A stretch of DNA of 64,000 bases. Origin: Acidobacteriota bacterium. GTDB lineage: Bacteria > Acidobacteriota > Vicinamibacteria > Vicinamibacterales > UBA2999. A program made the position numbers and the translations under genes. Shown here piece after piece: positions 1 to 64,000 of this stretch (the stretch's first letter is position 1; each line of letters starts with the position of its first letter). The stretch spans positions 1 through 64,000 of the forward strand of contig VFZN01000015.1 in the NCBI GenBank assembly GCA_016871195.1, written 5' to 3'. The notes under the pieces were generated by a model. The model did no database searches and was not told the origin of the DNA. It saw nothing but the letters and a program-made list of their open reading frames with translations.

Positions 1-412
1 CGGCGCCGATGAAGCGTTTCCGATTGGCGGGCTCAAGGTGGTGCGGCAGAGCGACCACGATGTGGCCACGGTGATTGGCGCGGGCGTGACGCTGTTCGAG
101 GCGCTGAAGGCCTATGAGGCCCTGAAGGCCGAGGGCGTGCACATCCGCGTGATCGATCTCTATTCCATTCAGCCGATTGATGCGGCGTCGCTCGTGGCCG
201 CGGGCCTGGCGACGGGCCGGCGTCTGATCACGGTGGAAGACCACTATCTCGTTGGCGGCCTGGGCGATGCGGTCGCGCGTGCCGTGGCGTCGGCCGGGCT
301 GACGGTAACGCGGCTCGGGGTGACCGAGATTCCGCGCAGCGGCAAGCCCGACGAGTTGATCGATCACTATGGCATCTCGGCGCGGGCCATCGTGGCGGCG
401 GTCCGCCACTAG
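1..412 (+). CDS. Transketolase C-terminal region (5' end outside window)
   Basis: The reading frame is open from the left edge, so only the last 136 or so residues are present. They match the C-terminal domain of transketolase-like enzymes: a Rossmann-like segment starting VATVIGAGVTL, then VIDLYSIQPID and a VEDHYLVGGLGDAVA stretch, where such proteins contact the partner subunit. Full transketolases move two-carbon units between sugar phosphates using thiamine diphosphate; the cofactor-binding domains lie upstream and cannot be seen. It could equally be the beta-type half of a split transketolase or of a 2-oxoacid dehydrogenase E1. The stop TAG is at 410-412 and the following gene starts 111 bases later. 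Confidence 0.85.
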   Translation, partial: GADEAFPIGGLKVVRQSDHDVATVIGAGVTLFEALKAYEALKAEGVHIRVIDLYSIQPIDAASLVAAGLATGRRLITVEDHYLVGGLGDAVARAVASAGLTVTRLGVTEIPRSGKPDELIDHYGISARAIVAAVRH

Positions 413-523
413 CGCACAGGTCATGCGGCCCGGCGGCGCATGTCGCCCCGGGCCTGCGTGAGGCCGGGGCCGGCCGTGGCTCCGCTGGTCAGGGTTTCTG
501 CAACGAACGTCGAAGGAGCGGGC

Positions 524-3508
524 ATGCTGCGGGCGCGGGTGATGACAGTGGTGGTCGCGGCGCTGGTCGCAGTGCAGGCCGGCGGCGGGGCACAGGGTCC
601 GGTGAGCGGCGCGCAGGAGGCGGCGTGGTCGCCCGACGGGCGTCGGCTCGTGGTGTCGTTTCTCGATCGGCTGTGGGCGATGGACAGCGACGGGCGGCGC
701 GCGGCACCGCTGACGGCTGCTGACGGTGGCCAGGTGGAACGCGACCCGAGCTACGCGCCCGACGGACAGTGGCTGGCGTATGCGGTGCAGGCAGACGCGG
801 GCTTCGACATCATGGTGCTGCCGGTGGCCGGGGCGGCTGCGAGTGCCGGCTCCGGAGGGGGTGCTGCGCGGGCCGCACAGGCAGGCGCCGCGGTGCGGGT
901 GACGTCGATGCCAGGCGACGAGCGCTGGCCCAGCTTCACGCGAGACGGACGACTCGTGTTTGCGCATCGGCCGGCCCCTCCAGAGGGGCAGCGTGCGAGT
1001 GCCGCCAACGGATGGGATTTGTATGTCGTGGCGCGCGCCGCCGATGGCATGTGGCAGGCTCCGGTGGCGCTGACGCGCACGGCTGACAGCGAAACCTATC
1101 CGCGCGTCTCGCCCGACGGGAATCGCGTGGCGTTCATCTCTGAGCGCGCGTCTGAAGACGATGTGGATGTGTGGTGGATGCCGGTGCCGCCGGTGGTCGA
1201 CGAGACCACATCGAGGGCCGCACGGCAGACACGTGTCGTGCAGGCACGCGGTATCGAGTCGCATGTGAGCTGGGCGCCCGATGGGGGGCGCGTGGCCTAC
1301 TATGCCGTGCGCGATGGTGTCGGGTCGGTGTGGGTGGCGACGGTCGAGCCGCCGCGGGCCGAGGGTGAGGCGGTTCAGGAGCCGCGCCCGCGCCCGGTGG
1401 CGCCGCCGGTGCTGGTGTCACGCCGTGGAGGTGCACCGCAGTGGTCGCCCGATGGCAGCACGCTGCTGATGAGTGGCCTTCCCGATCCGCAGCCGGTGTA
1501 CAACGGCAATCCGCAGCGTAGCGATGCCGAGGCGGTGCCGCTGTTTGCCATGAACACGGCGTTTCAGCTGTGGCGCGTCCCTGCGCCGCGTCCCGTGCAT
1601 GAGCAGGGCGGCGAGCTAATACCGGCCATGGTGGCGACGCCGGCGATGTATGCGCGCACGTTCGATCGCGTGTGGCAGACGCTGCGCGATCTCTACTATT
1701 CTACCGGCGATGGCCTGCAAGCGTGGACACGCGCACGCGAGACCTATCGGACACGGGCCGGTGCGGCTCCGTCACTCGCGGCGTTTGAAGCCGTGGTCGA
1801 CGAGATGGTCGCCGAGCAGCCGCTGATCAAGCCCGTGGTGACGTCGAATGGCGGAATGGTGGTGTCGGGGCATCCCCTCGCGTCGGAGGCCGGACGCATC
1901 GCCTTCGAGAAGGGCGGCAACATCGTCGACGCGATGGTGGCTGTGTCGTTTGCACTCGGGGTCGTTGAGCCCGAGGCCTCGGGGGTGGGCGGTGATGGGG
2001 CCGCGGTGCTCTATCTGCAGGGCATGACACAGCCCACCGTCGTCGAATACAAGGACATGACTCCGTCGCATGCGACGCCAGACAACCCGGTCATCGTCAA
2101 GGACGGGCGCATCGTGGCGGATGGCCCCGCGGCCGCGAACATTCCTGGTGTCGTGGCCGGGCTCGAGCATCTGTATCGGCACTATGGCAGCGGCAAGGTG
2201 GCGTGGGCCGATCTGGTCGCGCCGGCGATCAGGCTCGCTGATGAAGGTTTCATCCTGGATGAGTCGCTGCCGAGTTCCATTGCCGAGGGGCGACGCTATC
2301 TCGAAAAGTGGCCCGAGGCTGCGAAGATCTATCTGCCGAACGGCAAGGTGCCGCAGCCGGGCGAGCGGTTCTTCAACAAGGACTATGCGAAGACGCTGCG
2401 AACCATTCAGCGCGGTGGCGCCGATGCGTTCTATCGCGGTGAAATTGCACGGGCGATTGCCGCCGACATGGCCGAGCAGGGCGGCATCATGACGTATGCC
2501 GACCTGGCGCAGTATCGGGCGATCGAGCGGCAGCCGATACGCGGGCGCTATCGTGGGCACACCTTGTATGCCGGCGGACCGCCAGTGTCGACCGGCATCC
2601 AGCTGTTCGAGTCGCTGCATGTGCTCGAGCAGTTCACGCCGCGCGTGGGGGCGCGGGCCACGACCGATGCTGACTATTTTCACTACCTGATTGAATCGTG
2701 GAAGGTGCGGGATGCGCTGCGGCGCGTGGCGGATCCCGAACGATGGCCGGTCGAGTACGCCGAGCACCTCACACCCGAGCACGCGCGTGCGCTGTTTGAG
2801 AAGATCGACCCGGTGCGCGCGTCGACATGGCCGCGGCAGAGTGCGGACGAGCCGGTGGGGGCCATCCCTTCTGCGCCCACGGTGATTCCCCGCCTGGGCA
2901 CGGGCACCACGTCGTTTGCCGTGGCTGATGCCGAGGGCAACATGATTGCGGTCACGCAGACGCTCAGCACGTGGGGCGGCAACTTCTATGTGTCGAAGGG
3001 GCTGGGCTTCCTCTACAACAACCACCTGCGCTCGAACCGCCTGACGCCCGGGGCCTATGGCAGCCTGCAGCCGCTGCAGCGCGCGAGCACGGCCAGTGTG
3101 CCGACGCTGGTGTTCGAACGGCGCGCCGACGGACGCGAGGTGCCGACGCTGGCGGTGGGGTGTGCGGGCAATGCGTGGATTCCGGTGTCGGTCTACGGCA
3201 TCATCACCGGTGTCATCGACGGCGGGCTCGGCGCACAGCGTGCGATCGAGGCGGCGCGCTTCCTGCCCGGCCGCGACCCGGCTGATCCGAAAGACGAAGG
3301 CGAACGCGTGGAAATTGAAGATCGGTTTCCGCGGCCCCTGCTCGATGCGCTGACGACGCGCGGGCATCTCTTCCAGAAAATCGGGCGCAAGGGCGAAGTG
3401 CGCTATGGCTATGCGGCGGCGATCACCGTCGATGTCGATCGGGGCATCGTCGAAGGCGGAGCCGAGCCGCGGCGGTCGCATGCGGCCGTGGCGGCACCGC
3501 GGTGGTGA
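524..3508 (+). CDS. Exported TolB/tricorn-like propeller fused to a divergent gamma-glutamyltranspeptidase domain
   Basis: I chose the ATG at 524 (994 aa) because GGAG lies just upstream and a signal-like hydrophobic segment follows; the frame is open from 440. Residues about 20-350 carry at least five SPDG-type propeller repeats (WSPDGRR, YAPDGQWLAY, VSPDGNRVAF, WAPDGGRVAY, WSPDGSTLL). Residues 376-436 resemble the small helical domain that follows the propeller in tricorn-type S41 proteases. From about residue 438 a gamma-glutamyltranspeptidase fold begins (HPLASEAG, KGGNIVDAMVAVSFALG). The autoprocessing and nucleophile threonine is probably T795 in GTGTTSFAVAD, so an Ntn hydrolase is likely. 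The residues that hold glutamate in E. coli GGT look changed (K for R114, H for Q430, S for D433, AGN for PGG), so gamma-glutamyl specificity is doubtful. Probably periplasmic. Confidence 0.82.
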   Translation: MLRARVMTVVVAALVAVQAGGGAQGPVSGAQEAAWSPDGRRLVVSFLDRLWAMDSDGRRAAPLTAADGGQVERDPSYAPDGQWLAYAVQADAGFDIMVLPVAGAAASAGSGGGAARAAQAGAAVRVTSMPGDERWPSFTRDGRLVFAHRPAPPEGQRASAANGWDLYVVARAADGMWQAPVALTRTADSETYPRVSPDGNRVAFISERASEDDVDVWWMPVPPVVDETTSRAARQTRVVQARGIESHVSWAPDGGRVAYYAVRDGVGSVWVATVEPPRAEGEAVQEPRPRPVAPPVLVSRRGGAPQWSPDGSTLLMSGLPDPQPVYNGNPQRSDAEAVPLFAMNTAFQLWRVPAPRPVHEQGGELIPAMVATPAMYARTFDRVWQTLRDLYYSTGDGLQAWTRARETYRTRAGAAPSLAAFEAVVDEMVAEQPLIKPVVTSNGGMVVSGHPLASEAGRIAFEKGGNIVDAMVAVSFALGVVEPEASGVGGDGAAVLYLQGMTQPTVVEYKDMTPSHATPDNPVIVKDGRIVADGPAAANIPGVVAGLEHLYRHYGSGKVAWADLVAPAIRLADEGFILDESLPSSIAEGRRYLEKWPEAAKIYLPNGKVPQPGERFFNKDYAKTLRTIQRGGADAFYRGEIARAIAADMAEQGGIMTYADLAQYRAIERQPIRGRYRGHTLYAGGPPVSTGIQLFESLHVLEQFTPRVGARATTDADYFHYLIESWKVRDALRRVADPERWPVEYAEHLTPEHARALFEKIDPVRASTWPRQSADEPVGAIPSAPTVIPRLGTGTTSFAVADAEGNMIAVTQTLSTWGGNFYVSKGLGFLYNNHLRSNRLTPGAYGSLQPLQRASTASVPTLVFERRADGREVPTLAVGCAGNAWIPVSVYGIITGVIDGGLGAQRAIEAARFLPGRDPADPKDEGERVEIEDRFPRPLLDALTTRGHLFQKIGRKGEVRYGYAAAITVDVDRGIVEGGAEPRRSHAAVAAPRW

Positions 3509-3593
3509 CGGAGGCGCGCGTGGGCGTGCGGCGGGGCGTGCGGATCGCGGGTGTGGATGCGCGCGGATGTGCGCGGATGAAAGGACGTGAGTA

Positions 3594-4061
3594 ATGGCAC
3601 GGATCGAAGTGGGCAAGAAGGCGCCGGCGTTTTCGCTGAAGGATCAGCACGGCACCGTACACAAGCTGTCGGCCTATGCCGGGCGTCCGGTGGTGCTGTA
3701 TTTCTATCCGAAGGACGACACGAGCGGCTGCACCAAGGAAGCGTGTGCGTTCGAGGAGAGCCTGCCCGACTTCGGGAAGAGCGAGGCGGTGGTGCTGGGC
3801 GTGTCGATTCTGGACGAGGCCAGCAAGGCGAAGTTTGCGAAGAAGTATGGCCTCACGTTTCCCCTGCTGGCCGATGCCGACCATGCGGTCTGCGAGAAGT
3901 ACGGCGTGTGGGTCGAGAAGTCGATGTATGGCCGGAAGTACATGGGCATTGCGCGCGTGACCTACCTCATCGGTGGCGACGGCAAGGTCGCGCGTCGCTG
4001 GGACGATGTGAAGGTGGAGGGGCACGCGGACGAGGTGCTGGCGGCGGTGCGTGCGATCTGA
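3594..4061 (+). CDS. bcp: Thioredoxin-dependent thiol peroxidase (Bcp/PrxQ)
   Basis: A 155-residue peroxiredoxin of the Bcp/PrxQ family, which reduces hydrogen peroxide and organic hydroperoxides in the cytoplasm at the expense of thioredoxin. The active-site segment YPKDDTSGCTKEAC shows the peroxidatic cysteine C46 and, five residues later, the resolving cysteine C51 typical of PrxQ. Length and the N-terminal VGKKAPAFSL match the family. The start ATG follows the purine-rich AAAGGACGTGAGTA. The next gene begins inside its 3' end (GTG at 4051, 11-base overlap), so the two are probably co-translated, linking peroxide defence with the odd metal-transport protein downstream. Confidence 0.95.
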   Translation: MARIEVGKKAPAFSLKDQHGTVHKLSAYAGRPVVLYFYPKDDTSGCTKEACAFEESLPDFGKSEAVVLGVSILDEASKAKFAKKYGLTFPLLADADHAVCEKYGVWVEKSMYGRKYMGIARVTYLIGGDGKVARRWDDVKVEGHADEVLAAVRAI

Positions 4062-5298
4062 ACTGCGCCTGCACGTGCAGGGCATGGACTGCGCGGACGA
4101 AGCCGCGCTGATTCGTCATGTGCTGCAGGTGCCCGGCATTCTCGACCTCAACTTTGACCTGGTCGGCCGTCGGGTCGACGTGCAGTTTGATGCATCGATC
4201 ACTTCGGCCGACACGATTCTCGGAAAAGTGCAGGGCACCGGGCTCGGCGCGCATTCGCATGCGCCGGGCGAGCATGTGCATGACGACCACGGCGTGCCGT
4301 CGGGCGCATCGCACGGGCTGACGCTGCGCTTCATCGTGGCCAGTGCGGTGCTGATGCTGGCGGGCTGGGCGGTGGAGGCTGCGACGGCCGATACGTGGAC
4401 CGAGGCGCTCATTGGCCACGCGCACACTGATGTGACGGGCGGCGTGCCAGCGGCAGCGGTTGCGGGTCAGGATCGATGGGCGCTGGCCGCGACGGGTGCG
4501 TATGGCCTCGCGATGCTGTCGGGGCTTGTGCCCGTGCTGCCGCGGGCGCTGGCGGCATTGCGGCATCAGCGGCTCGACATGCACGTGCTGGTGTGTGTGT
4601 CAGCGGTGGGTGCGGCGGTGGTGGGGCAATGGGCCGAGGGCGCATCGGTGGCGACGCTCTTTGGCGTGGCGCACCTGATGGAAGCGTGGAGCATCGAGCA
4701 TGCGCGCGTCGCCGTCAGCCGCGCGGTGGGACATGAGCCCGGGTGGGACGGCGGTGCGGGCGAGGCCGTGGCCGGGCGCGTCGAGCGTTACATCGAGCGC
4801 TTTGCGAGCGTTTACACGCCGGTCGTCACGGGGCTCGCGGTCGTCGTGGCCGTGGGGCCGCCGCTCATGGATGGTGCGTGGACGGTGTGGTTCTATCGCG
4901 CACTGATCTTCCTGGTGCTGGCGTGTCCGTGTGCGCTGGTGATTTCGACGCCGGTGACGGTCGTGGCGGCGGTGACTTCGGCGGTGGGGCGGGGCGTGCT
5001 CTTCCGTGGTGGCCTCGCTCTCGAGCGCGCGGCCGATGATGCGGCGTCGGCGATTGCGCGGGGCGATGTGGTACTGACGCAGCACGCGCGCGAGGATGCG
5101 CCGGTGTTTGCGGGTGCGCATGCGCGGCGGGCGCTGGGTGTGATTCGGCAGAATGTGGCGCTGGCGATGCTGACGAAGCTGGCGTTTCTGGTGTCGGCAG
5201 TGCTGGGCGCGGCGCCGTTGTGGCTGGCGATGGTGGCCGACACGGGGGCGACGGTGGCGGTGACGCTGAACAGCCTGCGGCTGCTGCGCGCGCGGTGA
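4051..5298 (+). CDS. P1B-type heavy-metal ATPase-like protein lacking the actuator and catalytic domains
   Basis: The protein (415 aa) is clearly derived from a heavy-metal P1B ATPase but is about half normal length. It has an N-terminal HMA domain with GMDCADE (C14), a His-rich linker (HSHAPGEHVHDDHG), and four predicted membrane segments up to VATLFGVAHLMEAWS. It then runs directly into RYIERFASVYTPVV, which normally follows the actuator domain. The metal-binding CPC motif (C292-P293-C294) is intact. After GRGVLFRGGLALERA the sequence jumps to ARGDVVLTQ...VIRQNVALAML, which normally follows GDGxND. So the TGE actuator loop, the DKTGT phosphorylation domain and the nucleotide-binding domain are all missing, with no frameshift or stop. 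It cannot hydrolyse ATP; it may be a metal-binding membrane scaffold, channel or sensor. The GTG start overlaps bcp. Confidence 0.85.
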   Translation: MRSELRLHVQGMDCADEAALIRHVLQVPGILDLNFDLVGRRVDVQFDASITSADTILGKVQGTGLGAHSHAPGEHVHDDHGVPSGASHGLTLRFIVASAVLMLAGWAVEAATADTWTEALIGHAHTDVTGGVPAAAVAGQDRWALAATGAYGLAMLSGLVPVLPRALAALRHQRLDMHVLVCVSAVGAAVVGQWAEGASVATLFGVAHLMEAWSIEHARVAVSRAVGHEPGWDGGAGEAVAGRVERYIERFASVYTPVVTGLAVVVAVGPPLMDGAWTVWFYRALIFLVLACPCALVISTPVTVVAAVTSAVGRGVLFRGGLALERAADDAASAIARGDVVLTQHAREDAPVFAGAHARRALGVIRQNVALAMLTKLAFLVSAVLGAAPLWLAMVADTGATVAVTLNSLRLLRAR

Positions 5299-5502
5299 AA
5301 TGTTCCTGAACAACTGAGCCGGCGCGGGTGCGCGGGGCGGGTGGGGCGTGGGAGCGTGCGCGCCTCGGGCGCAGCGTGGGAGTGCCTGCGCGCTTCGGGG
5401 TGAGTCGCAGCCGGCGGGCGCCTTTGTGTGTGCGCGCGGTGCGGAGTGGCCTTCCCGTCCGTGCATCTCCCTCGCGAGAGGTGCCCGTGTCGAGCATTGT
5501 GC

Positions 5503-5542
5503 GGCCCTGTGTGGCCGTGTCTGGCCCTGTCTGGCCTTGTGC
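5503..5542. repeat. Four tandem copies of a 10-base unit
   Basis: Four consecutive imperfect copies: GGCCCTGTGT, GGCCGTGTCT, GGCCCTGTCT, GGCCTTGTGC. The unit resembles GGCCNTGTST. It directly precedes a GC-rich hairpin, in the gap between two convergent genes. No function is apparent. Confidence 0.85.
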
Positions 5543-5561
5543 CGCCCGGCGGTCGGGCGGC
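5541..5561 (+). terminator. Possible rho-independent terminator
   Basis: GCCGCCCG and CGGGCGGC form an 8-bp perfect stem around a 5-base loop, followed a few bases later by a weak T-rich stretch (GTTTCTTCC). Its place between convergent genes fits a terminator for the upstream plus-strand gene, but the T tract is poor. Confidence 0.4.
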
Positions 5562-5628
5562 AGCGCCGTTTCTTCCTGAAGAGGTGCGCACCCCGCGTCA
5601 CGGGCGGGGCGCGACCTCGTGCTGGTGG

Positions 5629-6255
5629 TTACTGCTGCGGCGGCGGGGGCGGCGTGGCGCGCCGTTCGCGACGCTTGCCGGCCCGTTCGCGCATCTGCTG
5701 GGCGCGCTGCTGCATGCGGGCCTGACGCTGCGCACGCATCTGCGTCAGCTGGGCCTGCTGTTCACCCGTCAGCACCGACAGGGCCTCGTGATAGACGCGC
5801 GAGCGCAGCACGGCGGCATCGGCTTCCACCACCGCGAGATCGGCGGCGGCCTGACGGACCGCCGGTTCATTGAGGGCCGTGCCGGTGACGGCGGCGTCGA
5901 GCGCCTGGCGCGCCACGTGCACACGCTGGCCGGTGGTCTGGGCTTCGGCCTGACGGGCCTGGGCGATGCCGCGCAGCTGTTCCTTCTGGGCGTCGCTCAG
6001 ATTGAGGGCGCGGGCTTCGCGCAGGAACTCACCGAGCGGGCCACCAGGACCTCCGGGGCCTATCGAGCCGCGGGGACCGCCGCGGCGCATCTGACCGCGC
6101 GGACCCATCTGGGCGCGGGCACCGGGGCCGCCCTGGACGGGCGTGGCGCGACGCACGGCCGGTGCATCCTGAGCAGACAGCGTCGCGGGCACGGTGGCCG
6201 CGGCGGCAGCGGTGAGAAAAGCAAAGACGAGAGCAGAACGAGTGACTGTGTGCAT
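5629..6255 (-). CDS. Spy/CpxP/ZraP-like periplasmic LTXXQ protein
   Basis: A 208-residue exported protein. The signal peptide (MHTVTRSALVFAFLTAAAAA, ending near LSAQ) fixes the start at the ATG at 6255; upstream extension of the frame only overlaps the divergent regulator. After a Gly/Pro/Arg-rich linker (GPRG, GGPRG, GPGGPGG) comes an all-helical region with two LTXXQ-type motifs (LNLSDAQKEQL, LTGEQQAQL), the signature of the Spy/CpxP/ZraP family of periplasmic chaperones or metal-binding stress proteins. The tail is very basic and ends in PPPPPQQ. It is divergent from a response regulator/histidine kinase pair, the same partnership as CpxP with CpxAR and ZraP with ZraSR, so it is probably both target and feedback modulator of that system. 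Which stress is sensed is unknown. Confidence 0.85.
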   Translation of the reverse strand: MHTVTRSALVFAFLTAAAAATVPATLSAQDAPAVRRATPVQGGPGARAQMGPRGQMRRGGPRGSIGPGGPGGPLGEFLREARALNLSDAQKEQLRGIAQARQAEAQTTGQRVHVARQALDAAVTGTALNEPAVRQAAADLAVVEADAAVLRSRVYHEALSVLTGEQQAQLTQMRAQRQARMQQRAQQMRERAGKRRERRATPPPPPQQ

Positions 6256-6420
6256 GTGACGCTCCGTGGAAAAGGTTACTACCTGCTGATACGGAGCGGG
6301 TGTGGCATGTGCATGGCGGTCGTGTGATAAAACTGTGGCAGCGCGGTTCACGTTCATGAGGGCAGCGCCGTATGTGGTACTACAGAGGCGACGCCCAGCC
6401 GCCGCTGCCCTCGAGACCTC
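6256..6420. promoter_or_regulatory. Divergent promoter region between LTXXQ gene and two-component operon
   Basis: 165 bases separate the two divergent starts and must hold both promoters. By analogy with cpxP/cpxRA, a binding site for the adjacent OmpR-type regulator is expected here; I could not pick out a convincing direct repeat by eye. Confidence 0.45.
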
Positions 6421-7146
6421 ATGCCGCACGCCCTCATCGTTGAAGACGACCCGAACATCCGCACCCTGCTCGAACTGCATCTGCGCCTCGAAGGCCTCGA
6501 GTTCACATCGGTGGCCGATGGCCATGCGGCCCTCACTGCGCTCGGGCAGACGCGCTTCGATCTGGTGCTGCTCGATCTGATGCTGCCCGGCGTCGACGGC
6601 ATCAGCGTGTGCCGGGCCATGCGGCGCGGCGGGCCGAACGCCGACACGCCCGTGCTGATGCTGACGGCGCGGCGCGAGGAAAGCGACAAGGTGCTCGGGC
6701 TGGAAAGTGGCGCCGATGATTACCTGGCCAAGCCGTTTGGCCTGCGCGAGCTGGTCGCGCGCGTGCGGGCACTGCTGCGCCGGCCGCGGCTGACCGCCGC
6801 GTCGGGATTCGAGCGCGGGCCCGGGCAGGTATCGGCGAGCGAGCGTCCCGTGGCCGTGCACGGACTCGAGATCGATCCGGCGCGACGGCGCGTGCGCGTC
6901 AGGGGCGCCGAGGTCGACCTCACCGCACAGGAATTCCGCCTGCTGCATCTGCTGGCCTCGCATACCGGCATCGTCTTCAGCCGCGAAGCGCTGCTGGCGC
7001 GGGTGTGGCCCGACCAGACGTATGTGACGTCGCGCTCGGTCGACACCCTCGTCAAGCGCCTGCGTCGGCGCATCGAAGCATCGCCCAACGAGCCGCAGGT
7101 GATTCTCACCGTGTGGGGCAGCGGGTATAAGTGTGCCGATGTCTGA
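6421..7146 (+). CDS. OmpR-family response regulator
   Basis: A 241-residue two-component response regulator. The receiver domain (residues 1-115) has the acidic pair D9/D10, the phosphoacceptor D52 in LVLLDLMLPG, and K104 in LAKPF. A linker leads to a winged-helix DNA-binding domain (about 143-240) with TAQEFRLLHLLASHTG and RSVDTLVKRLRRRIE, ending WGSGYKC as in OmpR/PhoB proteins. Its stop overlaps the start of the histidine kinase by 8 bases, so the pair is translationally coupled. The likely target is the divergent LTXXQ gene and its own operon. Confidence 0.95.
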   Translation: MPHALIVEDDPNIRTLLELHLRLEGLEFTSVADGHAALTALGQTRFDLVLLDLMLPGVDGISVCRAMRRGGPNADTPVLMLTARREESDKVLGLESGADDYLAKPFGLRELVARVRALLRRPRLTAASGFERGPGQVSASERPVAVHGLEIDPARRRVRVRGAEVDLTAQEFRLLHLLASHTGIVFSREALLARVWPDQTYVTSRSVDTLVKRLRRRIEASPNEPQVILTVWGSGYKCADV

Positions 7147-8755
7147 GCGTCGCTGGTTCCGCAGCCTCTACTGGCGCATCGGTCTGGGCTTCATCGCCCT
7201 CGTGGCCGTGCTGCTGCTGATGCAGGCCGCATCGTTCGTATGGATTGCCGCAGAAACCGAGGGCGGGCAGCCCATGCGTGCTGCGCAGGATGCGGCCGAT
7301 CTCATTGCGGCCGACCTCGAGACTGCGCTGGCCAGCGACCCCGCACTCGATCTGGCCGCCGAGGCGCGACAGCGCATCGACGCCGCCTCGCGGCCGGCCT
7401 TCGTGGTGCTGCTGAACCGTGTGGTCGTCGGACCCGAGGGCGTCGAACCGCCTCCAGGGCTGCAGCGACTCATGGATGTGATGATGGCTCGCGGCGGGCG
7501 TGACATCCGTGAGCCGGGTGGCCCGTTGCGCGAACGGTTCCCCCGCCTCAATCAACGGCTGCGGCAGCGCATGCTGGAGCAGGGGCGTCCACCCGACCTG
7601 GAAGGGCCGCTGCCTGATCCGTTCGGCCCGGACGGTGGCGTTGGTCCACCGGGACTCTCTGGCCCAGGGCCGGGCGGCGGACCACTCGGCGCCTTGCGTC
7701 GACGCACCGCGGTGACGCCCGTGCTGGCACCCACCGGTCGCCGCGTGGCCTTCGTGGTGGTGGGCCCGAACGTGGCCTATCGGCAGACGGCCGGTGCCCT
7801 GTGGCCCTGGCTCGCGCTCGGGGGCGCGGTGCTGCTGCTCGGAGGCACCGCGGTGGCGGCGCTGCTAGTGTTCCGCCCGGCGCAGGCGCAACTGCGTGCG
7901 CTCGAGGCGGCGGCCGGTCGGCTCGGTGACGGCGATCTGCGCGCACGGGCGCCAGAGGAAGGCACCGACGAGGTGGCCTCCGTGGCCCGTGCCTTCAACC
8001 GCATGGCGGGCGACCTCGAAACGCGCCAGCAGCAGCTGACCGACATTGACCGCGCGCGGCGTCAGCTGCTCGCTGATGTCTCGCACGAACTGATGACTCC
8101 GCTCACCGCGATTCGCGGCTACGCGGAAACGCTGGGCCTGCCCGGTTTTGGACCGGCCACGGCCGAGGGCCAGCGTGCGGTGCAGGTCATACAGGACGAA
8201 GGCGCCCGCATCGAGCGTCTGGTGGGCGACCTGCTCGACCTGTCACGATACGAAGCCGGTGGCGTGAGCCTGCACCTAGACGAGGTCGAGGTCGCCGTTC
8301 TGCTGTCGCGCGTCGTCGCACGCCACGAGCAGCAGGCACGTGACCAGGGCATTGCCCTGCGCGTCGACTTGCCGGACCCACAGATCACGGTCGAGGCGGA
8401 TCCGCACCGACTGGAACAGGCGCTGCAGAATCTGGCGTCGAACGCCCTTCGCTACACGCGTCGCGGCGGCCACATCACGTTGCATGCGGTGTCAGGAACG
8501 ACCGACCAGGCCCGCCCCTGCATCCGGTTCTCGGTGACCGACGATGGGGTGGGGATTGCGCCGGAGCACGTGCCTCACGTGTTTGAACGCTTCTACAAGG
8601 CCGATCCCTCACGCGCGATGACCGGGTCGGGTCTGGGCCTGTCGATCGTGAAGGCCATTGCGGAGCGGCATGGGGGCTGCGTATCGGTGCGCAGCACTCC
8701 GAGTGTGGACACCACGTTCGAACTCGAAGTGCCACAGATGGCCGAGCTGCGCTGA
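7139..8755 (+). CDS. Sensor histidine kinase with HAMP domain
   Basis: The partner kinase of the preceding regulator (538 aa from the ATG at 7139; an in-frame GTG at 7133 is also possible). A first membrane helix (GLGFIALVAVLLLMQAASFVWI) is followed by a periplasmic sensor region of about 180 residues that includes a Pro/Gly-rich stretch (PDPFGPDGGVGPPG, GPGPGGGP), then a second helix and a HAMP domain. The H-box is LLADVSHELMTPLTAIRGYA with the phosphorylated H316. N-box (LQNLASNALRY), G1 (DDGVGIAP), F-box (FERFYKADPS) and G2 (GSGLGLSIVKA) are all intact. The Gly/Pro-rich sensor segment resembles the linker of the nearby LTXXQ protein. Confidence 0.95.
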   Translation: MSERRWFRSLYWRIGLGFIALVAVLLLMQAASFVWIAAETEGGQPMRAAQDAADLIAADLETALASDPALDLAAEARQRIDAASRPAFVVLLNRVVVGPEGVEPPPGLQRLMDVMMARGGRDIREPGGPLRERFPRLNQRLRQRMLEQGRPPDLEGPLPDPFGPDGGVGPPGLSGPGPGGGPLGALRRRTAVTPVLAPTGRRVAFVVVGPNVAYRQTAGALWPWLALGGAVLLLGGTAVAALLVFRPAQAQLRALEAAAGRLGDGDLRARAPEEGTDEVASVARAFNRMAGDLETRQQQLTDIDRARRQLLADVSHELMTPLTAIRGYAETLGLPGFGPATAEGQRAVQVIQDEGARIERLVGDLLDLSRYEAGGVSLHLDEVEVAVLLSRVVARHEQQARDQGIALRVDLPDPQITVEADPHRLEQALQNLASNALRYTRRGGHITLHAVSGTTDQARPCIRFSVTDDGVGIAPEHVPHVFERFYKADPSRAMTGSGLGLSIVKAIAERHGGCVSVRSTPSVDTTFELEVPQMAELR

Positions 8756-8847
8756 CACATACGGTGTGGTGAGGCTATCCGCCTCGCGGGATGATTTCCC
8801 GGACGCCCGTGTGCGTGCCGCTGAAGTTCGAGGCGGTTGGTCGCTGA

Positions 8848-8960
8848 CTACGGAATGCGGACCTCGTACTGCTCGCGTCTCAGGGTGGCAGGATTATCCG
8901 GGCATGAGTCGTAGGTCATAAAGCCGTCGTATCCCGTCCCGGCGGGCAGCAGCGAGATCG
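8848..8960 (-). other. Short coding-like tail of unknown origin
   Basis: On the minus strand, in a different frame from the membrane protein that ends at 8961, the stretch just upstream of a TAG at 8848-8850 reads like real protein (FIWPDQQMTISLLPAG, GYDGFMTYDSCPDNP, LRREQYEVRIP), with none of the Arg/Pro/Ala bias of chance frames. It has no plausible start of its own. It may be a C-terminal remnant or a frameshifted extension of the neighbouring gene. Confidence 0.25.
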
Positions 8961-10028
8961 TCATCTGCTGATCGGGCCAGATGAACAGTGGTGGCGCCGT
9001 GATCCCGGTAATGCCTGGTGCGTCGCACATGCGGGCGTCGGCAGTATGGCGTCCGCTGCGGCCGAGTCTGGCCACTGTGGCAGGGGATACGCCACATAGC
9101 CGGCATGGGCCAGTCGCGCCTGGAACAGCGACACCTGCGCCGCGACCCCGCTGATTCGGATGGCGAGGCGCCCTGCGATGTAGGCCTGGGACACGACAAG
9201 ACCCCACAGGCCCGCCGACGCCCCCGGGGCCATCAGCGCATACAGCCCCAGCCACGCCGCCAGGGTCAGCAGCTGCAGCAGCACCAGTGTCATCACCGCA
9301 CCGCGTGCCTGTGCCGCGAAGCGTGCCCCGGCCACCATCGCCCCGATCATGCTGCGCCGGTCTTCCACCACCGCACGCACCCGCGCATAGTCGACCACCA
9401 CATTGAGCAGCAGCACCGGCACGGCAAACACGACCGCCGCTCCCAGCCACCACGCAAACGCCACGCGCTCGCTGGTGACGTCGTGCACGGCCGCCTGATA
9501 CACGTCACCGAACCACCACGGATGCAGCTGCGTGAAGAGCACCCAGTAGCCCGCGCCCGTGATGAGGGCGAGGCGCACCAGCCGCCCCGCATGCCGCGCA
9601 CATGCCCAGAGGAACCGCACGCGGCCCATGGGCTGCTGCCGCGCCACCCGCTCGATGACGCCACCCATCACGCAGACCTGCAGCAGAAGCCACACCACCA
9701 CGACGACCCCGAGGGCCGGCGGCAGTGCGCGGGCATCGGTCATGCGACTCAGATTGTCGAGCACGGCCGCCACGCCGATGATGCGCGGGCTGAAGGTCGC
9801 CCCCAGTCCCGAGGCCTGCGCCAGAAACTCGTTCCACCAGTCGAGATTGACGCCGACCGCCGCCGTCTCGGCCATCAGGCTGTCGCCGAGGTGCGTGGCC
9901 AGCGCGCCACGCAGCAGCCACGCCGCCGGAAGGGCCACCGCCAGCGTCGACGCCCACAACACAAGCACCAGTGCCGGGGCCTGCCGCACCCGCTGCCATC
10001 CGTTCAGATAGGCCTCACGCCAAATCAT
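8961..10028 (-). CDS. Multi-pass integral membrane protein, unknown function
   Basis: A 355-residue membrane protein I do not recognise. The ATG at 10028 (MIWREAYLNGWQRVRQAP) was chosen because the frame upstream runs into the preceding gene. There are about six hydrophobic segments (ALVLVLWASTLAVALPAAWL, LGVVVVVWLLLQVCVMGG, a segment near LALITGAGYWVLF, WLGAAVVFAVPVLLLNVVV, MTLVLLQLLTLAAWLGLYAL). A conserved-looking VVDYARVRAVVEDRRS loop sits between the fourth and fifth. It starts 14 bases after the stop of the M1 peptidase, so the two form an operon. The last 50 or so residues look unnatural and the true C-terminus may lie near PLPQWPD. Confidence 0.7.
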   Translation of the reverse strand: MIWREAYLNGWQRVRQAPALVLVLWASTLAVALPAAWLLRGALATHLGDSLMAETAAVGVNLDWWNEFLAQASGLGATFSPRIIGVAAVLDNLSRMTDARALPPALGVVVVVWLLLQVCVMGGVIERVARQQPMGRVRFLWACARHAGRLVRLALITGAGYWVLFTQLHPWWFGDVYQAAVHDVTSERVAFAWWLGAAVVFAVPVLLLNVVVDYARVRAVVEDRRSMIGAMVAGARFAAQARGAVMTLVLLQLLTLAAWLGLYALMAPGASAGLWGLVVSQAYIAGRLAIRISGVAAQVSLFQARLAHAGYVAYPLPQWPDSAAADAILPTPACATHQALPGSRRHHCSSGPISR

Positions 10029-10042
10029 CGTCGTCACCACGG

Positions 10043-12250
10043 TTAGACCAGCACGGCCATCTGTATCAGCAGGTCCTGCAGCCAGACCATCCACTGTCGC
10101 GCCCAGTGCGTGGCCGCCGCGTCGCGGCGAGGTGCGAGCGACCGGCTGTTGTTGGTGCGGGCGACGTCGAGCAGCAGCACGCGGTCGGCATCAACCTCAG
10201 CTGAGACCGCGCGCGAGGGCCGCTCGTACTGGAACAGCTGCCATGCTCCCCGTCCATCCCAGGGCTCGCGCACCTCGGTGCCATCCTCGAAGCGTACGCG
10301 CACATCGACGGGGAACACGCCATCCCCTAGGCGGCGCACCACCACGGTGGTGCGATACGTGTCGGAGGTGCGGTCGATCGCCTCAGGCACATCGGACAGC
10401 CGCGCCGCGCGCACGCCCTGCGTGTGCACCTGCGTGCTCGTCAGGTGTTCGACCGCATAGTCGAAGACCGCCGTCGTGCGGTAGACCTGATGGATGAACC
10501 ACTCGAGCCGTTGGCCCGTGCCTGCATCGAGCGCGGCGAAGAAGTCGGCCGGGCGCGGATGCCGATAGCGCCACTGCGCAAAGTACTGCTGCAGCGCCGG
10601 CTGTAGTCGTTCCCAGCCGAGGTGCCGCTCGAGCGTGTGCAGCCACAACGCGGTCTTGAAATACGTTGTGGCCACGTGCGTCCCGGGCCAGTAGCGGAAG
10701 GACGGCGTGGCCTGTACATCACCACGCCCCGCACGGCGATAGCCGTCGAGGCCGTTGTCATCGGTGGCACGCGACAGGGGCACATCACGCAGCTGCCACG
10801 GCACAAAGTCGCCGAAGAAGCGCTCGACGCGGTAGTCGGGCTGATGCGTCAGCGAACCGACCCGCGCTTCCGAGAAGGTATTCAGTCCTTCGTCCATCCA
10901 CGCATCGTCAGTTTCGTGCGATGACACGAGGCCGAACCAGAACTGGTGCCCGGCTTCATGCACGGTGACGCCTTCGGGTTCCGACGAGCCGCGCGGCGCC
11001 AGCCAGCGCGTGCCGGCCGTGAAGAGCGTCGGATATTCCATGCCGTCGAAGCCCGAACCCCACGCCGGATCAATGATGGTGATCTGCGAATAGGGATAGG
11101 CGCCGTACCACTCGCCGTAATAGCGCAGGGCCGCTGCCGTGGCGCTGAAGTGCCGATCTTCCTGCCCCGCATGCTCGGGCTGCAGCAGCAGGCGCATCTC
11201 GACGGCTGGCAGCGTGGGGTGCGTGAACGTGCGGCGGTGCTCGACATAGTGCGGACTGGTCGTCCAGGCGAAGTCGTGCACGCCCTCCTGCGCGTAGCGG
11301 TGCGTGGTGGTGCCGCGTCCATCGGGTGTGCGCGAGACTTCGGTGCCCGTGGCACCGACGACCCAGCGGTCCGGCACAGTGAGCCGCACGTCATAACGGC
11401 CGAAGTCGGCGGCAAATTCGGTATTGGCAAAAAACTGCCGGGCCTCCCAGCCGGCCTCCCCGAATCGCCCGAGCCTGGGAAACCAGTGCGCGATGAGATA
11501 GTCGCGCCCGCGCACCCCGGTGCGCGCGATCGTGCGGGGTACTTGTGCCGTCCACTCGACATCGAGCCGCAGCGTCTCGCTAGGGGCCACGGCCGCGGGC
11601 AGGTCGACGGCCGCGAGTGTGCGGTCATCCGCGTTCTGATCATCGGGCTGAATAAAGCGCAGGCCGCCGAGCAGATCGGGCCCCGCACTGCCATCGGGGT
11701 TCACGATCCGCAGCGCCGTGATCTGCTGCCAGCCAGCATCACGGGGGTCGAGTTCGTCGGAGGTGTCACTGCCGCCGAGTCTCGACTGGCGCAGCCATGA
11801 CGAGCCGGTGTCGCTGAAGGCGTTCCAGTAAAGATGCAGGCGCAGCGAGTAGGCGGGCACCTGCCCGGGATTGCTGAAGGTGATGCGCGCACGCCCGGTC
11901 AGGCGATGCGCCGCAGGGTCGAGGGTGGCATCGATGTCGTAGCTGGCCACCGGCGGTGGAAACCCGGCGGATGCACCGGTGCGCTCATCCGTGCGCCGCG
12001 GTGCCTGCGGAGACGGGGAGGATGTGGCCGCGGACCTGGGCATCGCGGAGAACCCGTCAGGCGCCGCCGCGCGGTCACTGCTGGCCTGTGTCGACACGGA
12101 CACCGCTGGAGCCGAGGGCCGGGTGTCTGCTGTGACCGGCGCGGACTGCGATGCGCTGGGCGTGCGCGCCAGACCGGCCAGCGACACCACGGCCAGGGCC
12201 ATCATGAGTGAGCGCAGGTGAATGGGCGACGCAGGCACGGCAGCCCTCAT
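10043..12250 (-). CDS. Exported M1-family zinc metallopeptidase
   Basis: A 735-residue protein with an N-terminal signal peptide (RSLMMALAVVSLAGLA) and a Ser/Pro/Ala-rich linker to about residue 110. The peptidase domain carries H431-E432-A-G-H435 with the third zinc ligand E454 in MDEGLNTFSE, exactly the HEXXH-X18-E pattern of the M1 (aminopeptidase N-like) family; an aromatic-rich substrate-pocket region precedes it. M1 enzymes cut N-terminal residues from peptides; a periplasmic or cell-surface role in peptide use is likely. The usual GXMEN exopeptidase motif appears as GFDGMEYPTLF. The start is uncertain: the frame opens at 12355, but ATG 12250 or the internal ATGs near 12208 fit a signal peptide better. 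Confidence 0.88.
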   Translation of the reverse strand: MRAAVPASPIHLRSLMMALAVVSLAGLARTPSASQSAPVTADTRPSAPAVSVSTQASSDRAAAPDGFSAMPRSAATSSPSPQAPRRTDERTGASAGFPPPVASYDIDATLDPAAHRLTGRARITFSNPGQVPAYSLRLHLYWNAFSDTGSSWLRQSRLGGSDTSDELDPRDAGWQQITALRIVNPDGSAGPDLLGGLRFIQPDDQNADDRTLAAVDLPAAVAPSETLRLDVEWTAQVPRTIARTGVRGRDYLIAHWFPRLGRFGEAGWEARQFFANTEFAADFGRYDVRLTVPDRWVVGATGTEVSRTPDGRGTTTHRYAQEGVHDFAWTTSPHYVEHRRTFTHPTLPAVEMRLLLQPEHAGQEDRHFSATAAALRYYGEWYGAYPYSQITIIDPAWGSGFDGMEYPTLFTAGTRWLAPRGSSEPEGVTVHEAGHQFWFGLVSSHETDDAWMDEGLNTFSEARVGSLTHQPDYRVERFFGDFVPWQLRDVPLSRATDDNGLDGYRRAGRGDVQATPSFRYWPGTHVATTYFKTALWLHTLERHLGWERLQPALQQYFAQWRYRHPRPADFFAALDAGTGQRLEWFIHQVYRTTAVFDYAVEHLTSTQVHTQGVRAARLSDVPEAIDRTSDTYRTTVVVRRLGDGVFPVDVRVRFEDGTEVREPWDGRGAWQLFQYERPSRAVSAEVDADRVLLLDVARTNNSRSLAPRRDAAATHWARQWMVWLQDLLIQMAVLV

Positions 12251-12407
12251 GCTACACCGCGCCGACGGCAGAGCGATGGCACTGCCGGCGGTCGCCACGC
12301 GGGACGCCGAACCGCGGCCGCGTCCGGCAACCCGCGCCCTCGCACGACCGGCCACCGCAGCGGCCTCCGCGCGAGCACGGGCGCCGTGTAGACGCGGCCT
12401 GCCCGGC

Positions 12408-12436
12408 CTGACGAGGCCCGGTCGGTCGCATATAAT
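12408..12436 (+). promoter_or_regulatory. Sigma70-type promoter, probably giving a leaderless mRNA
   Basis: CTGACG (-35), a 17-base spacer and a perfect TATAAT (-10) at 12431-12436. Only 8 bases separate the -10 box from the ATG at 12445, so transcription should begin at or next to the start codon. No ribosome-binding site fits in that space. Confidence 0.7.
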
Positions 12437-12444
12437 CCGACCGC

Positions 12445-13650
12445 ATGACGCACGCCGCCTCTGAGTCCGCCTCGCCCACCCGCCGCGACTTCCTCCGGTC
12501 CACGTCGGCCGCTCTGGCCCTGCTGGGCGTGCCCGAGGCCCTGTGGGCCATGCAGTCCGGTGAAGAGATGGTGCGGTTGACCGACTACACAGACGACTTC
12601 AAGATCGAGGCGCAGGCCTCGAATCCGTTTGTGCGCTGCGTCGACCACCGCACCCTCACCTCATGGGTGACGGCCAACGAAGACTTCTATGCCTTCCACC
12701 AGACGGTGACGCCCACCGTGGACCCGGCGACGTTCCGCTTGCGCATCAGCGGTCTAGTCGACCGGCCGCGCGAGTTCACCCTCGGCGAACTGATGGCCCG
12801 CGCGGATCGCCGTGACGAGGCAGTGACGCTCGAGTGCTCGGGCAACTCGAACCGCCCGACACGCATGGCCGGGTTGCTCAGCAACGGCGTATGGACCGGC
12901 GTGCCGTTGGCCACGGTGCTCAAGGAAAGCGGCGTGAAGGCCGAGGCGCGCGAGGTGGTCTTCCTCGGCGCCGACCTCGAGAAGGAAAAAAAGTGGCAGG
13001 CCGGAAACCGCGAGTTCGAGGCACCGCACGGGCGCAGCGTGTATGTGCAGGATGCCCTGCATCCTGATGCGCTGCTGGCCTTCCACCTCAACGGCAAGCC
13101 GCTACCGGCGAAGAACGGATTTCCGCTGCGGCTGATTCTGCCCGGCTGGTACGGGATGACGCAGGTCAAGTGGCTGTCGCGCATCCACCTCATCGACCGT
13201 CGCTACGAAGGTCAGCATCAGGTCCGCAACTACCTCAGCCTGCGTGCGCACGAGACCCCGGAAGGCACGATCTGGCTCGACCAGTCCATCAGCCGGACCA
13301 ACATGAAGTCGATCGTGGCGCGGGTGACCCGTCGCCGCAGTGGCGCCGACTGGGAGTACCGCATCAGCGGTCCGGCCTGGGGAGGGCAGGTGCCCATCCA
13401 GGCTGTGGAGGTGAAGGTCGACGAGGGCCCGTGGCAGACGGCGACACTGGGCGACCAGCGCGGGAAGTATGCGTGGACGCTGTGGTCCTTCGCGGTGAAG
13501 AACCTGACACCGGGCCTGCACAAGGTTGTCTCACGCGCGATTGATGCCAACGGCACCGTGCAGCCCACCGAGCAGGAGCGTCGGGCGCGTCTGGCATCGG
13601 GCCGCGAAGACAATGCGCAGTGGACGCGCGAAATCGACGTGACGGCGTGA
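12445..13650 (+). CDS. Tat-exported sulfite oxidase-family molybdoenzyme
   Basis: A 401-residue protein with a twin-arginine signal (TRRDFLRSTSAALALLG), indicating export folded with its molybdenum cofactor. The molybdopterin-binding domain contains the Mo-ligating cysteine C131 in TLECSGNSN, then VWTGVPLATVLKESG and FPLRLILPGWYGMTQVKWL. The C-terminal part (about 290-395) matches the Mo-co dimerisation domain. Sulfite oxidases and dehydrogenases convert sulfite to sulfate; the electron acceptor is usually a cytochrome c, but none is adjacent. The sequence is too far from characterised members to fix the substrate. Confidence 0.9.
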   Translation: MTHAASESASPTRRDFLRSTSAALALLGVPEALWAMQSGEEMVRLTDYTDDFKIEAQASNPFVRCVDHRTLTSWVTANEDFYAFHQTVTPTVDPATFRLRISGLVDRPREFTLGELMARADRRDEAVTLECSGNSNRPTRMAGLLSNGVWTGVPLATVLKESGVKAEAREVVFLGADLEKEKKWQAGNREFEAPHGRSVYVQDALHPDALLAFHLNGKPLPAKNGFPLRLILPGWYGMTQVKWLSRIHLIDRRYEGQHQVRNYLSLRAHETPEGTIWLDQSISRTNMKSIVARVTRRRSGADWEYRISGPAWGGQVPIQAVEVKVDEGPWQTATLGDQRGKYAWTLWSFAVKNLTPGLHKVVSRAIDANGTVQPTEQERRARLASGREDNAQWTREIDVTA

Positions 13651-13677
13651 TGCCTCGTCAGCACGCAGACGCTGGTC

Positions 13678-14182
13678 TTAGGAGAGTCCGTAGCGCTGGC
13701 GCTTGAGGAAGAGGCCCTTCCGTGAAATGCGCAGCAGCATGGCGGCTCGCTCGACTTTGCCGCCTGTCTTCTCGAGTGCGCGGGCGATCAGCAGGCGCTC
13801 AAGCGTGTCGGTCGCGTGCACCAGTGGCTGGTCGAGCCTGATTTGTGCTTCGTCAGAACCCTCCTCGCGCGTGAGGGCCGGACCCGCGGGCGCCGTCGTC
13901 GGCGGCTGCAGGAGGAGCTGCGGCACGCCGATGGATTCGCCAGGGTCGCCCAGCACGAGGGCCCGCCGCAGCACGTTGGCAAGCTGACGCACATTGCCGG
14001 GCCAGGCCTGCATCATCAGCCAGTCGATCGCATGGGGTGTCACGCGCACCGGCTCGAGCTGTAGCTCGGCGGACAGGCGTGCGATCAGGTGGTGCACCAG
14101 GTCGGGGATGTCTTCGCGGCGCTCGCGCAGCGGCGGCACGCTGATATGCACGGCATTGAGGCGATAAAGCAGATCGGCCGTC
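13678..14182 (-). pseudogene. Sigma54-dependent activator, C-terminal fragment only
   Basis: The frame encodes the end of an NtrC-type sigma54 activator: the last part of the AAA+ domain (LLYRLNAVHISVPPLRERREDIP, WPGNVRQLANVLRRAL), a linker and a Fis-type helix-turn-helix (LLIARALEKTGGKVERAAMLLRISRKGLF). The Walker A and B motifs and the GAFTGA sigma54-contact loop are absent. Homology stops near ADLLYRLN at about 14175-14182, where unrelated coding sequence on the other strand begins. It cannot activate sigma54 RNA polymerase as it stands. See the breakpoint finding. Confidence 0.85.
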
Positions 14183-14623
14183 GAGGTCTTCGTGTGGCTG
14201 ACCCTGCTGCTGAGCGTCGTCGCCTGGCCCACCGTGATGCGTGTGGTGCGCGCGACGGTTCGCCACGAGCAGGCGTCGGCGTCGGCGCTGGCCGTGGCGG
14301 CCCTCGGCGCCAGTCGGGGTCATCTGCTGCGCAGGCACCTGCTGCCCGCCTGTGCGGGACCTGTGCTGGCGCAGGCCGGCCTGCTGCTGCCGGCGTTCAT
14401 CGCGACTGAGGCCAGTCTGTCATTTATCGGGCTTGGTTTTCCCGACACCTGGCCCACGTGGGGCACGCTGCTGCGCGACGCCGCTGATCTCACGGCACTG
14501 GTGCGGTTTCCGTGGACGCTGGTCCCTGCCGCCGCCATCTTTCTGGTGACCTTTGGCACGCGCCTGATCATGTCGGACGGGCGCACGCGGCCGGGAACGG
14601 CCGTCCGCGCGCTCCGCAGGTAG
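14183..14623 (+). pseudogene. DppC/OppC-type ABC permease, C-terminal fragment only
   Basis: The frame encodes the C-terminal half of a peptide/nickel-type ABC permease: LLLSVVAWPTVMRVVRATV, an EAA-like loop region (ASALAVAALGASRGHLLRRH), and IATEASLSFIGLGFPDTWPTWG, the usual C-terminal signature. A TAA in this frame at 14165-14167 lies just upstream of where homology starts, so the N-terminal half is missing rather than overlooked. No partner permease, ATPase or binding protein is nearby. The stop TAG overlaps the -10 box of the next gene. Confidence 0.85.
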
Positions 14624-14626
14624 AAT
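14621..14626 (+). promoter_or_regulatory. Putative -10 box (TAGAAT) for the DapA-family aldolase
   Basis: TAGAAT lies 21 bases before the ATG at 14648, with a GAGGG ribosome-binding site between them. The first three bases are the stop codon of the truncated permease. Confidence 0.4.
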
Positions 14627-14647
14627 CGTCCGCGAGGGTTCCACACG

Positions 14648-15544
14648 ATGAGATTCGCCGGTATTTATCATCCCCTGGTCACGCCATTCAGGCCCGACGG
14701 CGACGCCGATGAGGGGGCCATTGCGCGCAACGCCGCGCGGTATGTCGCCACGGGCCTGACAGGCCTTGTAGTGCTCGGGTCGAACGGCGAGTCGCCGCAG
14801 CTCGAAGACGACGAGTCTGACCGGATCATCGCGGCGGTGCGCGATGTGGTGCCGGCGGGGCGTCCGCTGCTGGCGGGCGCGGCGCGCGAGTCGACGCGCG
14901 CCACGATTGCGGCCTGCCGTCGCGCGGCGGCCCTCGGTGTCGATGCCGTGATGGTACGCACGCCGGCCTTCTACAAGAACATGATGACGAGCGAGGCATT
15001 CGTGCAGCACTTCACCGCGGTGGCCGATGGGTCACCGGTGCCGGTACTGCTCTACAACGTGTCGATGTACACGGGCGTGACCCTGCAGGCCGATGCAGTG
15101 GCCACGCTCAGCCGCCACCCGAACATTGTCGGGTTGAAGGAAAGCGGCAACGACATGCAGCTGCTGGGCGACTATCTGTCGGCCTCGGCGGGGCAGGAGT
15201 TCGTGGTGCTGTGCGGCTCGGCCACCTCGGTGTTTACGGCTCTGGCGCTCGGGGCGCACGGTGCCGTGCTCGCCCTGTCGGGCCTGGCCACGGAGCAGTG
15301 CCTCGCCCTGCGTGACCTCATGCGGGACGGTCACTACGACGAGGCGCGCGCGCTGCAGCAGCAACTGCTGCCGCTGGGCCGCGCCATCGGGGCGCAGCAT
15401 GGAGTACCCGGGCTCAAGGCGGCCCTGACGCTCATGGGCTTCGAGACCGGCGCGCCGCGCCTGCCCCTGCGACCGGCACCCGTGGCGGTGGTGTCACAGA
15501 TGCGGGCGCATCTGGCAGCCCTCGGCCTGCCGGTGGTGTCGTGA
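14648..15544 (+). CDS. DapA-family class I aldolase (4-hydroxy-2-oxoglutarate aldolase-like)
   Basis: A 298-residue (beta/alpha)8 aldolase of the DHDPS/N-acetylneuraminate lyase family. The Schiff-base lysine is K164 in IVGLKESGND and the proton-relay tyrosine is Y136 in LLYNVSMYTG. Two features argue against a true dihydrodipicolinate synthase: the GTTGE loop is GSNGES (residues 44-49), as in 4-hydroxy-2-oxoglutarate aldolases, and the arginine of YNVPSRTG that binds aspartate semialdehyde is a tyrosine (YNVSMYTG). A retro-aldol reaction giving pyruvate is therefore more likely. Its stop overlaps the GTG start of mtgA (GTGA). Confidence 0.87.
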   Translation: MRFAGIYHPLVTPFRPDGDADEGAIARNAARYVATGLTGLVVLGSNGESPQLEDDESDRIIAAVRDVVPAGRPLLAGAARESTRATIAACRRAAALGVDAVMVRTPAFYKNMMTSEAFVQHFTAVADGSPVPVLLYNVSMYTGVTLQADAVATLSRHPNIVGLKESGNDMQLLGDYLSASAGQEFVVLCGSATSVFTALALGAHGAVLALSGLATEQCLALRDLMRDGHYDEARALQQQLLPLGRAIGAQHGVPGLKAALTLMGFETGAPRLPLRPAPVAVVSQMRAHLAALGLPVVS

Positions 15545-16236
15545 CGGCGGGCCGCGTCAGGCCGGCCCTGCTGGCCGCGCTCGGCGTGGCCTTCGGGGCC
15601 TTCTGCTTCTCGTATCTGACGCTGCCCGATGTGCGCGGGCTCGCCCGCACCAATCCGACCACCACGGCCTTCATGGAATTGCGGAAGGAAGAAGCGGCGC
15701 AGGACGGGCGCACACTGGCCATCCGCCATCGGTGGGTGCCCTACGCGCAGATCTCAGCGGACCTGCGCCGGGCGGTCATTGTCACGGAAGACGCGGCGTT
15801 CTTCGACCATGACGGCATCGACCTCAATGAAGTGAAGGCATCGATGGAACGCAACTGGGACGAGGGCCGCTTCTCGCGCGGGGCCAGCACCATCACGCAG
15901 CAGCTGGCCAAGAACCTGTACCTGTCGCCGTCGCGCAATCCGCTGCGCAAGCTGCGTGAGGTGTTCATCACACGGCGGCTCGAAGCCAGCCTCACCAAAC
16001 GGCGCATCCTCGAGATTTATCTCAACGTCATTGAGTGGGGCGACGGGATCTTCGGTGTCGACGCGGCGGCGCGCATCTACTTCGGGAAGACGGCCGCGAC
16101 GCTGTCACGGGAAGAAGCGGCGCTGCTGGCCGGGGCCATCATCAATCCCCGCGTGCACAACCCGGGCAAGCCCACCCGTCGCCTGCTGCGGCGCCAGCAG
16201 ATCGTGCTGCGCCGCATGGGGCCGGGCGCGTCCTAG
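15541..16236 (+). CDS. mtgA: Monofunctional peptidoglycan glycosyltransferase (GT51)
   Basis: A 231-residue GT51 enzyme that polymerises lipid II into glycan strands at the outer face of the inner membrane. One N-terminal membrane anchor (LLAALGVAFGAFCFSYLTL) precedes the catalytic domain with VTEDAAFFDHDGID (catalytic E83), RGASTITQQLAKNLYLSPSR, and RKLREVFITRRLEASLTKRRILEIYLN. There is no transpeptidase domain, which separates it from class A PBPs. The GTG start overlaps the upstream stop by 4 bases, and its TAG stop shares a palindromic CTAG with the convergent lipoprotein gene. Confidence 0.95.
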   Translation: MTAGRVRPALLAALGVAFGAFCFSYLTLPDVRGLARTNPTTTAFMELRKEEAAQDGRTLAIRHRWVPYAQISADLRRAVIVTEDAAFFDHDGIDLNEVKASMERNWDEGRFSRGASTITQQLAKNLYLSPSRNPLRKLREVFITRRLEASLTKRRILEIYLNVIEWGDGIFGVDAAARIYFGKTAATLSREEAALLAGAIINPRVHNPGKPTRRLLRRQQIVLRRMGPGAS

Positions 16237-16802
16237 CGCGTTCCCGCGCGTGCGTGAGGACGACGTGCGCCGAGATACCGTCGCTGCCAGTAGCTGGCCG
16301 ACAGACGCTCGACGCGCACCACGCCGCGGCTGTTGGGGGCGTGCACAAACTGGTCGGGGCCAATGACGATGCCGACGTGTGAGGCCGGATGTGGACCGGT
16401 GGTGAAGAACACCAGGTCGCCCGGCAGCAGTGCCGCGCGGTCGACGCTGGCACCGAACAGAAACTGATCCTGCGTTTCGCGCGGCAGGATGACGCCGACG
16501 CGGCGGAAGACCCACTGCACCAGTCCACTGCAGTCGAAACCCGTGTCGGGGCTGCTGCCGCCGTAGGTATACGGCACGCCCCGCAGGGCAAGGGCGACCT
16601 GGCTGATGGCCCGCCCGTCAGCAGTGATCGGCTCACCGGTCGTCCCTGGCGACGGGCCGGGGACAGGAAATGGATGCAGCGGGCCCCGTGCAGTGCTGCA
16701 GGCGGCAGTCAGGGCCGTGACGGCGGTGAGGACGACGGCCGTCAGCAGCCAACGTCGGGCAGGCTGTGCGGGCCGTCGATGGGGAATCTGCGTGCTGCGC
16801 AT
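16233..16802 (-). CDS. NlpC/P60-family cell-wall hydrolase lipoprotein
   Basis: A 189-residue exported protein. The signal peptide ends in the lipobox LTAAC (C35), so it should be lipid-anchored. The NlpC/P60 domain has the catalytic Cys-His-His triad: C91 in GFDCSGLVQWV, H142 in SHVGIVIG and H154 in FVHAPNSRG. Such enzymes cut gamma-D-Glu-meso-DAP or related bonds in peptidoglycan stem peptides. It converges on the glycan polymerase mtgA with a 4-base stop-codon overlap (CTAG), putting a wall synthase and a wall hydrolase tail to tail. Confidence 0.93.
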   Translation of the reverse strand: MRSTQIPHRRPAQPARRWLLTAVVLTAVTALTAACSTARGPLHPFPVPGPSPGTTGEPITADGRAISQVALALRGVPYTYGGSSPDTGFDCSGLVQWVFRRVGVILPRETQDQFLFGASVDRAALLPGDLVFFTTGPHPASHVGIVIGPDQFVHAPNSRGVVRVERLSASYWQRRYLGARRPHARAGTR

Positions 16803-16892
16803 GTAATGCCAGGGTCAATGTTCCCCACTCTACACCGCGCACGCCTTGACGCTGCGCGTCGAACCGTGCAGAATCCCGCAGGAGAGACGCGC

Positions 16893-17426
16893 ATGGAGCA
16901 GACGCTCCTTCTGAACGCCACGTTCGAACCGCTCAAGGTCGTGCACTGGCAGAAGGCGATCACGCTGTGGTGCCAGGGCAAGGTCGAAATCATCGCGCAC
17001 CACGACCGTGAGGTGCGCGCGGTGAGTTTTGCGCTCAAATTGCCGTCGGTTATCAGGTTGCTGCGCTATGTGCGCATCTCGCAGCGCTTCGATTCCGTGC
17101 CCTTCTCGCGCGCCAATATCTACGCACGGGACGCCTACACGTGCCAGTACTGCGCGCGGCCGTTCCCGACCGCCGAACTCACGTTCGATCACGTCGTGCC
17201 CGTGTCGCAGGGCGGCCGCAAGGCCTGGGAGAACATCGTCACCTGCTGCATCGCCTGCAACCGGCGCAAGGGCGGGCGCACGCCGTCCGAAGCCAAGATG
17301 CGCCTGATGCGGCCCCCGCACCGGCCGACGGCCGCACCGGCGATCCGCATCACCATCGGCAGACGGAATGCTCCCGAAAGCTGGCGCGACTATCTATACT
17401 GGAATCTCGAACTCGACGAGACCTGA
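16893..17426 (+). CDS. HNH endonuclease-family protein
   Basis: A 177-residue protein. The ATG at 16893 follows AGGAGAG at a good distance; the open frame upstream is antisense to the lipoprotein gene. The N-terminal half (LLNATFEPLKVVHWQKAIT, VISQRFDSV-type region) is the conserved part of a widespread bacterial HNH family. The nuclease core has CQYC, TFDHVVPVSQGG and CCIACNRRKGG: two CxxC knuckles around the DH pair. It lacks the fused domains of restriction enzymes and of Cas9, and no methylase is adjacent, so a role in DNA processing or repair is more likely than restriction. A GTG-started gene follows after 3 bases. Confidence 0.9.
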   Translation: MEQTLLLNATFEPLKVVHWQKAITLWCQGKVEIIAHHDREVRAVSFALKLPSVIRLLRYVRISQRFDSVPFSRANIYARDAYTCQYCARPFPTAELTFDHVVPVSQGGRKAWENIVTCCIACNRRKGGRTPSEAKMRLMRPPHRPTAAPAIRITIGRRNAPESWRDYLYWNLELDET

Positions 17427-17429
17427 CCT

Positions 17430-18407
17430 GTGCCTCCGCTGACGAACCTCGAGCCTCACCGCGTCATCCCTGGTGGACGGCTCTGGGTGCACGGCGAGTC
17501 ATTACCCACCACCAGCCTGACCGGCGTCACCATCGGAGGCACCGCGGCCCGTGTCAGCTTCGCGTCACCGTCGCGCATGGCCGTGCACGTGCCGCTGCAG
17601 GTCGATAGCGGCACCGTGCCCGTGAAGCTCGACAGCGTGCCCGGGGCCACCCTGTTCGCCGAGGTCGCCCGCACGCTCGCGATCGGGCTGCATCAGGTCG
17701 ACAGCCCTGTGCCGCATCCCGATGGCAGCGTCTGTGTCACCTACTCCGGGTCGCGCGGACAGGATGTGCCCATCTCGGTGTTCCGCATCACCCCTGACGG
17801 TGCGCGTGAGCCCTTTGTGCACGGCCTGGTGAATGCGACGTCGATGGCTCTGGGCCCCGACGGCCACCTCTACGTGTCGAGCCGCTTCGAGGGGCGCGTG
17901 TATCGCATCGGGACCCACGGTCATGCCGACGTCATGGCCTCGGAACTGGGCGTGGCGACCGGCCTGGCGTTCGGGCGCGACGGCAGCCTCTACGTGGGTG
18001 ACCGCAGCGGCACCATCTTCCGCATCGACAGCAAGGGCCGCACCGAAGAGGTGGCCCAGATGCCGCCCAGCGTGGCCGCCTTCCACCTGGCAATGAGCCA
18101 TGACGACTGGCTCTATGTGGCCGCGCCGACCCTGGCGTCGTTCGATGCGCTGCGGCGCGTACGGGTCAGCGACGGCCTCGTGGAACCGCTTGAGTGGACA
18201 TTCGGGCGACCCCAGGGTCTGGCCTTCGACGGCCACGGCGTGCTCCACGTCGTCGAGGCCCTGGCCGGAGCGTGCGGGGTCTATGCCCTGCGTCCCGGAC
18301 AGCCGCGCGAACTGGTCGTCGGTGGACGCGGGCTGGTCGGCGTGGCCTTCGGACAGGACGGCAGGCTGTATGTCTGCTCGGCCGACACGCTCTACGCGTT
18401 CGCCTGA
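17430..18407 (+). CDS. IPT/TIG plus NHL/SMP-30-like propeller protein
   Basis: A 325-residue protein starting at GTG 17430, 3 bases after the HNH stop. Residues about 8-75 look like an IPT/TIG immunoglobulin-like domain ([26 protein letters not shown]). The remainder is a propeller with repeated [24 protein letters not shown] and [12 protein letters not shown] units, related to NHL/gluconolactonase-like folds. There is no signal peptide, so it appears cytoplasmic, unusual for TIG-propeller proteins. I cannot assign a substrate. It ends 57 bases before uvrA. Confidence 0.8.
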
Positions 18408-18444
18408 CGGGAGCGCCCCGGCGCGCCCGCCCTGTCGCGCAGGC

Positions 18445-18450
18445 TAGAAT
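18445..18450 (+). promoter_or_regulatory. Putative -10 box (TAGAAT) for uvrA
   Basis: TAGAAT lies 14 bases before the ATG at 18465, giving a predicted 5' leader of only about 7 bases. No clear -35 is seen, nor a recognisable SOS box. Confidence 0.4.
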
Positions 18451-18464
18451 ATGAGATTGCCCGC

Positions 18465-21374
18465 ATGTCCCACGACCTCATCACTGTACGCGGTGCCCGT
18501 GTGCACAACCTCCGGGATGTGGACGTCGACATTCCGCGCGATGCCCTGACGGTCATCACCGGCCTGTCCGGGTCCGGCAAGTCGTCACTGGCCTTTGACA
18601 CGGTATATGCGGAAGGCCAGCGGCGCTATGTCGAGTCGCTGTCGGCCTACGCGCGGCAGTTCCTCGATCAGATGGAAAAGCCCGATGTCGACCGCATCGA
18701 GGGCCTGTCGCCGGCCATTGCCATCGAGCAGAAGACGACGGGCGCCAATCCGCGTTCGACCGTCGGCACCGTCACCGAAATTTACGACTATCTACGGCTG
18801 CTCTTTGCCAACATCGGCGTGCCGCACTGCCCGTCGTGCGGCAAGCCCATCACCTCGCAGTCTGTCGACCGTATCGCCGATCTGGTGATGACCTATCCGC
18901 AGGAGACCCGCATCACCGTGATGGCGCCGATGGTGCGCGGGCGCAAGGGCGAGTTCCGGAAGGAACTGCAGGCGCTGGTGGCCCGAGGCTTCACCAAGGC
19001 CCGCATCGACGGACAGCTACGTGCGCTCGAAGAAGACATCGCCCTCGACAAGCGGCGCAACCACACCATCGAGGTCATCGTTGATCGGCTGATCGTGCGC
19101 AGTGGCATTGAGCGCCGGCTGGCCGCCTCGCTCGATGTGGCGCTGCAGCTGGCCGATGACGTGGTGCTGGTCCAGTCGCTGGCGCACGGAGAACGTCTCT
19201 ATTCACGAAAGATGGCGTGTGTCGACTGCGGCATCAGCGTGCCCGAGCTGTCGCCGCGAGCGTTCTCGTTCAACTCGCCGCACGGGGCCTGTCCGGGCTG
19301 CCAGGGCCTCGGCGCCACCTGGGACTTTGATGCACGGCGCATCGTGCCAGACGACCGGCTGTCCCTGTCGCAGGGCGCGGTGGCGCTGTGGGCGCGCGGG
19401 GATGCGGCTCTGGTGGCCGAGGCGCTGCGGCAGCTGAGTGCCTACTGGGGCATCGACACCGAGGTGCCGTTCTCCAAGATGCCGAAAAAGCACCGCGACC
19501 TGCTGCTACTCGGCCCTGCCGAGACGGGTGCTGCGCCGGGGAGAACGGCGGGGGGCCAGTCAGCACGCGCGAACAGGACGACGGCTGAACGCACGGCTGC
19601 GGCAACAGTCTCGGCCGGGAGGAGCCGCAGCAAGGCCTCGGCGCCCGATCCGTTCGGGCGTGACTTCGAAGGGCTGCTTCCCAACCTGCGTCGGCGGTAT
19701 GAGCAGGGTCCCTGGTCGGTGCAGGAGGACCTGGACCCATACCGCGCGCTGACGACATGCGAGACGTGCGGGGGGCGGCGGCTGAAGGCCGAAAGTCTCG
19801 GCGTCACTGTCAAGGGACGCTCGATTACCGACTATGTCGACCTGCCGATTGCCGAGGCGGTGCCCGTGTTCGACGCGTTCGAGCTGGGTGCGCGCGAATC
19901 ACTGATCGCCTCACGCGTCCTGCGCGAGATTCGCGATCGGCTGCGCTTTCTGAACGATGTCGGTGTGGGCTACCTCACCCTCGGGCGCTCGGCCGCCAGC
20001 CTGTCGGGTGGCGAGGGACAACGCATCCGCCTGGCGACACAGATCGGATCAAGCCTGACGGGTGTGCTGTATGTGCTGGACGAGCCGTCGATTGGGCTGC
20101 ATCAGCGCGACAACCGCAAGCTGATTGCCACCCTGCAGCGCCTGCGTGACCTGGGCAACACGGTCGTCGTGGTGGAACACGACGATGAGACGATTCGACA
20201 GGCCGACTATCTAATTGACCTCGGACCGGGCGCGGGTGAACTGGGCGGGCACGTGCTGTTCCAGGGCACGCCGACGGCACTCATGCAGGCCCCGGGCGAC
20301 TCGCTGACGGGCGCCTACCTCGCAGGCACGCGGGGCATCGAGGTGCCGGCGACGCGGCGATCCCCGAAAGCGGGCGAACTGGTCATCCGCGGCGCGCGGG
20401 CGCACAACCTCAGGAACATCGACGTGCGCATTCCCCTAGGGCGGCTGGTGGCTGTTACAGGCGTCAGCGGTTCGGGGAAGAGCACGCTCGTCAACGACAT
20501 CCTGTATCGCTCGCTGGCGCGGCAGATTTACCGCGCGGCCGACGAGCCGGGCCCGCATACGCGCATCGAAGGCACCACGCACATCGACAAGGTCATCGAG
20601 ATCGATCAGTCGCCCATCGGCCGCACGCCGCGATCGAATCCGGCCACATACACGGGGCTCTTCTCGTTCATCCGTGAGCTGTTTGCGATGGTGCCCGAGG
20701 CGCGGGCGCGTGGGTACAAGCCCGGGCGGTTTTCCTTCAACGTGAAGGGCGGACGCTGCGAGGCCTGTCAGGGCGACGGCGTGATGGCGATCGAGATGCA
20801 CTTCCTGCCGAATGTCTATGTGACGTGCGAGCAGTGCAAGGGCCGGCGCTACAACCGGGAAACGCTCGAGGTGAAGTATCGCGGCAAGTCGATTGCCGAG
20901 GTGCTTGAACTGACGGTCGATCAGGCGCTGCCGGTGCTGGAGAACTATCCGCCGCTGGCCGCACGGCTCCGCACGCTGCAGAGCGTGGGGCTCGGCTACA
21001 TCACGCTGGGGCAGTCGGCGACGACCCTGTCCGGCGGCGAGGCGCAGCGGGTGAAGCTGTCGCGCGAACTGTCGAAGCGCGGCACGGGCCGCACGCTCTA
21101 CATCCTCGACGAGCCCACCACGGGCCTGCACTTCGAGGATGTGCGCAAGCTGCTCGAGGTGCTGACGCGCCTGGTCGATCAGGGCAACACCATCGTGGTC
21201 ATCGAGCACAACCTCGACGTGATCAAGTCGGCCGACTGGGTCATCGACCTTGGCCCCGAGGGCGGCAGCGGCGGGGGCGAGGTGGTGGCCGAGGGCACTC
21301 CTGAAACGGTCGCGCAGTCTGCACGGTCGGCCACGGCGCCGTTTCTGGCCGAGGCCCTGGGTGTGTCACGATAG
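18465..21374 (+). CDS. uvrA: Excinuclease ABC subunit A
   Basis: UvrA (969 aa) finds bulky DNA lesions and loads UvrB in nucleotide excision repair. Both ABC ATPase modules are complete: Walker [13 protein letters not shown] and [13 protein letters not shown], and signature segments [13 protein letters not shown] and [13 protein letters not shown]. Zinc-binding CxxC pairs occur at CPSCG, CVDCG/CPGCQG, CETCGG and CEACQG/CEQCKG. One oddity is an Ala/Gly/Thr/Arg-rich low-complexity insert at about residues 348-396, just before [12 protein letters not shown]. It ends 176 bases before lpxC; the two need not be co-transcribed, since a promoter lies between them. Confidence 0.98.
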
Positions 21375-21453
21375 CCACAGACTGGCGAAAATTTGCTGTG
21401 GCTTTGTTTACACACTTGCGCGGGACTGCCGTGGAGTGTGTCTCTTTAAATTG

Positions 21454-21481
21454 TTGTATCTATTGAACTTGTTCGTGTAAT
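21454..21481 (+). promoter_or_regulatory. Putative promoter for lpxC in an AT-rich segment
   Basis: TTGTAT (21454-21459), a 16-base spacer and TGTAAT (21476-21481). The surrounding 21390-21485 segment is markedly more AT-rich than the rest of the window, as expected of a promoter region. Confidence 0.45.
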
Positions 21482-21550
21482 CTGTGGCCGGTTTTCGTCG
21501 GCACCGTTCTTGCTGTATAGCGAGCCGGACGACAGACGTTCACGCGACTC

Positions 21551-22453
21551 ATGACTGCCCAGCAGACCATCAGACGACAGGTATCGTGCGCCGGCATCGG
21601 CCTGCACTCAGGCCAGAAAGTGATGCTGACGCTCAAGCCTGCGGCTGCCGACACCGGCATCCGGTTTCGCCGCACCGACCTCGGGCGCGAGATTCCGGCG
21701 CGGCTCGATCAGGTGGCCACCTGCAGCTACGCCACGGTGCTGGGCCACGACGGTGCGACGGTCGAAACGGTCGAGCACCTGCTGGCGGCGCTGGTCGCCT
21801 CGGGCATCGACAACGTCATCATCGAGCTCAGTCAGCGCGAAGTGCCCATCATGGATGGCAGCAGTGCGCCGTTCCTGTTTCTGCTACAGGAAGCCGGGAG
21901 GAAGACGCTGACGGCCCCGCGCCGCGTCCTCAAAGTGCTGCGCCCCGTGCAGGTCACGAGCGGCGACAAGCGGATGGCGGTGTATCCGTCTGACCACTTC
22001 AAGATCAGCTACACCATCAGCTTCGCTCATCCGCTGCTCAAGCACCAGACCCGCACCGAGCGCATCACCGAAGCGACGTTTACCGATCATCTGGCGGCGG
22101 CGCGCACGTTCGGCTTCCTCAAGGAAGTCGAGTGGATGCGCCAGCAGGGGCTGGCCCTCGGCGGCTCGCTCGACAACGCCATTGTCATCGGCGACACGGG
22201 CGTGCTCAATGCCCTGCGGTTTGATGATGAGTTTGTGCGTCACAAGATGCTCGACGCCGTGGGCGACCTCGCGCTGCTGGGCTATCCGCTGATTGGCCAC
22301 GTGGTGGCGCATCGTGCGGGGCACCAGTTGCATACCGACCTCGGACGCGCGCTGCTGGCCGACCCTGAGGCATTTGCGGTGGTCGAGGTCGATGCAGTGG
22401 GCCAGATGACGCCGCAGGTCGCAGGCGTGCCGGCGTATACCCCAGTCCCCTGA
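21551..22453 (+). CDS. lpxC: UDP-3-O-acyl-N-acetylglucosamine deacetylase
   Basis: LpxC (300 aa) is the committed zinc-dependent step of lipid A synthesis, so the organism makes lipopolysaccharide. Zinc ligands are visible: H76 in VETVEHLLAAL, then H231 and D235 in VRHKMLDAVGDLALLG. The following GHVVAHRAGH carries the catalytic-region histidine. QEVP-type PIMDGSSAPF is also conserved. Length matches the family. It is followed at 22484 by a strong intrinsic terminator, so it appears to be transcribed alone. Confidence 0.98.
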   Translation: MTAQQTIRRQVSCAGIGLHSGQKVMLTLKPAAADTGIRFRRTDLGREIPARLDQVATCSYATVLGHDGATVETVEHLLAALVASGIDNVIIELSQREVPIMDGSSAPFLFLLQEAGRKTLTAPRRVLKVLRPVQVTSGDKRMAVYPSDHFKISYTISFAHPLLKHQTRTERITEATFTDHLAAARTFGFLKEVEWMRQQGLALGGSLDNAIVIGDTGVLNALRFDDEFVRHKMLDAVGDLALLGYPLIGHVVAHRAGHQLHTDLGRALLADPEAFAVVEVDAVGQMTPQVAGVPAYTPVP

Positions 22454-22483
22454 GTCAGTCGATTCCTCGTGCGTCCTCCTGTT

Positions 22484-22514
22484 GGCCGCGTCTTTGCTGA
22501 CGCGGCCTTTTTTT
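22484..22514 (+). terminator. Rho-independent terminator after lpxC
   Basis: GGCCGCGTC and GACGCGGCC form a perfect 9-bp stem with a 6-base loop (TTTGCT), followed directly by seven Ts. This is the clearest intrinsic terminator in the window. Confidence 0.92.
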
Positions 22515-22558
22515 CGTTCGTTCCGACCGCGGTGTCTCCGACCGGACCAGGCGTGCGT

Positions 22559-22564
22559 TAGGAT
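22559..22564 (+). promoter_or_regulatory. Putative -10 box (TAGGAT) for the M19 dipeptidase
   Basis: TAGGAT lies 19 bases before the GTG start at 22584, with GGGAGG between. The ATG at 22563 overlaps this box, which argues against that ATG as the start. Confidence 0.4.
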
Positions 22565-22583
22565 GCCGGCGGGAGGCTTCCGA

Positions 22584-23852
22584 GTGACGACACGATCGAT
22601 ATCCTTGAGACTGCTGGCGGGCGCGTGTGCGGCCCTGACGGCAGGTCCGGTGCAGGCGCAGACGACGCCGGATGCGGCGCTGCAGGCGCGGGCCCGGGCG
22701 ATTCACGAGCGGGTGATTACGCTCGACACGCACGCCGACATCAATCCGCGCGACTTCACGCGCGAGCGCAACTACACCCAGCGGCTCGATACGCAGGTGA
22801 ACATTCCCAAGATGAAAGAAGGCGGGCTCGATGCGGCGTTCTTCATTGTGTATGTCGGGCAGGGCTCGCTGACGCAGGAAGGCTATGACCGGGCCTATCA
22901 GCAGGCGGTAGCGAAGTTCGAGGCGGTGCATCACCTCACGAAGGAACTGGCACCCGACCAAATCGGGCTGGCGCTGACGGCGGCCGACGTACGGTCGATT
23001 GCGGCGTCGGGGCGGAAGGTGGCGCTCATCGGCATCGAGAACGCGTATCCGCTGGGGACCGACCTGTCACGGGTGAAGGAGTTCTACGACCGCGGTGGGC
23101 GCTACATGTCGCTGGCACATAACGGGCACAGCCAGTTTGCCGACTCGAACATTGGCGAACGTGACGGGTTCATGCACAACGGACTCAACCCGCTGGGGCT
23201 GCAGGTGATTGCCGAGATGAACCGCTGGGGCATCATGGTCGATGTGTCGCATCCGTCGAAGCAGGCCAACCTGCAGGCGATTGCGGCGTCGAAGGCTCCG
23301 GTGATTGCCTCGCATTCGGCCGCCCGTGCCCTGGCCAACCACAGCCGCAACATGGACGACGAGCAGTTGCAGGCGCTGAAGAAGAACGGCGGCGTGATTC
23401 AGACGGTGGCGTTTGACAGCTACGTGAAGATCAAGCCGCCAGACTCGGCCGAGCGTGCGGCAGCCATCGCGAAGCTTCGGGTCGAGATGGGGCTGCAGGG
23501 CGGCCCGGCGAGCCAGACCGATGCGACGCGCAGCCAGTTCCGCCAGCGGATGGCCGAGATTGATCGGCAGTTTCCTCCACCGCCGATGGCGACGGTGTCC
23601 GACTTTGTCGACCACATCGACTACCTGGTGAAGACCATCGGCATCGACCACGTGGGTATCTCGTCAGACTTTGACGGTGGTGGTGGCGTGAAGGGCTGGA
23701 ACGGGGCCGACGAGACGTTCAACGTGACGCTTGAGCTGGTGCGTCGGGGCTATTCCGACGAGCAGATTGGGAAGCTGTGGAGCGGGAACCTGCTGCGGGT
23801 GCTGGACGAGGTGCAGCGGGTGGCGCGCGAGATTCAGGCCGGACGGCGGTAG
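22584..23852 (+). CDS. Exported membrane dipeptidase (peptidase M19)
   Basis: A 422-residue zinc dipeptidase of the renal-dipeptidase family, which cleaves dipeptides including those with D-residues. I chose GTG 22584: GGGAGG sits 7 bases upstream and the signal peptide (SLRLLAGACAALTAGPVQA) then begins normally; the longer open frame crosses the lpxC terminator. Metal-binding features include LDTHADINPRDF, the ALIGIENAYPLG segment, MSLAHNGHSQFAD, VDVSHPSKQ and VIASHSAARAL, and the C-terminal HVGISSDFDGGGG. A periplasmic peptide-salvage role fits the M1 peptidase and GGT-like protein elsewhere in the window. Confidence 0.93.
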   Translation: MTTRSISLRLLAGACAALTAGPVQAQTTPDAALQARARAIHERVITLDTHADINPRDFTRERNYTQRLDTQVNIPKMKEGGLDAAFFIVYVGQGSLTQEGYDRAYQQAVAKFEAVHHLTKELAPDQIGLALTAADVRSIAASGRKVALIGIENAYPLGTDLSRVKEFYDRGGRYMSLAHNGHSQFADSNIGERDGFMHNGLNPLGLQVIAEMNRWGIMVDVSHPSKQANLQAIAASKAPVIASHSAARALANHSRNMDDEQLQALKKNGGVIQTVAFDSYVKIKPPDSAERAAAIAKLRVEMGLQGGPASQTDATRSQFRQRMAEIDRQFPPPPMATVSDFVDHIDYLVKTIGIDHVGISSDFDGGGGVKGWNGADETFNVTLELVRRGYSDEQIGKLWSGNLLRVLDEVQRVAREIQAGRR

Positions 23853-23904
23853 GGCGGGTGTGACCGCGGCCGGGCTCTGTGTACCTGGCCCTCCGGGGAA
23901 AAGA

Positions 23905-23945
23905 CAAGGGGCCGGCTCCGGAGTGCATCCGGAGCCGGCCCCTTG
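23905..23945. terminator. Perfect 17-bp inverted repeat between convergent genes
   Basis: CAAGGGGCCGGCTCCGG, a 7-base loop (AGTGCAT) and its exact complement. It lies between the convergent dipeptidase and TonB receptor genes. On the minus strand the stem is followed by TCTTTT, so it most likely terminates the receptor transcript; the plus-strand side lacks a T tract. Confidence 0.75.
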
Positions 23946-23971
23946 TGATTCCGGTCAGTGTTTGGCTGGGC

Positions 23972-26674
23972 CTAGAAGGACCAGCGCAGACCGACGGTGA
24001 TCTGACGGGGTGCGGCGATGGCCGTCGCGTAGCCCGGCTGCAGGACGACACGCGACCCGTCGACATTGGTCAGCGTGTTGGTCGGCCACCGGGTGCTGCG
24101 TGCGGTGACGACTCCCGAGTTCAGGGCGTTCTCCAGATCGGCATAGATACCGAAGCGGTTGACGCCGGCGTTGAAGACCTTCTCGACGCGAAGGTCGAGC
24201 AGCCGGAGGAAATCGTTCCGGTTGCTGCCCTGCGGCTCGATGAAGACATCGTTCGAGCCGGTCCAGTTGATGGTGCCGCTCGTCAGGCGGGTAAAGCCGG
24301 TGTAGGTGGTGCCGCTAATGGCGCGGAAGTAGGCGTTGAACGCCATCTCGACCTTGGGCACCTGGTAGCCGACGAACGCCTTGAATTCATGCGGACGGTC
24401 GAGCGGCACCCGGCCATCGCTGTTGATGAGGCTGCCGTTCGGCGTTTCGAACTGGCTGCTGGCAAAACCCGCCTGCGATGAGCTGGGCAGGTTCCCCGTA
24501 GTCTTCGAGAACACGTAGGAGATCTGGCCCTGCATGCGGTTGGCGTAGGCGCGGCTCAGCACGAACATCGCGCCGCGGTAGTCGCGGTAGATGTCGGGGT
24601 TCCCTGCACCGGGGAAGTTGACCGAGTCAACGTTGTCGATCAGGAATCGCTGCTGGATGCTGGAACGGTTGGCCCAGCGGTACGCCGTCAGCGGGGTCTG
24701 GGTCTTGGGGTTGTTGACGGTGATGGGGGACCACTGCCCGCCGATGAGGGTCGAGTTCACGAAGTTGCGGTTCGTGCGCTGGATGTAGGTGGCCGAGGCC
24801 TTCCAGACACCGCGGAACTGCTGTTCGAACGCGACGTTGATTTCATCGGTGCGGGGATGCTTGATGTCGTCAGCCATCGTGTACTTGCTGGCCCCCGAGA
24901 TACGGTCGATTTCAACGACCTTGTTCCCAGGGAACGCCTCGTAGATGACGTAGTCGCTGATGCCGGGCACAGCACGGTTCCACGTGGAGAACACAGCGCC
25001 GTCGTAGAGATGGCCGTAGAACGCGCGGAGCACCGAGGTGCCGCGGCCGGTCAGGTCGAACGCACCGCCCACGCGGGGGGCGAACTGGTTCGTGTTGTAG
25101 TACTCGCGGCCGCCGCTGCCTTCGCCGCGAATGCCGTCGTAGCGGACGCCGATGTTCGCGGTGAAGCGGCCAATCGTCCACTGGTCCTGGGCATACGCGC
25201 TCTGGCGCTTGTTCATGCCCTCGACGTCGTAGCTGTAACCGTATGCGAGATAGGGCGCGCCGCCGATGTCGTAGAAGAACAGACCGTTCGAGTAGGCGAA
25301 GCGGTTCCGGATCTTGCTGCGCTCGATTTCCACGCCGAACTTGAAGTTGTGCGTGCCACCGGCGTTGATGTAGCGGTTGAGCGAGGCATTCAGCTGGTTA
25401 CGCACGCGGTCGTACTGCGCGCTGTAGCCGGCGCCACCGGACCACTTGCCCGAGTCGTCCAGGCGCGCCGAGGCGGGGTTGACTGGGTCGAGGTCGAAGT
25501 ACCCCCAGTAGCCGGTGAACTTGGTCTCGAAGAACGAGGATGTGCCGAGCACCTTGCGGTACTGGCCGTTCCAGATGATTTCCGGCGAGTCCTGCTGCAC
25601 GGTCTGCGCATCGGTCGTGTTGTTGACGCCCGGCAGCCCCGTGCGACCCGTCTGGTTGTACTGGTCGTATTGCACGTTGGCCGTCAGCGTGTCGCTGGCG
25701 GTCGGCTGGAACGTGAACTTCACGTTGAAGCGCGGGCTGACCTCGGTGCGGATGGTGCGGGGACCGTCGGGATCCTGCGCAATCGCGTAGCGCTGGATGC
25801 TGGCGAAGAAGAACGCCTTGTCTTTCTTGAGCGGACCACCGAGCTGCACCGTGTAGTCGTTGAGCTTGTCGACGCCGCTGGCACGGATGGTCGCATTCTG
25901 CTTTCTCACGTCAGCGCTGACGTTGTCGCCGCGCAGGCTCTTGTTCGTGTAGCGGTGCTCGAAGAGGCTCGAGTAGCGGTTGCCACCCGACTTGGTGATG
26001 GTGTTGACGACGGCACCCGAGAAGCCACCGTATTCGGCGGGCTGGCCGAGGGCGCCGACCTGCACCTCTTCAATGATGTTGTAGTTGAAGAAGGTCCAGG
26101 CCGTGCCGCCTTCGGGGTCGCGCGTGTCGACGCCGTCCAGCAGCAGGGCGTTGCCCGAGTTGGCCGAGCCCCCGAAGGCCGACCCGCTGTTCACGCCGGG
26201 CGAGTAGTTGAGGATGCTGACCGCCGCGTTGGTGCGCGACATCGGCATGGCGAACAGCAGGTCCTGCGACAACTTGTTGTCGGTGGCCGTGGTGGTCGTA
26301 TCGACCGTGACCACGTTGGCTGTGACCTGCACGTTCTCGGTCACCCCACCCACGTTCAGGGTGAGCTTGAACTGGGCCGTGCCGCCGATGCTGACGGTGA
26401 TGCCCGTCTGCTCGGCCTGCTGGAAGCCCGAGAGTTCAGCCCGCAGGTTGTAGACGCCCGGTGCCAGTCCGATGAAGCGGAACTCGCCGGAGGCGTCGGA
26501 GGTCTGGGTGTTCGAGCCGGTGCGGCCTGTCAGTGTGACCGATGCCCCGGGCAGTACCTGCCCCTGGGCATCGAGCACCTGACCGGCGATGGTGCCAGAC
26601 AGGGTCTGGGCCGACGCAGGGGCGCCGATCAGTAGGACCAGGGCGGTGACGCATGCGCGGAAGACTGTGCTCAT
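23972..26674 (-). CDS. Oar-like TonB-dependent receptor with carboxypeptidase-regulatory domain
   Basis: A 900-residue outer-membrane protein of the type greatly expanded in Acidobacteriota. The signal peptide (RACVTALVLLIGAPASAQ) is followed by a carboxypeptidase-regulatory-like beta-sandwich (GTIAGQVLDAQGQVLPGASV, FRFIGLAPGVYNLRAELSGF). Next come a plug domain (LLLDGVDTRDPEGG, EVQVGALGQPAEYGGFSGAV) and a long beta-barrel ending in aromatic F (QITVGLRWSF), the usual outer-membrane assembly signal. The ligand is unknown; some relatives import oligosaccharides or proteinaceous compounds. GTG codons at 26686 and 26683 are alternative starts, immediately after the stop of the small membrane-protein gene, so the two are one operon. 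Confidence 0.93.
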   Translation of the reverse strand: MSTVFRACVTALVLLIGAPASAQTLSGTIAGQVLDAQGQVLPGASVTLTGRTGSNTQTSDASGEFRFIGLAPGVYNLRAELSGFQQAEQTGITVSIGGTAQFKLTLNVGGVTENVQVTANVVTVDTTTTATDNKLSQDLLFAMPMSRTNAAVSILNYSPGVNSGSAFGGSANSGNALLLDGVDTRDPEGGTAWTFFNYNIIEEVQVGALGQPAEYGGFSGAVVNTITKSGGNRYSSLFEHRYTNKSLRGDNVSADVRKQNATIRASGVDKLNDYTVQLGGPLKKDKAFFFASIQRYAIAQDPDGPRTIRTEVSPRFNVKFTFQPTASDTLTANVQYDQYNQTGRTGLPGVNNTTDAQTVQQDSPEIIWNGQYRKVLGTSSFFETKFTGYWGYFDLDPVNPASARLDDSGKWSGGAGYSAQYDRVRNQLNASLNRYINAGGTHNFKFGVEIERSKIRNRFAYSNGLFFYDIGGAPYLAYGYSYDVEGMNKRQSAYAQDQWTIGRFTANIGVRYDGIRGEGSGGREYYNTNQFAPRVGGAFDLTGRGTSVLRAFYGHLYDGAVFSTWNRAVPGISDYVIYEAFPGNKVVEIDRISGASKYTMADDIKHPRTDEINVAFEQQFRGVWKASATYIQRTNRNFVNSTLIGGQWSPITVNNPKTQTPLTAYRWANRSSIQQRFLIDNVDSVNFPGAGNPDIYRDYRGAMFVLSRAYANRMQGQISYVFSKTTGNLPSSSQAGFASSQFETPNGSLINSDGRVPLDRPHEFKAFVGYQVPKVEMAFNAYFRAISGTTYTGFTRLTSGTINWTGSNDVFIEPQGSNRNDFLRLLDLRVEKVFNAGVNRFGIYADLENALNSGVVTARSTRWPTNTLTNVDGSRVVLQPGYATAIAAPRQITVGLRWSF

Positions 26675-26686
26675 GATGGTCACCAC

Positions 26687-27022
26687 TTAGCGGTTCGCCC
26701 CGCGGATGCGGTCGCTGCTCGATGAGTAGACGGCGAAACCCACACCGGCGCCGAACAGGATCAGCGTGGCGGCGCCGGCCTTCGTCTTGAAGAACGACTT
26801 TGACTCGAGGTTTGACTGCGTCGCCGCCGAGGCCGAAGCCTTCGGGGCCTGCGGCGCCTTCAGCGTCACCGCCTGCCGAGTGACCACGGCGCGGCCAGTC
26901 TGCAGCACAGACGAAGTCGGAGCCGACGGCTCTGCTGCCGCCAGTCCGGGAGAGAGTAAGCTGGCCACCAGAGCCATGCAGCCCAGCGCCGTCCACCGAA
27001 GAACCAGTGAGTGTCTATACAT
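26687..27022 (-). CDS. Small exported single-pass membrane protein, operon partner of TonB receptor
   Basis: A 111-residue protein starting at ATG 27022; the frame is open further upstream, but only here does a normal signal peptide begin (MYRHSLVLRW, then LGCMALVASLLSPGLAAAEP). A Ser/Ala/Lys-rich middle leads to one C-terminal membrane helix (AGAATLILFGAGVGFAVYSS) and a short basic tail (SDRIRGANR). It ends directly against the receptor's possible GTG start, so it is probably made with it. I do not recognise the family. It could couple the receptor to the inner membrane or aid its assembly, but nothing in the sequence proves this. Confidence 0.7.
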   Translation of the reverse strand: MYRHSLVLRWTALGCMALVASLLSPGLAAAEPSAPTSSVLQTGRAVVTRQAVTLKAPQAPKASASAATQSNLESKSFFKTKAGAATLILFGAGVGFAVYSSSSDRIRGANR

Positions 27023-27112
27023 CGTGAGATGGGCCTCCACGCCCACGCCGAAGTTCGATCTGATAGGGTAGTGAAAGTGACACGGCTGTTGCAATTACGA
27101 AACGTCAGCGTC

Positions 27113-29593
27113 ATGGGGCCGGCCACCACCGGTGCCGGCCGGCGGCGCCCCGGGACCGTCTCGGAAGCTGCCCCGGCCGCCGCGTCTGGCCGGGGGCGCC
27201 ACGCAGCCGTCAGCGGGCTCGGGTGTCCCGGGGGCCTTGGGCTGGGCAGGCGTGCCGCCGCGATGCTGGTGCTGCTGCTCGGGGTGGTGGCCTGCGGGCC
27301 CCGTCCTCAGCAGGCCGGGGGCGGCGTGACCCTGGGCGAGCTTCCCGCGGGCGTCGACCGCAGCCGACTCAACCTGCTGCTGGTGACCCTCGACACGACG
27401 CGCGTCGACCGCATCGGGGCCTACGGGCGCCCGCAGGCCGCCGAAACCCCCGCCTTTGACCAGCTGGCCCGTGAGGGCGTGCTGTTCGAGCAGGCCATGA
27501 CCACGGCGCCCATCACCCTGCCGTCGCACTCGACCATGTTCACCGGCCAGTACCCGCCCCAGCATGGGGTGCGCGATAACGGGGGCTTCTTTCTGGGGCC
27601 CGAGACCCTGACCCTGACCGAGCGGCTCAAGGACCGCGGCTTCCGCACCGGGGCCTTTGTCGGCGCGTTCGTGCTCGATTCCAAGTGGGGCCTCGACCAG
27701 GGATTCGACCAGTACTCGGACGACTTCGACCTCAGCAAGGTGAAGGGCGTGTCGCTCGGCAATGTGCAGCGCCGCTCGGACGAGGTCGTCGACCTGGCGC
27801 TGCCGTGGCTGACCCAAGTGGGCAACGACCGGTTCTTCGCGTGGCTGCATTTCTACGATGCCCACACGCCCTACGAGCCGCCCGAGCCGTTCAAGTCGCG
27901 CTACGCACGCACGCCCTACAACGGCGAGGTGGCCCATGCCGACTTCCAGCTGGGCCGCGTCGTTGATCACCTGCGCACCCGCGGGCTGCTCGACCGCACC
28001 ATCATCGTGGTGGTGGGGGACCACGGCGAAAGCCTCGGCGACCACGGCGAGGGCACGCACGGGTTCTTCATCTACGAGAGCTCGACGCACGTGCCGCTGC
28101 TCATCCGCGCCCCGTTCACACGAACCAGCGGCCGTCGCGTGCGCTCGGTCGTCCGCACCGTCGACCTGATGCCCACGATTCTCGACCTGCTCGGCGAGCC
28201 GGCGGTCGAGACGCCCCTGGCCGGACAGTCGGCGGTGCCGCTGATGACGGGAGACGCCGACGATCTCGGCGTCGACGGGTATGCCGAGGCCATGTATCCG
28301 CTGCACCACTTCGGCTGGAGCGCCCTGCGGGCGTTCCGCCTCGGCAAGTACAAGCTGATCGATGCGCCGCGGCCTGAACTGTTCGACCTCGAGCAGGACC
28401 CCGAGGAACTGCACAACCTGTACGAGGAACAGCAGGCCCTCGGGGATCGCCTGCGCACGGCGCTGCAGGGGATGGAGCGCAGTTTCACGGCGACGCGTGC
28501 GGCACCGGTGTCGGCCAGCGCCGATGTCGATCCGTCCGTGCGCGAGAAGCTGGCGTCACTCGGCTATGTCAGCAGCTTTGTGGCCACGGCCGATGATGCC
28601 TCGGTGGTGCGGGCCGATCCGAAGGACAAGATCGAGCTGTTCAATCTCATGACGCAGGCGCGCGAGCTGTCGGAGGACCCTGAGGCCACCGCGCAGGGCA
28701 TCGCGCTGCTCACGCGCGTGGTGGCCGAAGATCCGAACGTGATCGATGCCTGGTTCAACCTGGGCAACGCCGCCTACAAACAGGGCCGGAACACCGAGGC
28801 CATCGAGTATTTCAAGCGGGCACTGGCCCTCAAGCCCGACTATGACGTGGCGCTCATCAACCTGGCCAATGCCTACCGCGCCCTCGGCCGGGATGACGAG
28901 GCGCTGGCTGGCTACGAGCATTACCTGCGGGTCGACCCGAAGAACGCGTTCGTGCAGTTCCAGGCCGGCGAGATTCACATGGATGCGGGCCGCTCCGACC
29001 AGGCCCGGTCGTACTTCGAGGCGGCCCTGGCCATTGATCCCAAGGTGGCGACGGCGCGCGTGGCGCTGGGCGTACTCGCCTTCCAGCGGGGTGATACGGT
29101 CACAGCCGATCGCGAAATCAGGGCGGCGCTCGAGGTCAAACCCGATGTGCGCCTCGCGCACTTCAACCTCGGGATCCTGGCCGAGGCGCGGGGGGACGTG
29201 GACGGGGCCCTGGCGGCCTATCGACGCGAGTACGAGCAGCACACCGATGCGTTCAAGGCGCTGTTCAACGCGGGACGGCTGCTGCAGCAGCGCGGCGACA
29301 CGGTGGGTGCACGCACGCTGCTGGGCCAATCGGTGACCGCCAACGGCGAGTTCGCCGAGGGGCATCTCTATCTGTCGCAGGCGCACCTAGCCTCGGGGAA
29401 TACGGCCGCCGCGGCGGCCGCGGCGCGCAAGGGCATCGCGCTGTCGCCCCGCGGGTCGGCCACGGTGGCCCTCGGACATTTCGTGCTGGCCGAGGTGGCG
29501 GTGCGGGCCGGACGCATCGACGAGGCCTCCCGCGAACTCGAGCGGGGCCGTGCCGCCGAGCAGCGCGCGACAGCCGCCGCCCCGCGGCAGTAA
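27113..29593 (+). CDS. Alkaline-phosphatase-fold (sulfatase-like) enzyme with TPR repeats
   Basis: An 826-residue protein. ATG 27113 is a compromise: a hydrophobic segment with lipobox-like GVVACG follows MLVLLLG at 27263, so export or lipidation is likely but the exact start is unsure. Residues about 70-470 are an alkaline-phosphatase/sulfatase domain: LLLVTLDTTRVDRIGAYG metal site, VVGDHGESLGDHGEGTHG, and HVPLLIRAP. The nucleophile position holds T135 (PITLPSHSTMFTGQYP) instead of the Cys/Ser of CxPSR, so no formylglycine can form and it is unlikely to be a true sulfatase; a phosphatase or phosphotransferase is more likely. The C-terminal third has about six TPR units (AWFNLGNAAYKQGRNTEAIE and others) for protein contacts. 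Confidence 0.87.
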   Translation: MGPATTGAGRRRPGTVSEAAPAAASGRGRHAAVSGLGCPGGLGLGRRAAAMLVLLLGVVACGPRPQQAGGGVTLGELPAGVDRSRLNLLLVTLDTTRVDRIGAYGRPQAAETPAFDQLAREGVLFEQAMTTAPITLPSHSTMFTGQYPPQHGVRDNGGFFLGPETLTLTERLKDRGFRTGAFVGAFVLDSKWGLDQGFDQYSDDFDLSKVKGVSLGNVQRRSDEVVDLALPWLTQVGNDRFFAWLHFYDAHTPYEPPEPFKSRYARTPYNGEVAHADFQLGRVVDHLRTRGLLDRTIIVVVGDHGESLGDHGEGTHGFFIYESSTHVPLLIRAPFTRTSGRRVRSVVRTVDLMPTILDLLGEPAVETPLAGQSAVPLMTGDADDLGVDGYAEAMYPLHHFGWSALRAFRLGKYKLIDAPRPELFDLEQDPEELHNLYEEQQALGDRLRTALQGMERSFTATRAAPVSASADVDPSVREKLASLGYVSSFVATADDASVVRADPKDKIELFNLMTQARELSEDPEATAQGIALLTRVVAEDPNVIDAWFNLGNAAYKQGRNTEAIEYFKRALALKPDYDVALINLANAYRALGRDDEALAGYEHYLRVDPKNAFVQFQAGEIHMDAGRSDQARSYFEAALAIDPKVATARVALGVLAFQRGDTVTADREIRAALEVKPDVRLAHFNLGILAEARGDVDGALAAYRREYEQHTDAFKALFNAGRLLQQRGDTVGARTLLGQSVTANGEFAEGHLYLSQAHLASGNTAAAAAAARKGIALSPRGSATVALGHFVLAEVAVRAGRIDEASRELERGRAAEQRATAAAPRQ

Positions 29594-29596
29594 ACT
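29591..29596 (+). promoter_or_regulatory. Putative -10 box (TAAACT) for the YtcJ-like gene
   Basis: It overlaps the upstream TAA stop and lies 8 bases before ATG 29605, with GCGACA 18 bases further upstream as a possible -35. It predicts a leaderless or nearly leaderless mRNA. Confidence 0.35.
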
Positions 29597-29604
29597 CTCC
29601 GCCC

Positions 29605-31293
29605 ATGCGGCGACTGCGTGCGGCCACTGGCCTGCTGATTCTCCCGATGCTGATGGCGGCGTGTGCGGGCACACCGACGCCCCCCGTGCCCGATCTGGTG
29701 GTGCTGCATGCGCGGATCTGGACCGGCGACGGCACCACGCCGGAGGCCGAGGCCCTCGCCGTCCGCGAGGGGCGCATCATCGCCGTAGGGCGCTCGTCTG
29801 GTATTGCGGCGATGGCAGGGGAGGCGACTCGCCGCCTCGATGCCGGCGGCCGGCGCGTGGTGCCGGGCTTCAACGACGCGCACTGGCACCTGCCCACGTC
29901 GCGTACGGCCGAACTGATCGACTCGGGCAGCGAGCAGGAAATCGTGTCGCGCCTGCAGGCCTTTGCCGCCACACTCGGGCCAGACGATTGGGTCACCGGC
30001 CGCGGCTGGGGCCCCTCCGACTTTCCCGGGCAGGTGCCGCATCGGCGTGCGCTCGACGCGGCGTTTCCCGACCGCCCCGTCGTGCTGACCGATCGCGACG
30101 GGCACATGGTGCTCGCCAATCAGGTGGCCCTGCAGCGCGGCGGCGTCACACGCGAGACCCCCGACCCGCCCAACGGCCGTATCGGGCACGACGCCTCGGG
30201 CGAGCTCACCGGCCTGCTGCAGGAGGCCGCCTCGCGGCTGGTGCGGTCGCAGATGCCGCCGGTGTCGGCCGATCAGGTGTATCAGTCGCTGCGCGAGCAG
30301 ATGCGCAAGGCGGCGTCCTACGGCATCACCTCACTGCAGGTGGCCAGCGGCAGCGCGGCGTCGGGCGTCGAGTTCGAGGCCTACGAACGCGCCCTGCGCG
30401 AGCAGACGGTCGATGTGCGCCTGCGCCTCGCGGTGCCCTTCCGAAAAGACGCCACCGAGGCCGACCTGGCGTCGTATGTGGCGCTGCGCGAGTCGCACGC
30501 CGGGCAGCTGGTGCGTTTCGGCATTGCCAAGGGCCTCATCGACGGCACCGTCGACGGCTACACGGCTGCCATGCTCGAGCCCTATGCCGACCGTGATGAT
30601 CGCGGCCTGCCGATGTTCACCGACGATGAGCTGCAGGCGGCGGTGGCGGCCTATGACCGGGCCGGCCTTCAGGTGCAGCTGCACGCCATCGGCGACCGTG
30701 CCATCCGCATGGCACTCGATGCCTATGCGCATGCGGCGCAGGTGAACGGCACCAGCGGCCGGCGTCACCGCGTTGAACACGTCGAGGTGCCTGCCCTCGA
30801 CGACCTGCCACGCTTCAAGGCGCTCGGCGTCATTGCCTCGACCCAGGCGCTCTTTGCCAGCCCTGACGCCATCACCCTGACGAGTTACGTTCCCAAGCTC
30901 GGGCCCGCGCGCGCGTCACGTTCGAACGCGTTCCGCCTGTTCGATGACGCCGGTGCGGTGCAGGCCTTCGGCAGCGACCATCCGGTCTTTCCCATGGAAG
31001 TGATGCGCGGCATTCATGCGGCGGTCACGCGGCAGTTGCCGGACGGCACGCCGGCGGTCGGGTTCTATCCCGAGCACCGCATCAGCGTCGAGGCTGCGGT
31101 GCGGCACTTCACGGCCGATGCGGCGTATGCGAGCTTCGAGGAGGCCGAGAAGGGCGTGCTGTCCGTGGGTCGCGTGGCCGATCTCGTGGTGCTCTCGGAC
31201 GACATCTTCACGATGCCCGTGGCACGCCTGCATGCCGTGACGGCGCACACGACAGTGATGCACGGCCGCGTGACGTGGCAGGCCCCGCAGTGA
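29605..31293 (+). CDS. Lipoprotein amidohydrolase (YtcJ-like family)
   Basis: A 562-residue amidohydrolase of the YtcJ-like group. The signal peptide ends in lipobox LMAAC (C20), so it is lipid-anchored. The metal-binding features are DAHWHLP near the N-terminus of the barrel, QLHAIGDRAI, HRVEHVEV and FGSDHPV. Related enzymes hydrolyse amide or related bonds of small molecules; the substrate is unknown. A TAAACT -10-like hexamer lies 8 bases before the ATG and overlaps the stop codon of the preceding gene, suggesting its own leaderless promoter. The next gene overlaps its 3' end. Confidence 0.9.
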   Translation: MRRLRAATGLLILPMLMAACAGTPTPPVPDLVVLHARIWTGDGTTPEAEALAVREGRIIAVGRSSGIAAMAGEATRRLDAGGRRVVPGFNDAHWHLPTSRTAELIDSGSEQEIVSRLQAFAATLGPDDWVTGRGWGPSDFPGQVPHRRALDAAFPDRPVVLTDRDGHMVLANQVALQRGGVTRETPDPPNGRIGHDASGELTGLLQEAASRLVRSQMPPVSADQVYQSLREQMRKAASYGITSLQVASGSAASGVEFEAYERALREQTVDVRLRLAVPFRKDATEADLASYVALRESHAGQLVRFGIAKGLIDGTVDGYTAAMLEPYADRDDRGLPMFTDDELQAAVAAYDRAGLQVQLHAIGDRAIRMALDAYAHAAQVNGTSGRRHRVEHVEVPALDDLPRFKALGVIASTQALFASPDAITLTSYVPKLGPARASRSNAFRLFDDAGAVQAFGSDHPVFPMEVMRGIHAAVTRQLPDGTPAVGFYPEHRISVEAAVRHFTADAAYASFEEAEKGVLSVGRVADLVVLSDDIFTMPVARLHAVTAHTTVMHGRVTWQAPQ

Positions 31294-32882
31294 GGCAGTG
31301 CACGTCCGACCATGCACGCCGGGCGCGCTGGCGGGCATGGCTGTTCGTCGCGTGTGCCGTCTGCCTGACCGTGCCCGCGGCTGCCCAGACGCCCGCCTCG
31401 TCCGCCGTGCCGACGGAAGCGGCCGCCTCCCGCGCTGCGGTGAGGCACGAGGCCCCGGCATCGCAGGCGTCGGCCTCGCCCCCCTCGTCTGTCGCTGATG
31501 CTGCGTCAGTGGCACCGCAGTCGCTTGCCAGGCCTGCGCCCGGCCCTGTCAGTGCATCGGCAGCCGCGCAGCAGGCCCCGGCTCCGCGTGTGCCGGCGAC
31601 ACCGCGCTGGCCCCTGCCCGTGCAGGGTGTGCCGACCGGGCCGGGCCTCGGTGCCTCGGTGCTGCCGGCGTGGCTGCAGGTGCATGCCGAGCAGCGCACG
31701 CGCTATGAAACGATGGACACGCGCTATCGCCCCGGAGAAACCGGCAGCGATCAGCAACTCGACTTCCGCACGCGACTGCAGGTGCGGGTGGGTGGCCGTG
31801 CCGGCTGGATCTACAGCGAAGTGCAGGACGCGCGTGTGGCGCTGGACGACAGCGGCTCGACCGTGACGCCCGCGCAGGAGAATTTCACGAAGGTGCTGCA
31901 GGCCTTTGTCGGGCGCGCGTGGCAGGACGTGGGGCGCGGCCGCTGGTCGTTCCAGGCTGAAGCGGGCCGGTTCAGCCGCGACTTCGGCTTCCGCCGCGTC
32001 ATCGCCCGCAACATTTACCGCAACACCACCAACGCCTACGACGGCGCCATCGTCCGGGCAGGTCGCGGGTCGTGGGCGGTGCAGGCACTGGCCGTGCGGC
32101 CGGTGTTCTACACCTGGCCCGATGTGCAGCGCGATCGGCTGTTCGATCGCACGGCACTGACCGGCCTGTATGTGACCTCGACGGCCAGACGTGCGGCCAA
32201 CCTTGATGTGTATGCACTGGCGTGGCGTGACGGACGGGCCATGCCTGAGCGCACGAGGCGTGTGATCGACACCGGCGGTGCGCGGGTCTTCGGTACGTTC
32301 GGGCGCGACGGGCGGGCGGAGTACGAAGTGGAAGCGGCCGCGCAGCGGGGACAGGTCGGTCCGCTGTTGCACCGGGCCTGGTTCCAGCACAGCCAGGTCG
32401 GCTACAACTGGCCGTCAGTGGCTTGGAAGCCGCGGGTGCTGGTGTTCTCCGACTACGCCACCGGCACCGATCCAACCAGCGGACGCAGCGGGGCGTGGGA
32501 CGCGCTGCTGGGGGCCCGACGATTCGAGTTTGCGCCTGTGGGCCTCTACAACCTGCTGGGACGGGCCAATCTCAACTCGCCAGGTGTGTGGCTGCAGACA
32601 CGGCCGCGGGGGCATATCGACCTCTGGGTGCAGTTGCGGGGGGTGTGGCTGGCCAACGCCCGCGACCGGTGGCGGCCGGTGGGCCTGGTCGACCCGACCG
32701 GGTCGGCCGGATGGCATGTGGGCACGCAGACCGAATATCGGCTGCGTTACCGCATCGGCTGGCGCATCGAAATCGACTCGGGGGTGGTGCACCTGGTCGA
32801 AGGCCGATTCCTCCGCCAGCTGGGGCCAGGGCATCGGGGGCGGGCACTCTTCTTCTATTCTGGCGTCGAGTTCCGGTACTGA
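31290..32882 (+). CDS. Alginate-export-like outer-membrane beta-barrel protein
   Basis: A 530-residue exported protein. The start is taken as GTG 31290, overlapping the upstream stop as GTGA (GTG 31275 is also possible). A signal peptide (WLFVACAVCLTVPAAAQ) and an Ala/Pro/Ser-rich linker of about 85 residues precede a barrel typical of the alginate-export (AlgE-like) family: LQVHAEQRTRYETMDTRY, DFRTRLQVRVGG, AEAGRFSRDFGFRRVIAR, and a C-terminal aromatic (YSGVEFRY). Family members form 18-stranded channels for anionic polysaccharides or other solutes. With no alginate genes around, the cargo here is unknown; the overlap with the amidohydrolase suggests uptake or export of its substrate or product. 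Confidence 0.85.
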   Translation: MRQCTSDHARRARWRAWLFVACAVCLTVPAAAQTPASSAVPTEAAASRAAVRHEAPASQASASPPSSVADAASVAPQSLARPAPGPVSASAAAQQAPAPRVPATPRWPLPVQGVPTGPGLGASVLPAWLQVHAEQRTRYETMDTRYRPGETGSDQQLDFRTRLQVRVGGRAGWIYSEVQDARVALDDSGSTVTPAQENFTKVLQAFVGRAWQDVGRGRWSFQAEAGRFSRDFGFRRVIARNIYRNTTNAYDGAIVRAGRGSWAVQALAVRPVFYTWPDVQRDRLFDRTALTGLYVTSTARRAANLDVYALAWRDGRAMPERTRRVIDTGGARVFGTFGRDGRAEYEVEAAAQRGQVGPLLHRAWFQHSQVGYNWPSVAWKPRVLVFSDYATGTDPTSGRSGAWDALLGARRFEFAPVGLYNLLGRANLNSPGVWLQTRPRGHIDLWVQLRGVWLANARDRWRPVGLVDPTGSAGWHVGTQTEYRLRYRIGWRIEIDSGVVHLVEGRFLRQLGPGHRGRALFFYSGVEFRY

Positions 32883-32952
32883 CCGCACACGGCGGTGAGC
32901 GCGTTACACTTTGGGGCGCCGGGTGCGCGTGCGCCGGGGCGACACAGGGAGC

Positions 32953-33390
32953 GTGACGGTGGGGAAGACACAGGGGCTGGGACTGGCACTGCTGCGCATT
33001 CTGCTCGGCGTGTTCTTCATCTTCGAGGCGGTGGCCAAGGTCGGGTGGCTGACGAACCCTGACCTGCTCGGGGCGACACTCAACGAGTGGCACTCGATGG
33101 CGACCGACTGGAACCGCGGATATCTCGAACAGGTGTGCCTGCCCTACGTGTCGCTGCATGCGCGCATCGTGCCGCTCGCCGAACTGGCGACGGGGCTTGC
33201 GCTGATCACCGGCGTGTTCACGCGCGTGGCGGCGGGGATGGCGCTGCTCATGCTGCTCAACTTCCACTGGGCCAGTGGCATTATCCTGACCTACGGATAC
33301 CTCACCAACGGCTACGGACTGCCGGTGCTCGGGGGCCTGCTGGCGCTGGCCGTGGGTGGCACGGCGCTGCCACTCAGCCTCAGGCGCTGA
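32953..33390 (+). CDS. DoxX-family membrane protein
   Basis: A 145-residue protein with four predicted membrane helices (LALLRILLGVFFIFEAVAKV, IVPLAELATGLALITGVF, AAGMALLMLLNFHWASG, LPVLGGLLALAVGGTALP), matching DoxX proteins, which often feed electrons from small oxidases or sulfur metabolism to the quinone pool. GTG 32953 was chosen because the sequence before it is basic and unlike the family, and CAGGGAG lies just upstream. The CHRD gene follows after 22 bases and then a PQQ dehydrogenase, so a redox role is plausible. Confidence 0.85.
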   Translation: MTVGKTQGLGLALLRILLGVFFIFEAVAKVGWLTNPDLLGATLNEWHSMATDWNRGYLEQVCLPYVSLHARIVPLAELATGLALITGVFTRVAAGMALLMLLNFHWASGIILTYGYLTNGYGLPVLGGLLALAVGGTALPLSLRR

Positions 33391-33412
33391 CGACGACACG
33401 GGGGAGATGGCG

Positions 33413-33877
33413 ATGACACTCACATCCACGCGCGTGGCCCTCGTGGCCGTGATGCTGCTGCTGACCGCGTCGGTGTCGGCCGCGCAGGAGACGACGTATC
33501 AGGCCCGCCTCGCGGTGGTGCCACTCGATGTTGCCATGCAGAGCACGATTGCCGGCGCGGGCGACGTTCGAGGGACACTCGAGGGCCGCACGCTGGTGCT
33601 GAACGGGCAGTTCAGCGGCCTGCGATCGTCGGCGACGGTTGCGCGCCTGCATGTGAGCGCCGTGCGCGGCATGCGCGGAACGGCCGTGGCTGACCTCACG
33701 GTGAGCCCGGCGATTGAGGGGACAGTGACGGGGCGGGTGGAACTGACACCGCCGCAATTGACGGCGTTGTCGGAGGGGCGGCTCTATGTGCAACTGCACA
33801 GCGAGAAGGCCCCCGACGGCAACCTGTGGGGATGGCTGCTGCTGGTGCCCGCACGTGCGGGCGGAGGAGAACGCTGA
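33413..33877 (+). CDS. Exported CHRD-domain protein
   Basis: A 154-residue protein. ATG 33413 has GGGGGAG six bases upstream; ATG 33407 is too close to it. A signal peptide ([18 protein letters not shown]) leads to a domain resembling CHRD (chordin-like): repeated beta segments with [27 protein letters not shown] and a final [21 protein letters not shown], the diagnostic YVxLHS...GxxxG ending. CHRD proteins are extracellular and their biochemical role is mostly unknown. The stop overlaps the next start (TGATG), so it is co-translated with the PQQ dehydrogenase. Confidence 0.85.
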
Positions 33878-36075
33878 TGACGTCTCAGGCACAGAACGCC
33901 CTGCGGGCGCTGGCTCTGGCTGCGGTGGGTGGCAGCATTTCGCTGGCAGCCCTGCAGACGCCCGCGACGCCGGCCGGCGTGGTGACATCGGCCCAGGTCG
34001 ATCGCGGACGCACGTTCTACACGACGCGCTGCGCGGGCTGCCATCTGCCCGACATGCAGGGGCGCAACGAGGCGGCCACACTGGCCGGCCCCAACTTCGT
34101 CGCCGCCTGGCGCGAGCGTCGCGCGGGCGAACTGGCCCAGTACATCCAGTCGACCATGCCTCCGGCCCGACCGGGCAGCCTCAGCGAGACGGATGCGACC
34201 GATGTGGCGGCGTTCATCCTCGCCGTGAACGGTGCGGCGGTGGGCACGACGCCGCTGGCCTTTGCGGCCACCGAACCGGTGGGGCGCGTCGCCAGCGGAC
34301 AGGTGCGCGCGGCGATACTGACCCCACCTGCCGGCGCGGCGGGCCAGGGCGCGGCGGCCGGGGCACAGGGCAGCCGCCCGGCCGTGGCACGGTCGCGCGG
34401 GCACAGCGTGCAGGGCACCGTGCCGCGCTTCACGCCCGTGACCGATGCGATGCTCAAGACGCCGCCCCCGGGCGACTGGCTGATGGCGCGCCGTAACTAT
34501 CAGGCGTGGAGCTACAGCCCGCTGTCGCAGATCACCACCGAAAATGTCGGGCAGCTCACGCTGGCCTGGTCGTGGTCGATGAATGAAGGCGGTGCGAACC
34601 AGCCGATGCCGCTGGTGCACGACGGCATCATGTATCTCACGAACACCATGAACATGGTGCAGGCGCTCGACGCGGCGACGGGCGACCTCATCTGGGAACA
34701 TCAGGTGGGCCCGAATGAAGCGATCGGGTTCGGGTCGATGCGCAACCTCGCGATGTACCAGGACAAGATCTTCCTCGCCACGACTGACGCACGTCTGGTG
34801 GCCCTCGACGCGCGCACGGGCCGGCAGGTCTGGAATGTGGCGATTGCCGACCGGGCGAAGGGTTTCTCGAACACCTCGGGGCCCATCGTGATTCAGGGCA
34901 AGGTGGTGCAGGGCCTGCAGGGCTGCGACCGCTACCGCGAAGAGCGCTGCATGATCAGCGCCTACGACGCTGATACCGGGGCGCTGGTGTGGAAGTTCCA
35001 CACCATCGCACGGACCGGTGAGCCCGGGGGCGATACCTGGGGCAGCCTGCCCGATCGCATGCGTGCGGGTGGCGACACGTGGATCGTCGGCAGCTACGAC
35101 CCTGATCTGGAACTCACCTACTGGGGCGTGGCGCAGGCCAAGCCGTGGATGCCGGCCAGTCGCGGCAATGCCATCACCGACGCCTCGCTCTATGGCGCCT
35201 CGACGGTGGCCCTGCGTGCGCGTGACGGATCGCTGGCGTGGCACCGGCAGCACATTCCGGCCGAGACGCTCGATCACGACGAGGTGTATGAGCGCGTGCT
35301 GGTCGATCTGAGCCCGCAGGAGCAGGTGCTCTTCACCATCGGCAAGGCTGGCATCCTGTGGAAACTGGATCGGCGCACGGGCAAGTTCCTCGGGCACCGC
35401 GAAACGGTCTTCCAAAATGTGTTCTCGCGCATCGATCCCGAGACGGGCATTCCCGAGTATCGCGAGGACATCAAGCAGCAGAAGGTCGACGAGTGGATCT
35501 CGGCATGCCCGAGCACCGAGGGCGGCCATAACTGGCAGGCGATGAGCTACCACCCCGGGTCGGGCCTGCTGGTCATTCCGCTGTCGCAGTCGTGCATGGA
35601 GATTGCGGCGCGCAAGGTCGAGCAGGTAGAAGGCTCGGGCGGCACCGCCGCGGGACGACGGTTTTTCGAGATGCCCGGCAGCAACGGAAACATCGGCCGT
35701 CTCGCCGCCTACAATGCGCGCACGCTCGAGCCGGTGTGGACGCGTGATCAGCGTGCACCGTACCTGACGGCGGCGCTCACGACGGGAGGCAACCTCGCCT
35801 TCATCGGCGACCTGTCGCGCTATTTCCGTGCACTCGACGTACGCAGCGGCCGCGTGTTGTGGGAGACGCGCCTCAGCACGGCGGTGCAGGGCTACCCGGT
35901 GAGCTTCACGGCCAACGGCCGCCAGTACATCGCCGTCACGACCGGGGTGGGCGGCGGCAGCCCGCGCCTGGTGCCGGCGACGATCGCCCCCGAGATTCAG
36001 CCCCCGGCCAGCGGGCACACGCTGTATGTGTTTGCAGTGCCGTCGACGGGCGCCCGGACGGGCACGGTGCGATGA
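33877..36075 (+). CDS. PQQ-dependent dehydrogenase with N-terminal cytochrome c domain
   Basis: A 732-residue quinoprotein starting at ATG 33877, inside the upstream stop (TGATG) and preceded by GGAGGAG. After a signal-like segment, residues about 40-120 form a class I cytochrome c with CAGCH (C52, C55, H56) and a probable Met ligand in STMPPARPG. Residues about 200-730 form an eight-bladed PQQ propeller with typical blade motifs ([52 protein letters not shown]). Most quinohemoproteins have the cytochrome at the C-terminus; here it is N-terminal. The vicinal Cys-Cys of alcohol dehydrogenases is not seen. Periplasmic oxidation of an alcohol or sugar with electrons passed to the heme is likely. 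Confidence 0.9.
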
Positions 36076-37571
36076 GGCGTGCCTGGTGGGTGGTGCCCAC
36101 ACTGCTGGTCACCGCCTGCTGGGCTTGGTGGGGTGTGACGACCGACTACTACCTCACGCTCAACGACTTCTGGGGGTTGCTCGTGATCGCCGAGCAGCTC
36201 AACCCGTCCGACCCCCGGAGCCTGCACAACGGGTTTTTCCCAATCGGCTATCCCCTGCTGCTGCGCCTCTTCGGCGGCGCGTCGGTGCTAGCGTTCGCCT
36301 TCCTGTTCTCGGTGGCCTCTGCGGCTGCCGTACTGATCGGGGTCGGCGTGTTCCTGTCGCCCCGCACCGGACCCGTGCTGGCCATCACAGGCGTCGTGCT
36401 CACGGCCCTGCATCCGCTCGTGTTTCAGCATGCCGTGACCTCGAGCGCCGACATGCCCATGACGGCGGCTCTCGTGCTGGGCGTGCTGCTGCTGAGTGAT
36501 GCCCTTGAACAAGATGCGCGGCGTCAGGCGCTGGTGGCTGGCATGCTCATCGGCTGTGCGGTGCTGCTGCGCTATCACGCAGCGGCGGTGGTGGCGGCGA
36601 TGGCTCTCGGGGGACTGATGGCATGGCCGTCACGGTGGAAGGCCCTGTGCGGCGCATGCGTCGCCGCCTGTGCGGTGGGCGGCCTTCAGGTGGGGCTCAA
36701 CTTGTGGGCCGGTGTCGGCCCGCTGCAGACATCGCAGGCCTTCAATCTCTACAAGCTGTTCAACCCGGTCGACTGGTTTCATCTGCCCCCGCCCGACCTG
36801 CCTGGTTCGGTGTGGGCGGTGGTGCAGATGAATCCTCGCGCATTCTGGCAGGCCTATCTGGCGCAACTCTCAGGCGTGTGGCTCCTGCTCGGCCTGGCGG
36901 CGGCGGCTGTGGCCCTTGCGCCCGCGGGCGCACGTCGCACGGCGGCGTTTCTGCTGGTGATTCTGGTGGGCTACCTGCCGCTGCAGGCCCTCGGCGGATC
37001 GCCGCGGGGACCGTTGCCGGCGGTGCCGCTCGTCATTGTCGCTCTGGTGTCTGCGGCCGGACGCGTGACGCAGGTTCCTCGCGGGACATGGTTGGCAGGC
37101 GCGGCGGGACTCGTGACGGTGGTCATGGCCGCGTGGAGCTGGATGCCGGCCAATCTCGGATTCCTGCGAGGGCAGGAGGCGAACCGCGAGGCCTCGGCCA
37201 GCGTTGAGGCCATGCTGCGGGCCGACGGCGTGCGGTTCGCGGGCGAGGTCTACACCGATGCCGGTGAGTTCTATTTCGTGTCGACGAAACGCGCACGGGC
37301 AGGGGCTCTGCATCCACTGACACCGGGCGGATGGGCGCGCGTCGACTTGTATGGATTCGACCGGTCATTTCCTCAGATGCGCCTCACGTCGATCGACGAG
37401 TTTCTTGCCGACTGCCGACACTACGGCGTCACGCACCTGGCTCTCACCCCGGGGGCCGAGGCCATGGTGCGCGGACTCGGTGTCGCCGTCACACCGGCGA
37501 CCCTGCCCGACGGCCTGCGCTGGGTGGGGCAGACGGGCGGGCTTGCGGTGGTGGCGATTGAGGGATCCTGA
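36072..37571 (+). CDS. GT-C-type membrane glycosyltransferase (PMT/ArnT-like)
   Basis: A 499-residue protein with about ten membrane helices. The ATG overlaps the upstream stop (ATGA). The first loop has [12 protein letters not shown], with an acidic residue after the first helix as in GT-C enzymes using polyprenyl-phosphate sugars, followed by [15 protein letters not shown], which resembles the glycosyltransferase-39/DUF2029-like pattern. The C-terminal 130 residues form a soluble domain ([19 protein letters not shown]). The likely role is transfer of a sugar to a lipid, protein or glycan on the periplasmic side; donor and acceptor are unknown. Confidence 0.72.
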
Positions 37572-37640
37572 CTGACGGTCTGGAGGCAGGTCCAGGTGAC
37601 GTGGCCGTCACCATGCGGCGGCAGGAGGGAACGCGCACAC

Positions 37641-38282
37641 ATGCACTTCACCAATCGGGCAGAGGCGGGTCGGCTGCTGGGACAGCGTCTGTCGCACCTG
37701 CGCGGCCAGCATCCGCTGGTGCTGGGCATCCCCCGCGGGGGCGTGCCCGTCGCGGCTCCCGTGGCCGCGGCCTTGGCGGGCGAGCTCGACGTGCTGCTGG
37801 TGCGAAAGCTGCGCACGCCGGGTGCCCTCGAGGTGGCGATGGGCGCCATCGACGAAGCCGGTCACGTGCTGCGGATGCATCCGGACGAGGTGCGCGATGC
37901 CGCCTCGGAGTCGGCGTGGACAGCCGAGGTCGCCGCTCAGGGAGCAGCGATTCGTGCACGACGTCGTGTGATCTCAGGTGTGCGCCCCTCCGCGCCGCTG
38001 CGCGGGCGCCTCGTCGTGCTGGTGGACGATGGAATGGCGACGGGCGCGACGATGAGGGCGGCGGTGGATGCGGCCAAGCGACAGGGTGCCGCGCGGGCGA
38101 TTGTCGCGCTGCCCGTGGCCGCCGCTGACGCGCTGGCGATGCTGGACGGCATGGCAGACGAGGTGGTGTGCCTGCATGTGCCCGCGTGGTTCACGGGCGT
38201 CGGAGCGTTCTACGAGGATTTCGGTGAGGCGAGCGACGCCGAGGTGGTGGCGCTGTTGCGTCCAACCACCCCGGCCTCGTGA
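37641..38282 (+). CDS. Phosphoribosyltransferase-like protein (COG1926 type)
   Basis: A 213-residue type I phosphoribosyltransferase-fold protein. ATG 37641 was chosen because AGGAGGG lies upstream and HFTNRAEAGRLLGQRL is the usual N-terminus. The PRPP loop is LVVLVDDGMATGATMRAAV, and IPRGGVPVAAPVA and VRKLRTPGALEVAMGAI are the other conserved parts. Members of this group are often annotated as predicted phosphoribosyltransferases; no base substrate is established. It converges on the PQQ dehydrogenase gene, with only nine bases between the stops. Confidence 0.88.
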   Translation: MHFTNRAEAGRLLGQRLSHLRGQHPLVLGIPRGGVPVAAPVAAALAGELDVLLVRKLRTPGALEVAMGAIDEAGHVLRMHPDEVRDAASESAWTAEVAAQGAAIRARRRVISGVRPSAPLRGRLVVLVDDGMATGATMRAAVDAAKRQGAARAIVALPVAAADALAMLDGMADEVVCLHVPAWFTGVGAFYEDFGEASDAEVVALLRPTTPAS

Positions 38283-38291
38283 GGCGTAGCC

Positions 38292-40304
38292 CTAGCGGCG
38301 CGCGGCGGGCAGCTTGTAGGCGATGAGTTCGCCGGCCACGCCAGGGGCGCTGACCGACACGGTGATGTACTGCTGCCCGTTGATCTGGTAGGTCATGGGC
38401 GAGCCGGTCTGGGGAGCCGGCATGTACACGGCACCGACTTCCTCGCCTGTTCCCTTGTTGTAGGCCCGCAGCATCGCGCCCTGTCCCTTGGGCGTCGAGT
38501 TCATGCCGCCTTCGCCGGCGATAACCAGCGTCTTGGTGGTCAGCACGCCGATGCGGCCCTGACGGCCCGTGCGAGGAATCGTCAGCCCCTTGAGTGCGGG
38601 GTGATTCTTGATCGCGTCGGGCGTGTCACCGTGGGCAATCTGCCAGGCCAGGGTGCCTTCGTTGAGGTTGAGGGCTGTGATGCGCCCATAGGGCGGCTTG
38701 GTGAGCGGCAGCCCGCGTACCGTGGTGGCGGGGAACGACGGGCGGCCCGAGGTGTCGGCCGGATCCGACGCGAAGCCGCGGACATACAGCATGTCGGTCT
38801 TCACCCCGTCGCCGGGCAGCAGGCCCAGGGCCGACACGTTGGTGTTCGAGAAGATGTAGAACATGTTCGTCTCGGGGTCGAGCGAACCGCCCTGCCAGTT
38901 GGCGCCACCGGTGACGTTGGGCAGCATGAGCGTCCCGAGCGGACCGTCCCACTTGCTGACCACGGGGGGGGTGAACAGCGGGCCGATCTTGTAGCGCTTC
39001 ACCAGGGCTTCGGCCTCGGCGCGCAGTTCGGGAGTGAAGTCAATGAGGTCGTCGATGGCGACGCCCTGCCGTTCGAAGGCGGGCGGCTTGGTAACAAATG
39101 GCTGGGTGGGGGCGTATTGCTCGCCCGGCACGGTGCCGATTTCCACCTTGCGTTCTTCAATGGGCCACACAGGCTGGCCGGTGGCGCGGTCGAACACGTA
39201 GACCCAGCCCTGCTTGGTGGCCTGGGCTACGGCCTTGATGGTGCGGCCGTTCTGCCGGATGTCCACGAGGATGGGAGCGCAGGGCACGTCAAAGTCCCAG
39301 ATGCCGTGATGCACCAGCTGGTAGTGCCACTTGCGCTTGCCCGTCGTGATATCGACGGCGACAATGCTTTCGCTGAAGAGCGTGTTGCCGGGGCGGTGGC
39401 CGCCGTAATAGTCACCGGTCGGCAGCTCGACCGGCATGTAGACGAGGCCCAGTTCCTCGTCGACGGTCATCTGGGCCCAGACCCCGGTGTTGCCGCTGTA
39501 GCTCCAGGAGTCTTTTTCCCAGGTCTCGTTGCCGACTTCGCCCGGCGCAGGAATGGTCTTGAAGAGCCACAGCCGCTTGCCCGTGCGCACGTCATAGCCG
39601 CGCACGAACCCCTTCTGGTTCGTCTTGCTCTTCGGGGCCCCGCCCTCGACGTGGGCGGCGCCGATGATGATCGTGTTCTTCACCACCACCGGAGCCGAGT
39701 GCAGTCCTACCTCGCCAGTGATGGGGTCCATCTCCTGGTCCATCTCTTTTTTGAGATCGACCATACCGTCGGTGCCGAAGTCGGCGATGCGGCGCCCGGT
39801 GCGGGCATCGAGGGCGACAAGCATGTAGCCCGGGGTCACGTAGAGGATGCGGGCGTCCTTCCCGTCGGTCCAGTACGACAGGCCGCGTCCCGAGAGCTGA
39901 CGGGGAGCGGCGGCTCCGCGTGCACCTTCGTCGACCGCGTGCATCCACTTCATCTCGCCGGTGGCCGCATCGACGGCGACGGCGGCGCGGCGCGAGCCGG
40001 CTGTGAAGTAGAGCGTGCCCCCGACCATCAGCGGGGTGGCCTGGAACTGGAACTCAGGCCGGGGCCCGAGATTCTCGGTCTTGAACCGCCACGCGATATC
40101 GAGGGAATTGAAGTTGGAGGCGTCCACCTGTGCTAGCGGAGAATAGCGCCGGCTGGCGAGGTCTCCCCCATAGGTGGGCCACTCGCCGCGGCTGGTCCCG
40201 AGCGAGATCAGGTCGCCCGCCTGGCCCGTCACGGTGTGCCAGGTCCCCAAGGCCACAACGCCGGCCAGGGCCAGCGCCATCCCGGTCATCCGCTGTCGTC
40301 GCAT
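38292..40304 (-). CDS. PQQ-dependent dehydrogenase (glucose dehydrogenase-like, soluble)
   Basis: A 670-residue quinoprotein. ATG 40304 follows GGGAGGGAGAG and starts a signal peptide (MTGMALALAGVVALGTWHTV). The rest is a PQQ propeller: [67 protein letters not shown], and the GGANWQGGSLDP blade typical of glucose and quinate dehydrogenases. Unlike membrane glucose dehydrogenase it has no N-terminal membrane domain, and unlike the plus-strand quinoprotein in this window it has no heme motif. It probably oxidises a sugar or polyol in the periplasm with a separate electron acceptor. Confidence 0.92.
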   Translation of the reverse strand: MRRQRMTGMALALAGVVALGTWHTVTGQAGDLISLGTSRGEWPTYGGDLASRRYSPLAQVDASNFNSLDIAWRFKTENLGPRPEFQFQATPLMVGGTLYFTAGSRRAAVAVDAATGEMKWMHAVDEGARGAAAPRQLSGRGLSYWTDGKDARILYVTPGYMLVALDARTGRRIADFGTDGMVDLKKEMDQEMDPITGEVGLHSAPVVVKNTIIIGAAHVEGGAPKSKTNQKGFVRGYDVRTGKRLWLFKTIPAPGEVGNETWEKDSWSYSGNTGVWAQMTVDEELGLVYMPVELPTGDYYGGHRPGNTLFSESIVAVDITTGKRKWHYQLVHHGIWDFDVPCAPILVDIRQNGRTIKAVAQATKQGWVYVFDRATGQPVWPIEERKVEIGTVPGEQYAPTQPFVTKPPAFERQGVAIDDLIDFTPELRAEAEALVKRYKIGPLFTPPVVSKWDGPLGTLMLPNVTGGANWQGGSLDPETNMFYIFSNTNVSALGLLPGDGVKTDMLYVRGFASDPADTSGRPSFPATTVRGLPLTKPPYGRITALNLNEGTLAWQIAHGDTPDAIKNHPALKGLTIPRTGRQGRIGVLTTKTLVIAGEGGMNSTPKGQGAMLRAYNKGTGEEVGAVYMPAPQTGSPMTYQINGQQYITVSVSAPGVAGELIAYKLPAARR

Positions 40305-40321
40305 CTGCTCTCCCTCCCCGA

Positions 40322-40350
40322 GTGAGAAACTGCAGGCCTTACTATACAAT
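40322..40350 (+). promoter_or_regulatory. Putative sigma70 promoter, leaderless mRNA for the aminotransferase
   Basis: GTGAGA, a 17-base spacer and TACAAT (40345-40350). The ATG at 40357 begins only 6 bases after the -10 box, so the transcript should start at the start codon. It faces away from the divergent PQQ dehydrogenase gene. Confidence 0.55.
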
Positions 40351-40356
40351 CCGCCC

Positions 40357-41583
40357 ATGCATCTGCGACGCCGCGATTTTCTGGCTGCCACTGGCACACT
40401 GGCTCTGTGCTCGACCACTCATCCTGTGGCGCAGACCACCCGACCGGGTGGGGTGCTGCCGGCGGGCCTCCGGGCGGATTTTCCCCAGGCGTCTACCGAG
40501 ACGTATCTCAACTCGGCGGCGCTGCATCCCGTGGGTACATTTGCCGCCCGCGCCATCGAGGAGGGGCTCGCCTATCGGCTGCACGGTGCCGGTGAGGGCC
40601 GTGCCGACTTCACGGCCGCGAAGCAGGAGGCCCTGCGCGGCCAGTTCGGGGCGCTCATCAACGCGTCGCCCCGCGAGATCGCGTTCACCAGCAGCACCTC
40701 CGACGGCGAGAACATCGTTGTGATGGGCCTCGACCTGGCGCGGAAGAAGGGCAACATCGTCATCGACGAGCTGCACTTCACCACATCGCTCTACATGTAC
40801 AAGGAACTCGAAAAACAGGGCGTCGAGCTGCGCATCGTCAAGCACCGCAACTGGGCCATTGATCCGGCCGATATGGACAAGGCCATCGACCGGAATACGC
40901 GGCTGGTGTCGCTGGCCCTCGTCTCGAATGTCAACGGCTTCATGCATGACTGTGCGGCGGTGAGCCGCCTGGCGCACGACCGTGGCGCGCTGGTGTTTGC
41001 CGACATCATCCAGGCCGTCGGGGCCGTACCGATCGACGTCCAAGCCCTGGGGATCGACTTTGCATCGGCAGGCACTTACAAGTGGCTGATGGGCGAGCGC
41101 GGGTTCGGGTTCCTCTACGTCAAGGAAGAGCTGCAGGGCACCGTGCTGCCGACCACCCGCTACGGACATCGGCAGGTGACCAATTTCAACCGCGCCGCGC
41201 TGACATGGGAACCGCTGCCCGGAGCTGCCCGATACGAGTCGGGCGGTATCGCGGTGCTGCTGGCGGCCTGCGTGTCTGCGGGCATCGACTACGTGACGCG
41301 CCTGGGCGTCGACCGTATCGGCGCCCATGCCCGGGTGCTGACGGACCGTCTGCAGGCAGAACTGCCGCCCCTCGGATACGAACCCCTCACGCCGCGCGGC
41401 ACACGCACGCCGATTCTGGCCTTCGGGCTGAAGGACACGGCGGCAACGGCCAAGCGCCTGCAGGCGGGCAAGGTGACCGGCACAATTGTGAGCAACGAGA
41501 ACCGCCTACGGCTCGCCGTGTCGGTCTTCAACACGCACGAGGACATCGACCGCGCGGTCGCCGTGCTGGCGGGGCGTGCCTAA
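40357..41583 (+). CDS. Tat-exported class V aminotransferase-fold PLP enzyme
   Basis: A 408-residue PLP-dependent enzyme of the class V aminotransferase/cysteine desulfurase fold with an N-terminal twin-arginine signal (HLRRRDFLAATGTLALC). The PLP lysine is K242 in SAGTYKWLMGERG; other cofactor-site features are STSDGEN and DIIQAVGAVPID. Most members of the fold are cytoplasmic; periplasmic Tat-exported relatives are known, for example PvdN of Pseudomonas. No cysteine is present at the place used by desulfurases, so aminotransferase, lyase or epimerase chemistry is more likely. The ATG lies directly downstream of a promoter, and the longer open frame upstream is antisense to the neighbour. 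Confidence 0.87.
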   Translation: MHLRRRDFLAATGTLALCSTTHPVAQTTRPGGVLPAGLRADFPQASTETYLNSAALHPVGTFAARAIEEGLAYRLHGAGEGRADFTAAKQEALRGQFGALINASPREIAFTSSTSDGENIVVMGLDLARKKGNIVIDELHFTTSLYMYKELEKQGVELRIVKHRNWAIDPADMDKAIDRNTRLVSLALVSNVNGFMHDCAAVSRLAHDRGALVFADIIQAVGAVPIDVQALGIDFASAGTYKWLMGERGFGFLYVKEELQGTVLPTTRYGHRQVTNFNRAALTWEPLPGAARYESGGIAVLLAACVSAGIDYVTRLGVDRIGAHARVLTDRLQAELPPLGYEPLTPRGTRTPILAFGLKDTAATAKRLQAGKVTGTIVSNENRLRLAVSVFNTHEDIDRAVAVLAGRA

Positions 41584-41640
41584 GGCGCAGTCGAGGTGCC
41601 GACGACGGTCACCCGGACGGGTGACCATCCCGGCGTCAGG

Positions 41641-42243
41641 TCAGCGCGATGGCTTGAGCTTGCCCTGGTGGCAGGCGATGCAGCCGATTTCCGGATTCTT
41701 GACGCCGGCAAAGTGCTTGTTGATCGAGCCGACCATGCCGCGCATGCGTCGGGCCACGTGCTTATTCGGACTCTCGTCCCAGCCCCAGTTGTTCGGGTCG
41801 TGGCAGTGCGAGCACCCAACCCCGAGCGATGCCGTGAACACGCCCATCTGCAGCGCCAGTGACGTGTCGCCGTTGAACACCTTCTCGTAGCGCTTGGCGT
41901 CGCGTTCCCACTGGGCCTGTGTGATCTTCGGCGGTGTGAGCTGGCCCTTGTGGCAGGTGTTGCAGGTGATGCCGCCGTAGGCCTTGAGGGCGCCGTTGTT
42001 GAGGTCGTTCACCATGCGCGACATGCGATAGGCGAGATCAAACGTCGGCATGTAGGGGAGGCTCCACTGTCCATCGAGATGGCAGTGGGTGCACTCGACG
42101 CCGAGGGCCTTCGACCATTCCTGCATCTTGGCCTGCACGGTCTCAGGGGACGAGGCCGACGACGCCGGCTGGGCGGACACGGACGGGACGCCGACTGACA
42201 GAACCCAGACACTGACCCACAGAGCACGGGCAAGATGACGCAT
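41641..42243 (-). CDS. Exported tetraheme cytochrome c of the reaction-centre cytochrome type
   Basis: A 200-residue periplasmic protein with a signal peptide (ALWVSVWVLSVGVPSVSA) and four heme-attachment motifs: CTHCH, CNTCH, CSHCH and CIACH. Upstream helices contain methionines spaced for axial ligands (YRMSRMVNDL, RRMRGMVGSI), the repeat pattern of the cytochrome subunit of photosynthetic reaction centres. No reaction-centre genes are present, and such stand-alone cytochromes are common in Acidobacteriota. It could relay electrons from the PQQ dehydrogenases nearby. It is divergent from another heme protein gene, 70 bases away. Confidence 0.93.
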   Translation of the reverse strand: MRHLARALWVSVWVLSVGVPSVSAQPASSASSPETVQAKMQEWSKALGVECTHCHLDGQWSLPYMPTFDLAYRMSRMVNDLNNGALKAYGGITCNTCHKGQLTPPKITQAQWERDAKRYEKVFNGDTSLALQMGVFTASLGVGCSHCHDPNNWGWDESPNKHVARRMRGMVGSINKHFAGVKNPEIGCIACHQGKLKPSR

Positions 42244-42301
42244 AGCGATTTCCAGCGTAACGCACTCGGCGGGAGTCGTGCCAGCGGCGCCTGCCGCGCA
42301 G

Positions 42302-42307
42302 TAGGAT
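42302..42307 (+). promoter_or_regulatory. Putative -10 box (TAGGAT) close to a start codon
   Basis: TAGGAT lies six bases before ATG 42314; GTGCCA 18 bases further upstream may be a -35. The intervening GGAGCG is too close to the ATG to act as a normal ribosome-binding site. Confidence 0.35.
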
Positions 42308-42313
42308 GGAGCG

Positions 42314-43642
42314 ATGCGTGTTGGCAGTGTGCAGATGGTGAGCCGTGTATGTGCGGTCCTGCTGGTGGCGGCCCTGGGCGGGGCCGTGCGTGGCCAGGTG
42401 CCCGCGGGGCAGGCGCGCGAGCCGTTTCCCGGCACCCTCGATGACCACCCCGTGATTGGCTACGCCGACACGCTGGTGCACGACCGGGTGGCGCGGCTCA
42501 ACGACGCCCTCGCCGACGGCCGCGTGGCGCTGGCCACCGAGGGGCCAACCGGCGTGCTGCGTTCGCTGCTGGCCGCACTCGATGTGCCCGAGTCGTCGCA
42601 GCTGCTGGTGTTTTCGAAGACCGCGCTGCAGAGCCAGTTCACCGGGCCAGCGACCCCCCGCGCGCTCTACTACAACGACGCGGTCGTGGTCGGCTACATC
42701 GCTTCGTCGCCAGTCATCGAGGTGGCGGCACTCGACCCGAAGCAGGGCGTGCAGTTCTACACCATTGAGCCACCGCCCTCGGGGCAGCCGTGGCGGCTCG
42801 CCCGAACGCCGGCGTGCCTCAACTGCCATCTCGCGCAGTCGACCCTCGACATTCCCGGCTTCATCGTCCGCAGCCACCAGGTCGATCGCGCGGGCCGGCC
42901 CCTGCTGGCACTGGGGGTCACGCAAGTGGACATGCGCACACCGCACCCTCAGCGCTGGGGCGGATGGTTTGTGACGGGCGCCTCGACGGCACCGCCCTAC
43001 GGACCGCTCGGACACATGGGCAATCTGGTGCACATGCGGCGACCTGACGAGGGGCCGGAGATCCTCGCGGACATGCCGTTCCGGGCGTGGCTGGGGCAGG
43101 CCCCTGAGGCCCGGCGGTATCTGTCGGAACAGAGCGATATCTCGGCCCTGCTGACGTTCGATCACCAGATGCCCGGGCTCAACCTCATTACGCGCCTGCA
43201 GTGGGAGGCGCGTGTTGCGGCCTACGAGGGGCGCGCTCTCGAGACCGACCCGGCCATCGTGGCCCGGCGCGAGGCGCTGGCCGACTATCTGCTCGGCGTG
43301 GGTGAGGCGCCGTTCGATTTTTCGGTGACGCCGCGCGCCGACTTTGCGCGTGCGCTGATCGAGCGGTTTCCCCGCGACGGGCAGGGGCGGTCGCTCGCCG
43401 AGCTTGACCTGACGAAGCGGCTGCTCAAATACGGCGTGAGCTTTCTGGTGTACACCCAGGCGTTCGCGGCGTTGCCGCGCGAGGTGCGGCTGCCGGTGAT
43501 GGCGCGCATCATGGCGGTGCTCGACGGCCGGGTGACGGCGCCGAAGTATGCCCACCTGCGACCGGGCGAGCGGCTGGCCGCGCGCATCATCCTCCGCGAC
43601 ACGCACCCCGATGTGCGGGGTGCGTGGGCAGAGGGGCGATAA
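42314..43642 (+). CDS. Exported monoheme cytochrome c-like protein, unknown family
   Basis: A 442-residue protein with a signal peptide (RVCAVLLVAALGGAVRGQ) and one heme-attachment motif, CLNCH (C168-H172). Around it the sequence is not a standard small cytochrome c: an N-terminal region (ATPRALYYNDAVVVGYI, VIEVAALDPKQGVQFYTIE) has few candidate ligands, and a long helical C-terminal half follows (LTFDHQMPGLNLITRLQWEA). An in-frame His or Met in SHQV, HMGNL or HMRRP could be the second ligand. I recognise the overall pattern from environmental bacteria but cannot name a function. Confidence 0.78.
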   Translation: MRVGSVQMVSRVCAVLLVAALGGAVRGQVPAGQAREPFPGTLDDHPVIGYADTLVHDRVARLNDALADGRVALATEGPTGVLRSLLAALDVPESSQLLVFSKTALQSQFTGPATPRALYYNDAVVVGYIASSPVIEVAALDPKQGVQFYTIEPPPSGQPWRLARTPACLNCHLAQSTLDIPGFIVRSHQVDRAGRPLLALGVTQVDMRTPHPQRWGGWFVTGASTAPPYGPLGHMGNLVHMRRPDEGPEILADMPFRAWLGQAPEARRYLSEQSDISALLTFDHQMPGLNLITRLQWEARVAAYEGRALETDPAIVARREALADYLLGVGEAPFDFSVTPRADFARALIERFPRDGQGRSLAELDLTKRLLKYGVSFLVYTQAFAALPREVRLPVMARIMAVLDGRVTAPKYAHLRPGERLAARIILRDTHPDVRGAWAEGR

Positions 43643-43675
43643 GCACTCACAACGGCCGGGGCGGCCGTCGGGTGA

Positions 43676-45337
43676 CTACTTGCGGGGGGCGGCCTTGGCC
43701 TTCTCGGCCCCCACCATCGCGGCGACGTCACTCAGCAGCTTCGGCGCATCGTAGACGATGCCGTCCTTGATGGTGAAGCGGACCCCGCCGACTTTCTCCT
43801 GACGGTTGGTGCGATCGTTGAGGCGCTGGTGGCCAGTGCCGTACAGCGTCTTGAGGTTGGCCAGCGGATTCTCGCTGGCAATCACCAGGTCGGCCAGCAT
43901 GCCGGCACGCACGATGCCCATGGGAGCGTCCTCGCCGCGCGGTTCGTAGAGGGTCTTTGCCCCCCACATCGTGGCCGAGCGGATGATTTCAAGAGGCGTG
44001 AAGCCGGCTTCCCGCAGCAGCTCCAGCTCCTCGACGTAGGCGAAGCCGTAGGTCTTCCAGATGAAGCCCGAATCGGTGCCCACCGTCACGCGGCCGCCCA
44101 TGTTCTTGTAATCGTTGATGAGGCGCATGTAGCGATCGTAGAACCGCTTCCAGGCCAGTTCGTTCTCGGTGGTCCAGTCGTAGAAGTACGACCCGTGGTT
44201 GTCACGCGTACTCTGGAAGAAGTTCCACAGCTGCGGTGTCGTGTAGGTCGAGTGCCAGTCGGCGTTGCGGGCGCGCATCAGGTCGCGCGAGGCGGCGTAG
44301 ATGTTGAATGTCGGGTCGAAGACCACGCCGTTCTTCTTCTGCTGCTCGAGGTAGGCCTTCCACTCCGGTGAGCCGGGCTCATAGGTCTGGTTCCAGATGC
44401 GGGCGATGTCGCCGAAGCGATCCTGTTCGTTGTTGTAGTCGTAGTTGGGCGGGAATTCCTGAATCGTGCGGTCCTTCAGCAGCGACTCCATGTGGCCGTA
44501 GTAGTGGGTAATGGTGTGCAGGCCGGCCTCGCCGGCGTCGCGGCCGTTGAAGTTGGCCACACCGTTCTGCGAGAGATGGGCGACGGTGCCCAGCTTGTGC
44601 TTGCGGGCCTCGTCAATGGCAGCGCGGATGATCTCGGGCGTCTCGTCGCCACGGTTGAAGAACTTGATGCCGTCGATCTCGTTCGCGGCAGCCCAGCGGA
44701 CCCATTCGCGGGCCTTCTCGGGCGTCTGCACCGGGCCATTCGGCCAGCCCGAGGCCAGCGGCTGGTAGTTGAAGATGCGTGGCGCCGCAATCTCATTCGT
44801 CGCTGAACGTGCCTTCTCGCTGCGGGCCACGGCCTGCGACGACAGACCCACCCCACGTACGGTCGTGACGCCGTGCGCGAGCCACAGCTTGTAGGCGTAG
44901 CTCAGGTCGGGCGCCTTGCCACGACCTGAGCCGTGCACGTGCATGTCGACGAAACCCGGCATGACGAACATGCCTGTGCCATCGATCTCGCGGTCGAAGT
45001 CACGCGGGGCGCGGTTGGCGTCCATCGCCATGCCCGGCCATCCGGCCTGGCGCACGGACGTGATGCGGTTGCCCTCGATGCCGATGTCCATCGGGCTCAG
45101 GGGCGGGCCGCCCGTGCCGTCGATGAGGGTCACTCCGCGGATGACCAGCTTGCGGAAGGGGCCCTCGCCCTCGCCGGGCTTGCGTGCCGGGGACGGGGTG
45201 TCACCCTGTCGCTCGGGGGTCTGCGCGGCAACCGACTGCGTCCGCGGAGCCTGAGCAGGCGCCGGTGCCTGTGCGGCTCCGACCCCGACCACGGTGGCCA
45301 CCAGTGCGGTAGCCCACATGCCTGTAAGCATTCTCAT
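43676..45337 (-). CDS. Exported amidohydrolase
   Basis: A 553-residue metal-dependent amidohydrolase. ATG 45337 begins a signal peptide (MLTGMWATALVATVVGVGAAQ), followed by a Pro/Ala/Gln-rich linker. The barrel has FVDMHVHGSG (HxH metal ligands), a lysine-containing IDGIKFFNR in the position of the bridging lysine, TVAHLSQNG, LHTITHYYGH, and the C-terminal metal aspartate in TVGTDSGF. The substrate is unknown. It diverges from the Old Yellow Enzyme gene with a 72-base gap. Confidence 0.9.
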   Translation of the reverse strand: MRMLTGMWATALVATVVGVGAAQAPAPAQAPRTQSVAAQTPERQGDTPSPARKPGEGEGPFRKLVIRGVTLIDGTGGPPLSPMDIGIEGNRITSVRQAGWPGMAMDANRAPRDFDREIDGTGMFVMPGFVDMHVHGSGRGKAPDLSYAYKLWLAHGVTTVRGVGLSSQAVARSEKARSATNEIAAPRIFNYQPLASGWPNGPVQTPEKAREWVRWAAANEIDGIKFFNRGDETPEIIRAAIDEARKHKLGTVAHLSQNGVANFNGRDAGEAGLHTITHYYGHMESLLKDRTIQEFPPNYDYNNEQDRFGDIARIWNQTYEPGSPEWKAYLEQQKKNGVVFDPTFNIYAASRDLMRARNADWHSTYTTPQLWNFFQSTRDNHGSYFYDWTTENELAWKRFYDRYMRLINDYKNMGGRVTVGTDSGFIWKTYGFAYVEELELLREAGFTPLEIIRSATMWGAKTLYEPRGEDAPMGIVRAGMLADLVIASENPLANLKTLYGTGHQRLNDRTNRQEKVGGVRFTIKDGIVYDAPKLLSDVAAMVGAEKAKAAPRK

Positions 45338-45396
45338 AGTTCCAGCGTGCCTCACAAAAAATCCTGACTGCCCGGCCCAGTGTATACGCGCCGCCG

Positions 45397-45402
45397 TAAG
45401 AT
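45397..45402 (+). promoter_or_regulatory. Putative -10 box (TAAGAT) close to a start codon
   Basis: TAAGAT lies seven bases before ATG 45410, again implying a leaderless mRNA. No convincing -35 is visible. Confidence 0.3.
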
Positions 45403-45409
45403 GTGGGGC

Positions 45410-46507
45410 ATGTCACGACTGTTTTCTCCGCTCGACCTGCGTGCGCTCACCCTGGCCAACCGGGTGCAGGTGTCACCGATGTGCCAGTACAGCGCCGTCG
45501 ACGGGGGCATGGGCGACTGGCATCTCATGCACCTCGGTTCTCTGGCACTCTCGGGGGCCGGGGTGCTGATGGTCGAGGCCACAGCCGTCGTCCCCGAGGG
45601 ACGCATTACCAACGCCTGCCTCGGGCTCCATACCGATGCGCAGGCCGAAGCCCTCGCGCGCGTGCGGGCCTTCTGTCGATCGCACTCGCCCATTGCCGTG
45701 GGTGTGCAGCTGGCACACGCCGGCCGCAAGGCGTCGGCGCAATGTCCCTGGGACGGCGGACGCCCCGTGCCTCCCGGCGAGGGTGGGTGGGCGGTGGTGG
45801 GCCCCTCGGCCGTGCCCTACACCAGCGGATGGCCCACCCCGCGCGAACTGTCGCATGCCGAGTTGCATGAGGTGCGCGAGGCGTTTGTGGCCGCCACCCA
45901 TCGCGCCGATGCCGCCGGCATCGATCTCATCGAGGTGCATGCGGCGCACGGCTATCTGCTGTCGACGTTCCTGTCGCCGTTCTCGAACCTGCGCACCGAC
46001 GAGTACGGCGGGTCGCGCGAACACCGGATGCGGTTTCCCCTGGAAGTCTTCGAGGCCATGCGTCGCGCGTGGCCTGCACACAAACCGATGGGCGTCCGCA
46101 TTCATGGCAGCGACTGGGTCGAGGGCGGATGGACGGTCGACGATGCCGCGGCATTTGCCGGAGCGCTGAAGGCCCTGGGCTGCGACTATGTCACCGTGTC
46201 GAGCGGTGGCGTGATTTCGAAGGCGCCCATCACGGCAGGGCCGGGGTATCAGGTACCGCTGGCGGCTGCCGTGCGGCGTGCCACCGGCATCACGACGTGC
46301 GCCGTGGGACTCATCACTACCGGACCGCAGGCCGAGGCGATTCTGGCAGACGAGTCGGCCGATCAGGTGGCCATCGCACGGGCGATGCTGTTCAACCCGC
46401 ACTGGGCGTGGCAGGCCGCCGCCGCGCTCGGCGCTGACTGGGTGGCGCCACCACAGTATGAGCGCGCGACGCCGCAGATGTGGCCCGGCGCACGGAGGAC
46501 TTCATGA
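45410..46507 (+). CDS. NADH:flavin oxidoreductase, Old Yellow Enzyme family (YqjM-like)
   Basis: A 365-residue FMN-dependent ene-reductase. Landmarks of the YqjM branch are visible: C25 in VSPMCQYSA (redox-sensing cysteine near FMN), GVQLAHAGRKAS, the substrate-binding His pair in IEVHAAHGYLLSTFLSP, YGGSREHRMRFPLEV, and the phosphate-binding IARAMLFNPHW. It reduces activated C=C bonds using NAD(P)H in the cytoplasm. The stop overlaps the next start (ATGA), so it is coupled to an exported deacylase, an odd pairing of a cytoplasmic and a secreted enzyme. Confidence 0.95.
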   Translation: MSRLFSPLDLRALTLANRVQVSPMCQYSAVDGGMGDWHLMHLGSLALSGAGVLMVEATAVVPEGRITNACLGLHTDAQAEALARVRAFCRSHSPIAVGVQLAHAGRKASAQCPWDGGRPVPPGEGGWAVVGPSAVPYTSGWPTPRELSHAELHEVREAFVAATHRADAAGIDLIEVHAAHGYLLSTFLSPFSNLRTDEYGGSREHRMRFPLEVFEAMRRAWPAHKPMGVRIHGSDWVEGGWTVDDAAAFAGALKALGCDYVTVSSGGVISKAPITAGPGYQVPLAAAVRRATGITTCAVGLITTGPQAEAILADESADQVAIARAMLFNPHWAWQAAAALGADWVAPPQYERATPQMWPGARRTS

Positions 46508-48045
46508 TGAAAACCTCACGCCAGACGCGACGTCCCGCGCTGCGGCACGTGGCGACGTGCCTGTTCGCCGTGGCCCTCGCGGCGGCTGGTCACTTCACGA
46601 TGGCGGCGCAGTCGGCGCGCACGCTCATTCGCGGAGCGCAGCTCATCGACGGCACCGGCGCGCCGGTGCGCCGCGCCGATGTGCGCATCAGCGGCGACAC
46701 GATTACCGAGGTGGGTATTCTCACACCCGGTCGTGATGAGGCCGTGATTGACGCCGAGGGCCTCATGCTGGCTCCAGGGTTTGTCGACATCCACAACCAC
46801 TCCACCGACGGACTCGAGCGCGAACCGGCCGCCGTCACGCAAATCGCGCAGGGCATCACCACCCTCGCCGTCGGGCAGGACGGCAGCGCGCCGTGGCCCC
46901 TCGCGGCGTATCTCAACCGGCTCAGGGCCGCGCCGCCGACGGTGAACGTCGCCGTGATGGCGGGCCATGCCACGCTGCGCGAGGCCGTGCTGTCAGGCGA
47001 TTACCGGCGCGACTCGACAGGGGCTGAGCAGTCGCGGCTGTCGTCGCTGGTGACACAGGCGATGACTGAGGGGGCATTCGGGCTGTCGTCAGGACTCGAA
47101 TACGAGGTGGGCAGCTACGCCAGCGCCGAAGAAGTCGTCGCCATGGCCCGGGCCGCCGGGGCTCGTGGTGGCTTCTATATCTCGCATATCCGAGACGAGG
47201 CCGATCGCACGATGGAGGCCATCACCGAAGCCATCGCCATCGGAGAACGGGCAAGGCTGCCCGTGCACATCACGCACATCAAGCTGGGCACCGTGGCTGT
47301 CTGGGGGAAGGCTCGCGAGGCCGTGGCGCTCATCGCGGCGGCGCGCGCGCGTGGCGTCGATGTCACCGCCGATGCCTATCCGTATCTCGCGTGGCAGGCT
47401 ACGCCGCGGGTCCTGATTCCCAGTAAGCAGTACGAGGACGAGGCGGCCATCCGCCGCGGACTCGATGACATCGGCGGCGCCCGCAATGTGCAGATCACCC
47501 GGTGGCCGTCGCAGGCCCGCTACGTGGGCCAGCGCCTCGACGCGATGGCGAAGGCTGAAGGGATCAGCGACATCGAGGCGTATCGTCGGTTTGCGCGCGA
47601 ATCGGGCACCAGCATGATCGGCCACGCCATGGTGGAAGACGACCTGCGGGTGTTCTACGCGCAGCCGTGGGTGATGGTCGCCAGCGACGGCGGCATCGCC
47701 AACAACCATCCGCGCGGGGCCGGCACGTTTCCCCGTGTGCTGGGTCGATATGTGCGCGAGCAGGCGTGGATGACCTGGCCCGAGGCGATCCGACGCATGA
47801 CGCTGCTGCCGGCGACCCGCCTCGGTCTGCGGGATCGCGGGCGCGTGGCCACCGGCCTTCGAGCCGATCTCGTACTGTTCGATCCGGCGCGGGTCATCGA
47901 TCGATCAACGTTCGACGACCCGCGCGCTCTGCCCGAAGGTGTGCGCGGCGTGTGGGTCAACGGCACGCGCGTCTGGGACGGCACGGCGGCCACCAGCGCC
48001 CGCCCTGGGCGCGTGCTGGTCCCCTCGACCGCAGCCCGCCCGTGA
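46504..48045 (+). CDS. Exported N-acyl-D-amino-acid deacylase-like amidohydrolase
   Basis: A 513-residue amidohydrolase of the D-aminoacylase group. GGAGGA lies 5 bases before ATG 46504 (ATG 46507 also fits). A signal peptide (HVATCLFAVALAAAGHFTMA) is followed by RGAQLIDGTGAPVRRADVRI and the metal site FVDIHNHSTDG. Other family features are HITHIKLGT, TADAYPYLAW, HAMVEDDLRV and VASDGGIANNHPR near the C-terminus. Members hydrolyse N-acyl-D-amino acids; export suggests periplasmic scavenging. Confidence 0.9.
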   Translation: MMKTSRQTRRPALRHVATCLFAVALAAAGHFTMAAQSARTLIRGAQLIDGTGAPVRRADVRISGDTITEVGILTPGRDEAVIDAEGLMLAPGFVDIHNHSTDGLEREPAAVTQIAQGITTLAVGQDGSAPWPLAAYLNRLRAAPPTVNVAVMAGHATLREAVLSGDYRRDSTGAEQSRLSSLVTQAMTEGAFGLSSGLEYEVGSYASAEEVVAMARAAGARGGFYISHIRDEADRTMEAITEAIAIGERARLPVHITHIKLGTVAVWGKAREAVALIAAARARGVDVTADAYPYLAWQATPRVLIPSKQYEDEAAIRRGLDDIGGARNVQITRWPSQARYVGQRLDAMAKAEGISDIEAYRRFARESGTSMIGHAMVEDDLRVFYAQPWVMVASDGGIANNHPRGAGTFPRVLGRYVREQAWMTWPEAIRRMTLLPATRLGLRDRGRVATGLRADLVLFDPARVIDRSTFDDPRALPEGVRGVWVNGTRVWDGTAATSARPGRVLVPSTAARP

Positions 48046-48059
48046 AGGAAGATGCATGC

Positions 48060-48698
48060 ATGAGTCGTCGCAATACAGGATCGTTACTGTTGAAGATCGG
48101 CGGGGCCGCCGTCGCCATCGCCGTCATGGGCTGGCTGTTCGTGCGCTCGCTCGACGATGCGCGGGCGGTGCCGTATGAGGTGCGGCCGTCGCACCTTCGC
48201 GGATGGACACTGCAGGCCGTGCCAGACGCGACAGGCGAGCAGGCGCGACTGCTGCTGAGCCCGCCGCCCGAGCTGCCGCTGCGCCTGTTCCGACAGGTCT
48301 TTTCCCGTGCCGGTGAATCACTGAGCACGCCTGCCAGGGCCGGCGTGGCTCTGGTGCTGGCTGACGAATTGCGTGGGGCCACGATCAGTGAGGCGGATCT
48401 GCAGTCGCTGGCCCAGACCGCGCAGCTCGATCGTGCGGCACTCACCCTCGAGTGCATGGGCTATCGGCGCGAATCGCAGCCAGGACGCGTGCGGCAAGTC
48501 TTCTTCATCGCGGTGGGATTGCCAGGCTTCGATGCGTTCCGGCAGCAGCTCTCAGAACGGTTGGCGGGCAGCGAGGCACGCCTGCGGCCGCTCTCACCCG
48601 TGATGCTGCTGGCCGGGGCCCCCGACGTCACGGGCTGGATGCCCATCGTCGTTGCACCTGAGACGGATTGTGTGGCCCCGTTTGCCCTCGAGGATTAA
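48060..48698 (+). CDS. Membrane-anchored protein of unknown function
   Basis: A 212-residue protein starting at ATG 48060, with GAAGGAAG upstream. One N-terminal hydrophobic segment (GSLLLKIGGAAVAIAVMGWLFV) could anchor it. The rest is soluble (HLRGWTLQAVPDATGE, RLFRQVFSRAGESLSTPARA, CMGYRRESQPGRVRQVFFIAVGLPGF). I do not recognise the family. The diheme cytochrome gene begins 4 bases after its stop, so the two are almost certainly co-expressed, and it may be an assembly or docking partner of that cytochrome. Confidence 0.75.
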   Translation: MSRRNTGSLLLKIGGAAVAIAVMGWLFVRSLDDARAVPYEVRPSHLRGWTLQAVPDATGEQARLLLSPPPELPLRLFRQVFSRAGESLSTPARAGVALVLADELRGATISEADLQSLAQTAQLDRAALTLECMGYRRESQPGRVRQVFFIAVGLPGFDAFRQQLSERLAGSEARLRPLSPVMLLAGAPDVTGWMPIVVAPETDCVAPFALED

Positions 48699-48702
48699 CT
48701 GC

Positions 48703-49695
48703 ATGCGACCGCTGTGGCGACTGATGAGTGGACTGGTGCTGTTGTGGGCAGCCATGGTGCGCATGACGGCGCAGCAGGCGCAGGACCGGCCGGTGCCGCC
48801 GCCGTGGGCGTTCACCGTCAACACGCCGCCTCCGACGGGGGCCGCGCCGATGGCCCCCGCGGCGCCTGACCCGACACCGCGGAGTGTGCCGGGCAGCGAA
48901 CGGCAGTTCACGCTGGCACAGACGCGCGATGCGTTCAACCCGCCCGACTGGCATCCGGCCGGACATCCGCCGATGCCGCCGTCGGTGGCCCAGGGCCGGC
49001 GGCCCGACATGCGCGCGTGCGGCTTCTGTCACCTCACCAACGGACAGGGGCGTCCCGAGAACGCCTCGCTGGCGGGGCTGCCTGCTGCCTACATCCTGCA
49101 GCAGATGGCCGACTTCAAGAGCGGCGCGCGCCGCAGCAGCGAACCGAAGATGGGGCCCCCCGCCGCGATGATTGCGGATGCGCGCGCGGCCACGGATGCG
49201 GAGGCGCGTGAAGCCGCCGAGTATTTTGCCGCGGTGCCGTACCGTCCGTGGGTGCGGGTGGTCGAGCGTGCCGAGGTGCCGCGCACGCGCATCGCCGGCT
49301 GGATGCATGTGCCCACCGACGGGGCGGAACCTCTCGGCGCGCGCATCATCGAAATGCCTGAAGACCTGCCGCGCACCGAACTGCGCGACGGCGCGTCGGG
49401 CTTTGTCGCCTACGTGCCGCCGGGCAGCATCAGCCGCGGCGAGCGGCTCGTCACGACGGGCGGCGGTGGACGCACGGTGGCCTGTGGCACCTGCCACGGC
49501 CCCGACCTCAAGGGGCTGGGACCAGTGCCTCCGCTGGCGGGACGGTCACCGAGTTACACGGTGCGCCAGCTGTTCGATCTGCAGCAGGGGGCGCGTCGTG
49601 GCCCCTGGTCTGCCCTGATGACCGAGGCAGTGCGGCAGCTGACCATCGACGACATGATCGCCATCGCGGCCTACACCGCCTCGCGGACGCCGTAG
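48703..49695 (+). CDS. Exported diheme cytochrome c
   Basis: A 330-residue protein. ATG 48703 lies 4 bases after the previous stop; the signal peptide is RLMSGLVLLWAAMVRMTAQ. Residues about 25-80 are Pro/Ala-rich. Two class I cytochrome c domains follow: CGFCH (C106-H110) with NGQGRPENASLAGLPAAYILQQ after it, and CGTCH (C261-H265) with DLKGLGPVPPLAGRSPSYTVRQL. Both have the typical later methionine (for example PKMGPP). It probably carries electrons between a periplasmic dehydrogenase and a terminal acceptor. Confidence 0.9.
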   Translation: MRPLWRLMSGLVLLWAAMVRMTAQQAQDRPVPPPWAFTVNTPPPTGAAPMAPAAPDPTPRSVPGSERQFTLAQTRDAFNPPDWHPAGHPPMPPSVAQGRRPDMRACGFCHLTNGQGRPENASLAGLPAAYILQQMADFKSGARRSSEPKMGPPAAMIADARAATDAEAREAAEYFAAVPYRPWVRVVERAEVPRTRIAGWMHVPTDGAEPLGARIIEMPEDLPRTELRDGASGFVAYVPPGSISRGERLVTTGGGGRTVACGTCHGPDLKGLGPVPPLAGRSPSYTVRQLFDLQQGARRGPWSALMTEAVRQLTIDDMIAIAAYTASRTP

Positions 49696-49696
49696 G

Positions 49697-49915
49697 CTAG
49701 CCGCGGCCTTCGTCGGCGCTGCTGCCGTAGATGGCGGGCACCGTCGACCTCATGGGGCGCAGGTAGGTCGCCGACTGGCTGCGGCGGTGAATGCTGTGCG
49801 TAGTGGCCATCGGCAGGAACCCGACGAACGGCTTGGCGAACATGCCGAAGAATCTCACCTGCCGCGTGAGCCCCTTGTCCGGCAGCGCCCCCAGCTCGGC
49901 GATGCGCGCGGTCAT
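49697..49915 (-). CDS. Small basic protein, last gene of the sigma/STAS cassette
   Basis: A 72-residue frame ending near the convergent cytochrome gene. Its only strong support is context: its ATG overlaps the upstream stop as ATGA, exactly as at the two other junctions of this cassette. The sequence (LTRQVRFFGMFAKPFVGFLP) has a short amphipathic, aromatic-rich centre and a Ser/Arg-rich tail. I recognise no family. Confidence 0.5.
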   Translation of the reverse strand: MTARIAELGALPDKGLTRQVRFFGMFAKPFVGFLPMATTHSIHRRSQSATYLRPMRSTVPAIYGSSADEGRG

Positions 49916-50226
49916 GACTGGGGTTCCCCTTCGGTGGGAGATAGGGCCTCATCCCGAGCGGATCGCTCGAGCGACCTGAGGTAGCGCGCGAGACGGTCGT
50001 TCTCATACTTCACCTGATTGATGAAGAGACTCTCGGCCAGATACGTGCGGCGTTCCTCGTCGGTCATCTGGTCGATGAGGTGTGCAATCTCGCGGGCCAT
50101 GGCTTCGTAGCTGGTGCCGAGGTCACTGACGGTGACTTCGTGGAACAGCGTTTCGAGTACGGCCAGCAGATCGCCGTCGAGGGCAATGACCCGTCCGGTG
50201 GTGGTGGTGATCTCGCGCATGGTCAC
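49912..50226 (-). CDS. Small helical protein of unknown function in sigma/STAS cassette
   Basis: A 104-residue protein, predicted mostly helical and charged (YEAMAREIAHLIDQMTDEER, INQVKYENDRLARYLRSLE), with no membrane segment. It is coupled on both sides by ATGA overlaps: upstream to the STAS gene, downstream to a 72-residue frame. Its position suggests it binds the STAS protein or the sigma factor, as an anti-sigma or adaptor would, but it shows neither the HATPase fold nor a zinc anti-sigma motif. Function not known. Confidence 0.75.
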   Translation of the reverse strand: MTMREITTTTGRVIALDGDLLAVLETLFHEVTVSDLGTSYEAMAREIAHLIDQMTDEERRTYLAESLFINQVKYENDRLARYLRSLERSARDEALSPTEGEPQS

Positions 50227-50564
50227 TCCTCGAAGCTGGCCACGGCGCGGGCCTCGTCCGGATACATCTTCAGGAACGCGTGCGAGCCGGTCATCGTCAG
50301 CATCGTTTCGACGCGCTTCTGCACGCCCGACAGCCGCAGCCGCCCGCCGGCCGCGGTGGCCTGGCGGTAGGCATCCATCAGGCAGCCGATGGTGGCCGAG
50401 TCGACATAGCCGACCTGCGCGAGGTCGAGCACGACCTTGCGGTGGCCGTCGGCAAACAGCGCGTCGATGGCCGCCGCGAAATCGTGCAGCAGCGGATACA
50501 TGAGGCGCGACTCGCCCACGCGGAGAATGGCGATATCGTTCACGTGATCGGTGGTCAGCGTCAT
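50223..50564 (-). CDS. STAS-domain anti-anti-sigma-like protein
   Basis: A 113-residue STAS-domain protein related to SpoIIAA/RsbV. The core HRKVVLDLAQVGYVDSATIG carries the conserved Asp-Ser pair, with S56 where a kinase anti-sigma factor would phosphorylate. Such proteins release a sigma factor by binding its anti-sigma. No HATPase-type kinase (RsbW-like) is encoded beside it, so its partner is either elsewhere or the unknown 104-residue neighbour. It overlaps the sigma gene by 4 bases (ATGA). Confidence 0.9.
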   Translation of the reverse strand: MTLTTDHVNDIAILRVGESRLMYPLLHDFAAAIDALFADGHRKVVLDLAQVGYVDSATIGCLMDAYRQATAAGGRLRLSGVQKRVETMLTMTGSHAFLKMYPDEARAVASFEE

Positions 50565-51169
50565 GAGCGGGCTCCCTCGAGGTCGTGGCGGTACTGGCGG
50601 ACGAGCCGGATCAGTTCGGCCCGACCACGGTTGATGCGCGACTTGACGGTGCCCTCGGGCACCTGCAGCCGACGGGCGATGTCGTGATACGACAGGTCCT
50701 GCAGGTCGCGCAGGGTCACGGCCGCCTTCAGCGGCTCGGGCAGGGCCGCCAGAGCGCGCCGCAGCAGCGCCGCCTGTCCCTGCTGCTCGAGCAGCGCATC
50801 GGCGGCCGGTCCATCAGCCACAGGCATGAGATCGTTGGCGTTGATGTCGCGGTTGATCGTCTCGCGTTCCTTGCGCACGCTGCGGTAGTGGTCGATGCAC
50901 ATGTTGCGCGAGACGCTGATGAGCCAGGTCTGGAAATTGGCCCGGCGGTCGAAGGTGTGCAGCGCCCGGAACACCTTGATGAAAATGTCCTGGGTCAGGT
51001 CTTCGGCTTCCTGGTGGTTGCCCGTGAACTTGTAGGCCACGCTGTAGACGCGGCGCCGGTACTGCCGCACGATGTCTGCCCACGCGTCCTGGTCGCCCGC
51101 CAGGCATCGCTGGATCAGCGTGTCGATGGCGTCGGGCGGTTCGGTCACGTCGGATTCTGCGCGAAGCAT
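50561..51169 (-). CDS. ECF-type RNA polymerase sigma factor
   Basis: A 202-residue sigma70-family ECF factor. The start is the ATG at 51169 (MLRAESDVTEPP); the open frame extends further but is antisense to lysA. Region 2 is complete (YSVAYKFTGNHQEAEDLTQD, IFIKVFRALHTFD, TWLISVSRNMCIDHYRS). Region 4 has LPEPLKAAVTLRDLQDLSYH and VPEGTVKSRINRGRAELIRL for -35 recognition. It is first in a four-gene coupled cassette with a STAS protein rather than a membrane anti-sigma factor, so regulation by partner switching is a reasonable guess. Confidence 0.95.
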   Translation of the reverse strand: MLRAESDVTEPPDAIDTLIQRCLAGDQDAWADIVRQYRRRVYSVAYKFTGNHQEAEDLTQDIFIKVFRALHTFDRRANFQTWLISVSRNMCIDHYRSVRKERETINRDINANDLMPVADGPAADALLEQQGQAALLRRALAALPEPLKAAVTLRDLQDLSYHDIARRLQVPEGTVKSRINRGRAELIRLVRQYRHDLEGARS

Positions 51170-51210
51170 ATCACGCGGATTTCGCTGCGGGGGCCGCTCG
51201 GTGACAGGCG

Positions 51211-51238
51211 TTGGCGGCGTCGCTGACCGCGCTATGAT
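51211..51238 (+). promoter_or_regulatory. Putative promoter for lysA, leaderless mRNA
   Basis: TTGGCG, a 16-base spacer and TATGAT (51233-51238), 9 bases before ATG 51248. The short distance predicts a 5' leader of 0-3 bases. Confidence 0.5.
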
Positions 51239-51247
51239 CAGCGTTCC

Positions 51248-52489
51248 ATGCCACCAGCTGCCGACACCGACGCGAGTGCCGCCCTGCGCGCTGACCTGCT
51301 CGAGGCGATTGCCGGACAGGTCGACACCCCGGCCTATGTCTACGACGGCGAGGCGATTGACGCCGCCTATCGCCAGCTCGACGAAGCGTTCGGCCCGGTA
51401 CCCCACGCCATCCACTATGCGATGAAGGCCAACTCGGCCCTCGCCGTGGTGCGCCGCCTGCAGGCCCTCGGCAGCGGCTTCGATGCCAACTCGATGGGCG
51501 AAGTCGATGTGGCCCTGCGCTGCGGCGCGGTGCCACGGCAGATCGTGCTGACCGGTGTCGGCAAGCGCTCTGACGAACTCGATCGGGCCGTGGCCCTCGA
51601 TCTGCAGGCCATCAATGTCGAATCGCCCGGCGAGCTCGACCGGCTGGCGCGGCTGGCGGCCGATCGCGGCACCGTTGCCCGCGTCGCACTTCGCGTCAAT
51701 CCCGATATCGACGCTCAGAGCCATCCGCACATCTCCACGGGGCTCCGATCGAACAAGTTCGGTGTGCCGATCGACGCAGCGCGCGCGCTGTTCCAGGCGA
51801 TCAAGACCCGGCCGTCCCTGTCGCCGGTCGGCATTCATATTCATATCGGCTCGCAGATCACCACACTGGATCCGCTCGAGCGTGCGGCCGAGGCGGCCAC
51901 GGCGCTGGCCCACGCCCTGCGCGAGGATGGCATCGCGATTGAGCAACTCGACTTCGGGGGGGGACTCGGCATCGCGTATGACGGTGGCGCGGCGCCATCG
52001 CCCGAGGCCTACGTCCAGCGACTGGTGCGTGCGGCCGGAGACATCGGCATCACTTTGGCCATCGAGCCTGGACGCGTCATCGTGGGAGCGGCAGGCGTAC
52101 TGTTAACCCGCGTGGTCGACATCAAGCAGTTTCCGGGCGCGCGGCGGTTCATCGTGCTCGATGCAGGCATGACCGAACTGATGCGCCCGGCGCTCTACAG
52201 CGCCGTCCATCGCATCGAACCGGTGCGGCCGCGCACCGGATCCCCAGAGGCCGGCGATATCGTCGGGCCGATTTGTGAGAGTACTGACGCGTTTGCGCGT
52301 GATCGCCTGCTGCCTCCGGTGGAGGTTGGCGACCTGCTGGTGATTCGCGATGCGGGTGCCTATGGTGCGGTGATGGGCTCGACGTATCTGCGGCGTCCCC
52401 TCGCCCCGGAAGTACTTATCGAGCGTGACAGCTGGCGGGTGATCCGGCGTCGGCAGACGCTGGACGACCTGCTGTCACTGGACGTGTAG
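51248..52489 (+). CDS. lysA: Diaminopimelate decarboxylase
   Basis: LysA (413 aa) makes L-lysine from meso-diaminopimelate with PLP. It is a fold-type III enzyme: the PLP lysine is K60 in IHYAMKANSALAVVR, the glycine-rich phosphate site is LDFGGGLGIAYDG, the substrate-binding segment EPGRVIVG follows, and the inter-subunit CESTDAF (GPICESTD) carries the catalytic cysteine. Length fits LysA rather than ornithine decarboxylase. It diverges from the sigma-factor gene, and tmk follows after 9 bases. Confidence 0.97.
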   Translation: MPPAADTDASAALRADLLEAIAGQVDTPAYVYDGEAIDAAYRQLDEAFGPVPHAIHYAMKANSALAVVRRLQALGSGFDANSMGEVDVALRCGAVPRQIVLTGVGKRSDELDRAVALDLQAINVESPGELDRLARLAADRGTVARVALRVNPDIDAQSHPHISTGLRSNKFGVPIDAARALFQAIKTRPSLSPVGIHIHIGSQITTLDPLERAAEAATALAHALREDGIAIEQLDFGGGLGIAYDGGAAPSPEAYVQRLVRAAGDIGITLAIEPGRVIVGAAGVLLTRVVDIKQFPGARRFIVLDAGMTELMRPALYSAVHRIEPVRPRTGSPEAGDIVGPICESTDAFARDRLLPPVEVGDLLVIRDAGAYGAVMGSTYLRRPLAPEVLIERDSWRVIRRRQTLDDLLSLDV

Positions 52490-52498
52490 ACAGAGACG

Positions 52499-53119
52499 AT
52501 GCCCATGCAGCCGCACGGAGTGGTGGTGGCCTTCGAAGGCCTTGATCAGAGTGGGAAGCAGACACAGGCCGAACGGCTCGCGGCGCAGCTGCGGGCGCAG
52601 GGGCGGCAGGTGGAGTTCCTGTCGTTTCCCGAATATCCCACGGCGATTGGCCAGGAGATTGGTCGGGCTCTGGCGGGCGCGCGCGAGTATGCGGCCGACA
52701 CGCTGCAGCTGCTGTATGTCGCCAACCGGTTCGAGTTCCGCCCGCAGATGGACGCGTGGCTATCGGCCGGGGCCGTCATCATCTGCGATCGCTATACGGC
52801 GTCGAGCGTGGCCTACGGCGAGGCACAGGGCCTGTCGCCCGAGTGGCTGCAGGCGGTGCAGCAGCCGCTGCCGGCGGCGGACATCACGCTGCTGCTCGAT
52901 ATCCCTCCCGAGGTCTCGCTGCAGCGCAAGCAGGCGGCGCGTGATCGGTTCGAACGCGACATGCCCCTGCTGGCTCGGGTGCGTGAGAGTTATCGACGTC
53001 AGGCCGGCCAGCGCGGGTGGGTGCTCATCGACGGACAGCAGGCTCCTGATGCCGTGGCTGCGGCGGTGCAGGCCGCCGTCCGAGGTCCGCTCGGGCTGCC
53101 GTCAGCGCCGACACGCTGA
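52499..53119 (+). CDS. tmk: Thymidylate kinase
   Basis: A 206-residue kinase that phosphorylates dTMP to dTDP. The P-loop is AFEGLDQSGKQTQAERLAA, with Q in place of the more usual G in GxxGxGKST; the DRY-type motif is IICDRYTASSVAYGEAQG, and the LID region is RDRFERD. ATG 52499 and 52505 are both possible starts. Its last 95 bases overlap the convergent comF gene, an unusually long tail-to-tail overlap. Confidence 0.92.
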   Translation: MPMQPHGVVVAFEGLDQSGKQTQAERLAAQLRAQGRQVEFLSFPEYPTAIGQEIGRALAGAREYAADTLQLLYVANRFEFRPQMDAWLSAGAVIICDRYTASSVAYGEAQGLSPEWLQAVQQPLPAADITLLLDIPPEVSLQRKQAARDRFERDMPLLARVRESYRRQAGQRGWVLIDGQQAPDAVAAAVQAAVRGPLGLPSAPTR

Positions 53120-53786
53120 TCGCGCCTGCCGCGCGCAGCACCTCGGCGCATGCCCCCAGCGTGGCGCCCGTCGTCGCGACATCATCCACCAGCAGCACGC
53201 GCATGCCGTCGAGCAGACTGTCGTGCGCTGATACGGGTCGTTCCCGGTGCCGTTGCCATCGCTGACACGCCCGCACATCCAGCGCGAAGGCGCCCTGCAC
53301 GTTGCTGCGCCGGGCAACGCCCCGCAGGTGCACCTGCGGGATGCGGGCTCCTGGTCGACGCAGGAGGCACGCCCACGGACGGCCGAGGTGCCGCGCCAGT
53401 TCCTCAGTCTGATTGAAGCCACGCCGGAACCGTCGCCACCAGTGCGAGGGGACGGGGACCACCACATCGGCGCTGGCGAGCAGGGCGTGTCCGGCCTCGG
53501 CCATCAGCCGTGCGAGGGGCCTCGCCACGGAGCGCCGGCGGTCGTACTTGAGACAGCGCACCAGTCGTCGCAGGGTGCCCCGGTGCGGCCCGGCGCTGAC
53601 CAGCGCGTCGAGCAGAGGGGGCATGTCCGCAGCACGCTGCGCGAGCGGATCGAACAGCTCCACGCGCTGCCAGCATTCGGCGCACACGGCCGATGCGAGC
53701 GGCTGATCATTGAGGCCGTGGCAGACGGCGCAGGCGGGCTCGACCAGTGCGCACAGCAGCGCCTCGAGGGCGCGGCCTGGCGTCAT
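53025..53786 (-). CDS. comF: ComF-family phosphoribosyltransferase-like protein
   Basis: A 253-residue ComF homologue, a family linked to uptake of single-stranded DNA in competence. The N-terminal cysteine cluster (CAVCH, CAEC) is the usual zinc site. Next come YDRRRSVARPLARLMAE, VVPVPSHWWRRFRRGFNQTE and the PRPP loop VLLVDDVATTGATLGACAEV. Residues after ALTAARAD look like low-complexity read-through and cause the overlap with tmk. With dprA in the window it hints at natural transformation. Confidence 0.9.
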   Translation of the reverse strand: MTPGRALEALLCALVEPACAVCHGLNDQPLASAVCAECWQRVELFDPLAQRAADMPPLLDALVSAGPHRGTLRRLVRCLKYDRRRSVARPLARLMAEAGHALLASADVVVPVPSHWWRRFRRGFNQTEELARHLGRPWACLLRRPGARIPQVHLRGVARRSNVQGAFALDVRACQRWQRHRERPVSAHDSLLDGMRVLLVDDVATTGATLGACAEVLRAAGAISVSALTAARADLGRRPAPPQPRHQEPAVRR

Positions 53787-53825
53787 GGGTGCCGGTGGGG
53801 CGATAGCGCCCCGTGAGTGACGCGG

Positions 53826-54317
53826 TTATTCGCCGGCGTCGACGTCGGCGGTGTCGTCAGTGACGGCCGGGCGGACCGGGTCGGGCACCGCAAAGGGGAC
53901 CGCGGTGGCCCAGAGACGCTCGAGGCCATAGAAGCCGCGGGCGGTCGGCGAAAACACGTGCACCACCATGTCGAAGTAATCGAGGAGAATCCAGTCGGCC
54001 CTGGCCTGTCCTTCGATGGCTGACGGGCGGATGCCTGCCTGCTTGAGTTCGTGTTCGATCGCATCAGCGATGGCCTGCACCTGGCGCGAATTGGCGCCGG
54101 TGGCGATCACGAAGAAGTCGGTGAACGCATCGCTGCGGCGCAGATCGAGTACCACCAGTTCGCGCGCCAGTTTGTCCTGGGCGGCGGCGACGGCCAGCTG
54201 CACCGCTTTCGGCCACCGTGGGCGACGGGGCTCGGGGGCAGCGGCCGCCTTCCGGGTGGTGACGGTCTTGGCCACAGACGTCCGGGCGCGGGGGCGCGGG
54301 ATACGCGTATCACTCAT
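53826..54317 (-). CDS. rsfS: Ribosome silencing factor
   Basis: A 163-residue RsfS/RsfA (Iojap) protein that binds ribosomal protein L14 and blocks subunit joining during starvation. The core is LRRSDAFTDFFVIATGANSR, QVQAIADAIEHELKQ and ADWILLDYFDMVVHVFSP. A basic 45-residue N-terminal extension and an acidic tail are additions to the usual length. The ATG at 54317 was preferred; GTG 54341, which overlaps the nadD stop, is possible. It lies last in an obg-nadD-rsfS order seen in many bacteria. Confidence 0.95.
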   Translation of the reverse strand: MSDTRIPRPRARTSVAKTVTTRKAAAAPEPRRPRWPKAVQLAVAAAQDKLARELVVLDLRRSDAFTDFFVIATGANSRQVQAIADAIEHELKQAGIRPSAIEGQARADWILLDYFDMVVHVFSPTARGFYGLERLWATAVPFAVPDPVRPAVTDDTADVDAGE

Positions 54318-54341
54318 GCAAACAGCACTCCACTGAGACAC

Positions 54342-56101
<1,760 letters not shown>

Positions 56102-56156
56102 TCAGCGCCACGCCGTCATGGCGTGGCGGACCGGCAGCAGATGCCTGAGGCCGAGC

Positions 56157-56417
56157 CTACTGCTCGGCGGGAATGATGGTGATGAAGCGACCGCGGCTGC
56201 CGTGGTCTTCAAACTTCACGGTGCCGGCGATCTTGGCAAACAGCGTGTCGTCCTTGCCCATGCCGACGTTGCGGCCTGGCTTGAACTTGCGCCCGCGCTG
56301 GCGGACCAGAATCGAGCCGCCCGTGACGACGTTGCCGTCAAACTGCTTGACCCCGAGGCGCTGCGAATTGGAGTCGCGCCCGTTACGTGAGCTGCCCTGC
56401 CCTTTTTTAGTAGCCAT
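56157..56417 (-). CDS. rpmA: Ribosomal protein L27
   Basis: L27 (86 aa) with the conserved N-terminus [20 protein letters not shown] that reaches toward the peptidyl-transferase centre, then [16 protein letters not shown] and [12 protein letters not shown]. No N-terminal cleavage extension of the Firmicutes type is present. It starts 4 bases after the rplU stop. Confidence 0.99.
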
Positions 56418-56421
56418 GACC

Positions 56422-56736
56422 CTACGCCTGAATATCGGTGATGCGCACGCGCGTCAGCAGGCTGCGGTGCCCCTGCGTTCGGCGATACTGCTTGCGACGC
56501 TTCTTTTTGAAGACGCGAATTTTCTTGGACTTGTCGGTCCGGTCGATCACGCCGACGACCTTCGCCCCATCGACAAACGGGGCCCCGGTTACCACTTCGC
56601 CGGCGTCCTTGCCGACAAGCAGCACCTGGTCGAACGAGACAGCCGCGCCGGCTTCGCCGGTGTGGCCATCAACGGCGATGATCGCGCCGGGCTCGACGCG
56701 GAACTGGCGGCCGGAGGCCTTGATAATCGCAAACAC
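56422..56736 (-). CDS. rplU: Ribosomal protein L21
   Basis: L21 (104 aa). The start is GTG 56736, preceded by GGAGAATCACC; the protein begins [16 protein letters not shown] as in all L21 proteins, and [20 protein letters not shown] is the rRNA-binding C-terminal part. It is first in the rplU-rpmA-obg-nadD-rsfS cluster. The 180 bases upstream must hold the operon promoter and any autoregulatory leader. Confidence 0.98.
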
Positions 56737-56916
56737 GGTGATTCTCCGCTTAGTGGTTGCCCCCGTCGACAGGTCGAAGCGAGGCAGGAATTTCAGAGTG
56801 TAGCACGGAACCCGGACGCAGGCCACCGGTGGACGGCACGACCCGCGCGGCCAGTCGTCCAGCGGCCCGAGCGCGCGGGGGCCGACGCGCCCCCCGGGGG
56901 CGTGGCGCTGAGGGGG

Positions 56917-57687
56917 TTACTTGAGCAGCACCCGGTTGCCCCGCACCTTCTGCGCCGTCAGGGTGTTGAGCACACTCGGCAGCAGCCGGTCCATCAACTC
57001 GAAGTACGATGACAGCGCGGGCGTCTGCTGGTTCGAGTTATACAGAATTTCCTCGCGGAACGATTCGCTATAGACCTGTTCCCCGGTGGCCCCATCGATG
57101 AAGACGAAGGTCGGCCGCAGCACAAACCCCTTGCGCTCCATGTAGGTGCGCACGGGCACGACCTGTCGACGCCCGAACTGGTCGTACGTCTCCTGCTCGC
57201 GCTGCACAAACCCCGTCCGTTCCTGCGGCAGGAACACCACCGTGCCCGTGAGGATCAGGGGGGCGTCGAGTTCGGCCCCCACCGTCCTCCAGTAGCCGGT
57301 ATCGGAAAACACCTTGGTATAGGGGTCGAGGTCGGTCTCCGTTCGGGTCACCGGAATGGGACCGGCATTCGGTCCGGCCAGTTCCTGCGCCTTGTCGGTC
57401 AGCGATACAGCATCCGCGTCGAGCACCCGCAGGACGTTCTTGTTCCGCAGCTGGTTGCGCAGCAGCCGCACGGTCTCCATGCTCGCATCGAGGTCGTCGC
57501 TCGGGCCGGCCACGAAGCCCGCCACATAGATGCGCTGGTATTTCGACACATCGAGCTTGGCCGACACCGGGGCCTGAATGACCACTTCATACACCGTGGT
57601 GCTGCAGGCCGATAGCGTCAGCCCGAGCAGGGCCGCCAGCATCCGGGGGGCCCTACGGTGTCGGGCGGGCGCGGGCCGTGCGTTCAT
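56917..57687 (-). CDS. Lipoprotein of unknown function
   Basis: A 256-residue lipoprotein. ATG 57687 has AAGGA 5 bases upstream and gives a proper basic n-region, then the lipobox LTLSAC (C28); ATG 57642 is an alternative. The mature part (YQRIYVAGFVAGPSDDLDAS, LDAPLILTGTVVFLPQERTG, RTYMERKGFVLRPTFVFIDG) resembles proteins that combine a GNA1162-like or CsgG-like fold, but I cannot assign it firmly. It overlaps the upstream TPR gene by 35 bases, so the two are translationally coupled and probably act together in the envelope. Confidence 0.78.
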   Translation of the reverse strand: MNARPAPARHRRAPRMLAALLGLTLSACSTTVYEVVIQAPVSAKLDVSKYQRIYVAGFVAGPSDDLDASMETVRLLRNQLRNKNVLRVLDADAVSLTDKAQELAGPNAGPIPVTRTETDLDPYTKVFSDTGYWRTVGAELDAPLILTGTVVFLPQERTGFVQREQETYDQFGRRQVVPVRTYMERKGFVLRPTFVFIDGATGEQVYSESFREEILYNSNQQTPALSSYFELMDRLLPSVLNTLTAQKVRGNRVLLK

Positions 57688-58006
57688 TGAGTTCCTTGAA
57701 CAGTTCGATGTTCTGACGGATGTAGGCGTTGTCTGGCGCCAGGGCCCGGGCACGGTCGTAGGCGACCTGTGCCTTGTCCATCTGCCCCAGCTGTTCGTAG
57801 CCGATGGCCAGGTTGTTGAACGCCTGTGCATAGGTGGGGTCGAGCTGCGTGGCGCGCTCCCAACGGTAGACCGCTTCCTTCCACAAGCCCTTCTGCGCGA
57901 CCTCGATGCCGAACTCGACCTGCTGCCGCGCATCGTCACGCTGCGCCCAAGCGGGCAGGGCTCCCAGCAGCAGCACGAGCACGAACAACGCGAAACGGAA
58001 GCGCAT
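57653..58006 (-). CDS. Small exported TPR protein
   Basis: A 117-residue protein with a signal peptide (FRFALFVLVLLLGALPAWA) and two to three tetratricopeptide units (KEAVYRWERATQLDPTYAQA, FNNLAIGYEQLGQMDKAQVA, YDRARALAPDNAYIRQNIE). It is upstream of, and overlaps, the lipoprotein gene. TPR proteins mediate protein contacts; here the partner is presumably that lipoprotein. Confidence 0.85.
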   Translation of the reverse strand: MRFRFALFVLVLLLGALPAWAQRDDARQQVEFGIEVAQKGLWKEAVYRWERATQLDPTYAQAFNNLAIGYEQLGQMDKAQVAYDRARALAPDNAYIRQNIELFKELNERTARARPTP

Positions 58007-58130
58007 CACAGTCTCTGCCGCCACTATAGTCACCGGGTCCGCCGGGCATCAAGCGATTTGACGCCGAGGTCACCGCGATTCGCTGTAGGCTGTAATCAGG
58101 TCAGGGGCGCCACGTCTGTTAGGAGTGGTG

Positions 58131-58979
58131 ATGGCCCCCAGTGCACTGCCGCGCGACGCCGCGTGGTTTCCTCGACGGTTGCAGCAGATTCCCGATGCGC
58201 CCGCATCCCTGTGGTACGAGGGCGACCCGTCCCGCCTCCCGGCGCCCGCCCGTCCCTCGTTGGCGGTGGTCGGCACCCGCGCGGCCACACGCGACGCCCT
58301 CGAACAGACGCGCGAGGTGGCCGACCGCCTTGCGCGGCTGGGCGTCGTCATCGTCAGCGGACTCGCCCGGGGCATTGATGCCGTGGCCCACCGGGCGGCC
58401 CTCGACGCCGGCGGGGTGACCATTGCCGTGCTGGGCTCGGGCCTCGACTGCCTCTATCCGCCCGAGCATCGCGAACTGGCCACGCGCATCGCTGCGACCG
58501 GCGCGGTGCTGTCCGAGTATCCGCCGGACACGCCACCTCGCCTGTGGATGTTTCCCCGGCGCAACCGCCTAGTGGCCGGTCTGGCCGATGCCGTCCTCGT
58601 GGTCGAGGCGCCAGAACGCAGCGGCGCCCTGATTACGGCCGGGGCCGCCGGTGACCAAGGGAAAGAGGTGTTCGTCATGCCCGGGCGATGCGCAGGCGGG
58701 CGCAACCGCGGCGGGCACCTGCTCATTCGCGACGGCGCGCGGCTGGTCGAGGGCGTCGACGACATTGTGGCCGATGCCGGCTGGCAGCTCGGCACCCTGT
58801 GGCCCGGGAAGGACGCGCCGGGCGAGGCCGCCGAGTTTTCTCTCGACGAGTACACGCGGACGTCGGGGCTCACGGTCTCCGAGGCCCTGGCGCGGTTGCT
58901 CGAACTGGAACTGGCCGGCGAGGTGACCCGCGTCGGGGCCAGCCGCTTCCGGACCCGTGCCGGGCGCATGCTAACGTAA
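58131..58979 (+). CDS. dprA: DNA-processing protein DprA (short form)
   Basis: DprA (282 aa) loads RecA on incoming single-stranded DNA in natural transformation. The Rossmann core is complete: LAVVGTRAATRDALEQTREV, VIVSGLARGIDAVAHRAAL, AVLGSGLDCLYPPEHREL, FPRRNRLVAGLADAVLVVEA and GRCAGGRNRGGHLLIRDGA. A C-terminal winged-helix-like segment follows. The usual N-terminal SAM or helix-hairpin-helix region is missing: the protein starts only about 35 residues before the core. ATG 58131 was chosen because AGGAG lies 5 bases upstream. It precedes topA by 14 bases. Confidence 0.95.
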   Translation: MAPSALPRDAAWFPRRLQQIPDAPASLWYEGDPSRLPAPARPSLAVVGTRAATRDALEQTREVADRLARLGVVIVSGLARGIDAVAHRAALDAGGVTIAVLGSGLDCLYPPEHRELATRIAATGAVLSEYPPDTPPRLWMFPRRNRLVAGLADAVLVVEAPERSGALITAGAAGDQGKEVFVMPGRCAGGRNRGGHLLIRDGARLVEGVDDIVADAGWQLGTLWPGKDAPGEAAEFSLDEYTRTSGLTVSEALARLLELELAGEVTRVGASRFRTRAGRMLT

Positions 58980-58993
58980 GGGCCACGTTGCCC

Positions 58994-61843
58994 ATGGCCA
59001 GACCGCTCATCATCGTCGAATCCCCTGCCAAGGCCCGGACGCTGACCCGCTATCTCGGGTCCGACTACCGGGTCGAGGCCAGCTACGGACACGTCCGTGA
59101 CCTGCCCGACTCGGCCGCCGAAGTGCCGGCGCAGATCAGGCGCGAGCCATGGGGGCGCCTCGGCGTCGATACCGCCGGTGACTTCACGCCCTATTACGTG
59201 GTCCCCGCAGACAAGCGGAGATATGTGGCCGCGCTCAAGGCGGCGGTCAAGGATGCCTCGGAGGTGATTCTGGCCACCGACCCCGACCGCGAAGGCGAGT
59301 CAATCAGCTGGCACCTGAAGGAGGTGCTCAAGCCCAAGGTCAAGACGCGCCGCATCGTCTTCCACGAAATCACCGAAGACGCCATCAAGAAAGCCTTGCG
59401 CGAGAAGGTCGCGGATGTCGATGAAGACCTGGTGCGTGCGCAGGAGAGCCGGCGCATTCTCGACCGCCTCTATGGCTACACCATCTCGCCGGTGCTCTGG
59501 AAGAAGGTCCAGACCGGCCTCAGTGCCGGGCGCGTCCAGAGCGTGGCGGTCCGGATCATCGTCGAGCGCGAGGAAGAGCGGATGGCCTTCCGCTCGGCCA
59601 CCTACTGGGACGTCGCTGCGGCCGTACGGGCCGAGGGGCGCGAGTTTACGGCGACGCTGGTGCGCCTGTCGGGCGAACGCCTGGCGACGGGCAAGGACTT
59701 CAGCAGTACGGGGCAGCTGACGGGCGGGAAGGTGCGGCATCTGGCCACCGAGGCCGAGGCCCAGCGTGTGCGTGAAGGCCTGATGCGCGGCCTGCCGTGG
59801 ACCGTCACCAGTGTCGAGGAAAAGCCCTACACGCAACGTCCGGCACCGCCCTTCACCACGTCGACGCTGCAGCAGGATGCCAACCGCAAGTTCGGCTTCT
59901 CGGCCGAGCGAACGATGGAGGTGGCCCAGCGGCTGTTTCAGGGCGTGGACATCGGGGGTGGCGACCTCGAGGGTCTCATTTCGTATCACCGTACCGATTC
60001 GACCACCCTCAGCGAGAAGGCCCTGACCGAGGCCGCTCAGGCCGTGCGTGCGATGTACGGCGCCGCCTACCACAAGGGGCCCCGACAGTACTCGACCAAG
60101 GTGCGGAACGCGCAAGAGGCCCACGAGGCCATCCGCCCCACTGACTTCCGCCGCATGCCCCAGTCGCTCGAGCGCGTACTCGAGTCTGACGAGCTACGCA
60201 TCTACGACCTCATCTGGAAGCGGGCCATTGCATCGCAGATGGCCGATGCGCGACTGCTGCGCACGAGTGTCGAGATCACCGGGCGGCTGGCCGCGGGCGG
60301 CGAAGACGCTGTGCTGACCGCCAGCGGGAAGGCCATTGAATTTGCGGGCTACCTGCGCGCCTATGTGGAAGGCAGCGACGACCCGTCTGCCGAACTTGAC
60401 GAGCAGGAGACGCTGCTGCCCAAGCTGGCGGTGGGACAACACATCGAGGCCCCCGACCAGGTCGATGCGCCGCGCATCGCCGTGCGGGTCGAGGCGCAGC
60501 ACCACGAGACTTCGCCTCCGCCTCGCTACACCGAAGCGTCGCTGGTGAAGAAGCTCGAAGAGGAAGGCATCGGACGTCCGTCGACGTATGCGGCGACCGT
60601 GACGACCATCCAGCGCCGGGGCTATGTCACCCGACAGGGCAAGGCACTGGTGCCCAGTTTCACTGCGTTTGCGGTGACACGGCTCATGCGCGATCACTTT
60701 GCCGACTATGTCGATGTCTCGTTCACGGCCGAACTCGAGGAAGTGCTCGACAGCATTGCCAACGGCGAGCGCGACTGGCTCGACTTCATCCGTACGTTTT
60801 ATCGGGGCGATCGGAAGCACAAGGGGCTCGAGCATCTCGTGGAAGACAAGGGGCGGGCGATTGACTATCCCGTCATCGAGGTCGGCGCCGATCCCGAGTC
60901 GGGACAGCGCATCCGCTTGCGCATCGGGCGCTACGGGCCCTTCCTGCAGATGGGGGAGGCGACAGACGAGGGGCCGCGTGCGTCGCTGCCGGAGGATCTG
61001 GCACCGGCCGACCTCACGGTTGACAAGGCCGCGGCCCTGCTGAAGGCCAAGGCGCAGGGACCGCAGTCGCTCGGGACCGATCCCGACACGGGGCTGCCGA
61101 TCTACGTGCTGTTGGGTCGCTTCGGCGCCTATGTGCAACTGGGAGAGACGCCCACCGAAAAGGACGCGGAGAAACCCCGACGCGCGTCGCTCGACCGTGG
61201 CCAGACGCCGGATACGCTGACGCGCGACGATGCCCTGAAGCTGCTGTCGTTGCCGCGCACGCTCGGGGCGGGCACCGATGGTGAGCCGATTCAGGCGAAT
61301 CGCGGCCGGTTCGGTCCCTACATCAGGCACGGCGACGACTTCCGCTCGCTCGAGGCGACCGACGATGTCTACACGGTGACGCTTGAACGTGCCCTGGCCC
61401 TGCTGGCCCAGCCCAAGCGCGGGCGCGCCCAGCGCGGTGCGCCGAAGGAACTGCGGGCACTCGGTGCCCATCCGCGCTCAGGCGAGGCCGTGCGGATGCT
61501 GGAAGGCCGCTATGGTCCGTATGTCACCGACGGGACGACGAATGCCTCCATCCCCAAGGGGACGGCGCCAGAGTCGGTGACGCTGGACCAGGCGGTGTCG
61601 CTGCTCGATGCCCGCGACGGCAGCAGTCCCTCGGGTGGTCGTGGTCGCGGGGGGGCGCGCAAGACGACCGGCGGTGCCAGAGGCGCGAAGCGGGCGGCTC
61701 CGGCACGTGCCGCGTCGGCGAAGAAGGCGTCGCGACCGGCGTCGAGCGCCGGTGTGACTGTGAAGAAGCGCAGCGCCGCGACGGCGGCGACGAAGACGGG
61801 CGCGGCCCGTGCGAAGAAGGCGGCTGGCCGGCGAAAGGCATGA
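58994..61843 (+). CDS. topA: DNA topoisomerase I
   Basis: A 949-residue type IA topoisomerase that relaxes negative supercoils. The Toprim domain has IIVESPAKARTLTRYLG and ATDPDREGESISWHL; the active-site tyrosine is Y331 in LISYHRTDSTTLS; and AGRVQSVAVR and EGIGRPSTYAATVTTIQRRG are conserved. In place of zinc fingers the C-terminus has repeated TopoI_C units (RLRIGRYGPFLQMG, VLLGRFGAYVQLGE, NRGRFGPYIRHG, LEGRYGPYVTDG). It ends in a long Lys/Ala/Arg-rich tail (about residues 880-949) resembling histone H1-like tails. trmFO starts inside its stop (ATGA). Confidence 0.98.
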   Translation: MARPLIIVESPAKARTLTRYLGSDYRVEASYGHVRDLPDSAAEVPAQIRREPWGRLGVDTAGDFTPYYVVPADKRRYVAALKAAVKDASEVILATDPDREGESISWHLKEVLKPKVKTRRIVFHEITEDAIKKALREKVADVDEDLVRAQESRRILDRLYGYTISPVLWKKVQTGLSAGRVQSVAVRIIVEREEERMAFRSATYWDVAAAVRAEGREFTATLVRLSGERLATGKDFSSTGQLTGGKVRHLATEAEAQRVREGLMRGLPWTVTSVEEKPYTQRPAPPFTTSTLQQDANRKFGFSAERTMEVAQRLFQGVDIGGGDLEGLISYHRTDSTTLSEKALTEAAQAVRAMYGAAYHKGPRQYSTKVRNAQEAHEAIRPTDFRRMPQSLERVLESDELRIYDLIWKRAIASQMADARLLRTSVEITGRLAAGGEDAVLTASGKAIEFAGYLRAYVEGSDDPSAELDEQETLLPKLAVGQHIEAPDQVDAPRIAVRVEAQHHETSPPPRYTEASLVKKLEEEGIGRPSTYAATVTTIQRRGYVTRQGKALVPSFTAFAVTRLMRDHFADYVDVSFTAELEEVLDSIANGERDWLDFIRTFYRGDRKHKGLEHLVEDKGRAIDYPVIEVGADPESGQRIRLRIGRYGPFLQMGEATDEGPRASLPEDLAPADLTVDKAAALLKAKAQGPQSLGTDPDTGLPIYVLLGRFGAYVQLGETPTEKDAEKPRRASLDRGQTPDTLTRDDALKLLSLPRTLGAGTDGEPIQANRGRFGPYIRHGDDFRSLEATDDVYTVTLERALALLAQPKRGRAQRGAPKELRALGAHPRSGEAVRMLEGRYGPYVTDGTTNASIPKGTAPESVTLDQAVSLLDARDGSSPSGGRGRGGARKTTGGARGAKRAAPARAASAKKASRPASSAGVTVKKRSAATAATKTGAARAKKAAGRRKA

Positions 61844-63228
61844 TGCACATCATCGGAGGAGGCCTGGCCGGATGCGAGGCGGCATGGCAGGCCGCAGCGC
61901 TCGGTGTCGATGTGGTGCTGCACGAGATGCGTCCGGTACGTCCGACGGCGGTGCATCAGACCGACGGCCTGGCCGAACTGGTGTGCAGCAATTCGTTCCG
62001 CGGCGACAAGCTCGACAACGCGGTCGGGTTGCTCAAGGAAGAGATGCGCCGCCTCGGGTCGCTGGTGATGCGGTCGGCCGACCGCGCACGAGTCCCGGCG
62101 GGGGCCGCACTCGCCGTCGACCGCCACGTGTTTTCTGACGAGATGACGCGGGCTGTCTCGTCGCATCCGCGCATCACGGTGGTGCGCGACGAGATCACGC
62201 AGATACCTGGGCCCGAGTGGTCACCGGTGATCATTGCGACCGGCCCCCTCACCTCCGACGCGCTGTCGGCGGACATTCAACGGATGGTGGGCGCCGAGCA
62301 CCTGTCCTTCTACGACGCCATCAGCCCGATTGTGCTGGCCGAGTCGATCGACATGACCCGGGTGTTCCGCGCGTCGCGCTGGGCTCGCAATGTGTGGCGT
62401 CCCTCGGGGGATGGCAGCGGCGCGCTGGTGCCGCCGGCGCCGACCGACGTGCCCGAGGGTGACTATCTCAACTGCCCGATGACGCGCGACGAGTACGACG
62501 TGTTCTACGACGCGCTGATCGCGGCCGAGTCGGCGACGGTGCACGACCTCGACACGGCGACGTTTTTCGAAGGCTGCCTGCCCATCGAGGTGATGGCTCA
62601 TCGCGGTCGCCACACGCTGCGCTTCGGCCCCATGAAGCCGGTGGGCCTGACCGACCCGACGACCGGTCGCTTTCCATATGCCGTGGTGCAGCTGCGACAG
62701 GACACGTTAGCCGGCGATCACTTCAGCCTCGTGGGCTTCCAGACCCAGATCAAGTGGGGCGAGCAGGCCCGCATTCTCCGCATGATTCCCGGCCTCGGGC
62801 AGGCCGAGTTCGTGCGGTTCGGCATGGTGCACCGCAACACCTACATCTGCGGCCCGCGCGTGCTACGGCCGACCTGGCAGACGCGCCTGCGTGACGACCT
62901 GTTGTTCGCCGGCCAGGTCTCCGGGGTCGAGGGGTATGTCGAGTCGGCAGCCTCGGGTCTGCTGGCGGGCATCAACGGCGCACGCCTCGTGCTGGGCCTC
63001 GCCCCCCAGGTGCTGCCTCGAACCACGGCCCTCGGCGCGCTGGCGCATTACGTGTCGCACGCCGATCCCGACCACTATCAGCCGACGAACATCACGCACG
63101 GCATCATGGAACCACTGCCGCAGCCACCGCGGGACAAGGCCCGTCGGAAGGCGCTGCTCGCGGAGCGTGCCCTGGCCGATCTCGATGCGAGCACGCACAC
63201 CGGGGCCCTGGCCGGGGCCGGTGCCTGA
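61840..63228 (+). CDS. trmFO: Methylenetetrahydrofolate-tRNA-(uracil-5-)-methyltransferase
   Basis: TrmFO (462 aa) makes m5U54 in the tRNA T-loop using methylenetetrahydrofolate and FAD. The FAD site is HIIGGGLAGCEAAWQA; the two catalytic-region cysteines are C49 in ELVCSNSFRGDKLDNA and C246 in FFEGCLPIEVMAHRG. GQVSGVEGYVESAASGLLAG and PRTTALGALAHYV are also conserved. The start overlaps the topA stop as ATGA. This enzyme replaces TrmA in Firmicutes, Acidobacteriota and some others. Confidence 0.98.
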   Translation: MMHIIGGGLAGCEAAWQAAALGVDVVLHEMRPVRPTAVHQTDGLAELVCSNSFRGDKLDNAVGLLKEEMRRLGSLVMRSADRARVPAGAALAVDRHVFSDEMTRAVSSHPRITVVRDEITQIPGPEWSPVIIATGPLTSDALSADIQRMVGAEHLSFYDAISPIVLAESIDMTRVFRASRWARNVWRPSGDGSGALVPPAPTDVPEGDYLNCPMTRDEYDVFYDALIAAESATVHDLDTATFFEGCLPIEVMAHRGRHTLRFGPMKPVGLTDPTTGRFPYAVVQLRQDTLAGDHFSLVGFQTQIKWGEQARILRMIPGLGQAEFVRFGMVHRNTYICGPRVLRPTWQTRLRDDLLFAGQVSGVEGYVESAASGLLAGINGARLVLGLAPQVLPRTTALGALAHYVSHADPDHYQPTNITHGIMEPLPQPPRDKARRKALLAERALADLDASTHTGALAGAGA

Positions 63229-63233
63229 CGGCC

Positions 63234-64000
63234 ATGCCCACCAGTCGCCCCGCCCTGCGTAGCCACGGTCGGCGTCGGACATCCCGCGACGCAGGTCTGG
63301 GCGATGAGGCCCCGTCGCATCTCCGCGATCATCTTCGGGCGTTTCTCGACTATCTCTCGCTGAACCTGAACCTGTCGCCGCACACGGTGCGTGCGTATGA
63401 CGCCGACGTCAGCCAGTATCTGTCCTGGGTGGCGTCGACGCAGGGTACCCGGCTGTCAGCGGTCGCGCCGCAGACCCTCGACGCCGACAGCGTCCGCGGC
63501 TGGCTGGCGGGGCTGAACCGTGTGGGCCAGGCCCGGGCGAGTGTGGCACGCAAGCTGTCGGCCGTGCGGGCGTTCATGCGCTATCTGCGTCGAGAGACGG
63601 TGGTCGCTGCGGATCCGACGCAGGCGGCGGTGGCTCCGCGCCTCGACCGTACGATTCCGGTACATCTCTCGGAAACCGAGATGGCGACGCTGCTCGACAG
63701 CATCGACACGGCCACGCCGGCCGGCGCGCGTGATCGGGCGCTGTTCGAGCTGTGCTACGCATCGGGCCTCAGGCTCAGTGAGCTGGTTGGCATCGATCTC
63801 GACGATATCGACCTCGGGGCGCGACTGGTACGGGTGCTTGGCAAGGGCGGCAAGGAACGGGTGGTGCCGTTCAACCAGTCGACCGTGCAGGCGATCAGGG
63901 CGTGGCTGCCGGGCCGGACCTCGTTGCTGACCACTGCGCGCTCACGGCCGGCACCCGTGCGTGGCACCACTGCGCGTGAGTCGCGCCGGCGGGGGCGCCT
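63234..64000 (+). CDS. xerC: Tyrosine recombinase XerC (3' end outside window)
   Basis: The first 255 residues of a tyrosine recombinase, open to the right edge. ATG 63234 follows trmFO by 5 bases. The N-terminal SAM-like domain (HLRAFLDYLSLNLNLSPHTV, LSAVRAFMRYLRRE) leads to the catalytic domain with R180 (YASGLRLSELVGID) and K204 (VLGKGGKERVVPFN). The HxxR and Tyr motifs lie beyond the window. The topA-trmFO-xerC order is conserved in several phyla and is usually followed by hslV and hslU. This is the chromosome-dimer-resolving housekeeping enzyme, not a phage integrase. Confidence 0.95.
   Translation, partial: MPTSRPALRSHGRRRTSRDAGLGDEAPSHLRDHLRAFLDYLSLNLNLSPHTVRAYDADVSQYLSWVASTQGTRLSAVAPQTLDADSVRGWLAGLNRVGQARASVARKLSAVRAFMRYLRRETVVAADPTQAAVAPRLDRTIPVHLSETEMATLLDSIDTATPAGARDRALFELCYASGLRLSELVGIDLDDIDLGARLVRVLGKGGKERVVPFNQSTVQAIRAWLPGRTSLLTTARSRPAPVRGTTARESRRRGR

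Follow-up and report, generated by a model that had tools for sequence, protein, structure and literature searches.

What does a metal-transporting ATPase become once the domains that spend ATP are gone and those that carry the metal remain? The question is raised by an open reading frame on the forward strand (4051..5298) of a 64,000-nucleotide stretch of Acidobacteriota DNA, hereafter the window. Its product, a motorless P1B-2-like membrane protein of 415 amino acids named LLP here, begins at a GTG (4051) and is read without interruption to a stop codon at 5296-5298. The initial annotation described a P1B protein that had lost its two catalytic loops by clean in-frame deletions and had kept its HMA domain, a His-rich linker, the membrane domain and the CPC motif. 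Both parts of this description are confirmed, the losses by the reading frame, the Pfam matches and the lengths of the two joins, and the retained elements by the analyses set out below.

Domain architecture of LLP

The N-terminal heavy-metal-binding domain of P1B-2 ATPases is present in LLP as an HMA domain (PF00403; 31.8 bits, above the cut-off) at residues 7-64 (4069..4242; all segments of LLP are given on the forward strand), with the motif MDCADE (DCxxE) identified by alignment. It is joined to the first helix by the His-rich linker (4243..4302), delimited from the sequence and part of which is modelled by AF2 with low confidence; His counts show the linker to be real in genera g1, g2 and g7, and weaker in g21. 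The loop between the first two helices, MA and MB (4384..4470, from the AF2 helix limits and the alignment), also carries His in g1, g2 and g7, and would face the periplasm if LLP shares the topology of ZntA. Among the orthologues described below, the HMA domain is absent only from that of genome G025 (L053:7973-9049), which directly follows a PrxQ gene. The domain is therefore dispensable in one lineage.

The membrane motifs of the P1B-2 group, CPC, N(x)7K and DxG(x)7N, are all found, as C292-P-C294, N368 (within IRQN) with K376, and D397-T-G399 with N407, and are invariant in 19/19 proteins. The cytoplasmic domains are not. The Pfam match to E1-E2_ATPase (PF00122) is limited to the tail of the profile (110-178 of 181), a P or N domain (PF00702) has no Pfam match in LLP, and NCBIfam models of the ZntA type cover the protein as three separate stretches. 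Judged by its sequence, LLP is a descendant of the P1B-2 (ZntA type) pumps and is not itself a P1B ATPase, because two defining domains were tested for and are absent. ATP-driven metal transport by LLP is accordingly predicted, from the missing domains, to be impossible.

The missing loops have been replaced by short connectors. Join 1 (4708..4782), measured with the pattern RAR...ERxIERF, is a connector of 25 residues where pumps have the actuator domain; it spans 23-25 amino acids in all 19 proteins against 118 in L027, the only canonical relative measurable by this pattern. Join 2 (5026..5142), measured with the pattern GGxxLE...IRQN, is a 39-residue connector without DKTGT that replaces the P and N domains, for which the canonical relatives measured have 264-265 amino acids. 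Its length is 39 amino acids in the window's genus and 57-66 in the other genera, where it likely includes a remnant (APALAAADVGV...) that resembles the tail of the P domain. Trimming of this remnant thus seems to have continued past the founding loss, and to have gone further in the window's genus. Neither the TGE motif nor the DKTG phosphorylation site occurs in any of the 19 proteins (0/19 for each, the window protein included), and the loop losses are old and family-wide.

Distribution, phylogeny and selection

A search for orthologues covered 98 relatives; both loops are missing, with both joins in common, from proteins of 18 separately assembled genomes among them, in five genera of one Acidobacteriota family, making 19 genomes with that of the window. 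These orthologues are 48-68% identical to the window protein (BLASTP) and, counted from the HMA start, 405-437 amino acids long in 18/19 proteins, that of G025 being shorter through loss of its HMA domain. Against the canonical P1B ATPases they form a single clade (UFBoot 100) and have a single origin; the gene was probably gained once. Their reading frames contain no internal stops, and dN/dS over ten pairs (Nei-Gojobori) lies between 0.06 and 0.24, the larger values being rough and belonging to pairs whose dS is close to 1. The LLP family is under purifying selection. The initial annotation had held the losses to be unlike random decay, a claim that the absence of any further such genome, together with relaxed selection, would have undone; the 18 orthologues and the dN/dS values uphold it.

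Wider searches of the class (193 genomes) and of the phylum (396 genomes, evenly drawn) yielded no further members of the family. A match from the Ignavibacteria (L039) was rejected as a member, being a canonical ATPase of 737 amino acids. An ancestral full-length ATPase was sought at the matching site in sister genera, but in genomes that lack the LLP gene no ATPase stands beside PrxQ or GGT, and no donor copy emerged.

A separate case of reduction is found in G188, a genome from another family of the order, where a P1B copy (L089:9242-10726) just downstream of a FUR-family regulator gene lacks most of its A domain as well as its N domain. A full-length copy is also present in that genome and is 76-89% identical to the reduced one over the parts that match. 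The reduced copy was rejected as a member of the LLP family, since it retains DKTG, is a singleton accompanied by that full-length copy, and is independent. This recent event demonstrates independent origins for in-frame reductions of this kind and, as a singleton, is uninformative on function.

The metal pathway

The closest solved relative of LLP by sequence is ZntA (4umv; profile E-value 2.4e-66), and the closest fold matches are also ZntA structures (4umw and 4umv), at low TM-scores of 0.44-0.47 on the query. AF2 modelled LLP at a mean pLDDT of 81.7 and a pTM of 0.78, least confidently in the linker and first loop. In ZntA, the inlet funnel is formed by E184, E214 and D348 and the gate by M187 and F210; the metal site consists of C392, C394 and D714, with E202 acting in release and K693 as the built-in counterion (PMC6305203; PMC8880997). 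Alignment to ZntA maps a complete metal path across the membrane of LLP. The funnel positions are occupied by His178 (4582..4584), His208 (4672..4674) and Glu249 (4795..4797), and the gate by V181 and F204. The metal site is represented by the CPC motif (C292-P-C294; 4924..4932) and Asp397 (5239..5241), the release residue by Glu196 (4636..4638) and the counterion by Lys376 (5176..5178). Position 178 is His in 19/19 proteins, most canonical relatives having Asn or His there, while the invariant His208 is mostly Gln in those relatives.

All ten of these pathway residues are invariant in 19/19 proteins, compared with 105/276 core positions overall (hypergeometric 5e-5). Part of this invariance may reflect an inherited structural need, because canonical pumps for the most part conserve these residues too. 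By these assignments, LLP has kept the residues that matter for moving metal, including those for release and for the counterion, and has lost those that matter for spending ATP.

Genomic neighbourhood

The LLP gene is found in a recurrent order of transketolase, GGT/tricorn-propeller fusion, PrxQ and LLP gene, the transketolase label being a reading of the neighbouring open reading frame without a family search. The fusion gene (440..3508, + strand) lies upstream of the LLP gene in 17/19 loci. It is unusual in its own right, as it joins a complete gamma-glutamyltranspeptidase (GGT) in one open reading frame to a PD40 beta-propeller and a Tricorn_C1-like piece; about 20 genomes of the family encode homologues of it. 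The PrxQ/BCP-type thiol peroxidase (3594..4061, + strand) is in the locus in 14/19 genomes. On the other side lie a protein of the LTXXQ (CpxP/ZraP-like) type (5629..6255, - strand), near the LLP gene in many loci, and a response regulator (6421-7146) with a histidine kinase (7133-8755; together 6421..8755, + strand), near it in most. A 377-residue open reading frame at 8961-10094 has no Pfam match; G032, G037 and G040 likewise carry a homologue of it close to the locus.

No neighbouring gene is universal across the 19 loci. The initial annotation had proposed translational coupling to the peroxiredoxin and closeness to a ZraP-like two-component system. These proposals are less well supported. 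For the former, the overlap is exact in the window, where the GTG at 4051 lies within an 11-nucleotide overlap with PrxQ, whose stop is at 4059-4061; elsewhere the spacing varies, and in G035 and genus g21 the gene has no PrxQ next to it. The latter holds for 14/19 loci, in which LTXXQ, the response regulator and/or the histidine kinase lie near the gene at varying spacing, a count limited by contig ends in G035 and G042. It fails in G032 (100% complete), G037 and G040, which keep the LLP gene with no two-component genes nearby. A dedicated sensor partnership is thus not required, and linkage to the kinase/regulator pair is not obligate.

Co-occurrence with zinc importers

Zinc importers were compared across 43 genomes of the family, 19 with the LLP gene and 24 without it, the status of G002 and G038 being uncertain as the locus was not found in their assemblies. 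ZIP importers (PF02535, above cut-off) are encoded in 5/19 genomes with the LLP gene and in 23/24 without it (Fisher p=1.9e-6, ancestry ignored). When only genomes at least 90% complete are counted, the figures are 4/15 and 13/13, and for ZIP or ZnuA they are 7/19 and 23/24. Neither importer is found in 12/19 LLP genomes, that of the window included, whereas G002, whose GGT lies at a contig end, is the only genome of the other group to lack both. Sub-threshold ZIP-like matches are present in G025 and G036. Five losses of ZIP can be placed on the gene tree, every one of them inside the LLP clade. The anti-correlation is nevertheless correlational and confounded by shared ancestry, because the LLP gene is likely to have been gained a single time. 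Most genomes of the LLP clade also encode a divergent Nramp-like transporter, which could be an alternative replacement for ZIP.

As an observation on these genomes in general, several near-complete ones (G000 and most of genus g2) lack importers of both the ZnuA and ZIP types, and many of them have the divergent Nramp-like protein.

Possible functions of LLP

The reading favoured here is that LLP allows Zn2+ to permeate independently of ATP, probably inward, and we assign it a probability of about 0.45. It is preferred because the pathway is invariant and because of the pattern of co-occurrence with ZIP. Under this proposal, an ancestral P1B-2 pump would have permanently lost its motor, comprising the actuator, phosphorylation and nucleotide-binding domains, and kept its pathway for Zn2+ (or a similar divalent metal) and usually its HMA domain. 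The metal would bind at CPC/Asp397 and cross by the former pump pathway, driven by its own gradient and the membrane potential, which favours entry in a bacterium. On the cytoplasmic side, the HMA domain and His-rich linker would accept or buffer it. The architecture, the selection and the conserved pathway are observed, whereas that any metal crosses LLP, that it is zinc and that it moves inward are inferences; the only, indirect pointer to the last is that 14/19 genomes with the LLP gene lack ZIP. Several points weigh against permeation: the pathway residues of ZntA evolved for export, the gating of the pumps comes from the domains that were lost, a path without gating might leak and be toxic, and the Nramp-like transporter could have taken the place of ZIP. 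The further step, that an ATP-driven zinc exporter became a passive channel or importer for zinc when its whole motor was deleted, and that it took over from ZIP-type uptake in this Acidobacteriota lineage, is offered only tentatively.

The initial annotation had suggested an ATP-independent metal-binding membrane protein and left channel, sensor and metallochaperone side by side. A retained and selected protein that is predicted to be unable to use ATP agrees with the first part, and it is in preferring permeation that the present account departs from the second. As a membrane metallochaperone, LLP would serve a canonical P1B pump, or else an acceptor in the periplasm, as an accessory subunit or as a protein delivering or buffering metal. 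The HMA domain and His-rich segments are metal-binding, canonical P-type ATPases coexist in its own genome (C29, C7 and C12), and the invariant W213, an Arg in most canonical relatives, could be a contact; this role is nonetheless less likely, given that the G025 orthologue has no HMA domain, that no canonical ATPase adjoins the LLP gene in the loci examined, and that a complete translocation pathway exceeds the needs of a chaperone. Sensor pseudoenzymes commonly arise by loss of the motor while the site is retained, and LLP might likewise bind metal without transporting it and signal to the LTXXQ protein, response regulator and kinase, or to PrxQ. The proximity of LTXXQ or two-component genes in 14/19 genomes speaks for such a membrane sensor or regulator, which we consider a little less likely still in view of the three genomes without them nearby, the variable spacing elsewhere, and the release residue E196 and counterion K376, which are conserved no less strictly than the binding site and which a pure sensor would not need.

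Two further explanations were considered. A split pump, with A and P/N domains supplied in trans by other proteins, has nothing direct in its favour. A PF00702 search does find HAD proteins outside the ATPases of the same genome. These make no motor, since no actuator domain accompanies them: the PF00122 search of that genome returned three full-length P-type ATPases and the LLP remnant, and no stand-alone actuator domain, which leaves this arrangement very improbable. A pump gene in decay, or an error of assembly, is less credible still. Singleton in-frame loop losses do occur, as in G188, but pseudogene and misassembly are refuted for the LLP family by its recurrence in 19 genomes as one clade at 48-68% identity, with no internal stops and with selection that is not relaxed (dN/dS 0.06-0.24).

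Comparison with known systems

The carriage of ions by the membrane part of a P-type ATPase alone is usually studied by means of toxins or engineered mutants, and the open-licence literature searched yielded no described natural P1B family with the pathway but no motor. A selected family that has kept the pathway and discarded the motor makes the evolution of a channel from a pump directly testable in a small protein of 415 amino acids. LLP could also be an unrecognised route of zinc uptake in a large, poorly cultivated bacterial group. It is a caution, too, that automatic annotation may label LLP-like proteins 'metal-transporting ATPase' despite their having no ability to hydrolyse ATP.

With the P1B-2 pump ZntA (4umv/4umw), LLP shares the HMA domain, the membrane domain, the CPC motif, the equivalents of D714, K693 and E202, and the positions of the inlet funnel. 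It differs in lacking the actuator, DKTGT and the nucleotide-binding domain, and in the replacement of the funnel residues E184 and E214 by invariant His; unlike ZntA, it is predicted to be unable to run the Post-Albers cycle. The ZIP importers (PF02535), which are anti-correlated with LLP in the family, are a possible functional counterpart in providing ATP-independent entry of divalent metal, although they are unrelated in sequence and have neither HMA nor CPC. In KdpFABC, a P-type membrane domain shares the ion conduit with a channel subunit (PMC8385062) and so likewise lies in an ion path; KdpB, however, has a full motor, and the complex belongs to a different family and carries potassium instead of metal. 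The nearest idea to LLP is human TMEM94, which has a P-type ATPase fold and no detected ATPase activity (PMC12134183). Like LLP, it is related to the P-type ATPases and seems not to be a pump driven by ATP (PMC12134183); unlike LLP, it is eukaryotic, is not of the P1B group, and keeps A-, P- and N-like cytoplasmic domains.
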